From positions 1 through 40,077 of the forward strand of contig SKYU01000055.1 in NCBI GenBank assembly GCA_007127715.1: a stretch of DNA of 40,077 nt, read 5' to 3'. The position numbers and the translations under genes are program-made. The notes beneath the pieces were generated by a model, which was not told the origin of the DNA, searched no databases, and was given only the letters and a program-made list of their open reading frames with translations. Of this stretch, positions 1-40,077 are shown one piece after another; the stretch's first letter is position 1, and every line of letters begins with the position of its first letter. The DNA comes from Gammaproteobacteria bacterium. Lineage in GTDB: Bacteria > Pseudomonadota > Gammaproteobacteria > Steroidobacterales > PWYM01.

Positions 1-1
1 C

Positions 2-52
2 CTTGCGGCTGTCGACAGCTTCCTCGCGACCCTGACGGACGGCCCACGCTGA
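2..52 (+). CDS. C-terminal tail of an upstream CDS (partial), ...LAAVDSFLATLTDGPR*
   Basis: Frame 2 is open from the window edge to a TGA at 50-52, immediately before the ATG at 54. Too short to identify. Confidence 0.35.
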   Translation, partial: LAAVDSFLATLTDGPR

Positions 53-53
53 C

Positions 54-1148
54 ATGAAACGCCGCCCGGTGCTCGCGTCCCTGGGGCTTGGCCTCATCCT
101 GGCCGCAGGCTGCGGGGGCAGTACCGAGACCGCTGACCCCGGCGCGCCCGACCGGCGGGCAGCGCAGAACGCAGGACTCCCGCAGCTGGGTCTGCCGCTG
201 GCCGGCATTACCGTCTCCGGCATTTCCGCAGGCGGCTACATGGCCACGCAGTTTCATCTTGCCCATGCCGACTGGATCGACGGAGTGGCCGTGCTTGCGG
301 CGGGCCCCTGGCGCTGTGCCGAAGGCCGACTGCAGCAGGCGCTCGGCCGCTGCATCGATGGGGGTGAGGCAGAGCTTGAAACCGGACGCCTGGCCGCCGA
401 GGCCCGGGAGCTCGCCGCAGCAGGGCGCCTGGCGGCCGCCACGGCCCTGGCCGGCGACCGCGTCTGGATCTTCCGCGGCACCCGTGACACGGTCATCAGC
501 GCCGGCGTGGTCCGTGCCAGCGCCGCGTTCTACCGTGAGTACGCGCCCGAGGCCACCGTCATGCTGCGCGAGGATATCGACGCGGTCCATGGCTGGCCCA
601 CGATGGACTTCGGCGCCGCCTGCGAAGGCTTCGACCCGCCTTACCTCACCGCCTGCGGCGTGGATGTCGCCGGCCATCTGCTGGAGGCCCTGCTCGGCAA
701 CCTGACGTCTCCCGAGGCAGCAGCGCCCGAAGAGGGCCTGCGACGCTTCGATCAGCGGCCATTCTGGCCAGCCCGGGACGGGCACTCGCTGCACGAGTCC
801 GGTTGGGTGTATGTCCCGCAAACCTGCCGCGAAGGCGGCAGCCACTGCCGGCTGCATGTCGTGTTTCATGGCTGTCGCCAGTCCGAGGACTTCATCGGCG
901 AGGCGTTCGTGCGCCACACGGGACTCAACGCCTGGGCCGAGGCCAACGGCCTTGTCGTTCTCTATCCGCAGGTTCGCCCCAGCCGGCTGCGCCCGCTCAA
1001 TCCCCAGGGCTGCTGGGACTGGTGGGGTTACAGCGGTGCCAACTATGTCGAGCGCGGCGCGGCCCAGATCGCCGCCGTCGCCGCGATGCTGCGGCACCTG
1101 GCCGAGACCGCACACGAGGCTGCGGACGCCACGGCACAGGCGCGATAG
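54..1148 (+). CDS. Polyhydroxybutyrate depolymerase-like esterase, predicted lipoprotein
   Basis: Lipobox-like LILAAGC near the N-terminus; GISAGGYMA nucleophile motif typical of PHB depolymerase/esterase family; FHGCRQS and NPQGCWDWWGY motifs. Confidence 0.8.
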   Translation: MKRRPVLASLGLGLILAAGCGGSTETADPGAPDRRAAQNAGLPQLGLPLAGITVSGISAGGYMATQFHLAHADWIDGVAVLAAGPWRCAEGRLQQALGRCIDGGEAELETGRLAAEARELAAAGRLAAATALAGDRVWIFRGTRDTVISAGVVRASAAFYREYAPEATVMLREDIDAVHGWPTMDFGAACEGFDPPYLTACGVDVAGHLLEALLGNLTSPEAAAPEEGLRRFDQRPFWPARDGHSLHESGWVYVPQTCREGGSHCRLHVVFHGCRQSEDFIGEAFVRHTGLNAWAEANGLVVLYPQVRPSRLRPLNPQGCWDWWGYSGANYVERGAAQIAAVAAMLRHLAETAHEAADATAQAR

Positions 1149-1219
1149 GGAAATTCCACGACTGCGCCCAGGCCCCGGCTGCCCTACGCTCAGGGATTGA
1201 CGCACTCCGGAGCATCCCG

Positions 1220-2611
1220 ATGGCCGAGGCCCTGCAGCTTGATGCGGCCCTCCTGAACAAGTACGACACGCGCGGGCCGCGCTACACCTCCTATCCCGCG
1301 GCCCCGCAGTTCCGTCCCATGGAAGAGGCCGAGTACCGGGCGCTGGTACAGACGCACCGTGCAAACCGCAGCGACCCGCTGTCGGTATACGTGCACATCC
1401 CCTTCTGCCGCACGGTCTGCTATTACTGCGGCTGCAACAAGGTGGTCACCGCGAATTACCGGCGGGCCGAGGACTATCTCGAGGTGCTGACGCAGGAGCT
1501 GGCGCTGCAGAGCACTCTGTTCGGGCTGCGCCCGGCGGTCGACCAGCTGCATCTGGGCGGAGGTACGCCCACCTACCTGAATGACGGTGATCTATCGCGC
1601 CTGATGCGGGCGCTGGACACGTCGCTGGCTCTTGAGCCGGGGGAGACCCGGGAGTTCTCCATCGAGATCGACCCGCGCACCACCGACGCCGCGCGCATCC
1701 GCCACCTCGCCGCACTGGGGTTCAACCGCCTCAGCATCGGCGTCCAGGATTTCGATCCCGAGGTCCAGCGGGCGATCAACCGCCTGCAGGGCCTCGACCA
1801 GACCACGGAGGTCATCGATACGGCCCGGCAGGCCGGTTTCCGCTCGATCAACCTCGACCTGATCTATGGCCTGCCGCTGCAGACCCAGGCGCGGTTCGCC
1901 GAGACGCTGGAGCGGGTGATCACGCTTCGCCCCGACCGGCTGGCCGTCTACAGCTACGCCCACCTTCCCGAGCGCTTCAAGGTCCAGCGGCAGATCGAGG
2001 CTGCAGACCTCCCTTCATCCGCCGAGAAGCTGGCGTTGCTGGTGATGACCATCGAGCGGCTGACGGCAGCAGGTTATGTCTACATCGGCATGGATCATTT
2101 CGCCCTGCCGGACGATGAGCTCGCCGTGGCCCTGCGCGAGGGCAGCCTGCAGCGGAACTTCCAGGGCTACGCGACAGGTGCGGGGCGCGACCTGCTCGCG
2201 CTGGGTGTCTCGGCCATCGGTCGGATCGGACCGGCCTTTGCGCAGAATCACCGGTCGGTCGAGCCCTGGGCGGCCGATGTCAGCCTCGGCCGCATCCCGG
2301 TGGCCCAGGGCCTGGTGCTCGACGACGAGGATCTGCTGCGCGGCGAGATCATCCAGGCCCTGATGTGCGGCCGCCGACTCGACGTCCGGGATATCGAACG
2401 CCGTTACCGGATCGAGTTCGCGAGCCACTTCGCTTCCGAGCTCGAGCGCCTGATCCCGCTCGCCGACGACGGACTGGTGACCGTCGACGCCGAGTCGATA
2501 GAGGTGAGTGCCCGGGGGCGGCTGCTGCTCCGTCCGATCGCCATGGCCTTCGACGCCTACCTGCACGCCAGGCACAAGACCACGGAACCCCGCTACTCCC
2601 GGGTGATCTAA
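1220..2611 (+). CDS. hemN: Oxygen-independent coproporphyrinogen III oxidase (radical SAM)
   Basis: KYDTRGPRYTSYPAAPQF start, CRTVCYYCGCNK radical SAM motif, HLGGGTPT. The track ORF begins at 803, but the in-frame ATG at 1220 gives the canonical HemN N-terminus. Confidence 0.95.
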   Translation: MAEALQLDAALLNKYDTRGPRYTSYPAAPQFRPMEEAEYRALVQTHRANRSDPLSVYVHIPFCRTVCYYCGCNKVVTANYRRAEDYLEVLTQELALQSTLFGLRPAVDQLHLGGGTPTYLNDGDLSRLMRALDTSLALEPGETREFSIEIDPRTTDAARIRHLAALGFNRLSIGVQDFDPEVQRAINRLQGLDQTTEVIDTARQAGFRSINLDLIYGLPLQTQARFAETLERVITLRPDRLAVYSYAHLPERFKVQRQIEAADLPSSAEKLALLVMTIERLTAAGYVYIGMDHFALPDDELAVALREGSLQRNFQGYATGAGRDLLALGVSAIGRIGPAFAQNHRSVEPWAADVSLGRIPVAQGLVLDDEDLLRGEIIQALMCGRRLDVRDIERRYRIEFASHFASELERLIPLADDGLVTVDAESIEVSARGRLLLRPIAMAFDAYLHARHKTTEPRYSRVI

Positions 2612-2684
2612 CCTTCCGTACACATGAAAAGACGGCGCCAAGGCCCGGAAAGGGGTCTGTCGACCGTCTGCGAGAGTTGCCGAG

Positions 2685-3842
2685 GTGTTTTTCCGTCCCG
2701 TTTGGGCGCTGCTGGCGGCCCTGTCCATCAGCGCCTGCACTTCCATGTCGCCCCTGCCCCGCAGCGGCGAACTGCCGTCGGTTCCCGAGCTGCTCGACGG
2801 GCAGGCCCTGCTGGAGGCCTCGGTTCCAGGCGAGGCGCTGCCGGTGATCGACACGCGCGGTCTGACGCCGGAAATGCGTGCGTTCGTCTCGCAGAGCGTG
2901 GCCGGTGCCCGTTCGGCCGAGGCGCGGCTGCAACGGCTGCTGTGGGACATGCGCCGCAACGGACTCCTGACACTGACCTACCAGTCCACACACACCGGTA
3001 CGGCCAGCGAAACCTTCGAGACACGCGTCGGCAACTGCCTGTCGTTCACCAACCTGTTCGTCGCGCTGGCACGCGAGGCGGGTCTGGAGGTGTCCTACCA
3101 GCAGGTCGACATCCCGCCGGTCTGGACCAGTGGCGGTGAGATGCTGATGCTCAACCAGCATGTCAATGTCCGGGTGCACCGCACCACCCGACAGCGCGCG
3201 AGCACGCATGACCACGTGGTCGACTTCAACGCACCGGAATATACCGGCAACTACCCGCAGCGCCCGGTTGCCGATGCCGTGGTCGATGCCCTGTTCCACA
3301 ACAATCTTGCCGTGGATGCCCTGCTGGCCGATGACCCCAGGACGGCCTTTCTGCACTTCCGCCGCGCACTGGCGATCGATCCGGCCTCGACGTCGGCCTG
3401 GACCAACCTCGGCGTGCTCTACCAGCGAAACGCGCTCGAGCGCCATGCTGAAGCCGCCTTCCACCAGGCGCTTGCGCACGACCCGGGCCACAAGGTGGCC
3501 ATGAGCAATCTGGCGCGGCTCTACGATCGGCTGGGACACACCGATCTCGCCGCGGCCTACCGGGAACGCATCCGCCGCCACCAGCAGCAGAACCCCTACT
3601 ACCATTTCTTCCTGGCCGAACAGGCGTTCGCTCAGGCCGATCTCGACGCGACACTGCGTGCCGTGGATCGTGCGATCAGGCTGCGAGAGCAGGAACACCA
3701 GTTCCACTTCCTGCGTGCGCAGACACTGGAGGCGCTGGGAGACCGCGAGGCCGCCCGGCTCAGCCTGCTGCGCGCCGAGGAACACGCCACCTTCGCTACC
3801 GTCCGCAACACCTACCGGCGCAAGCTCGAGGCGCTGGAGTAG
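2685..3842 (+). CDS. Transglutaminase-like peptidase domain plus TPR repeats, predicted lipoprotein
   Basis: GTG start; ISAC lipobox; GNCLSFTNLFVALAREAGL (Cys), HVNVRV (His) and DFN (Asp) as in transglutaminase-like domains; C-terminal TPR pattern (AWTNLGVLYQRN, A..AF..AL..DP). Confidence 0.75.
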   Translation: MFFRPVWALLAALSISACTSMSPLPRSGELPSVPELLDGQALLEASVPGEALPVIDTRGLTPEMRAFVSQSVAGARSAEARLQRLLWDMRRNGLLTLTYQSTHTGTASETFETRVGNCLSFTNLFVALAREAGLEVSYQQVDIPPVWTSGGEMLMLNQHVNVRVHRTTRQRASTHDHVVDFNAPEYTGNYPQRPVADAVVDALFHNNLAVDALLADDPRTAFLHFRRALAIDPASTSAWTNLGVLYQRNALERHAEAAFHQALAHDPGHKVAMSNLARLYDRLGHTDLAAAYRERIRRHQQQNPYYHFFLAEQAFAQADLDATLRAVDRAIRLREQEHQFHFLRAQTLEALGDREAARLSLLRAEEHATFATVRNTYRRKLEALE

Positions 3843-3867
3843 ACGTCCGCCGGCCAGGCGTGCGGCC

Positions 3868-4419
3868 TCACTCGCCGTAGTAGCGTTTCCAGCTCGGCAA
3901 CTGTTCGGGATAGTCGGCCTGTGTCGGCTGGGCGTAGGCGCGCATCCGCTCGCGCCCCGCCATGGCCGAGGCATATTCCTCCACGCGGACATAATAGAGA
4001 AACGACAGCAGCCGGTCGGCGAAGCGCCAGCGGCCCTCCTCGCGGCGGTATTCGTCCTCGTAGCGCAGCGCCGTCCACATCGCCTCGCCATGGCGCACCA
4101 CCTCGGCGTGCGAGGTCACCAGGCCGGTGGCCCGATCGGGATCCTGGGGATCGAACTCGATGATGTGATCGTGGGTGAAGTGGTTGCTCGGGCCGAGCAC
4201 GGCGAAGCGGCCATGAAACTGCTCCACCACGGCCTCGCGGCCCCGGGCGTTGAGCACGCCGTCGCGTGAACGAAACGCGCCGTCGACCGTGAAACAGTCG
4301 GCGATGCCGTCGATGACGCGGTCATCGATGACAATGCCGTAGCGGGCGACCAGTTCGCGGATCGCCTCGCGATCTTCCAGTCGGCGGATACGCTGTTCCA
4401 GGCTGAGGGTGTCGGACAT
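3868..4419 (-). CDS. SnoaL-like / NTF2-fold family protein
   Basis: LEQRIRRLEDREAIRELVARYGIVIDDR N-terminus and overall ~180 aa pattern typical of the SnoaL_4 / NTF2-like family. Confidence 0.75.
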   Translation of the reverse strand: MSDTLSLEQRIRRLEDREAIRELVARYGIVIDDRVIDGIADCFTVDGAFRSRDGVLNARGREAVVEQFHGRFAVLGPSNHFTHDHIIEFDPQDPDRATGLVTSHAEVVRHGEAMWTALRYEDEYRREEGRWRFADRLLSFLYYVRVEEYASAMAGRERMRAYAQPTQADYPEQLPSWKRYYGE

Positions 4420-4463
4420 GGTATGAGCTCCTTGCTCGTCACAGGACTGGGGCGGGCGTCGGA

Positions 4464-5342
4464 TCAGCCGCCCGGCGGATCCCCACGGCGGCGAACGCGG
4501 ATCAGACCTTCCTGGGCCGTGCTGGCGATCAGCGTACCGTCGCGGCTGAAGAACATCCCGCGCGCCAGCCCCCGTCCGCCCTGGGCCGCGGGGCTGTCAG
4601 AGGTGTAGAGAAACCAGTCGTCCACCCGCGGGGCGCGGTGAAACCACATGGCGTGATCGAGACTGGCCATCTTCACGTCATCGTGCCCGAAGCGCAGGCC
4701 ATGCGGCAGGGCCGCGGTGCCCAGCAGTTCGTAATCCGAAACATAGGCCAGCAGCACCCGGTGCAGCTGGTCGACGGCGGGCAGCGCGTCGGTCGCGCGC
4801 AGCCAGACCGACTTCACCGGGTCGCGACGCTCGGGCCGCAGGAAATTGACCGGGTCGACCGGGCGGAATTCGAAGGGCCGCTTGCGGGTGAGAAACCGCT
4901 GCATCTTCTCCGGAATGCCGGGCATCTCGCCAGAATACAGCGCCTGGGCATCGGCCAGGCCTTCCGGCCCCGGCACCTCCGGCATCGACACCTGGTGCTC
5001 GAAGCCCTCCTCGGGCACCTGGAACGAACAGGACAGTGTGAAGATCGGTCGGCCATGCTGGATCGCCACCACCCGACGGGCGCTGAAACTGCCCCCGTCT
5101 CTCGAGCGGTCGACGTGGAACACGATCGAGGCGTTGAAGTCGCCGGGACGCAGGAAATAGGCGTGCAGCGAGTGCACCACGCGGTCCTCGACCGTCTTGC
5201 TGGCCGCGGAGAGCGCCTGGCCAAGCACCTGGCCGCCAAACACCTGCGGTGCCCCGATATCGCGGCTCTCGCCGCGGAAGATGTCCTGCTCGATGCGTTC
5301 GAGCTCCAGCACGTGCAGGAGATCGGCAAGTATGGGATTCAT
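4464..5342 (-). CDS. tesB: Acyl-CoA thioesterase II
   Basis: LELERIEQDIFRGESRDIGAPQVFGGQVLGQAL, VHSLHAYFLRPGD, LDHAMWFHR motifs of TesB. In-frame ATG at 5342 overlaps the stop of the upstream gene (ATGA). Confidence 0.93.
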   Translation of the reverse strand: MNPILADLLHVLELERIEQDIFRGESRDIGAPQVFGGQVLGQALSAASKTVEDRVVHSLHAYFLRPGDFNASIVFHVDRSRDGGSFSARRVVAIQHGRPIFTLSCSFQVPEEGFEHQVSMPEVPGPEGLADAQALYSGEMPGIPEKMQRFLTRKRPFEFRPVDPVNFLRPERRDPVKSVWLRATDALPAVDQLHRVLLAYVSDYELLGTAALPHGLRFGHDDVKMASLDHAMWFHRAPRVDDWFLYTSDSPAAQGGRGLARGMFFSRDGTLIASTAQEGLIRVRRRGDPPGG

Positions 5343-6244
5343 GGGGATGCGGCACTCCTCTGCGATTCGCCGGCGAGATGCCGCAGACGCGCGATCAGGC
5401 TGGAGGTGTCCCAGCGCGCGCCGCCCAGGGTCATCACCTCGGCATAGAACTGGTCGACCAGCGCGGTGACGGGCAGGGCGCTGCCGTTTCTCCGCGCCTC
5501 CTCGAGACAGATACGCAGATCCTTGCGCATCCATTCCACGGCAAAGCCGAAGTCGAACTCACCGGCCAGCATGCTTCGGTGGCGATGTTCCATCTGCCAG
5601 GACTGGGCCGCGCCCGCGGAGATCGCCTCGATCACCGCTTCGGGGTCGAGCCCGGCACGCTCGGCGAAATGCAGGCCCTCCGCCAGGCCCTGGAGCAACC
5701 CGGCGATGCAGATCTGGTTGACCATCTTGCCGAGCTGCCCGGCGCCCGCGGCACCGAGCAGGCGGATACGTCGCGCATAGCTGCGGATCACCGGCTCGGC
5801 GCGTTCGAAGACGGTACGCTCGCCCCCGACCATCACCGTCAGGGTGCCCTGCTCCGCGCCGGACTGTCCGCCGGACACCGGGGCATCGAGGGCATGCAGC
5901 CCCACAGACGCGGCCTCGCCTGCAAGCCTCTGCGCCAGCGCCGCGGAACCGGTGGTGTGGTCGATCCAGATTCCCTCGCGCGCCAGGCCGGCGAATGCGC
6001 CCTGCGTGCCCAGCATCACGGCCTCGACGTCCGGATCGTCACCCACGCAGGTCATCACGAATTCCGCGCCTTCCGCCGCCTCACGCGGGCTGCTGGTACC
6101 CACGCCAGGATACCGGGCCAGCCACGCCTCCAGCGGGGCCGCGCTGCGATTCCAGACCCTCACCCGGTGCCCCGCGTCCGCCAGGTGCCCAGCCATCGGC
6201 GCGCCCATCACGCCCAGACCGATGAATGCCACTGTCGCCATCAC
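5339..6244 (-). CDS. NAD-binding beta-hydroxyacid dehydrogenase (3-hydroxyisobutyrate / tartronate semialdehyde reductase family)
   Basis: VAFIGLGVMGAPMAGHLADAGH Rossmann start; DAPVSGGQSGAEQGTLTVMVGG; GAAGAGQLGKMVNQI; KDLRIC. Confidence 0.92.
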   Translation of the reverse strand: MMATVAFIGLGVMGAPMAGHLADAGHRVRVWNRSAAPLEAWLARYPGVGTSSPREAAEGAEFVMTCVGDDPDVEAVMLGTQGAFAGLAREGIWIDHTTGSAALAQRLAGEAASVGLHALDAPVSGGQSGAEQGTLTVMVGGERTVFERAEPVIRSYARRIRLLGAAGAGQLGKMVNQICIAGLLQGLAEGLHFAERAGLDPEAVIEAISAGAAQSWQMEHRHRSMLAGEFDFGFAVEWMRKDLRICLEEARRNGSALPVTALVDQFYAEVMTLGGARWDTSSLIARLRHLAGESQRSAASP

Positions 6245-6297
6245 GCCCTCTCGCGCGTTGCACGCGCCTGCTCCCCAAGCGTCATTGTAACGTGGCC

Positions 6298-8076
<1,779 letters not shown>

Positions 8077-8127
8077 AGGCGCTCCCGGACACGTGGCGGC
8101 CACAGTGTAGCCCTTCGGGCGAGGCAT

Positions 8128-8156
8128 TTGCCCCCACCCCGGACGGCGGGTATCTT
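8128..8156 (+). promoter_or_regulatory. Candidate sigma70-like promoter upstream of the DUF1499 pair
   Basis: TTGCCC - 17 bp - TATCTT, 34 bp before the ATG at 8190. Confidence 0.3.
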
Positions 8157-8189
8157 CCCACGGCCAGCCCGCCTTGCAGGAGACAACCG

Positions 8190-8975
8190 ATGTCCGCCGA
8201 CACGCCCGCCCCCCGACTGCCCTCCCGCTGGGCCCTCGCCTGCGGCTGGCTGGCGCTGGCCGCGCTGGTGTTCACCCTGCTGGTGCTGGCCTACACGGGC
8301 CCGGCCTACCGGGCCGAGTGGATCGACGTGCGTACTGCCCTGTTCACGCTGCTGCGCTGGGCCGCATGGGGCAGCATCGCCTGCATCGTCCTGGGCCTGA
8401 TCGCGACACTCTGGAACATACACTCCGGCAGCCGGCGGATGGCCGTCCTCGGGGCCGTCGTGCTGGTGGTCGGCGCCGCCCTGACGGTGAACTTCCTCAG
8501 CTGGCAGCGAACGGCACGCTCGGTCCCGCCGATCCACGACATCACCACCGACACTCTGGACCCGCCCGCCTTCGTGGACGTCGTGCCGCTGCGTGTCGAC
8601 GCCCGCAACCCCCCGGAATATCCGGGTGACGAGGTGGCCGTGCGCCAGCGGGAGGCCTATCCCGACCTGCAGCCCATCCGCGTGGCTGCATCCCCGGCAG
8701 CCGTCTTCGAGGCGGCTTCTGCCGTGGTGGAGCGCAAGCGCTGGACGCTGGTGGCCGAGGTGCCCGCGGAGGGCAGGATCGAAGCCACGGACAGCACCTT
8801 CTACTTCGGATTCCAGGATGACGTGGTGATCCGCATACGCCCGGACGGCGAGGGCAGCGTCGTCGATATCCGCTCGAAATCGCGTGTGGGGATGTCTGAT
8901 GTGGGCACCAACGCACGGCGGATCCGTGACTTCCGGGACGCCCTGCTGGCCCGGGTCCCGGCGCATGAGGACTGA
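8190..8975 (+). CDS. DUF1499 domain membrane protein (paralogue 1)
   Basis: N-terminal hydrophobic segments followed by PPIHDITTDTLDPPAF...EGRIEATDSTFYFGFQDDVVIRI...SKSRVGMSDVGTNARRIRDFRD, typical DUF1499. Confidence 0.88.
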   Translation: MSADTPAPRLPSRWALACGWLALAALVFTLLVLAYTGPAYRAEWIDVRTALFTLLRWAAWGSIACIVLGLIATLWNIHSGSRRMAVLGAVVLVVGAALTVNFLSWQRTARSVPPIHDITTDTLDPPAFVDVVPLRVDARNPPEYPGDEVAVRQREAYPDLQPIRVAASPAAVFEAASAVVERKRWTLVAEVPAEGRIEATDSTFYFGFQDDVVIRIRPDGEGSVVDIRSKSRVGMSDVGTNARRIRDFRDALLARVPAHED

Positions 8976-8978
8976 GCC

Positions 8979-9734
8979 ATGACCACCGACTCCGGCGTCT
9001 CGCGGGGCGCACTCACCTGCGGCTGGACGGCCGTCTTCCTGCTGGTGCTGACCGCGGTCCTGTTTGCGGTGGCCGGTCCCGGTCACCGGGCCGGGCTGCT
9101 GTCGCTGAATACCGCGTTTCTGGTATTCACCGTCGGTGCACTGGGCGCGGTGCTGTCACTGCTGCTCGGCGCCCTCGGCACCTTCTGGAACCTGCGGCGC
9201 GGTAGCCGGGCGCTGGCCGGCGGCAGCCTGCTCGCCACGATTGCCGGACTGGGGCTCACCATCAACCTCACCAGCTGGTTCCTGGCCGCCCAGGCGGTCC
9301 CGGCGATCCACGACATCACGACCGACACCGATGACCCGCCGGCGTTCGTCGAGCTGCTGAGTCTGCGCGCGGACGCGGCCAACCCCCCTGAGCACCCGGG
9401 GGCCGAAGTCGCCGGGATGCAGCGCGAGGCTTACCCGGATATCCAGCCCCTGCGCATCGAGGCGAGTCCCCAGACGGTGTTCGCGGCCTCGTTGCAGGTG
9501 GCGCATGAACTCGGCTGGCAGATCGTCGCGGAAGTCCCGGCCGAGGGACGCATCGAAGCCACCGACATCACCCGCTATTTCGGCTTCCGCGACGACGTGG
9601 TCATCCGCATCGCGGCCCAGGATGGGGTGACGGTGCTGGACATCCGTTCAAAGTCCCGCGTGGGGATGTCGGATGTCGGGGCCAACGCCGCGCGGATCCG
9701 CGAATTCCGCGAGCGGCTGCAGACCCTGCTCTGA
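8979..9734 (+). CDS. DUF1499 domain membrane protein (paralogue 2)
   Basis: Same architecture and closely similar C-terminal domain to the preceding gene; 3-nt gap. Confidence 0.88.
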   Translation: MTTDSGVSRGALTCGWTAVFLLVLTAVLFAVAGPGHRAGLLSLNTAFLVFTVGALGAVLSLLLGALGTFWNLRRGSRALAGGSLLATIAGLGLTINLTSWFLAAQAVPAIHDITTDTDDPPAFVELLSLRADAANPPEHPGAEVAGMQREAYPDIQPLRIEASPQTVFAASLQVAHELGWQIVAEVPAEGRIEATDITRYFGFRDDVVIRIAAQDGVTVLDIRSKSRVGMSDVGANAARIREFRERLQTLL

Positions 9735-9755
9735 GGTGCGGCCCGCGAGCTGTAT

Positions 9756-10073
9756 TCAGAACGGAATACGGCCCGTCAGCATCTGCCAGAACATGCGGTA
9801 GTCGCCGGCAAGACTGTAGAACGGGTAACGGAAGGTGGCCGGACGGTTTTTCTCGAAAAAGAAGTGCCCGGACCAGGCGAAGCCATAGCCAAGCAGGGGC
9901 ACCAGAAGCAGCCACCAGGCGTTCAGCGTGAACAGCGCCCAGGCGGCCACAAGCAGGCCGAGACCGGTGCCGATGAAATGCAGGCGCCGCGAGGTGCGGT
10001 TGCGATGTTCCGAAAGATAGAAGGGATAGAATTCGGCGAAGCTTCCGAAGCCTGACTCGCGCTGCTGCTCCAT
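9756..10073 (-). CDS. DUF962 / Mpo1-like small membrane protein
   Basis: FAEFYPFYLSEHRNRTSRRLHFIGTGLGL...GYGFAWSGHFFFEKNRPATFRYPFYSLAGDYRMFWQMLTGRI is the typical DUF962 pattern. In-frame ATG at 10073; the track ORF is over-extended upstream. Confidence 0.9.
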   Translation of the reverse strand: MEQQRESGFGSFAEFYPFYLSEHRNRTSRRLHFIGTGLGLLVAAWALFTLNAWWLLLVPLLGYGFAWSGHFFFEKNRPATFRYPFYSLAGDYRMFWQMLTGRIPF

Positions 10074-10235
10074 GCTCTTCCCCCGGGCCGCCTGATCTTC
10101 GATGATGAGAGCCCGGATCCTGCGATGCAAGCACCGCGGGTGGGTGCGGGTGACACGACGGGTACGCTGCCGCAGAATGCCGGGGTGAGTGTCCGGCGCG
10201 CGGTGCGCCAGACCCAGTCGAAGGAGACCTGCAGC

Positions 10236-11372
10236 GTGTCCGAGCCAGCATCCCGCGTCGATCCCGATGGTCTGCTGGAGTACTCGGTGGTGTTCACCGA
10301 GCGCTCTCTGAACCACATGTCGGCGGCCTTCCAGTCGGTCATGCGCGACATCTCCAGCGGGCTGCGCGAGGTCTACCAGGCCGACGCCGTGGCCGTGATT
10401 CCCGGGGGCGGCACCTTCGCCATGGAGGCCGTGGCGCGTCAGTTTGCCGGCGATGCACCCTGCCTGGTGATCCGCAACGGCTGGTTCAGCTATCGCTGGA
10501 CCCAGATTATCGACACCGCGCGCCTGACGTCCCGGTGCGAGGTGCTGAAGGCGCGCCGCCAGGGCGATGCTTTCGATGCGCCCTTTGCGCCAGTGCCGAT
10601 CGACGAGGCTGTCGAACAGATCCGCGGGCTGCGTCCTCAGGTGGTGTTCGCGCCGCACGTCGAGACCTCCGCGGGCATCCTGCTGCCCGACGATTATGTG
10701 CGTAGCCTGGCCGAGGCCGTGCATGCCGTGGGCGGTCTGCTGGTGCTCGACTGCGTGGCCTCGGGGACCCTCTGGGTCGACATGCGTGCGCTGGGCGTCG
10801 ATGTGCTGATCAGCGCGCCGCAGAAAGGCTGGAGCGGCTCGCCCTGCGCCGGGCTGGTGATGCTCAGCGAGCGCGCGCTCGCGCGTATCGCCGAGACCCG
10901 CAGCAGCAGCTTCGCCTGCGACCTCGGGCGCTGGCTGACCATCATGCGCGCCTATGAAGACGGTGGACACGCCTATCACGCCACGCTGCCGACGGATGCG
11001 CTGCGGGTATTCCGCGACGCAATGCACGAGACCCGGCATGTCGGACTGGAGCTCGCCCGCGAACGGCTGCAGACACTTGGGCGGGCGGCCCGGGGTCTGC
11101 TGGCGGACCACGGCCACGCCAGTGTCGCCGCACCCGGATTCGAGGCGCCAGGAGTGATCGTCTGTCATACCCGGGATGAGGCGCTGTCCAGCGGCCGGGC
11201 CTTCGCGGGTCTCGGACTGCAGATCGCCGCGGGCGTGCCCCTGATGTGCGACGAGCCGGCGGACTACCGCAGCTTCCGTATCGGGTTGTTCGGTCTCGAC
11301 AAGCTGCTGCATCCCGACCGCACGCTGCTGCACCTGGAGGATGCGCTGCAGGCGCTGAGCGGGACTGCGTAA
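10236..11372 (+). CDS. Class V PLP-dependent aminotransferase (alanine-glyoxylate / serine-pyruvate type)
   Basis: VIPGGGTFAMEAVARQF, LVLDCVAS, APQKGWSGSPCAGLVMLSE (PLP-lysine region). GTG at 10236 preceded by AAGGAG. Confidence 0.82.
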   Translation: MSEPASRVDPDGLLEYSVVFTERSLNHMSAAFQSVMRDISSGLREVYQADAVAVIPGGGTFAMEAVARQFAGDAPCLVIRNGWFSYRWTQIIDTARLTSRCEVLKARRQGDAFDAPFAPVPIDEAVEQIRGLRPQVVFAPHVETSAGILLPDDYVRSLAEAVHAVGGLLVLDCVASGTLWVDMRALGVDVLISAPQKGWSGSPCAGLVMLSERALARIAETRSSSFACDLGRWLTIMRAYEDGGHAYHATLPTDALRVFRDAMHETRHVGLELARERLQTLGRAARGLLADHGHASVAAPGFEAPGVIVCHTRDEALSSGRAFAGLGLQIAAGVPLMCDEPADYRSFRIGLFGLDKLLHPDRTLLHLEDALQALSGTA

Positions 11373-12643
11373 TGGGCGTGCCCCGCACCATGGCCGCGGG
11401 ACTGCTGCTGGCGACCGCGGGCACGGCCATGGCGGCACCGCCGGTGGTCTCCATCGAATTCAGCGGCAACGACGTCACCCGCGAACGGGTGATGCTGCGC
11501 GAGATGGCGCTGGCCCCAGGCGACCCGGCCGACCCCGAGGCCATCGCACGCAGCCGCCAGGGCATCAACGACCTGGGTCTTTTCCGGGAGGTGGAGATCA
11601 CACCACGGCCTGTCGATCTGGACGACCCCGATGCCGGGGTCGCGCTGGAAGTCCTGGTCCGCGAGAAGCGCTTCCTGCTGCCGGTCCCGCGGATCGACGC
11701 CAGCTCCGACCGTGACCGAAGCCTTGGACTGCAACTGCGGTGGAACAACGCATTTGGCGAGAACCACACCCTGAATGCCTTCATCGCCGACGGACGCTAC
11801 CCGGCCGACCGGCTGCGCGACCGAGAACAGCGTGGCCGCATCGCCTATGATGCCCCTCTGCTATTCGGTGACTGGGGCCTGGCGGGTGGCCTGGAACGCA
11901 CCGAACGCCGCGCCCGCGTCAGCGGCGCGGAGACCGTTTTCGACGAGACGCTGCACCGTGCGGAACTGCGGGTGACCCGCGATCTCCGCGACACCCGGCC
12001 ACGGCGCGGCTGGATTGCCCACGCCGGGCTTGCCTACGAGGACCAGCGGGTCTCGGGCGAGGGCGCGCCACCACCCGACGGCCACGCAACCGCGATCCTG
12101 GTCGGCGCCCTGCATGACAACCGACGGTTCCATCTCTACAGCGAGACCGGCCGGCGGGCCACCCTCAGTGCGGAAATCGCACAGCGCGGCTGGGGCTCGG
12201 ATTACGGCTACAGGCGGATCGATCTGCGCCACGAGGAATATCTCGCATTGCCCCAGGGAGAGCATCACAGCCTCTATCTGATCGCCCGCGGTGGCTGGTA
12301 TGCCGGCGGCCCTGGACGCACCAACGTCCATGACCTTGGCGGCTCCGGCACGCTGCGCGGTTATACCAACGATTATCTTGAAGGACAGCGCTATGGCTAC
12401 CTGGCTGCCGAGTACCTTCGCCCGCTGGGGCCGAACTGGCTGCGCCTGATGGTCGTGGCCGAGGCGGGGTTCGCCGGCGGCAGCGTGGACCCCAACGCCC
12501 GCAGTGGCGGCGGCATCCATGCCAGCATTGGCGTGGGAGTGCGCCTGCGCTTCTCCTGGTTCGTGAACTTCGAACTGGAAGCAGGAGTCGCACAGCCGCT
12601 GCGCCGCGGCGATGGCCGGAGATTCTTTGCCGGGGGCGTCTAG
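11372..12643 (+). CDS. Omp85/BamA-TamA superfamily outer-membrane protein with a single POTRA domain
   Basis: Signal peptide; VVSIEFSGNDVTRERVMLREMALAPGDPADPEAIARSRQGINDLGLFREVEI POTRA; GGSGTLRGY motif of the barrel. ATG overlaps the previous stop (TAATG). Confidence 0.85.
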   Translation: MGVPRTMAAGLLLATAGTAMAAPPVVSIEFSGNDVTRERVMLREMALAPGDPADPEAIARSRQGINDLGLFREVEITPRPVDLDDPDAGVALEVLVREKRFLLPVPRIDASSDRDRSLGLQLRWNNAFGENHTLNAFIADGRYPADRLRDREQRGRIAYDAPLLFGDWGLAGGLERTERRARVSGAETVFDETLHRAELRVTRDLRDTRPRRGWIAHAGLAYEDQRVSGEGAPPPDGHATAILVGALHDNRRFHLYSETGRRATLSAEIAQRGWGSDYGYRRIDLRHEEYLALPQGEHHSLYLIARGGWYAGGPGRTNVHDLGGSGTLRGYTNDYLEGQRYGYLAAEYLRPLGPNWLRLMVVAEAGFAGGSVDPNARSGGGIHASIGVGVRLRFSWFVNFELEAGVAQPLRRGDGRRFFAGGV

Positions 12644-12685
12644 ACCCGCAACACCCCCAAGGCCCCGGTGCACACCCCACCCACG

Positions 12686-12718
12686 AAAAAGGCCGGGCAC
12701 CCCGCAGGATGCCCGGCC
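12686..12718 (-). terminator. Rho-independent terminator of the minus-strand TonB receptor
   Basis: On the minus strand: GGCCGGGCA - TCCTGCGGGG - TGCCCGGCC followed by TTTTT. Confidence 0.8.
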
Positions 12719-12746
12719 CGTCACAGCGCGGCAACTGTGCAGTCGG

Positions 12747-15110
12747 CTAGAAGCGCCAGCTCGCCTGGATGCCGTAACTCGGACCGCGCCGGAGCGTTGT
12801 GAAGAACGCCCGCGGCCCGAGGAAGCCGCGATCAACCGCCTGGCCATCGACTTCCGCCGGTGCCCGGTTGAAAATCCCCGGAGGCACCGGAATGCCGTTG
12901 TAGCGGAGATCACCCCAACGGGTGGCATTGACCGCCGAGTCCTCGTCGAGCAGGTTGCGCCCGTAAATCGAGATACGCAGGGTGTCGCTCTCGATACCCA
13001 GCTGCATGCCGAGCAGAGTGGCCGCACCAACCTGGGCGCGGTTATGCACCTGCACGAACTTGCTGGACTCGTAGGTCAGATCACCGCTGACGAACCACTC
13101 GAAACCCCGACCGATCTCCTGGGTGAAGCGGGCATTCAGCGTGGCCTGGTGCTCGGAACTCAGCGGCAGGCGGTTGCCCTTGATCGAGCACAGTTCCCGC
13201 TGCGCGGGCGTCAGCTGATCGATCGGCGGGATCAGGAATCCGCCTGAGTTGAGCGTGTACTCGAAGTCATCGCAGCCTTCGGTGAACCGCGGTCGGCTCC
13301 AGCCATAGGAGGCCCCGACGATGAGGTTGTCGGTAAGCGCCGCCTGCACCTCCAGCTCCAGACCCCAGATTTCCGCCGATCCCTGGTTGGTGGCGATCGA
13401 GGTGGTGCTGCTGCCGTCAGGCGTACCCACGGCAGTGGTCAGCTGCACGTCCTTGGCACGGGTGTAATAGGCCGCGACGTTGGCGGTCATGCGTCCATCC
13501 AGCCAGACCGTCTTGGCCCCGAACTCGAAATTGGTCGAGGTCTCTTCCTCGTAGGTCGCACGGCCCGACGGCGCACCCTGCGCACCGTTGAGTCCACCCG
13601 GCTTGTTGCCTCGGGCGACGATGCCATAGAGATTGAGATCCGGGTTCAGTTGCCAGGCCAGCGTCGCACGCGGCGTGAACGAGTAGAACGTCCGCTCACC
13701 CTGGAAGGCGGGATCGATACGATCCTTGCGCTCCTCGGCATAGCGCGCCTCGAGCGTACCCGTGATGGCATCGCTGAAGTCGTATTCCACCAGGCCGAAC
13801 AGCGCCTGGTTGCGGGTGCCGGTGATGATCTCGGGTTCAAGGCCGACACCGAAGGGGTTGGCGGCGGTGATCCGGATCTCGTCGTTGTCCTGATCGTACA
13901 GGAATACACCGGCCAGCCAGCGCAGCGGCTCATCCTGAGGCGAGGCCAGACGCAACTCCAGCGAGTAGTCGTCGACCAGGTTCTTCTGCTGGGTGGTGAT
14001 GATGTTGATCGGCGCACTCTGGAAGTCGCTGTCGAAGCCGTAGCGATCGCGCTCGGTGCGGTAGGCGCCCTGCAGGGTCAGCGTGTATCCCGTATCCCAG
14101 AGATCCATGTCCAGCGCCAGCGAATTCATCCACTGGTAGCGCTCGAAACCCACCAGCGGAACCTGGTTGGGATCGAGATCGATCAGATCCGGACGCGACG
14201 GGATGGTGCCACAGAAATACTGGTTTTCGTTGGTGCCATATTGCAGTCCCTGGCCCGTGAGCAGCGCACCGAAATCACGGTAGTAGAAATTCGACCGGAA
14301 GCCGGGTGCGCAGTTGTTCTGGTCGGAGTTCCACAGGAAGATAGGGGTAAAGCCGTCCCTGTCCTTGCCAAACGCCGAGCGCAGGCGCAGCTGAACGGCA
14401 TCGTTGGGTTGCCACGTCAGCACGGCCGATATCGCCTTGGTACGCTCTTGGCCCACCTTGTTGCCAGTGGCCTGGTTGTAGTACTCGCCGCCATACTCGT
14501 AGAGTCGGCCGTTGACGCTGAAAAACAGCTGATCCTCGATCAGCGGGGCGCTCAGCGATAGCGTGGCCTCGTACTCGTCGTGGCGGCCGGCGGTCGCACT
14601 GGCGCGGCCCTCGAACTCGTTCGACGGATCACGACTGACGAAGTTGATCGCGCCCGCGTAGGTGTTGCGGCCATACAGGGCACTCTGCGGGCCCTTGATG
14701 ACCTCGACCCGAGAGATGCTGTTCATGTCCAGCGAGGCGATGCTGCCTGGCCAATAGACCCCGTCCACGAAGTAGGCGGTGCCGGACTCGACCCCGAACT
14801 GCACGCCGGCCAGCACGTTGGACTGGCCGCGGATCACCGGCCGGTCGCCGCGACGCCCCACATAGGCGCTGGTGCTGAGGCCCGGCGTGAATCGGGCGAT
14901 ATCATCGACGCTGAGAATATTGAGGTTCTGGATCGCCAGTTCGCTGAACGCCGAGACGCTGACCGGCGCGTCCTGCAGGGTCTCCTCGACCTTGCGTGCG
15001 GTGACGACGATTTCCTCCAGGCCCTGGGCGCCGGCGGGCAGCGACAGCGCCATCCCCGTGCCGGCAAAGGCCGCCGCCACACCGGCGGCGATCAAACGAT
15101 TCCTGATCAT
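12747..15110 (-). CDS. TonB-dependent receptor 1
   Basis: Signal peptide; TonB box-like EEIVVTARK; plug motifs RGQSNVLAG, VEVIKGPQSALYGRNTYAGAINFVSRDP; C-terminal barrel ending in WRF. Start at ATG 15110. Confidence 0.93.
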   Translation of the reverse strand: MIRNRLIAAGVAAAFAGTGMALSLPAGAQGLEEIVVTARKVEETLQDAPVSVSAFSELAIQNLNILSVDDIARFTPGLSTSAYVGRRGDRPVIRGQSNVLAGVQFGVESGTAYFVDGVYWPGSIASLDMNSISRVEVIKGPQSALYGRNTYAGAINFVSRDPSNEFEGRASATAGRHDEYEATLSLSAPLIEDQLFFSVNGRLYEYGGEYYNQATGNKVGQERTKAISAVLTWQPNDAVQLRLRSAFGKDRDGFTPIFLWNSDQNNCAPGFRSNFYYRDFGALLTGQGLQYGTNENQYFCGTIPSRPDLIDLDPNQVPLVGFERYQWMNSLALDMDLWDTGYTLTLQGAYRTERDRYGFDSDFQSAPINIITTQQKNLVDDYSLELRLASPQDEPLRWLAGVFLYDQDNDEIRITAANPFGVGLEPEIITGTRNQALFGLVEYDFSDAITGTLEARYAEERKDRIDPAFQGERTFYSFTPRATLAWQLNPDLNLYGIVARGNKPGGLNGAQGAPSGRATYEEETSTNFEFGAKTVWLDGRMTANVAAYYTRAKDVQLTTAVGTPDGSSTTSIATNQGSAEIWGLELEVQAALTDNLIVGASYGWSRPRFTEGCDDFEYTLNSGGFLIPPIDQLTPAQRELCSIKGNRLPLSSEHQATLNARFTQEIGRGFEWFVSGDLTYESSKFVQVHNRAQVGAATLLGMQLGIESDTLRISIYGRNLLDEDSAVNATRWGDLRYNGIPVPPGIFNRAPAEVDGQAVDRGFLGPRAFFTTLRRGPSYGIQASWRF

Positions 15111-15287
15111 GTGCGAGTCTCCTCCCGGATATCTGATTGTTGCACGCTGGCAACGCCGCACATCCCCCCCGGTGCTGTACGGTCGGCAGCGTGGGTATTA
15201 GGCCACAGGTACCGGTATCAAATCCAGTCTCCGCGGCTGAAGTGCGTTGCCTTTTACCAACATACGCGCTCGCCCGCAGTCACCGGC

Positions 15288-16037
15288 TCACTTCGGGCGT
15301 CGGTACCAGAACCAGCTCAGCCGCCGCGAGCGCAGGGCCAGCGGGAACACCAGCAGCGTCAGCACCACCAGGGCATGCTGCCAGGGAGAGAACCACTGCG
15401 CCTTGCGGCCCGAGGTCAGTACCGGAGGGCCGTCGAGCACTTCGAAGTGCTGGCCGTGCGCACGGGCCCAGCGGCGCAGCCGCCGGGACAGGAATACCTC
15501 CTCGCCGGCGTAGAGACTCGGGTTGAACCCACCGACGCCCTCGAAGGCCTCGCGGGTGGCGAACAGGTAACAGCCCGCCGCGAGGCGGGCCGCCCGCGAC
15601 AGGCGGTTCCACAGCCGGGTGCCGAGCCGATAGGCGGGGTGAGCCAGACCGTCGAAATCCAGCACCGCCCCACCACCACAGAGAGCGCCACCCGCGAGCG
15701 CGGCCTCGGTGCGCAGCAGCAAGGCCTCAGGGGGCCGCGTGTCGGCGTCGACGAACAGCAGCCAGCGCCCCCGGGCGGCAGCGGCCCCGGCATTACGCGC
15801 CCGTGCGATGCCCCGGGCCGGCGCGTGCACCACCCGTGCGCCAGCGGCTGCGGCCAGGGCGGCCGTATCGTCGGTCGAGGCGTTGTCCACGACCACCAGC
15901 TCCCAGCCATGCCTGAGTGCGGCGCAGGCCGACTGCAGGTGGGCGAGCGTCTCCGGCAGCCAGTCGGCCTCATTCCAGGCGGGCACGACGATCGACAATA
16001 CGGGGGGTGCCCCGGAGGACACGGTGCCGGTGGACAT
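15288..16037 (-). CDS. Family 2 glycosyltransferase with C-terminal transmembrane segment
   Basis: LSIVVPAWNEADWLPETLAHL, ELVVVDNASTDDT, FVDADTRP. Start at ATG 16037. Confidence 0.9.
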   Translation of the reverse strand: MSTGTVSSGAPPVLSIVVPAWNEADWLPETLAHLQSACAALRHGWELVVVDNASTDDTAALAAAAGARVVHAPARGIARARNAGAAAARGRWLLFVDADTRPPEALLLRTEAALAGGALCGGGAVLDFDGLAHPAYRLGTRLWNRLSRAARLAAGCYLFATREAFEGVGGFNPSLYAGEEVFLSRRLRRWARAHGQHFEVLDGPPVLTSGRKAQWFSPWQHALVVLTLLVFPLALRSRRLSWFWYRRPK

Positions 16038-16083
16038 GACGCACTCCCTGCGATCAGCCAACCGGGATGATAGCAGCCGGCGA

Positions 16084-16971
16084 TCAGTCGGCAGGGCCGG
16101 CGTCGCGCGCGGCCAGCAGCGCCTCCAGCCGGGTCAGCCAGCGACGCGGGCGCGTATCAGACGGCCGGCTGCGGCATTCGGCGGCGGCCCAGGCCCACGC
16201 CAGCAGCACGACCAGCTCGACCAGCCGGCTGAAGGCAGTCGACGCCATCAGCCCCGGCGCCTCGCCGGCCGCGCGCAGCATCGCCCGGGCCGCCGGGAGC
16301 GGCAGCGCGTGCAGACCCACCAGGCTGGCCAGGTCCCACCAGGGGTGGGCGAGACCGGCATATTCCCAGTCGAGCAGCCGCAGCCCGCCAGGCGTCCGGA
16401 GCAGGTTGCCCGCGACGAGATCGCCGTGGGCCGGCCGGCGCGCGGCCGGGTCGGGACAGCACGCGGCGGCCAGCACCTCGAGCCTGTTCAGGCGGGCACG
16501 CGAGCCGGAGTCGGCGTCGAGTCGCGCCGCATAGTCGCGGGCCGCCAGGCCCGGGTCCGGACCGGATACCGTCACGGGCAGGGCCTGGAGCCTGCGCACC
16601 AGCGCGCCGGCCTCGGCCGCGGTCTCTGCATGCCACAGGGCCTCGGGCGTGAGCGGCTCCCCCTCCATCCAGCGGCTCAGCGAGGCCCCGGTGCGGGTGT
16701 CGAACCACAACCGCGCGGGCGTGAGCCCCGCGGCTTCCGCCGCCTGCTGCATCGCGAGCTCGGCGGCCAGGCGCTCCGGCGGATGGCCCGCCTCCCCCGG
16801 CAGTCTGGCGACCAGCAGACCGTCGTCCGTCCGGAGCTTCAGCGTCAGATGGTGCTGCCCGCTTCCCAACCGCGCGAGCACCTCGACGCGCCCGCCAAGC
16901 CCGGCATCAGCCAGCAGGCGGGTCACCCGCGCGCTGACGTCCGCCGCCGGACCTGGCGCGCGGGCGATCAT
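16084..16971 (-). CDS. thiK: APH/choline-kinase-fold phosphotransferase, probable thiamine kinase
   Basis: HGDLVAGNLL catalytic loop, LRLLDWEYAGLAHPWWDLASL. ATGA overlap with the PnuC gene inside a TPP-riboswitch operon. Confidence 0.72.
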   Translation of the reverse strand: MIARAPGPAADVSARVTRLLADAGLGGRVEVLARLGSGQHHLTLKLRTDDGLLVARLPGEAGHPPERLAAELAMQQAAEAAGLTPARLWFDTRTGASLSRWMEGEPLTPEALWHAETAAEAGALVRRLQALPVTVSGPDPGLAARDYAARLDADSGSRARLNRLEVLAAACCPDPAARRPAHGDLVAGNLLRTPGGLRLLDWEYAGLAHPWWDLASLVGLHALPLPAARAMLRAAGEAPGLMASTAFSRLVELVVLLAWAWAAAECRSRPSDTRPRRWLTRLEALLAARDAGPAD

Positions 16972-17588
16972 CCTGCTGCGCGGTCGGGCTGCGGGTGCTG
17001 GCCACGCCAGTCCCGCCGCCAGGCGATGAAGCCGAAGATGATGATCACCAGATAGGCCGCGAACAGCAGGGCAGTGAGATAGAGCTCACGACTGAGGTAT
17101 AGGTAGATGTTCACCGCGTCGATCACGAACCAGTACACCCAGTTCTCCAGCAGCTTGCGCGCGACCATCCAGGTGGCCACGAGACTCGCCCAGGTGGTGA
17201 ACGAGTCGGTGTAGGGGAGCTCGGCGGAAGTGTAGCGGGTCAACAGCCAGCCGCTGAGTCCGGTCAGCAGCAGGACCGAGACGACGGTCATCGCATGCGC
17301 GCGCCACGACCAGAGCCCCACCTTCCGGCCTGTCCCCAGCGGCCCACCATAGCGCCACTGGACCCAGCCATATACGGCCATCGCCATGTAGAACAGCTGG
17401 AGGGCGGATTCCATGTACAGCCGTGCATCGGCGAACAGGAAGAGATAGATCGTGGTGCTGGCGAGAGCCGCATACCAGCACCACAGGCTCTGGCGCACCG
17501 CCAGCAGCAGGTAGGCGATGGCCAGCACCACACCGGCAACTTCCCAGGCAGAGATCGCGGCCACCCAGCCTGCGAGGGTCTCGGTCAC
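16968..17588 (-). CDS. pnuT: PnuC-family transporter, predicted thiamine transporter (PnuT)
   Basis: PnuC family pattern (WEVAGVVLAIAYLLLAVRQSLWCWYAAL, YGWVQWRYGG, ENWVYWFVIDAVNIYLYLSRELYLTALLFAAYL); downstream of a TPP riboswitch. Confidence 0.85.
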   Translation of the reverse strand: MTETLAGWVAAISAWEVAGVVLAIAYLLLAVRQSLWCWYAALASTTIYLFLFADARLYMESALQLFYMAMAVYGWVQWRYGGPLGTGRKVGLWSWRAHAMTVVSVLLLTGLSGWLLTRYTSAELPYTDSFTTWASLVATWMVARKLLENWVYWFVIDAVNIYLYLSRELYLTALLFAAYLVIIIFGFIAWRRDWRGQHPQPDRAAG

Positions 17589-17591
17589 GCC

Positions 17592-19685
17592 TCAGAACCC
17601 GTAGCGCAGCGTCACCCCGACCTGGCGGGGATCGCCGCGGCGGATGTAGAGCGTGTCTATGAAATCCGGCGGCTCGTTGCCAAAGAAGAACCCACGCACG
17701 GCATAGGTCTGGTTGCCCAGGTTGCGCCCCCAGGCCGACACCTGCCAGCGCTCGTTCTCCCAGCCCAGACGGGCATTGAGCAGGGCGTAGGCGCGCGAGC
17801 GCTGGTCATGGCTGTCAGAGAAATAGAACGCCTCGCGACCGGTCACCTCCAGGCGCGCGAACCAGCCCTGCGCAGGGCCCCAGTCCAGACCCGCCGCGTA
17901 CTGGGCGTTCGGGGCGTGAGCCTGCTCGCGGCCTACCGGTCCGCCCGGAAACTCCCGGTACTTCGTCTCAAGCAGACCCAGCGAGGCGAACAGGCTGAGG
18001 TCGCGCAGCAGCTGCCAGGTCAGATCGAGCTCCGCCCCGTAGTTGTAGCCGCGGGCGGCGTTGTCGGTGAAAAAGATGAAGGTCAGGGGATCGGTCGGGT
18101 CGAGCTGGAAGGAAGTGCTGACCTGCTGGTCACGACGCATCATGTAGAACACCGAGAGATTGGTGGAAAGACGGCCATCCAGGAAACGCCCGCGCAGCCC
18201 CGTCTCGAAATTCCACAGGTATTCCGTGTCGAAGCCGCGCCGTTCCTCGGGAATGTTCAGCCCGATGTTGAAACCGCCGGCCTTGTAGCCACGCGAGACC
18301 GCGCCGTAAAGCGACAGCGCGTCGCTCGCCTGCCAGGTCAGCGTGACCGCACCGCCCAGCATGGTCTCGGTGGGGTCGAAGTCGATGCCGGCGCTGTCGG
18401 TGTATTCGGCGCTGCGCCGCTCCAGCCGCAGCCCGGTTTTCAGCTGCCAGCCGTCGGCCAGGGCGAAATCGAGTTCACCGAAGGCGGCCAGGTTGCGCGC
18501 CTTGTAGCGGCTGTCCAGCTCGCGGAATACCGCGCCGTTGAAGAGATCGAGATTGGCGTTGTCCTCCTTCAGGGACATCCCGTAGATGCCGAGCACCCAG
18601 GCGGCGCGCCCGGCGAACAGTTCCGCGCCGGGCTCGGACAGCAGGCGCAGCTCCTGACTGGCCGTCCGGCGCTGGCGGTCGGTGCGGGAGAAGAAATCAT
18701 ATGGGGCGAACTCGCCCCAGAAGGCCTCGTTACCCCAGTCGCCGTCAAAGCTGGTCTCGATGTCGGAGTTGGCCGCCGAGGTGATGCTCTGCAGCCGCGC
18801 GGGCCCCGCCAGCCAGTCCAGCCTGAGCGAGGCCGCCCGCGAGCGCTGGGCGTCGCGCCCCGGCCGGTCGGACTGCGTCACCAGAGTGTTGTCGATGGCG
18901 AAGGCATCATAGCCGTTGTCCAGATCGATATGGAGGGCCGTGAGATCAGCCTGGAACCGGTCGTCGGGCGCATACCGCAGCCGGGCGCGGGTGGTGAGCT
19001 CGTCGCGACGGTTGGTGTCCGAGCGGCCGAGGAAGACGTTGTCGCGAAAGCCGTCGCTGCGCCAGCGCTGCGCGGAGAGCCGGTAACTCCAGGCCTCGTC
19101 CAGCGGCCCGCCGAAGGCCAGCCCTGCCGCCCGGGCGTTGTCATTGCCCACCGTGAGCTCGCTGTCGAGTTCGAAGCGCTCCCCCGGCTCGCGGCTCCTG
19201 ACGTACACCAGCCCAGCCAGGGCATTGGCGCCGTAACGCGTGCCCTGCGGACCGCGCAGCACCTCGAGCTGCTCGATATCGAACAGCGTCGCCACCATGC
19301 CGATGCCACTGAAGTCGATGTCGTCGACGATGAAGCCGACCGAAGGGTTCGGCGCGCCCTGGTACTGGCTGCGCTCGCCTATGCCCCGCAGCTGCAGGTA
19401 GCGCGGCCGCGAGCTCTCGCCGGAGAAGTTGCTGTTGGGCACCAGCCCGAGCACATCCTCGAAGTGCTGCACACCGGCGTCTCGCAGCGTAGCGGCATCC
19501 AGCACGGTGATGCTGACCGGGACACGGGTAAGATCCTCGCCGCGGAAATCCGCTGTCACGACGATCTCGTCGATGCGTGGCACATCGATCCCCGGGGCAT
19601 CGATGCGTGACCCGTCCTGCCCGATGGCAAGCGCGGGGAGGGTGGCGGCGACGAGCGCCGCGGGAAGGCTGCGGACAACAGTCAT
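17592..19685 (-). CDS. TonB-dependent receptor 2, predicted thiamine outer-membrane receptor
   Basis: IDEIVVTADFRGEDL TonB-box region; LEVLRGPQGTRYGANALAGLVYVRSREPG; barrel ending LRYGF; preceded by TPP riboswitch. Confidence 0.92.
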   Translation of the reverse strand: MTVVRSLPAALVAATLPALAIGQDGSRIDAPGIDVPRIDEIVVTADFRGEDLTRVPVSITVLDAATLRDAGVQHFEDVLGLVPNSNFSGESSRPRYLQLRGIGERSQYQGAPNPSVGFIVDDIDFSGIGMVATLFDIEQLEVLRGPQGTRYGANALAGLVYVRSREPGERFELDSELTVGNDNARAAGLAFGGPLDEAWSYRLSAQRWRSDGFRDNVFLGRSDTNRRDELTTRARLRYAPDDRFQADLTALHIDLDNGYDAFAIDNTLVTQSDRPGRDAQRSRAASLRLDWLAGPARLQSITSAANSDIETSFDGDWGNEAFWGEFAPYDFFSRTDRQRRTASQELRLLSEPGAELFAGRAAWVLGIYGMSLKEDNANLDLFNGAVFRELDSRYKARNLAAFGELDFALADGWQLKTGLRLERRSAEYTDSAGIDFDPTETMLGGAVTLTWQASDALSLYGAVSRGYKAGGFNIGLNIPEERRGFDTEYLWNFETGLRGRFLDGRLSTNLSVFYMMRRDQQVSTSFQLDPTDPLTFIFFTDNAARGYNYGAELDLTWQLLRDLSLFASLGLLETKYREFPGGPVGREQAHAPNAQYAAGLDWGPAQGWFARLEVTGREAFYFSDSHDQRSRAYALLNARLGWENERWQVSAWGRNLGNQTYAVRGFFFGNEPPDFIDTLYIRRGDPRQVGVTLRYGF

Positions 19686-19690
19686 GGATC

Positions 19691-19713
19691 TCTCCTGCAG
19701 AGTGCAAAGGAGA
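19691..19713 (-). promoter_or_regulatory. Shine-Dalgarno-sequestering hairpin of the TPP riboswitch expression platform
   Basis: Minus strand TCTCC-TT-TGCA-CTC-TGCA-GGAGA. The 3' arm contains the AGGAGA ribosome-binding site just ahead of the ATG at 19685. Confidence 0.65.
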
Positions 19714-19745
19714 CCCGGTTCGTGGTGCGAGGGAGTAAACGGTGG

Positions 19746-19846
19746 ACCCCGTCCCTACGCCGGTACTAACCGGATCAGGTTCAACGGGTTGACGGCTGTG
19801 CCTTGCGGCGGGCCGCCTCTCAGGTCTGCAAGACCACCCCGGAGGT
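19746..19846 (-). ncRNA. TPP (THI-box) riboswitch aptamer
   Basis: Minus strand: ACCTCCGGGGTGGTC...GACCTGAGAGGCGG...CAACCCGTTGAACCTGATCCGGTTAGTACCGGCGTAGGGACGGGGT, with CTGAGA and the ACCTGATCCGGTTA-TACCGGCGTAGGGA core; P1 ACCUC/GGGGU. Confidence 0.95.
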
Positions 19847-19897
19847 GACGCGAAGTGTAGATAAAGGCACAGGGCAAACACAAGGCTTGCCGGACGC

Positions 19898-20431
19898 TTA
19901 CTCCCCCAGCCGCGGAATCAGATCGGCGAGGTTGCAGGGTTTGTTGCGGCTGTCGAGCTGCTGGGAGATGAGCTTGTCCCAGCCGGTCTCACACGCGTTG
20001 GCAGAGCCGGGCAGGCAGAACACCACGGTCCCGTTGGCCACGCCGGCCATGCAGCGCGACTGGATGGTCGAGGTGCCGATCTCCTCGTAGGAGAGCCAGC
20101 GAAAGACTTCCGCGAAGCCATCGATGATCTTGTCGAGCAGCGGTTCGATGGCCTCCGGCGTGCCGTCGCGGCCGGTGACGCCCGTCCCGCCCGTGGTGAT
20201 GATGACCTGGATGTCCGGGTCGGCGATCCAGGCGGACACCACGGCGCGGATCTGGTAGATGTCGTCGGGGACGATGCGCCGCTCGGCAAGCGAGTGGCCC
20301 GTGCGGATCAGCCGATCGGCCAACAGCGCGCCGGACTTGTCGGTCGATTCGGTACGGGTGTCGGAAATGGTCAGCACCGCGATCGACAGGGGCGTCGGCG
20401 GTGTCTCATCCTTCGGAGCTGTCTGGCTCAT
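19898..20431 (-). CDS. moaB: Molybdenum cofactor biosynthesis protein B
   Basis: [55 protein letters not shown]-like and CLPGSANAC motifs. Start at ATG 20431. Confidence 0.92.
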
Positions 20432-20475
20432 GGTGTCCTCGCTGCAACCGGACGCACGACGCCCGGCCGACAAGC

Positions 20476-21594
20476 TTACCCCAGGTGCGCCTGGAGCAGG
20501 CGGTTGACCTGGCCGGCCGCCTCCATGTGGGGCATGTGGCCCACGGACGCCAGGCGTTCCACGCGGACATGCGCGGGCAGCCCGTCGGCATCGGCCGGAT
20601 CGGCGATCGCATCCTCGCGGCCCCAGATCACCAGCACCGGACGTGCCGGATCATCAAGCACACCGCGCAGCGAGACGGCCTGGCGGCCATCGGGAAAAAC
20701 GCCCGCCATCAGGGTCTCCAGCGCAGCCGTCACCCCGTCGAGGCGCTTGACCTTGAGAATATCGTTGATCATGTCGCGGGAGACCAGGGATTCGTCGCAG
20801 AACAGCTGTGCAAGTACCGGCTTCATGTCGCGGCGGCTCTGCCCGGCGATGAACCCCTGGAGGTAGCCGGCGTTGATGCCCGCCCCCAGCCCCGCCGGTG
20901 CCAGCAGCGCGAGTGATGCCACACGCTCGGGAGCACGGCGGGTGGCTTCCAGCACCACGCCCCCGCCCATGGAGTGTCCCGCGAGATGCGCACGGGGAAT
21001 CCCGAGTGCGTCGAGAAAGCCCAGCAGCAGTTCGGCGAGCGACGCCAACGTGCCCTCTCCGACGGCCTTGGTCGAGGCCCCGTGGCCTGGCAGGTCGAGC
21101 GCATATACCGGCCGGGTGCCAGCGAGTTCAGTCAGGTTGAACAGCCAGTTGTTCGCATCGCCACCGAAGCCATGCACCAGCACCAGGGGCGTCGCCTCGC
21201 CACTGCCGGCAGCCAGGTAGCTGATCCGTGCCCCGCCGACATCGATGCTCCGGGGACCTGCGCTGGCACCCTCGTCGGCATCGCCGCCGGGCACGAAACT
21301 CGCCTGGAAGTCGGCGACGAAGGCGTCGATCTCGGCCGCGTCCGGCGAGCTGCCCGGCTCGGCGATCACCGCAAGCAGCCCACCTACGGCAAGGGTCTCG
21401 CCCGGCTGGGCGACGATTCGCACCACCCGGCCGGCCACCGGGGACTCGACCGCATTGGCGATCTTGCTGGTCTCGACCTCCAGCAACTCGTCGCCGGGGG
21501 AGACCTCGTCTCCCTCGGCGACGTGCCACTCGACCACCGCCCCCTCTTCCATGGACAGGCCCCACTTCGGGACCTTGAGGGCCTGAAGACTCAT
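20476..21594 (-). CDS. acoC: AcoC-like E2: N-terminal lipoyl domain fused to alpha/beta hydrolase
   Basis: Lipoyl domain ELLEVETSKIANAVESP; hydrolase motifs VHGFGGDANNW, LAGHSMGGG, WGREDAIADP, GHMPHME. Start at ATG 21594. Confidence 0.88.
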   Translation of the reverse strand: MSLQALKVPKWGLSMEEGAVVEWHVAEGDEVSPGDELLEVETSKIANAVESPVAGRVVRIVAQPGETLAVGGLLAVIAEPGSSPDAAEIDAFVADFQASFVPGGDADEGASAGPRSIDVGGARISYLAAGSGEATPLVLVHGFGGDANNWLFNLTELAGTRPVYALDLPGHGASTKAVGEGTLASLAELLLGFLDALGIPRAHLAGHSMGGGVVLEATRRAPERVASLALLAPAGLGAGINAGYLQGFIAGQSRRDMKPVLAQLFCDESLVSRDMINDILKVKRLDGVTAALETLMAGVFPDGRQAVSLRGVLDDPARPVLVIWGREDAIADPADADGLPAHVRVERLASVGHMPHMEAAGQVNRLLQAHLG

Positions 21595-22619
21595 GCGGAC
21601 ATCCGTCGGGGCCGGGCTTCCAGCAGCTGGCGCACGGCCGTCTCGACCTTGGCAGGTGACGGGATGTAGGCGTCTTCCAGCGTCGGCGCAAACGGCACGG
21701 GTGTATGCGGCACGGTGACCTGGCGGATCGGGGCACGCAGGAATTCGAAGCCCTCCTGGGCGACCATGCCGGCGATGTCTCCCGCCAGCCCGCAACGCGC
21801 CGCGGATTCGTCGACGATCACCAGCCGGCCGGTTTTCTCGACGCTCTCGAGGATGGAATCGGTGTCGAGAGGCGAGCTGGTCCGCGGGTCGAGCACCTCG
21901 ACCGAAACACCCTCGCGGCCGAGCTTGTCGGCGACCTCATTGGCGATGTGAACCATGCGGGAGAAGGCGACGATGGTCACGTCATCGCCGTCGCGGGTGA
22001 AGTTCGCCTCGCCGAAGGGAATCGTGTAGGCCTCGTCCGGCACGTCGTCGGCGATGTCATAAAGAGCCTTGTGCTCGAAGAAAATGACCGGGTCATCATC
22101 GCGAATCGCCTGGATCATCAGGCCCTTCGCGTCGTAGGCGTTGGACGGAATCACGCACTTCAGTCCCGGCACGGCCGTGAACAGGTGATACAGCGACTGC
22201 GAGTGCTGCGCAGCGGCCCGGAAGCCGGCACCGATCATCGTGCGCAACACCATCGGCGTACGCGCCTTGCCGCCGAACATGTAACGGAACTTGGCGGCCT
22301 GGTTCATGATCTGGTCGAAGCACACGCCGACGAAGTCGACGAACATCAGCTCCGCCACAGGCCGCAGGCCGGTGGTCGCCGCGCCAGCCGCAGCCCCCAT
22401 GATCGCGGATTCGGAGATCGGCGTGTCGATCACCCGCTCGCGGCCGAACTCACCGATCAGCCCCTTGGTGACGCCCATCACGCCGCCATAGGCATCCTCC
22501 TCGCCGCTGCCGCCGGCACCGCCGGAGACATCCTCGCCGATGATGATGACATCGGGGTCGCGGGCCATCTCCTGACGCAGCGCCTCGTTGATCGCCTCGC
22601 GTATCGTCTTCTTCGCCAT
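21591..22619 (-). CDS. acoB: 2-oxo acid / acetoin dehydrogenase E1 beta subunit
   Basis: MAKKTIREAINEALRQEMARDPDVIIIGEDV, RVIDTPISESAIMGAAAGAA, FEHKALY, TPVPFAPTLEDAYIPS. Confidence 0.9.
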   Translation of the reverse strand: MAKKTIREAINEALRQEMARDPDVIIIGEDVSGGAGGSGEEDAYGGVMGVTKGLIGEFGRERVIDTPISESAIMGAAAGAATTGLRPVAELMFVDFVGVCFDQIMNQAAKFRYMFGGKARTPMVLRTMIGAGFRAAAQHSQSLYHLFTAVPGLKCVIPSNAYDAKGLMIQAIRDDDPVIFFEHKALYDIADDVPDEAYTIPFGEANFTRDGDDVTIVAFSRMVHIANEVADKLGREGVSVEVLDPRTSSPLDTDSILESVEKTGRLVIVDESAARCGLAGDIAGMVAQEGFEFLRAPIRQVTVPHTPVPFAPTLEDAYIPSPAKVETAVRQLLEARPRRMSA

Positions 22620-22631
22620 GGCCGAGCCCCC

Positions 22632-23603
22632 TCAGTAACTCACGTAGACATCGGTGGTCAGTTCACTCACCGGCGGATAGTCGGCCGCGCGCGCCTCGGC
22701 GACGGCCTCTTCGATCAGTTCGGCGACTTCCGCGTCGATGGCGTCGAGCTGGGCCTCCGTCAGGGTGCCTTCGCCGGTGACCCGGGCGCGGAATATCTTC
22801 ATGCAGTCACCCTCCTCGCGAATCCGCTTGAGTTCCTCGGCGGAACGGTAGGTCTGCGGGTCGCCCTCGTAGTGGCCGTAGAATCGCAGCGCCACGGCCT
22901 CGATGGCGCTTGGACCGCCGCCATTGCGCGCACGCTCGATCGCCTCGCCGGCCGCCTCGGCCACGGCGAAGAAATCGGTACCATCGACACGCACGGCAGG
23001 CATGCCAAAGCCCGCGGCCCGCCCGGCGATATCCCTGGACCCTACCGCGTAGTCCGCCCCGGTGCCCTCGCCGTAGCCGTTGTTCTCGACCACGAACAGC
23101 ACTGGCAGCTTCAGCACCACGGCCATGTTCATGGCCTCGAAGGTCGTACCCTGGTTGGAACCGCCATCGCCGGTGAACGAGACCGCGCAGTGGCGGGTCT
23201 TCTTCGTCTTGGCCGTGAGCGCCGCACCGACCGCAAGCGGGGGATTGCCACCGACGATGGCGTTGGCCCCGAGCATGCCCTGGGAGAGATCGGCGATGTG
23301 CATGGACCCACCCTTCCCGGCGCACAGCCCGCCCTGCTTGCCGAAGATCTCCTTCATCATGCCCTTCACGTCGCAGAGCTTGGCAATGCAGTGGCCATGC
23401 CCGCGATGCGTCGAGCCGATGTAGTCCTTCTCGCTCAGATGGATGCACACCCCTGTGGCGATGGCCTCCTGGCCGGCGTACAGGTGCACGAACCCGGGAA
23501 TGTCGCCGGTGGTGTTCTCGGCATGGATACGCTCCTCGAAGTCGCGGATGGTGCGCATCCGCCGGTAGGCATCGAGCAGCTGGGACTCGCTGAAGGTCGT
23601 CAT
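22632..23603 (-). CDS. acoA: 2-oxo acid / acetoin dehydrogenase E1 alpha subunit
   Basis: HLYAGQEAIATGVC, HRGHGHCIAKL, GKGGSMHIAD, TGDGGSNQGTTFEAMNMAVVLKLPVLFVVENNGYGEGT (ThDP-binding motif). Confidence 0.92.
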   Translation of the reverse strand: MTTFSESQLLDAYRRMRTIRDFEERIHAENTTGDIPGFVHLYAGQEAIATGVCIHLSEKDYIGSTHRGHGHCIAKLCDVKGMMKEIFGKQGGLCAGKGGSMHIADLSQGMLGANAIVGGNPPLAVGAALTAKTKKTRHCAVSFTGDGGSNQGTTFEAMNMAVVLKLPVLFVVENNGYGEGTGADYAVGSRDIAGRAAGFGMPAVRVDGTDFFAVAEAAGEAIERARNGGGPSAIEAVALRFYGHYEGDPQTYRSAEELKRIREEGDCMKIFRARVTGEGTLTEAQLDAIDAEVAELIEEAVAEARAADYPPVSELTTDVYVSY

Positions 23604-23653
23604 CTTGGCTCCCCCGTGAGGCGCTCCGGACCCCGCCGGGCGCGCGCTGAAAA

Positions 23654-23671
23654 ACAGACTGACTCGTCGGT
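23654..23671 (-). promoter_or_regulatory. Imperfect palindromic operator candidate upstream of acoA
   Basis: Minus strand ACCGACGAGTCAGTCTGT, i.e. AC-n-GAC-n6-GTC-n-GT, in the 137-bp amidase/acoA gap. Confidence 0.35.
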
Positions 23672-23740
23672 TTTTTCCGATTTCAACCGCCGCCCGGAGG
23701 GCTTGTCAAGCGGCCGCGGCGAACGCCGGCGCCAGGCCCT

Positions 23741-25186
23741 TCAATCCAGCGGCGGTGGCCGCCAGCCCCCGAGCAGGGCGTGTACCTGCCGGGCGATGGC
23801 CAGCAAGCGGAAATCGCCGTGACGGGGTCCGATCAGCTGGAGGCCGACCGGCAGGCCGGAGGCCTGATCGATGCCCGCCGGGAGTACCGTCGCAGGCAGC
23901 CCGAGCAGCGACGGCAGGGCGATCCAGAACGCCTGGGTCATCCAGGGCTGGGCCCGCCCCCCCAGCACGACCTGGCGTCGCGCAACCGGCGTGGCCTCGT
24001 GCGGCCAGGCGGACCGGTGGAGCACCGGGCAGACCAGCGCATCGTGGGTCTCGAAGACCCGGGCGACCTGGTCGGCCAACGCAAGGCGTTCCTCCTGGAG
24101 ACCCAGCCAGCTGCGATGGGACAGTGTCGCACCCAGCGCCATGGCGCCCGGCAGCCCCCGACCCTCCGCCGACAGGGTCGCCGCGCTTCCGGCCAGGCGC
24201 CCGAGCAGGCTGTCGGGAAACTCGACGCTCATCGCCGCATACATCAGTCGCAGGAAGAGCTCGAACATCCGGCCGGCGTCTTCCACGGGCAGGCAGGGCG
24301 CGGTCGTCACGCCGGCGCCCTCCAGGCGCCGAACCGCCGCAGCCAGCACCTCGGCCACCCCCGGCTCCGGAGGGCTCTCGGGCGCCTCGAGCCACAGACC
24401 GAGCTTCAGCGCCTCGGGCTCGGCTGACCGGCCGGGGCGGCCCAGGCGGCCCGCAGCCCCAGGCGCGAGCAGCACCTCGAGCGCAAGCGCCAGATCACCG
24501 GGATCGCGCGCCAGCGGGCCGGCCGCGAGCATGTCCATCGGCACGCGTCGCCCCGGTTGCCCGGCGAGCTGACCGAGTGCGCTCACCGCCCCCGTGGAGG
24601 GCCGGTGCGCGACGATCCCGCAGCAGTGCGCGGGGATCCGCAGCGAGCCCGCAAGATCGGTTCCGAGTTCCAGCGGCACCAGGCCTGCGGCGACCGCGGC
24701 TGCCGCACCCCCGCTGGAACCGCCCGCGTTGTGCCCGATCCGCCATGGCGTGGACGTGGGCCCGAACAGCGGGTTGTCGGTCTGGATGTCGCCCCCGAAC
24801 TGCGGGGCGTTGGTCTTGCCGAGCACGATGGCGCCGGCCTCGACGAGACGACGGACGGCAGGCGCATGCCGTCCTGGTCGATAGTCACGATACTTTTCGG
24901 CCCCCGAGGTACAGACGAAGCCTGCAACCTCCAGGGTGTCCTTGATGGTCACGGGCAGGCCATGCAGCGGGCCGAGTTCGGCGTTGTGGGCCCGGGCGCG
25001 ATCCGCCTGGTCGGCGGCGGCGCGCGCCGACACGGCATCCAGCGCGACCACGGCGCCAAGTGCGCCACCATGCCGGGCGATGCGCTCCAGACACAGCTCG
25101 ACGAGGTCGCGACTGCTCGTCTCGCCAGCCTCCATCAGTGCCAGCCATTCGCCTGCGGACCGGTAATGCAACGGCACAGTCATCAC
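23741..25186 (-). CDS. Amidase signature family enzyme
   Basis: LPVTIKDTLEVAG (Lys), GHNAGGSSGGAAAAVAAG (cis-Ser), GTDLAGSLRIPAHCCG (Ser nucleophile). Confidence 0.92.
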   Translation of the reverse strand: MMTVPLHYRSAGEWLALMEAGETSSRDLVELCLERIARHGGALGAVVALDAVSARAAADQADRARAHNAELGPLHGLPVTIKDTLEVAGFVCTSGAEKYRDYRPGRHAPAVRRLVEAGAIVLGKTNAPQFGGDIQTDNPLFGPTSTPWRIGHNAGGSSGGAAAAVAAGLVPLELGTDLAGSLRIPAHCCGIVAHRPSTGAVSALGQLAGQPGRRVPMDMLAAGPLARDPGDLALALEVLLAPGAAGRLGRPGRSAEPEALKLGLWLEAPESPPEPGVAEVLAAAVRRLEGAGVTTAPCLPVEDAGRMFELFLRLMYAAMSVEFPDSLLGRLAGSAATLSAEGRGLPGAMALGATLSHRSWLGLQEERLALADQVARVFETHDALVCPVLHRSAWPHEATPVARRQVVLGGRAQPWMTQAFWIALPSLLGLPATVLPAGIDQASGLPVGLQLIGPRHGDFRLLAIARQVHALLGGWRPPPLD

Positions 25187-25215
25187 GCCACGATACCACT
25201 GCCGGCGGCGTTACA

Positions 25216-26931
25216 ATGGCGCCATGCGCCGACGCCGCCGCGCCCGCTGCCCGTCCACACCACCCCGGGATCGCCTTGTCCGTCCGTACAGACCCCTCCA
25301 CCGCGCCCTCCGGCCCTCCGGGCACGCCACCCGCCGGCGCGCTCGCACCGCTGCGCCGGCCCGTCTTCCGCGCCATGTGGATCGCCATTTTCATTTCCAC
25401 ACTGGGCGGCTGGATGCACGAGGTGGGTGCCGGCTGGCTGATGGCCTCGCTCGAGCCGGACCCGTTCATGGTGGCGCTGGTGCAGGCGGCCGTGGTGCTG
25501 CCGGGCTTCTTTCTCGCCCTGCCCGCGGGCGCGCTGGCCGACATCATCGACCGTCGGATCTACCTGCTCTCGGTGATGAGCTGGCTGGTGCTGGTCACCG
25601 GTCTGCTCGGCGTGCTGACGCTGCTGGGACTGGTGGACGCGCGCCTGCTGCTGCTGCTGACCTTCGGCATGGGGGTGGGTATCGCGATGATGCTGCCGGC
25701 GTTCAACGCGGTCATTCCGGATCTCGTGCCGCGTCATGAACTGACGGCCGCGCTGACCCTGAACAACATCGCCGCCAACTCGACGCGCGCCCTCGGGCCC
25801 ATGCTCGCAGGTTTCCTGATCGCACTGGCCGGGCCTGCCGTGGTGTTCCTGTACAACTCCGTCAGTTACCTCGCACTGATGGCCGTGCTCATCCCCTGGC
25901 GCAATACCCAGCCACGCAGTGCCCTGCCCAGCGAGCGGTTCTTCGGCGCCATGCGCACCGGGCTGAAGTTCGCGGCCCAGTCGCCGGCGCTGAAGGTGGT
26001 GCTGCTCAAGGCCGTGGCGTTCTTCGTGATGGCCAGCCCGCTCTGGGCCTTCCTGCCGCTGATCGTCAAGGAACAGCTCGGCGCGGGACCGCAGACCTTC
26101 GGCGCGCTGTTCGGTGCCGCCGGACTGGGCGCCGTGCTCGGCGGTCTCAATCTCACCCGGCTGCGTCGCCGCTTCAGCGGTGACCAGATCGTGGCTGCGG
26201 CAACCTTCGCGATGATATTCGGGCTGTCCGGGCTGGCCCTGCTCCCCAATGCCTACAGTCTGGCCGGCGCCATGCTGATCGCCGGGGCGGCGTGGGTCTG
26301 CGTGGTCTCGACCCTGCAGGTCTCGGCCCAGCTCGCATTGCCCCACTGGGTGCGCGCACGCGGCATCGCGCTGTTTCTGACGACGTTCATGGGCTCGATG
26401 GCCTTCGGGGCCGCCGCCTGGGGACGGCTGGCCTCGGTGACCAGCATCCCCACGGCACTGTTCTGTGCCTGCGCTTTCGGCCTGGTCGCCTGGCTGCTGA
26501 CCGCCCGCCTGACGCTGGCCCGCCACGCCGGAGAGGACCGCTCGCCGACCGATCCCACGCCCGACCCGCTGCTCGACGCGCCGGTCGCGCTGGACCGCGG
26601 TCCGGTGATGGTCGAGATCAGCTACCGGGTCGAGCCGCAGCATGCCCAGGCGTTCCAGCGCGCCATGCGGGACATGCGACGCATGCGCCTGCGCAACGGC
26701 GCGCTGAGCTGGAACCTGTTCCAGGATGCCGCCGATCAGCACCTGTGGATGGAGGTGTTCGTCGACGAGACCTGGCTGTCCCACCTGCGCCAGCACCACC
26801 GCCTGACCGTCGAGGACCGCGCGATCAAGGCGCGCGCCGAGAGTTTCCATGAAGGGGCAAGCCCGCCGCCGACGCGCCACATGGTCGCGCGCAATCCCTC
26901 GAAGCGGCGCCGTCGCTGGCAGCTGTTCTGA
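25216..26931 (+). CDS. MFS transporter of the MFS_3 (DUF894/EntS-like) type with C-terminal ABM-like domain
   Basis: PVFRAMWIAIFISTLGGWMHEVGAGWLMASL, ALPAGALADIIDRR, NSTRALGPMLAGFL; C-terminal VEISYRVEPQHAQAFQRAMRDMRRMRLRNGALSWNLFQDAADQHLWMEVFVDETW. Exact start uncertain (ATG 25216 or TTG near 25276). Confidence 0.85.
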   Translation: MAPCADAAAPAARPHHPGIALSVRTDPSTAPSGPPGTPPAGALAPLRRPVFRAMWIAIFISTLGGWMHEVGAGWLMASLEPDPFMVALVQAAVVLPGFFLALPAGALADIIDRRIYLLSVMSWLVLVTGLLGVLTLLGLVDARLLLLLTFGMGVGIAMMLPAFNAVIPDLVPRHELTAALTLNNIAANSTRALGPMLAGFLIALAGPAVVFLYNSVSYLALMAVLIPWRNTQPRSALPSERFFGAMRTGLKFAAQSPALKVVLLKAVAFFVMASPLWAFLPLIVKEQLGAGPQTFGALFGAAGLGAVLGGLNLTRLRRRFSGDQIVAAATFAMIFGLSGLALLPNAYSLAGAMLIAGAAWVCVVSTLQVSAQLALPHWVRARGIALFLTTFMGSMAFGAAAWGRLASVTSIPTALFCACAFGLVAWLLTARLTLARHAGEDRSPTDPTPDPLLDAPVALDRGPVMVEISYRVEPQHAQAFQRAMRDMRRMRLRNGALSWNLFQDAADQHLWMEVFVDETWLSHLRQHHRLTVEDRAIKARAESFHEGASPPPTRHMVARNPSKRRRRWQLF

Positions 26932-26934
26932 GTC

Positions 26935-27558
26935 ATGCCGCCCGACCGGCAAGCGCGCACGCGACGGGGAGACTGTGCCGTGGTGCTGCTCGCGGCCGGC
27001 GCCTCCCGGCGCATGGGCCGTCCGAAGCCGTTCCTTCGCCGCGGCGGCCTGCCACTGCTTGCCCGGCAGCTGCGTCTGGCGGACCGCGGCCTGCCTGGCC
27101 TCGAGGGACGCCAACGGGTGGTGGTCACCGGGGCGAATCGTTTTGCCGTAGCCCGCGCGGCGGCCCGTCACGGCGCCCGCGTCTGCCACAACCCGGACTG
27201 GCGGCAGGGCATGGGCCGTTCTCTGGCCCGAGGCGTGGCGGCCCTCGTCCCGGGAACGGCCGTGCTGGTTCTCACCGTCGACCAGCACCTGCTCACGGCA
27301 CAGGATCTGCAGCGTCTGCACGAGGCGTGGCGCCGGACACCGTGGCGCCCGGCCGCCGCGGTCTACGGACCGGCCGACGCGCCCCGCCCGGGCGTGCCGG
27401 CCATCCTGCCAGCCGGTTGGCGGGCCCGGCTCCTGCGGCTGTCCGGCGACCGTGGCGCAGCCCCGCTGCTGCGCACCGCAGGGCGACGCCTGACACGGGT
27501 CCCCCTGGCGCGGGCGGCGGTGGATGCCGACCGGCCCGAGGACTGGCCCTGGCATTGA
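26935..27558 (+). CDS. MobA/MocA-like NTP transferase (molybdenum cofactor cytidylyl/guanylyltransferase family)
   Basis: VVLLAAGASRRMGRPKPFLRRGGLPLLARQL nucleotidyltransferase start; VLTVDQHLLTAQDL. Confidence 0.82.
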   Translation: MPPDRQARTRRGDCAVVLLAAGASRRMGRPKPFLRRGGLPLLARQLRLADRGLPGLEGRQRVVVTGANRFAVARAAARHGARVCHNPDWRQGMGRSLARGVAALVPGTAVLVLTVDQHLLTAQDLQRLHEAWRRTPWRPAAAVYGPADAPRPGVPAILPAGWRARLLRLSGDRGAAPLLRTAGRRLTRVPLARAAVDADRPEDWPWH

Positions 27559-27576
27559 TGCGGAACGCGGTCGGTC

Positions 27577-28023
27577 TCAGCGGTGGGCGTGGACGTGGCC
27601 TGCAGCGCAGCCGGCACAGTTCACCCAGCCGGAATCACCGTCCACGTAGAACTCCTTCTTCCAGATGGGCAGCCGCGTCTTGACCTCGTCGATGATGTAG
27701 CGGCAGGCCTCGAAGGCCGCGGCACGATGGCGGGAGGCGACGCCGACCCAGACCGCGATCTCGCCGAGTGCGAGGTCGCCCGCCCGGTGATGACAGGCGG
27801 CATCGAGGATCTCGAAGCGCCCCAGCGCTTCCTGCAGGATCCGCTCGCCCTCCTTCACCGCGAGGCGCTCGTGCACCTCGTAGTGCAGACCGGTAACCGC
27901 GCGCCCTTCATTGTGGTCCCGCACCCAGCCCTCGAAGGCGACGAAACCTCCGGCGCGCACGTCACGCAGGCTGGCCTTCAGGGCTTCCGGGTCGAGCGGG
28001 CGGGTGTCGATACGGCAGTGCAT
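27577..28023 (-). CDS. moaE: Molybdopterin synthase catalytic subunit
   Basis: GGFVAFEGWVRDHNEGRAVTGLHYEVHE, HRAGDLALGEIAVWVGVASRHRAAAFEACRYIIDEVKTRLPIWKKEFYVDG. Start at ATG 28023. Confidence 0.95.
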   Translation of the reverse strand: MHCRIDTRPLDPEALKASLRDVRAGGFVAFEGWVRDHNEGRAVTGLHYEVHERLAVKEGERILQEALGRFEILDAACHHRAGDLALGEIAVWVGVASRHRAAAFEACRYIIDEVKTRLPIWKKEFYVDGDSGWVNCAGCAAGHVHAHR

Positions 28024-28061
28024 GGCCGTCTCCTGGTGGGGACGCGGGCGGGAAGGCCGGC

Positions 28062-28304
28062 TCAGCCGCCGGCCACCGGTGGAAAGAACAGCACCTGGTC
28101 GCCATCGGCCAGCAGCGTCTCCCAGGGCGCGAGTTCGTCGTTGACCGCCACCTTGCAGCGCTCGCGCGGATCTGCGAACCCGTGACGCAGCGCGCACTCG
28201 CCAAACAGCTCCCCGACGCTGGCGGCCCGGGTCTCGAGCTGCTCGCCCGACAACCCGGCCTGCTCGCGGAACACCGCGAAATATTCCACCGACACACGCT
28301 TCAC
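28062..28304 (-). CDS. moaD: Molybdopterin synthase sulfur carrier subunit
   Basis: [19 protein letters not shown]...[27 protein letters not shown] with C-terminal GG. GTG start at 28304 overlapping the moaC stop. Confidence 0.93.
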
Positions 28305-28834
28305 GACGCCACCTCCCCGGGCGCCGCAGCGGCGGCCTCGCGATCGACCGCACGACGCCCGCCGCGTTTCGCGAGCAGGCGCGTGCAGCGGATCTCGATG
28401 TCGTGGGAGAGCGCCTTGCACATGTCGTAGACCGTCAGTGCGGCGACGCTGGCGCCGGTCAGTGCTTCCATCTCGACGCCGGTGCGATGGGTGACGGCGA
28501 CGCTGCAACGGACCGATAACGTGCACGCGTCCAGCCAGTCGATGACGATACGGCAGTCCTCCAGCGGCAGCGGATGACAGAACGGCACGAGCTCGTGAGT
28601 CCGCTTCGCCGCCATGACGCCGGCGATGATGGCGGTATGGATGACCGGCCCCTTGCGGGTGACCGGCTCCACCCCCTCGCGCAGGACCTCCGCGACCGGT
28701 GCCGGGAACACGACCTGCGCCTCGGCCACGGCTTCCCGGCGGGTCACCGACTTGCCGCCGATGTCCACCATGCTCGGGCGCCCCTGTGCATCCACGTGGC
28801 TCAGGCTGCCCGTTCCCACCGTCGGTTCCGTCAT
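28301..28834 (-). CDS. moaC: Cyclic pyranopterin monophosphate synthase
   Basis: [68 protein letters not shown]. Confidence 0.96.
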
Positions 28835-28941
28835 CGACTCTCCCGCTCCGTCATGGCGCCGTGCGCGCCGCCCGCAGACGTCGTGTAGACTACCTGAACA
28901 GTTGACTTCTGCGAATTCGAAGGCACAGGGAAGGCATCGAC

Positions 28942-30147
28942 ATGGATCTCAACTTCAGCGATGCGGATCTCGCATTCCGCAACGAAGTCCGCGAATTCCT
29001 GCGCACCGGTTACCCCGCCGACATCCGGGAGAAGATGGACCGCGGCATCCGTCTGGGCCGGGAGGACTTCCTGCGCTGGCAGCAGTGCCTCCATGCCCGC
29101 GGCTGGGCCGCCCCCAACTGGCCGGTGGAGTATGGCGGCACCGGCTGGAGCGCCACCCAGAAATACATCTTCACCACCGAACTGGCCCTGGCCAATACGC
29201 CGACCATCATGCCCTTCGGGCTGTCGATGGTCGGCCCGGTAATCTACACCTACGGCAGCGAGGCGCAGAAGCAGCGTTTCCTGCCCGACATCCTCGCCAG
29301 CCGCGTCTGGTGGTGCCAGGGCTACTCCGAGCCAGGTGCCGGTTCCGACCTGGCGAGCCTCAAGACCCGCGCCGAACGCGATGGCGACCACTATGTCATC
29401 AACGGCACCAAGACCTGGACCACGCTGGGCCAGTTCGCCGACTGGATCTTCCTGCTGGCCCGGACCTCCACGGACGTCAGCCGCAAGCAGGAGGGCATCA
29501 GCTTCATCCTGGCTGACATGACCACGCCTGGCATCAGCGTGCGCCCCATCATCACCATCGACGGCGAGCACGAAGTCAACGAAGTGCACTTCGAGAACGT
29601 CCGTGTACCGGTGGAGAACCTGGTGGGCGAAGAGGGTCGCGGCTGGACCTACGGCAAGGTCCTGCTGCAGCACGAGCGTGCCGGGATCGCCGCGGTAGCC
29701 CGCTCGAAGTACCGGCTGGACACGCTCAAGCGCCTGGCCTCGGAAGCACCCGAGGGTGGCACGGCACTGATGGATGACCCGGTGTTCCGGCGCAAGGTCG
29801 CCACCGTCGAGATCGAACTGCTCGCGCTGGAATACACCGATCTGCGTACCCTGGCTGCCGTGGCCACCGGCGGGGCTCCGGGGCCGGAATCCTCGATTCT
29901 CAAGATCAAGGGCACCGAAGTGCAGCAGGCGATTGACGAGCTCTACGTGGAAGCGGCGGGCTGCTACGCCTTTCCGTTCACGCCGGAGCTGTTCACCTCG
30001 CCGGACATCCCGGACAGCACCCGGATCGGCCCGGCATGGGCCGCCGATACCGCGCCGCACTATTTCAACGGCCGAAAGGTGTCGATCTATGGCGGCACCA
30101 ACGAAATCCAGAAAAACATCATCGCCAAGGCCGTGCTCGGCCTCTGA
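28942..30147 (+). CDS. Acyl-CoA dehydrogenase (large subunit-like)
   Basis: [71 protein letters not shown]. Confidence 0.94.
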
Positions 30148-30174
30148 GGCAGGACGCCGACAGGAGATCCGCAC

Positions 30175-31299
30175 ATGGACTTTTCCCTGAACGAAGAGCA
30201 GGCGCTGCTGAAGGATTCGCTGGAGCGGTTCATCCAGGGCAGCTACGACTTCGACGCCCGACGGCGCCACCTGGCCAGCGAGGCCGGCTACAGCCGCGAG
30301 ATCTACGCTCAGTTTGCGGAACTCGGCTGGACCGCCGTGCCGTTCAGCGAGTCTGATGGCGGACTGGACGGGGGACCGATCGAGCTGATGGTGATGATGG
30401 AGCAGTTCGGGCGTGGCCTGGTCATCGAGCCCTACCTGCCCTCCATCGTGCTGACGGGCGGCGTGCTGCGCCACGCCGGCGACGACGCCGCCAGGGCACG
30501 CTGGCTGCCCGGCCTGATCGACGGCTCGACCACCGGCGCGCTCGCGCTGCAGGAGCCGCAGTCGCGTTTCGACCTTGCGAACATGCGCACACGCGCAGCG
30601 CCGGGCGACGCCGGCTGGCAGCTCGACGGTCACAAGGCCGTGGTGCTGAACGCGCGGGATGCCGATCTGGTGATCGTCCCGGCGCGCACCCGCGGGCGCG
30701 ACACGGATCGGGACGGCGTCACGCTGTTCGCGCTGCCCGCGGACACGCCCGGCGTGACGATCCGTGCCTATCCGACCGTCGATGGCATGCAGGCCGGTGA
30801 GCTCCTGCTCGAAGGCGTCAGCCTGCCGGAAGATGCTGTGATCGGCACCCCGCATGCGGGTCTGGAGGTACTCGAGGCGGTCGTCCGGGACGCACTGCTC
30901 GCGGTCTCGGCCGAGGCGGTGGGCATCATGGCCGTCCTGGTCGAGAAGACCGTGGAGTACAGCAAGAGCCGCAAGCAGTTCGGCCTGCCCATCGGTGCGT
31001 TCCAGGCCCTGCAGCACCGGATGGTCGAGATGTTCATGGAGCATGAACAGAGCCGCTCGCTGCTGTACATGGCCGCCATGAAGCTGGCCTCAGAGGCACC
31101 CGACGCCTCCCGCGCCCTCTCCGCGCTGAAATACCAGGTCGGACGTGCGGGCCGGCGTATCGGTCAGGAGGCAGTGCAGCTGCATGGCGGCATGGGGGTG
31201 ACCGACGAGCTCGACGTGGCGCACTACTTCAAGCGCCTGACCATGATCGATCTCGCCTTCGGCAACGCCGACCATCACCTGGGCCGTTTCGCGGCCTGA
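30175..31299 (+). CDS. Acyl-CoA dehydrogenase (partner/small subunit-like)
   Basis: MDFSLNEEQALLKDSLERF, YSKSRKQFGLPIGAFQALQHRMVEMFM, QLHGGMGVTDELDVAHYFKRL. Confidence 0.92.
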   Translation: MDFSLNEEQALLKDSLERFIQGSYDFDARRRHLASEAGYSREIYAQFAELGWTAVPFSESDGGLDGGPIELMVMMEQFGRGLVIEPYLPSIVLTGGVLRHAGDDAARARWLPGLIDGSTTGALALQEPQSRFDLANMRTRAAPGDAGWQLDGHKAVVLNARDADLVIVPARTRGRDTDRDGVTLFALPADTPGVTIRAYPTVDGMQAGELLLEGVSLPEDAVIGTPHAGLEVLEAVVRDALLAVSAEAVGIMAVLVEKTVEYSKSRKQFGLPIGAFQALQHRMVEMFMEHEQSRSLLYMAAMKLASEAPDASRALSALKYQVGRAGRRIGQEAVQLHGGMGVTDELDVAHYFKRLTMIDLAFGNADHHLGRFAA

Positions 31300-31335
31300 G
31301 TCCACCCGCGAAGACACCGCCAGGAGCATTTCGAC

Positions 31336-32244
31336 ATGCCACGATCCATCGTCACCCTGATCACCGACTTCGGCACGAGCCAGCCCTATGCGGCCATGAT
31401 GAAGGGCGTGATCCTCACCCGTGCCCCGGGCACCGAGGTGATCGACCTGACCCACGAGATCCCGGCCTGGCAGCCGGAACTCGCCGGATTCTGGCTGCAG
31501 CACTGCCTGCCCTGGTTTCCCAGTGGCACCGTGCACCTGGCGGTGGTCGACCCGGGCGTGGGCACCGATCGCCGCCTGCTGGCCGCGGAGCTGGGCGACC
31601 AGGTGGTCATCGCCCCCGACAACGGCCTGCTGGGTGCCGTGGTCGCCCGCTACCCGCGGACCCGCCTGCGGGAGGTGGCGCTCGACGCCCTTGGCGGCCT
31701 GCTGCCGGCGCGGCGCAGCCACACCTTCCACGGCCGCGACGTCTTCGCGCCGATCGCCGGCGAGATGGCTGCCGGGCGGCTGTCGGTCGTGAGCCTCGGA
31801 GACACCACCGAGGACTACGTACGCGGTGCACTGGGGCTGCCAGAGGTCCGCGAGGGCGTGATCCACGGCCAGGTGGTGCTGGCGGACCGCTGGGGCAACC
31901 TGCTGACCAACATCGAGGCACCGCGTCCAGCCGCCGAGGACAGTCTCCGGCTGAGGCTCGCCGGCCGCGAGTTCCCGATCTGCCGCGGCAGCTATGCCGG
32001 ACTGCCCGAGGGCGAGCCCGGTGCCCTCATCAACGCCCATGGCCTGGTTGAGATCGCCGTCAACCAGGGCAGCGCGGCCACAATGCTGGATGCGGGCACG
32101 GGCACGGCGGTGGAGATCCTCGGGGCGGAGATTCCAGCGCCGCGACCGATGCGCCCGGGCGGGCCCGGAGGCCGCCCCACAGGTCGTCCCGCCGCCGCCG
32201 GTTCAGGCGGACGGCCCTCGGGCGGTCGGCCAGGCGCGGGCTGA
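31336..32244 (+). CDS. SAM hydroxide adenosyltransferase / SAM hydrolase family (DUF62) with Gly/Pro/Arg-rich C-terminal tail
   Basis: VTLITDFGTSQPYAAMMKGVIL, VHLAVVDPGVGTDRRLLA, APDNGLLG, FHGRDVFAPIAGEMA; tail PAPRPMRPGGPGGRPTGRPAAAGSGGRPSGGRPGAG. Confidence 0.9.
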   Translation: MPRSIVTLITDFGTSQPYAAMMKGVILTRAPGTEVIDLTHEIPAWQPELAGFWLQHCLPWFPSGTVHLAVVDPGVGTDRRLLAAELGDQVVIAPDNGLLGAVVARYPRTRLREVALDALGGLLPARRSHTFHGRDVFAPIAGEMAAGRLSVVSLGDTTEDYVRGALGLPEVREGVIHGQVVLADRWGNLLTNIEAPRPAAEDSLRLRLAGREFPICRGSYAGLPEGEPGALINAHGLVEIAVNQGSAATMLDAGTGTAVEILGAEIPAPRPMRPGGPGGRPTGRPAAAGSGGRPSGGRPGAG

Positions 32245-32271
32245 GACGGGCCGGTCGGGACGCCAGCGCGG

Positions 32272-33963
32272 CTAGCGCGCCGCGGCCTCCAGCCTCGCCC
32301 AGGAATCCCGCAAGGTCACGGTGCGATTGAGCACCAGCACACCCGTGGCGCTGGCGGCATCGCGGGTGAAGTAGCCGGCGCGCTCGAGCTGTACCGTCTC
32401 CCCCGGGCCGAGCGCGGCGAGCGCGGGCTCGCCCAGCGCACCTGTCAGGGTGACCAGCGATTCGGGATTGAGGGCGGCAAGGTAGTCTCCCTGCCCGTCG
32501 GGATCCGCCGCGGAGAACAGCCGGTCGTACAGACGCAACTCGACCGGGATGGCGCTTGCCGCATGCACCCAGTGGATCGTGCCCTTGACCTTGCGGTCGG
32601 CACCGCTGGCGCCACTGCGGGTTTCGGGGTCGTAGCTGCAGCGAAGCTCGACCACCTGACCGGTCTCGTCCCGGATCATCTCGTCGCAGCGGATGATGAA
32701 GGCACCGCGCAGACGCACCTCGCCACCGGGCTTGAGGCGATGGAACTTGCGAGGCGGATCCTCCATGAAATCGTCCGCCTCGATGTAGAGTTCACGCCCG
32801 AAGATCACCTCTCGGCTGCCGCGCGCGGGGTCGGCCGGATGATTGGGCAGGCTCACGGTCTCGGTCTGCCCGTCGGGCCAGTTCTCCAGCACGATCTTCA
32901 GCGGTCGCTGTACCGCCAGCCGGCGCTCGGCATGGACATTGAGATGCTCACGCACCGCGCTCTCGAGGGCGCCCATCTCGATGGTGTTCTCTTTCTTGGT
33001 GACCCCCACGCGGCGAATGAACTCACGCACGGCCTCCGGGGGGTAGCCCCGCCGTCGCATGCCCGCCAGCGTCGGCATTCTCGGATCATCCCAGCCGGCC
33101 ACGATGCCGCGCTCCACGAGCTGGCTGAGCTTGCGCTTGCTGGTGACCGTGAAGGCCAGATTCAGCCGCGAGAACTCGATCTGCTGCGGCCGGTGGGGAA
33201 GATCCAGCTGATCCAGCAGCCAGTCGTAGAGCGGCCGATGGTCTTCGAACTCCAGCGTGCACAGCGAGTGGGTGATGCCCTCGAAGGCGTCCGAGAGGGT
33301 GTGCGCGAAATCGTACATCGGGTAGATGCACCAGGCCTCCCCGGTACGTTGGTGGGCGACCTTGCGGATGCGGTAGAGCGTGGGATCGCGCAGGTTGATA
33401 TTGCCGGAGGCCATGTCGATCCGCGCGCGCAGCACGCATTCGCCCTCGGCGAATTCGCCCCGGCGCATGCGTTCGAACAGCTCGAGATTCTCCTCGACGC
33501 TGCGCGCGCGGTACGGGCTCTCCCGGCCCGGTGCGGTCAGTGTGCCCCGGTACTCACGGATCTGCTCGGCACTGAGGTGATCGACATAGGCCAGGCCCCG
33601 GCGGATGAGTTCGACCGCGCAGGCATGGAGCCGCTCGAAATAGTCTGACGCGTGGGTCAGCCGGTCCCCCCAGTCGAAGCCAAGCCATGCCACATCCTCG
33701 CGAATCGCCTGGACGAAGGTCTCGTCCTCGCGCAGCGGATTGGTGTCGTCGAAGCGCAGAAAGCAGCGCCCGCCGAATTCCTCGGCCACGCCGAAGTTCA
33801 GGCAGATCGACTTGGCATGCCCGATATGCAGGTAACCGTTCGGCTCGGGTGGAAAACGCGTGACCACGGCACCGCCATGGCGCCCGGCCGCACGATCGGC
33901 GGTGATGCGCTGGCGGATGAAATCGGCCGGTGAGACCGGGGAGGCGGGCTGTTCGCTGGACAT
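32272..33963 (-). CDS. glnS: Glutaminyl-tRNA synthetase
   Basis: RFPPEPNGYLHIGHAKSICLNFG, CTLEFEDHRPLYDWLLDQL, VTSKRKLSQLVE (KMSKS-like). Start at ATG 33963. Confidence 0.97.
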   Translation of the reverse strand: MSSEQPASPVSPADFIRQRITADRAAGRHGGAVVTRFPPEPNGYLHIGHAKSICLNFGVAEEFGGRCFLRFDDTNPLREDETFVQAIREDVAWLGFDWGDRLTHASDYFERLHACAVELIRRGLAYVDHLSAEQIREYRGTLTAPGRESPYRARSVEENLELFERMRRGEFAEGECVLRARIDMASGNINLRDPTLYRIRKVAHQRTGEAWCIYPMYDFAHTLSDAFEGITHSLCTLEFEDHRPLYDWLLDQLDLPHRPQQIEFSRLNLAFTVTSKRKLSQLVERGIVAGWDDPRMPTLAGMRRRGYPPEAVREFIRRVGVTKKENTIEMGALESAVREHLNVHAERRLAVQRPLKIVLENWPDGQTETVSLPNHPADPARGSREVIFGRELYIEADDFMEDPPRKFHRLKPGGEVRLRGAFIIRCDEMIRDETGQVVELRCSYDPETRSGASGADRKVKGTIHWVHAASAIPVELRLYDRLFSAADPDGQGDYLAALNPESLVTLTGALGEPALAALGPGETVQLERAGYFTRDAASATGVLVLNRTVTLRDSWARLEAAAR

Positions 33964-34018
33964 GATGACCGTCGGCGCCAGGAGGTGGGGTGAACTTTCG
34001 CGCGGATTGTACTGGATG

Positions 34019-35023
34019 TCAGCCCGCCGCACGGACCGGGACGCCGGCTTGCAGGCGGGCCGCCCACTGCCGACAGGCCGCATCGTACTCGGCGACGAGC
34101 GCCGCCACGCTCTCGGCGACAGGACTCACCCGGTCGATCCCGCCGATCCCCTGACCCGCGCTCCAGATGTCTCGCCAGGCCTTCCTGTCTTTCAGCCCCT
34201 CGCCAGCGTCCGCAAAGTTCATGGCTTCCTTGCCCGCGCCAGGCAGCGCAGCCGGATCGAGGCCGGCCGCAATGATGCTCGGCCCAAGGTAGTTGCCCGG
34301 CACGCCGGTGAAGGTCGAGGTATAGACGATATCGGCGGCGGCATGCTCGACCAGCATCTGCTTGTACGCCGCTGCGGCGTTCGCCTCCTCGGTGGCGATG
34401 AACCGGGTGCCGATATAGGCAAGATCCGCCCCCATGACCTGCGCCGCCAGCACCTGCTCGCCATGGGTGATTGCGCCGGCGAGCAGCACCAGACCATCGT
34501 ACTCGGCGCGGACTTCCTGGAGCAGCGCGAAGGGACTGAGCGCACCCGCATGCCCGCCGGCGCCCGCGCAGACGAGAATCAGGCCGTCCACCCCGGCCGC
34601 GATGGCCTTGCGGGCGTGGCGCAGGGTCGTGACATCATGAATCACCAGGCCACCGTACCCGTGCACGGCCTCCACCACTTCCGAGGGCTCACGCAGACTG
34701 GTGATCACCACCGGGACGCGGTAGCGGACGCAGGCCTCGAGATCCTGCGCCAGACGGTTGTTGGTGTGGTGCACGATGAGGTTGACCGCATAGGGGGCGA
34801 CGGTCGCCTCGGGATACCGGTCCCGGTACCCGGCCAGCTCGGCTTCCAGGGTCTCCAGCCACTGCGGAAAGGCCTCCGCGGGTCGCGCATTCAGCGACGG
34901 GAAGGCCCCGACGATGCCGGCCTTGCACTGCTCCGCGACCATCCGCGGATTCGACACGATGAACATGGGCGCGGCCACCACGGGCACCCGCAGGCTGGCC
35001 TTGAGGTCTTCGACGGTGGGCAT
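34019..35023 (-). CDS. Nitronate monooxygenase family protein
   Basis: PVVAAPMFIVSNPRMVAEQCKAGIVGAFP, CAGAGGHAGALSPFALL, GTRFIATEEANA. Start at ATG 35023. Confidence 0.9.
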   Translation of the reverse strand: MPTVEDLKASLRVPVVAAPMFIVSNPRMVAEQCKAGIVGAFPSLNARPAEAFPQWLETLEAELAGYRDRYPEATVAPYAVNLIVHHTNNRLAQDLEACVRYRVPVVITSLREPSEVVEAVHGYGGLVIHDVTTLRHARKAIAAGVDGLILVCAGAGGHAGALSPFALLQEVRAEYDGLVLLAGAITHGEQVLAAQVMGADLAYIGTRFIATEEANAAAAYKQMLVEHAAADIVYTSTFTGVPGNYLGPSIIAAGLDPAALPGAGKEAMNFADAGEGLKDRKAWRDIWSAGQGIGGIDRVSPVAESVAALVAEYDAACRQWAARLQAGVPVRAAG

Positions 35024-35198
35024 GCGAGCGCTCCGGCAGTTGTGGGCGGCCGTTACCCTAGCACGTGCCGCCGGATCACGGAGCACCTTGGTGAATCCAG
35101 GGAAACCGGACCGGCGTAACCGTTGCATCCGGGATACAAAAACGTTCGGCGGGCCCCAAGTCCCGGCTCCAGGTGTTGGGCCGGCGCACCGGCCGCCA

Positions 35199-35228
35199 TT
35201 GACCTGGTCAGACGGGCGTGATTGTATA
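35199..35228 (+). promoter_or_regulatory. Candidate promoter of TonB receptor 3 with overlapping palindrome
   Basis: TTGACC - 18 bp - TGTATA; perfect inverted repeat TGACC-T-GGTCA (35200-35210) covers the -35 box. Confidence 0.45.
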
Positions 35229-35351
35229 CCGGCGTGCCGGGGGCGTGGGGGACGCCACCGCCAGCGAAAAGCGCCCCGGCTCCAGCCTGGGGACAGGCCA
35301 GCAGACCGCTGGATCGCCAACGAACTCCAAACCACATCTAGAGGACTCGCC

Positions 35352-37832
35352 GTGAGCAAGACAGTCGCCACACCGCTTCGCACCGCCGTCCGGCGCGCCA
35401 TGTTGCTGTCCGGGGTCGGACTCGTCATGGGCACGCCTGCCTACGCCCAGATCGATGAGATCGTCGTCACGGCACGCCAGCGCGCCGAGCTGCTGCAGGA
35501 CGTCCCGGCCTCCGTGACCGCCTTCACCCAGGCCGACATCACCGACGCCGGCATCGTCCGTCCCGAGGACTTCATCGCCCTGACCCCCGGCGTGACGATG
35601 ATCAACAGCACCGAGGCGGGCGACCTGCAGGTCAACATCCGCGGCATCAACACCTCGCGCGATGCCGAGACCAACTTCGCACTGATCGTCGACGGCATCC
35701 TGCTGACCAACCCGAACGCCTTCAACCAGGAGTTCGCGAACATCACCCAGATCGAAGTCGTCAAGGGCCCGCAGGGTGCGCTCTACGGCCGCAACGCGGC
35801 CGCCGGTGCCATCATCATCACCACCGAGCAGCCCGGCAACGAGCTTCTGGGCAATGTGAAGGTCGGCGTAGGCAACAACAACACCTTCACCGGCAGCGGT
35901 GCCATCAGCGGACCGCTGATCAGCGATACGCTCTACGGCGGATTGAACTTCGCCTACCGCGACTCCGACGGGCACTTCACCAACGCCTTCACCGAGCGCA
36001 AGGAAGTCGACGACTACAACGAGTGGGTGCTTGGCGGCCGCCTGGTCTGGGATGTCAGCGACACCCTCACCCTGGACATGAAGGCGCGCTACAGCGAAAT
36101 CGACTCGGCAGCCATCGGCTTCAACGCCTCGTTTGCGCTGCCCTTTCTGGTGGATGCCTTCGGCAACCCCGACTTCGCACCGGACGTCAACGACCACCGC
36201 TTCGTCTACCAGAACAACATCGTGCCGCAGAACGAGCAGGAAAATCTGAACATCTCGATCAAGGCGGACTGGGATCTCGGCTTCGCCACCCTGACAGGCA
36301 TCGCCGCCTTCAACGATCAGGAACAGTATTTCCTGACCGACGGCACGAGTGCAGCCTTCGGGATCTACTTTGCCGAGCCCACCTGTCTCGCCTCTCTGGC
36401 CGATCGCGCGGCTGACTTCCCGCAGCCCTCGCCGTTTTTCAACTTCGGCAATCCGGACGCCCAGCTTCTGCCGCCCTACTCGGTCACCACCTGCGACGGC
36501 TACCAGTACCAGGTGCGCAACCAGGAAGACCTCTCCTTCGAGCTGCGCCTGACTTCGCCGGGAGATGCCCCGCTGCGCTGGATCGCCGGCGTCAACTATG
36601 TCGACATCGACCGGACGGTGATCGTCGCCCAGGGCGCCGATCTCAACCGCGGGTTCCTGCTCGAGCCCTATGTACCCCCGACCGGTCCCAACCCCACCGA
36701 TCTGCTGTATTTCGACGATTACTCGAACAAGGTCTTCGCGCTGTTCGGCAGCCTGGGGTATGACCTGGCCGACGACGTCGAAATCTCGCTCGCCATGCGC
36801 TACGACCGCGAGCGCCGGCGGGTTCAGAACCGCGTGCCCACCGATGCAGTGGCGCCGTTCATCAACCCGCTGGGCCTGGACGCACCGCCGATCAACCCGG
36901 CCCTGCTGTTCCAGAACATCATCCCGGACCGCTCGCGGACCTTCGGCCAGCTTCAGCCGAGGCTGAGCCTCAGCTGGTCGATCAACGACGAGTGGAGTGT
37001 CTACGGCAGCTATGGCGTGGGCTTCCGCAGCGGCGGCTTCAACTCCCAGGGCGTCGAGGCAACCCTGCAGGTGTTCTACACCGACGCCTTCAACGCGCAG
37101 CTGTTCAATGCGCGCGACGAGTTCGACAAGGAGGTTTCGAAGTCCTTCGAGGCCGGCTTCAAGAGCTCGCTGCTCGACCGGCGGCTGCAGGTCAACGGCG
37201 CGGTGTTCCAGACGCGCGTGGATGACATGCAGTTCTTCAACTTCTTCGCCGGGCCCTTCGGCCTGCTGCGCGTCGTGACCAACATCGACAAGGTCGACCT
37301 CACCGGCGCCGAGGTCGACTTCCGGTACCGGATCACCGACAACTTCACGCTGTATGGCGGCGGCTCGGTCCTCGACAGCGAAATCAAGACCAACCGCAAC
37401 CGCCCCTACACGGTCGGCAACAAGGTCCCGATGGCACCGAGCTACACCTGGAACATCGGCGGACAGTTCAGCGCACCGATCACCCCGGCGCTCGATCTGG
37501 TGGCGCGGGTGGACGTCAATGGCGTCGGCCCGACCTGGTTCGGTGAGGTACAGGATGGGCCTGACCAGGTGGTGCCGACGCTGTTCAGCTTCTTCTCAGG
37601 TGACCCGACGCTGCCGACCGGCGACTTCTCGCGCACCCGGCGCGACTCCTACGAGCTGGTCAACGCACGTCTCGGGGTTCGGGCCGACAACTGGAGCGCG
37701 ACGCTCTGGGCGCGGAACCTGTTCAACAAGGAGTACCTGCAGGAAATCATCCCGGCACCTGAGTTCGGCGGTTCGTTCATCCACGATTCCCCGCGACGCA
37801 GCTTCGGGGTGGAACTGAACTACCTGTTCTGA
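35352..37832 (+). CDS. TonB-dependent receptor 3
   Basis: GTG start; signal peptide ending AYA; DEIVVTARQRAELLQDVPASVTAF; IEVVKGPQGALYGRNAAAGAIIITTEQPG; C-terminal FGVELNYLF. Confidence 0.94.
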   Translation: MSKTVATPLRTAVRRAMLLSGVGLVMGTPAYAQIDEIVVTARQRAELLQDVPASVTAFTQADITDAGIVRPEDFIALTPGVTMINSTEAGDLQVNIRGINTSRDAETNFALIVDGILLTNPNAFNQEFANITQIEVVKGPQGALYGRNAAAGAIIITTEQPGNELLGNVKVGVGNNNTFTGSGAISGPLISDTLYGGLNFAYRDSDGHFTNAFTERKEVDDYNEWVLGGRLVWDVSDTLTLDMKARYSEIDSAAIGFNASFALPFLVDAFGNPDFAPDVNDHRFVYQNNIVPQNEQENLNISIKADWDLGFATLTGIAAFNDQEQYFLTDGTSAAFGIYFAEPTCLASLADRAADFPQPSPFFNFGNPDAQLLPPYSVTTCDGYQYQVRNQEDLSFELRLTSPGDAPLRWIAGVNYVDIDRTVIVAQGADLNRGFLLEPYVPPTGPNPTDLLYFDDYSNKVFALFGSLGYDLADDVEISLAMRYDRERRRVQNRVPTDAVAPFINPLGLDAPPINPALLFQNIIPDRSRTFGQLQPRLSLSWSINDEWSVYGSYGVGFRSGGFNSQGVEATLQVFYTDAFNAQLFNARDEFDKEVSKSFEAGFKSSLLDRRLQVNGAVFQTRVDDMQFFNFFAGPFGLLRVVTNIDKVDLTGAEVDFRYRITDNFTLYGGGSVLDSEIKTNRNRPYTVGNKVPMAPSYTWNIGGQFSAPITPALDLVARVDVNGVGPTWFGEVQDGPDQVVPTLFSFFSGDPTLPTGDFSRTRRDSYELVNARLGVRADNWSATLWARNLFNKEYLQEIIPAPEFGGSFIHDSPRRSFGVELNYLF

Positions 37833-37856
37833 CCTGTCGGCCCGGCCGACCACCAG

Positions 37857-37893
37857 ACACCCGGATGTCCGTCGGACATCCGGGTGTTTTTTT
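37857..37893 (+). terminator. Rho-independent terminator of TonB receptor 3
   Basis: Perfect 14-bp stem ACACCCGGATGTCC - GTC - GGACATCCGGGTGT followed by a T-tract. Confidence 0.93.
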
Positions 37894-37922
37894 GTTCTAC
37901 GCTGTCAGACGATTCTCGCCCG

Positions 37923-38498
37923 TCAGGGTGCAAACGGCGGCTGGATCCAGAGTGCGGACTTCGCGATCAGCGCGCCCAGCAGCGCTCCCACGAACACGTC
38001 GGTCGGATAATGCAGCCCGAGGATGACACGCGAGGCAGCCACCAGCAGCGCAAAAGGCACGAGCACGATCGCCAGCACCGGAAACCATGCGACCGCCAGC
38101 GTCGTGAACAGCACCGCGTGCAGCGTGTGACCGCTCGGAAAACTGTAACGATCAAGCGGTGGGGTCGCGCAGACGATGCCAGCATGGGAGACAAAGGGAC
38201 GCTCGCGGACCAGACGCCGCTTGAGACCCGCATAGACCGCAACGCCAAGCAGCGCGGCCAGCCCCATCTGCAGGGCGGCGACACGTCCGGCGGGTCCCAG
38301 GCCCACTGCGCACGCGGCCATCAGCATATACCAGAACACGCCGTCGCCCAGACGACTGACCACGGCAAACAGGCGACGTACGCCCGGGTGGCGGGCCAGC
38401 GCGTTGATCCGCAGACACAGCTGCTGCTCGAGCGTGTCGCAGACCTCCAACGCGCGAGGCGGGCGGGTTCTCGAACCTGTGATGGCCATGGGCTTCAT
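37923..38498 (-). CDS. PAP2 superfamily phosphatase (membrane)
   Basis: All three PAP2 motifs intact: KRRLVRERP (Kx6RP), FPSGHT (PSGH), SRVILGLHYPTD (SRx5Hx3D). Confidence 0.92.
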   Translation of the reverse strand: MKPMAITGSRTRPPRALEVCDTLEQQLCLRINALARHPGVRRLFAVVSRLGDGVFWYMLMAACAVGLGPAGRVAALQMGLAALLGVAVYAGLKRRLVRERPFVSHAGIVCATPPLDRYSFPSGHTLHAVLFTTLAVAWFPVLAIVLVPFALLVAASRVILGLHYPTDVFVGALLGALIAKSALWIQPPFAP

Positions 38499-38521
38499 GC
38501 ACTGTAGTGTCGCGGCGCGTC

Positions 38522-38561
38522 AAGACAGCACGATTGCAGTTCGCTGACAGTTGCATGAAAC
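38522..38561 (-). promoter_or_regulatory. Candidate PhoB-binding array facing the PAP2 gene (four half-sites, 11-bp pitch)
   Basis: Minus strand: GTTTCAT-GCAA-CTGTCAG-CGAA-CTGCAAT-CGTG-CTGTCTT; unit edges at 38555, 38544, 38533, 38522. Confidence 0.65.
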
Positions 38562-38595
38562 CTCGCGGTCCGGCACTGACCTCCAGCCACAGGCG

Positions 38596-38635
38596 CGGTC
38601 ACATGGCTGTCACAAGGCTGAAAGACGGCGGTAAC
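38596..38635 (+). promoter_or_regulatory. Candidate PhoB-binding array facing the GT4 gene (four half-sites, 11-bp pitch)
   Basis: Plus strand: CGGTCAC-ATGG-CTGTCAC-AAGG-CTGAAAG-ACGG-CGGTAAC; unit starts at 38596, 38607, 38618, 38629. Confidence 0.7.
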
Positions 38636-38657
38636 CTCGCGCAGGCTCAATGCGGCC

Positions 38658-39731
38658 ATGCGAATCGCCATCTGTACCGATGCGTGGCAACCCCAGGTCA
38701 ACGGCGTGGTCACCACCCTCGGCCATACCCGCACCCAGCTCGAGGCCTTCGGTCACGAGGTGGCGGTGTTCTCGCCGGGCAGCGGCTTCCGGACGGTGCC
38801 CCTCCCCGGTTACCCGGAGATCCGCCTGCCGCTGAGCCCGGGGGGGCGGATGGCGGACCTGCTGGCGGCCTTCGCCCCGGAGTGCGTACATATCGCCACC
38901 GAGGGCCCCATCGGGTGGGCTGCACGACGCTGGTGCCTGCGCAACGGACAGCCGTTCACCACCTCCTACCACACGCAGTTCCCCGAGTACCTCCGCGCAC
39001 GGCTGCCCGTGCCCGAGCGACTGAGTTATTCGCTGTTGAGACGTTTTCACCGGCCGGCGGTACGCACACTGGTGCCGACCGAGCAGGTGAGACGGAAACT
39101 GGCCGCACAGGGGTTCGAGCGGCTGGTGCTGTGGACGCGGGGCGTGGACACCGGGGTCTTCCATCCGGACCACCCCGCCCCGCCAGCGCTCGAACTGCCC
39201 AGGCCGCTATGGGTTTGCGCCGGCCGGGTGGCCGTCGAGAAAAACCTCGAGGCCTTCCTCTCCCTGGAGCTGCCCGGAAGCAAGATCATCATCGGTGACG
39301 GGCCCGCACGCGCCAGCCTGCAGCAACGCCACCCGGGGGCATATTTCGCCGGTTACCGCTTTGGCGAGGAACTCGCGGCCTGGCTGTCGGCCTGCGACGT
39401 CTTTGTATTCCCCAGCCGGACAGACACTTTCGGCCTGGTGATGCTCGAGGCGATGGCCTGCGGGCTGCCGGTGGCCGCCTACCCCGTCAACGGCCCGATC
39501 GACGTCATCCGCCCGGGGGTGAGCGGGGTGTTGGACGAAGACCTTCGAAAAGCCTGTCTCGCGGCACTGACGCTCGAGCGCCCGGCGGTTCGCAGGGAAG
39601 CCTGTCGCTACAGTTGGGAGGCGGCGGCGCGGCAGTTCGAAGCCGCCCTCGTCCCGGGTGATGCCGCCGATCCGGATGGCGACCCGGCAGACGGATCGCC
39701 CACGCGGACCATCGACCCCGCGCTGCGCTGA
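38658..39731 (+). CDS. Family 4-type (GT-B) glycosyltransferase, candidate glycolipid synthase
   Basis: RIAICTDAWQPQVNGVVTTL N-terminal motif; PSRTDTFGLVMLEAMACGLPVAAYPVNGPIDVI C-terminal retaining GT4 motif, as in MgtA/PimB/SQD2-like lipid glycosyltransferases. Confidence 0.9.
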   Translation: MRIAICTDAWQPQVNGVVTTLGHTRTQLEAFGHEVAVFSPGSGFRTVPLPGYPEIRLPLSPGGRMADLLAAFAPECVHIATEGPIGWAARRWCLRNGQPFTTSYHTQFPEYLRARLPVPERLSYSLLRRFHRPAVRTLVPTEQVRRKLAAQGFERLVLWTRGVDTGVFHPDHPAPPALELPRPLWVCAGRVAVEKNLEAFLSLELPGSKIIIGDGPARASLQQRHPGAYFAGYRFGEELAAWLSACDVFVFPSRTDTFGLVMLEAMACGLPVAAYPVNGPIDVIRPGVSGVLDEDLRKACLAALTLERPAVRREACRYSWEAAARQFEAALVPGDAADPDGDPADGSPTRTIDPALR

Positions 39732-39997
39732 GACACCCCGGGCGCTGCAGAAAAACAACACTTCCGCGGCCGCCGCGGGGCGGCTGTATACAATGCGCGG
39801 AAAAGTGTGCAGAATCCGCGATGGGGGTTCGGAGGAGAGCGCAAACAGCCGTCGCTCACGGCGCGCTCTTCGGCGGACATCATTGGCGTACGTCGGCTGC
39901 GAGCAACAGCATATCGCCAGCGGCGCGGCCGTGGCGTACTGTCCGCGGCGAGACGCCGCCCAGCCGTTCAGCCTGATCATCCAGAGGGAATGCAGAC

Positions 39998-40077
39998 ATG
40001 AAATTCCGTAGTATTACGCCCGTGGCCATGGCCGTGACCCTGGCCCTTGGTGCACCCGCCATCGCCCAGGACGCCCC
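39998..40077 (+). CDS. N-terminus of a secreted or outer-membrane protein (truncated by window end)
   Basis: ATG at 39998, signal peptide MKFRSITPVAMAVTLALGAPAIAQDA running off the window. Confidence 0.7.
   Translation, partial: MKFRSITPVAMAVTLALGAPAIAQDA

Follow-up and report, generated by a model that had tools for sequence, protein, structure and literature searches.

The Divergent Gene Pair and Its Shared Intergenic Gap

The window considered here (the whole stretch of 40,077 nucleotides that was analysed) carries, close to one end, a divergent gene pair, one gene encoding a membrane lipid phosphatase of the PAP2 superfamily and the other a GT4 glycosyltransferase, for both of which the reading frames given in an earlier note on this DNA held. 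The features are as follows:

37857 to 37887, no strand assigned: likely terminator, a perfect 15-bp inverted repeat plus a T-run (repeat search of the sequence)
37923 to 38498, minus strand: PAP2-superfamily membrane lipid phosphatase gene, 191 aa (PF01569 match)
38522 to 38561, minus strand: four-heptamer Pho-box array facing PAP2, with its first unit at -63
38596 to 38635, plus strand: four-heptamer Pho-box array facing GT4, with its first unit at -62
38658 to 39731, plus strand: GT4 glycosyltransferase gene of the Agt clade, 357 aa (Pfam GT4 domains, tree)

The likely terminator separates the PAP2 gene from a convergent TonB-dependent receptor gene, and, downstream of the GT4 gene, the contig end cuts the start of a secreted-protein-like open reading frame (ATGAAATTCCGTAGT...) at 39999-40077.

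The 159-bp gap between the two genes (38499-38657) carries both arrays, each consisting of CTGTCAT-like heptamers with 11-bp spacing. On the PAP2 side the minus strand reads GTTTCAT.CTGTCAG.CTGCAAT.CTGTCTT (22/28 matches), and on the GT4 side the plus strand reads CGGTCAC.CTGTCAC.CTGAAAG.CGGTAAC (also 22/28 matches). The two arrays rank top among four-unit sites across the 40-kb window, and none of 2,000 dinucleotide shuffles attained the score of either, in support of the earlier description of the pair as flanking two Pho-like arrays. Congeners with proteins of approximately 80% identity keep the distance from array to gene on both sides of the gap. Tandem 7-bp repeats with 11-bp spacing, along with phoB and phoR in the genome, are the features by which a Pho regulon is recognised, and both are present here, with the binding of PhoB being predicted.

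Identity of the Two Proteins

The PAP2 protein matches PF01569 at 72 bits (cut-off 27) and possesses the features that define the superfamily, namely the motifs KX6RP (in KRRLVRERP), PSGH (in FPSGHTLHA) and SRX5HX3D (in SRVILGLHYPTD) within a multi-helix membrane protein, the predicted structure (pLDDT 91.9) comprising six long helices. All three catalytic motifs are thus intact, as had been proposed, and they are invariant across 18 aligned sequences. This is the sole PAP2 protein above the Pfam cut-off in its genome, an assembly of 2.78 Mb in 217 contigs that is 90% complete. Dephosphorylation of undecaprenyl-PP and of PGP are the usual housekeeping roles of PAP2 proteins, and as the genome also encodes BacA (for undecaprenyl-PP) and PgpA (for PGP), its sole PAP2 must be dispensable for these steps. 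We know of no member of this PAP2 subfamily with an established activity.

The glycosyltransferase possesses two Pfam GT4 domains (PF13439, 80 bits; PF13692, 77 bits), and its predicted structure (pLDDT 90) has the GT-B fold, as in MshA, BshA, PimA, and PimB. In a maximum-likelihood tree it groups with plcP-adjacent proteins, with support of 100/99, and it is approximately 52-60% identical to plcP-linked homologues. When 80 GT4 relatives were taken from named genomes and their plcP neighbors were tallied by eye, 47 of the 80 loci also carried, within the stretch, a gene for a PlcP-like metallophosphoesterase, nearly always adjoining the GT4 gene. Because the protein falls in a clade whose members usually adjoin plcP, it is by descent an Agt-type diacylglycerol glycosyltransferase, of predicted activity, an identity based on its linkage to plcP and on gene order as published rather than on characterised Agt sequences. 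An Agt-like lipid glycosyltransferase is in line with the reading of the earlier note.

Linkage of PAP2 to GT4 and plcP

Among 69 genomes of the order, GT4 and PAP2 co-occur in 13 (Fisher p=3e-4; p=0.003 without own genus), and GT4 and plcP in 15 (p=3e-9). So as to avoid the bias of a GT4-based starting point, Gammaproteobacteria were also sampled by PAP2, which is encoded, at E<=1e-30, in 38 of 275 genomes. In 35 of 37 neighborhoods (all except our own and that of genome G010, tallied by eye) the PAP2 gene is directly beside a gene for a GT4-family glycosyltransferase or beside plcP, and the PAP2 and GT4 reading frames frequently overlap. The glycosyltransferase partners fall into three GT4 groups in the tree. 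The arrangements include PAP2 divergent from GT4, PAP2 divergent from plcP-GT4, and operons of the order PAP2-plcP-GT4 or GT4-plcP-PAP2. Large phosphate-starvation clusters are present at loci L024 (2474-11701), L042, and L195, where phoR-phoB-porin-PAP2 is divergent from plcP-agt-GT-ppk1 (the last encoding polyphosphate kinase), PhoR, PhoB, and Ppk1 of L024 all exceeding curated cut-offs; the porin in these clusters is of the O/P type, and the second GT4 is Mgs-like. Another observation concerns Acinetobacter CP035931.1 (L171, 3657-5531), in which a family-1 glycosyltransferase gene lies directly 5' of a PAP2 gene whose product is 41% identical to the window protein, a tandem that recurs in many Gammaproteobacteria; the Acinetobacter case came from plasmid-collection records, which offered no annotation of function.

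The three genes do not always occur together. Numerous genomes encode GT4 and plcP but not such a PAP2, which, therefore, is not required. As to the opposite case, 36 genomes in the sample of the class encode the PAP2, and for 10 of them no plcP appears at E<=1e-15. Some apparent absences of plcP reflect incomplete metagenome assemblies, and we give weight to near-complete genomes alone. A near-complete genome, G015 (99% complete), is without plcP, and the boxes of its divergent PAP2-GT4 pair are the strongest. One of the 10, G257, was considered as a natural replacement of PlcP by PAP2 and was rejected: by comparison with its sister cluster L195, its locus (L199, 4880-5490) has a deletion of plcP, the Pho boxes, and the PAP2 N-terminus, with a truncated PAP2 frame persisting beside agt, and, as the locus is damaged, it was left out as such a case.

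Pho Boxes Upstream of the Linked Genes

The upstream 200 bp of genes were scored for three units versus the published CTGTCAT consensus, untuned, with 578 control reading frames drawn from the same loci. A score of at least 16 was reached by 64% of linked PAP2 genes (n=22) versus 1% of the controls (n=578). For GT4 as the first gene of a unit the respective number was 23%, and for GT4 inside plcP-GT4 operons it was 2%; the latter genes, expected to have no promoter, represent an internal negative control, and they behaved as one. Of the plcP leaders, 19% scored at least 16 and 78% at least 14, the latter versus 7% of controls. In the PAP2-centered set, 12 of 13 unit-leading PAP2 genes scored at least 14, and the operons of the third GT4 group were enriched as well (28% at 16 or above). 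The arrays, their conserved positions, and this enrichment all point to Pho-type control of both genes, as predicted earlier. With the box positions kept within the genus and the linkage of PAP2 to GT4 or plcP recurring beyond it, the window pair is a Pho-linked, conserved unit, and the earlier note was right about the pair and about its likely theme.

plcP and the Pho Regulators in the Same Genome

One part of that proposal was a PlcP-independent route, based on the window alone. While it is true that no plcP is present within the 40 kb, the genome does encode a clear plcP, on a contig other than that of the pair (C186:8988-9803), and for this organism the proposal therefore fails; as a proposed extra route it survives, given the near-complete relatives, G015 and others, in which PAP2 and GT4 occur without plcP. 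The gene on C186 is related to the plcP genes neighboring agt elsewhere and is distinct from LpxH, scoring 42-46 bits on LpxH models (cut-offs 134-190), while the genuine LpxH, encoded at a separate locus, scores 292-302 bits. A Pho-like box of modest score (TTGTCAT.AGTTCAC.ATGCAAC) is located upstream of it at -90, and such a box is found at -88/-89 in three congeners. In three congeners, as in the window's genome, plcP and agt are not adjacent but on different contigs. As the published adjacency of the two genes is common but not universal (PMC4796936), this separation is compatible with membership in the PlcP-Agt system.

A phoB-phoR-phoU set is present on contig C192, with PhoB, identified by profile, exceeding its curated cut-off and PhoR and PhoU beside it identified from sequence. 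A second, PhoB-like response regulator is encoded divergently from plcP on C186 (locus L090, 8067-8774, minus strand), scoring 235 bits on the PhoB model (cut-off 296), and it adjoins plcP in three congeners too, at 60-85% identity. It may be a plcP-specific regulator, the canonical PhoB being encoded on another contig.

Proposed Role of the Pair

Taken together, the pair probably takes part in replacing phospholipids by sugar lipids under phosphate scarcity. The analysis shows the gene identities (by homology), the arrays, the presence of plcP and phoBRU, and the conserved linkage of PAP2 to GT4 or plcP, and we suggest that the pair represents a PhoB-controlled lipid-remodelling unit with two diacylglycerol feeds, PlcP and PAP2, and we would place the probability of this reading at roughly 0.55. 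In phosphate starvation PhoB, whose binding we infer, would occupy both arrays and switch on PAP2, GT4, and the remote plcP. Agt would then transfer a sugar from a UDP-sugar, probably glucose or glucuronic acid, to diacylglycerol, resulting in a phosphorus-free glycolipid, with both the sugar and the acceptor suggested by the literature on Agt. One feed would be provided by PlcP, cutting existing phospholipids to diacylglycerol, and the other by PAP2, dephosphorylating phosphatidic acid made de novo, with the phosphate returned. The substrate of PAP2 is, above all, the element that we infer: from its linkage to GT4 and plcP, the protein most likely converts phosphatidic acid to diacylglycerol.

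Such a function would fit a gap in the supply of diacylglycerol: a plcP mutant retains residual GADG, from which its authors inferred a PlcP-independent supply (PMC8528852), and diacylglycerol is stated to require either phosphatidate dephosphorylation or a phospholipase C (PlcP), the model strains of that study being without the former (PMC4796936). A broader proposal, which we offer tentatively and at somewhat short of even odds, is that a Pho-controlled PAP2 subfamily, a near-constant companion of lipid GT4 proteins across Gammaproteobacteria, serves as the PlcP-independent source of diacylglycerol in phosphate-starvation lipid remodelling. In most species it would act alongside PlcP, and in some it would be the only partner of the glycosyltransferase.

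Other roles of the PAP2 protein have to be weighed against these. Since LpxE presents the closest solved structure, the main rival is a role in lipid A modification: PAP2 would be an LpxE-like lipid A 1-phosphatase, or some other envelope lipid phosphatase of the Pho regulon, scavenging phosphate or reducing surface charge, and Agt would be merely co-regulated. LpxE, which acts on lipid A 1-phosphate, is the top match of the PAP2 model by fold (6ebu, TM 0.73/0.84, followed by PgpB-type phosphatases) as well as by profile (61.6 bits), and the small size of the protein, without the periplasmic insertion of PgpB, would also agree with such a role. Structure comparison gave no decision on the substrate. 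However, the identity is about 27%, and mere co-regulation is at odds with the tight linkage described above (35 of 37 neighborhoods, counting plcP, often with overlapping genes), which suggests a shared substrate or product beyond a shared regulon. We consider this rival a live one, though rather unlikely.

It is more doubtful still that PAP2 acts on C55-PP or PGP, with GT4 making a polysaccharide or a glycosyl-phospholipid, as weak NCBIfam matches could suggest (SepP, PgpB, and YbjG types for PAP2; N-acetylglucosaminyl-PG synthase for GT4). These matches are all far below curated cut-offs, including those of PAP2 on the undecaprenyl-diphosphatase and PgpB models; also against this reading, BacA and PgpA are present, GT4 clusters with plcP-linked Agt proteins, and there were no polysaccharide genes seen among the reading frames adjoining the pair. 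The version put forward in the earlier note, of PAP2 as the sole source of diacylglycerol in this organism, replacing PlcP, could draw on the window being devoid of plcP and on the near-complete genomes such as G015, but it is refuted for this genome by the plcP on C186, with its Pho-like box at a position kept in the genus and with LpxH encoded separately, unless this plcP is inactive, and we regard it as highly improbable.

Comparison with Known Systems

Among known phosphatases, PgpB of E. coli, which hydrolyses PGP, PA, and C55-PP in vitro (PMC3599759), and YodM of B. subtilis share the PAP2 catalytic motifs with the window protein, but they are 20-24% identical to it in fold alignment, and it scores far under the NCBIfam cut-off. 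LpxE of Aquifex aeolicus is likewise a small membrane phosphatase, the closest both in solved fold and in sequence, but distant in the latter, as discussed above. For the cyanobacterial and plastid phosphatidate phosphatases of the PAP2 type (LPP), a role in supplying the synthesis of glycolipids has been put forward (Nakamura, 2007, as cited in PMC4796936 and PMC3599759): in both cases a PAP2 fold is proposed to convert phosphatidic acid to diacylglycerol for glycolipids, while the organism group and the regulation differ, the likeness being one of proposed function and the activity of the window protein being predicted.

The system most directly comparable is the PlcP-Agt remodelling pathway, with its agt and plcP gene order (PMC4796936; PMC8528852; PMC9239053), examples being those of Phaeobacter MED193, SAR11 HTCC7211, Pseudomonas aeruginosa (PA3219-PA3218), and Methylosinus OB3b. 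These papers regard PlcP as the main source of diacylglycerol, and a PAP2 partner is not mentioned in their main texts; nor was a paper uniting plcP, agt, and PAP2 found in the open-licence literature, which is weak evidence of novelty. A concrete candidate for a second supply of diacylglycerol is thus at hand in a Pho-controlled PAP2 whose gene is tightly linked to those for Agt, PlcP, and related glycosyltransferases, and, if this is true, PAP2 would become a third marker gene for spotting lipid remodelling in genomic and metagenomic data, also where plcP is lacking. This phosphatase looks like a widespread yet undescribed partner, one that could furnish the lipid backbone. As in the known pathway, the window's genome possesses an Agt-clade GT4, plcP, Pho boxes, and phoBR; unlike in the known pathway, its agt is unlinked from plcP and is divergent from a Pho-linked PAP2. 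The glycosyltransferase half of the pair thus belongs to the known PlcP-Agt system, and the PAP2 partner is the apparently new part.

Follow-up and report, generated by a model that had tools for sequence, protein, structure and literature searches.

The 159-bp region between a PAP2-superfamily phosphatase gene and a GT4 glycosyltransferase gene is in all likelihood a divergent pair of PhoB-activated promoters, as judged from its sequence. The two genes are very probably induced together in phosphate starvation and would help to swap phospholipids for sugar lipids. It is well supported that the promoters are of a known kind and represent a new example, the less usual features being the near-leaderless pair and the PAP2 partner. 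On the best reading, PAP2 is an added member of a phosphate-starvation lipid-remodelling promoter pair. The window, meaning the whole 40,077-nt stretch analysed, is contig C7 of a 2.78-Mb genome in 217 contigs that is approximately 90% complete. The arrays, their spacing, conservation and genome ranking, the PhoB protein and the gene families are read directly from the DNA. The features of the locus are as follows.

37923..38498, minus strand: PAP2-superfamily phosphatase gene, 191 aa (PF01569, E=4.6e-20; KX6RP, PSGH and SRX5HX3D all present)
38506..38511, minus strand: putative PAP2 promoter -10 hexamer GACACT, ATG 7 nt on (fixed 10-nt offset; A2/T6 in 10/10 PAP2-side promoters)
38512..38521, minus strand: PAP2-side 10-nt spacer, half-site 4 to -10 (same length in E. 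coli pstS)
38522..38528, minus strand: PAP2-side PhoB half-site 4, CTGTCTT, at the -35 position (motif and conservation)
38533..38539, minus strand: PAP2-side PhoB half-site 3, CTGCAAT (motif and conservation)
38544..38550, minus strand: PAP2-side PhoB half-site 2, CTGTCAG (motif and conservation)
38555..38561, minus strand: PAP2-side PhoB half-site 1, GTTTCAT (motif and conservation)
38562..38595, no strand: inter-array gap, 34 bp (varies among species)
38596..38602, plus strand: GT4-side PhoB half-site 1, CGGTCAC (motif, genome pattern search and conservation)
38607..38613, plus strand: GT4-side PhoB half-site 2, CTGTCAC, perfect consensus (motif, genome pattern search and conservation)
38618..38624, plus strand: GT4-side PhoB half-site 3, CTGAAAG, weak (motif and conservation)
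38629..38635, plus strand: GT4-side PhoB half-site 4, CGGTAAC, at the -35 position (motif and conservation)
38636..38645, plus strand: GT4-side 10-nt spacer, half-site 4 to -10 (promoter alignment)
38646..38651, plus strand: putative GT4 promoter -10-like hexamer CTCAAT, ATG 6 nt on (T6 conserved; A2 replaced by T in the window's genome and the two relatives nearest to it)
38658..39731, plus strand: GT4 glycosyltransferase gene, 357 aa, probably Agt-like (PF13439/PF13692; metallophosphatase-GT4 neighbourhood in relatives; no Shine-Dalgarno)

The eight 7-mers that the initial annotation had reported, four per strand at an 11-bp pitch, were all found in place, and its counts of 14/18 (plus strand) and 13/18 (minus strand) for the best Pho-box matches were correct on rechecking. 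The plus-strand site is the sole 14/18 match in the 40-kb window. Matches of 13/18 occur six times, and the minus-strand box taken singly is unremarkable. Because single 13/18 matches are this common, the strength of the case lies in the arrays and not in single boxes. Both four-unit arrays score 22/28, the top two scores among approximately 80,000 window positions, and in both the 7-bp direct repeats with 4-bp linkers fit the consensus CTGTCAY. The arrays had been described as hard to explain by chance, and simulation agreed: none of 100 Markov-3 windows reached a score of at least 22, with a score of 21 arising approximately 0.06 times per window.

Conservation was assessed in ten loci at which PAP2 and GT4 genes diverge, drawn from five congeneric species and five less closely related ones. 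Both arrays are kept in all ten. In every locus the GT4-side array falls in the register -66 to -61 relative to the ATG and scores 17–23; the PAP2-side arrays score 19–23. Control windows taken from other registers and from coding DNA (n=1,430) had a mean of 11 and a maximum of 17. Averaging the half-sites in a frame fixed to the ATG gave a blurred profile, since the distance from the -10 to the ATG varies by 1–3 nt, and the best register within a 6-nt window was therefore used. Information per column was 0.88 bit in the half-sites and 0.89 bit in the -10, against 0.21 bit in the linkers and 0.20 bit in the spacer (half-sites versus linkers and spacer, p=4e-7). The ten loci share ancestry and are not fully independent; the linkers and the inter-array gap have changed freely among them.

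The genome was ranked by pattern searches and by model searches. In the pattern search, three places in the genome came within one mismatch of the two-half-site consensus CTGTCAYNNNNCTGTCAY, one of them being CGGTCACATGGCTGTCAC. A near-perfect site at C212:8329 was set aside, as it lies within a coding frame and has no good array. Counts of single boxes were discarded as evidence: allowing up to three mismatches gave 452 sites, compared with 411 for the reversed pattern. The model was built from sequence only, using 18 promoters of other species and leaving out the window's genome and its two nearest relatives. By this out-of-sample model the PAP2 array ranked first (E=1.4e-6) and the GT4 array third (E=0.017). 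Second came an array with phoU on one side and a porin gene on the other (E=0.004), and fourth one that precedes a phosphate-selective porin O/P gene (E=0.04). The ranks weigh more than the figures, since a shortened calibration leaves the E-values rough. A weaker match lies directly upstream of the PlcP-like metallophosphatase gene on contig C186 (E=0.39). No phosphate gene was assigned to the matches at C149:21199 (E 0.2) and C62:42770 (E 2.5). The pstS array on contig C172 (CCATCAT-TTGTAAC-GTTTCAT-TTGTCTT, 10 nt, GAGACT) was absent from the model search list and was revealed by direct scanning. No four-unit array was found at phoB itself.

With conservation in relatives and an exceptional genome-wide rank both borne out, PhoB-type arrays, one for each divergent gene, are the best-supported reading. 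That the repeats arose by chance in a G+C-rich intergenic region would account for the six single 13/18 matches in the window; it fails against the simulations, which gave no four-unit arrays at such a score, against half-sites conserved across genera while linkers are not, and against the genome-wide rank. With conservation seen on both sides in ten loci, this explanation is considered refuted and is given next to no probability.

A single PhoB was found above the curated cut-off in the genome (344 bits, 60% identity to E. coli PhoB). It keeps all residues compared, R193, H198, R200, R201, R203, T217 and R219, which we take to be those that touch DNA in the E. coli PhoB-DNA structure. Searching the genome with the PhoB model gave 31 matches, among them several full-length OmpR/PhoB-type proteins, and the arrays could instead be bound by another member of this family that also favours direct repeats at an 11-bp pitch, such as the PhoB-like regulator encoded next to the metallophosphatase gene on C186. 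We regard this as very improbable: the half-sites fit CTGTCAY, the consensus of E. coli PhoB itself, similar arrays stand upstream of pstS and the phosphate-selective porin in the same genome, and no compared contact residue is altered in the true PhoB. A marginally less remote alternative, though also improbable, is that one array is active, the PAP2 side being the stronger, and that the other is a remnant or a modulating operator. The model scores of 30 bits on the PAP2 side and 17 on the GT4 side would fit this, as would the weak half-site 3 and weak -10 of the GT4 side. Against it, the GT4-side arrays are held at one register in 10/10 loci, and there is little room for another GT4 promoter. 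The points counted against the preferred reading, two PhoB-activated promoters, include the GT4 -10 lacking A2, the weak half-site 3 and a phoB gene lacking a four-unit array.

The layout downstream of the arrays was not covered by the initial annotation, which mentioned neither the spacing to the -10, nor near-leaderless starts, nor the PlcP-Agt lipid-remodelling context. In all ten loci each array is followed, after exactly 10 nt, by a -10-like hexamer, and the position of the -10 played no part in choosing the arrays. Every one of the 18 promoters from other species has A2 and T6 in this hexamer; in the window's genome and the two relatives nearest to it the GT4 hexamer CTCAAT lacks A2. The E. 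coli pstS promoter, used as a control, has the same layout as both promoters here, with four 7-bp repeats at an 11-bp pitch, 10 nt and then the -10 TATTTT. Structural models imply strict spacing between the Pho box and the core promoter (PMC10294691; PMC3348028).

In E. coli, pstS has one promoter, and approximately 50 nt containing a Shine-Dalgarno sequence separate its -10 from the start codon, whereas the window has two promoters back to back, both predicted to be near-leaderless. The GT4 start codon lies 5–8 nt past the hexamer in 10/10 loci and the PAP2 start codon 6–8 nt past it in 9/10, the exception being locus L082; three of the PAP2 starts are GTG or TTG. A Shine-Dalgarno-like tetramer precedes GT4 in one locus of the ten (a weak AGGA, L086), and none was found before the window's GT4 gene. 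Because the distance from the -10 to the start codon is only 5–8 nt and Shine-Dalgarno sequences are almost absent, both mRNAs are probably near-leaderless, with 5' ends predicted, from the usual distance between a -10 and the transcription start, within approximately 2 nt of the start codons. In the same genome pstS, both porin genes and the PlcP-like metallophosphatase gene have longer, ordinary leaders. Leaderless genes occur in some gamma-proteobacteria (PMC3160421), and TA-led genes within this class are reported mostly from Xanthomonadales and Legionellales (PMC3160421). As in both genes here, TA-led leaderless genes have a -10 approximately 10 bp before the start and no Shine-Dalgarno. 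Unlike them, the present pair would be coupled to PhoB promoters that need an activator, one at each end of a single region. These promoters suggest that four PhoB half-sites held strictly 10 nt from the -10 can serve a promoter placed right against the start codon, which would join PhoB activation to leaderless translation.

In the mechanism that we infer, which extends to PhoB occupancy, the phosphate response, start sites and enzyme substrates, two back-to-back sigma-70 promoters would be activated by PhoB within the 159 bp. The four half-sites per side would leave room for two PhoB dimers on one DNA face, with half-site 4 replacing the -35 element 10 nt before the -10. In low phosphate, PhoR would phosphorylate PhoB, which would fill each array and recruit RNA polymerase, so that both genes would be induced jointly. 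Transcription would start at or within approximately 2 nt of each start codon and yield near-leaderless mRNAs. The Agt-like GT4 would put sugar on diacylglycerol. PAP2 would dephosphorylate phosphatidate to diacylglycerol, beside the PlcP-like phosphatase under its own Pho array elsewhere.

The lipid-remodelling context comes from gene neighbourhoods. The GT4 gene lies directly 3' of a metallophosphatase gene in approximately 30 relatives, and 25 of 36 such operons have an array scoring at least 18 upstream of the metallophosphatase gene, a set that includes two genomes twice and in which the array is on the opposite strand only at three loci. The best reading of neighbourhood and family is an Agt-like GT4 and a PlcP-like phosphatase. 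The metallophosphatase matches LpxH-like models below their cut-off, and the GT4 had no close relative among solved structures. The known plcP-agt genes (P. aeruginosa PA3219-PA3218, marine bacteria, Agrobacterium agt) likewise place an Agt-like glycosyltransferase under Pho boxes, and the GT4 relatives share their arrangement in directly following a PlcP-like metallophosphatase gene. Under phosphate stress this arrangement yields MGDG and GADG (PMC8528852, PMC4796936), as do the P. aeruginosa PlcP-Agt genes with their Pho boxes (PMC8528852). The window differs in that its GT4 stands opposite PAP2, with the PlcP-like gene elsewhere, on C186, under its own array.

The motifs KX6RP, PSGH and SRX5HX3D were present in 35 of 37 PAP2 entries; the two failing entries are duplicates of a single gene truncated at the end of its contig. 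One relative (G039) has PAP2 in tandem with metallophosphatase and GT4 genes, and in six relatives PAP2 genes away from GT4 carry arrays scoring 20–22. Its predicted regulation ties this PAP2 phosphatase to phosphate-starvation lipid remodelling, the array also standing on PAP2 genes away from this GT4. A P. aeruginosa plcP mutant keeps some GADG, pointing to another diacylglycerol source (PMC8528852). Because some GADG still forms in the mutant, a diacylglycerol role for PAP2 is plausible, and PAP2 is a concrete candidate for the source in plcP mutants; we tentatively propose it as the diacylglycerol supplier for glycolipid synthesis, at somewhat under even chances. No mention of PAP2 in a PlcP-Agt lipid-remodelling role was found in the literature searched, which covered few subscription papers. 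A broader proposal, which we hold to be rather unlikely, is that this PAP2 subfamily is an unrecognised gamma-proteobacterial member of lipid remodelling that would deliver diacylglycerol to Agt without phospholipid breakdown and share a divergent PhoB promoter with it, the mRNAs being selected as leaderless, a feature that the remainder of the Pho regulon would lack.

Several further observations were made. At L175, L177, L183, L184, L191 and L193, PAP2 genes that do not adjoin this GT4 show the order four-unit Pho array, 10-nt spacer and A2/T6 hexamer, and their leaders are longer. At L087 a metallophosphatase-GT4 pair has two Pho arrays, the first upstream of both genes and the other directly before GT4. 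Minus-strand arrays upstream of the metallophosphatase gene at L090, L104, L129 and L130 point away from that gene, and those at L090 and L104 face a PAP2 gene. The PhoB-like response regulator on C186 (positions 8103-8771, minus strand; L032) is 41% identical to E. coli PhoB and falls below the PhoB cut-off. Its phosphoacceptor Asp is replaced by Glu and an acidic-pocket Asp by Asn, and its gene is divergent from the adjoining PlcP-like metallophosphatase gene; it is possibly a phosphorylation-independent regulator. L133, from a MAG titled Klebsiella pneumoniae, encodes a GT4 at 56% identity to that of the window, and the title is probably wrong. Within the window, an inverted repeat at 37857-37893 (ACACCCGGATGTCCG/TCGGACATCCGGGTGT) followed by a T run is a likely terminator, placed where the TonB-dependent receptor gene and the PAP2 gene converge.
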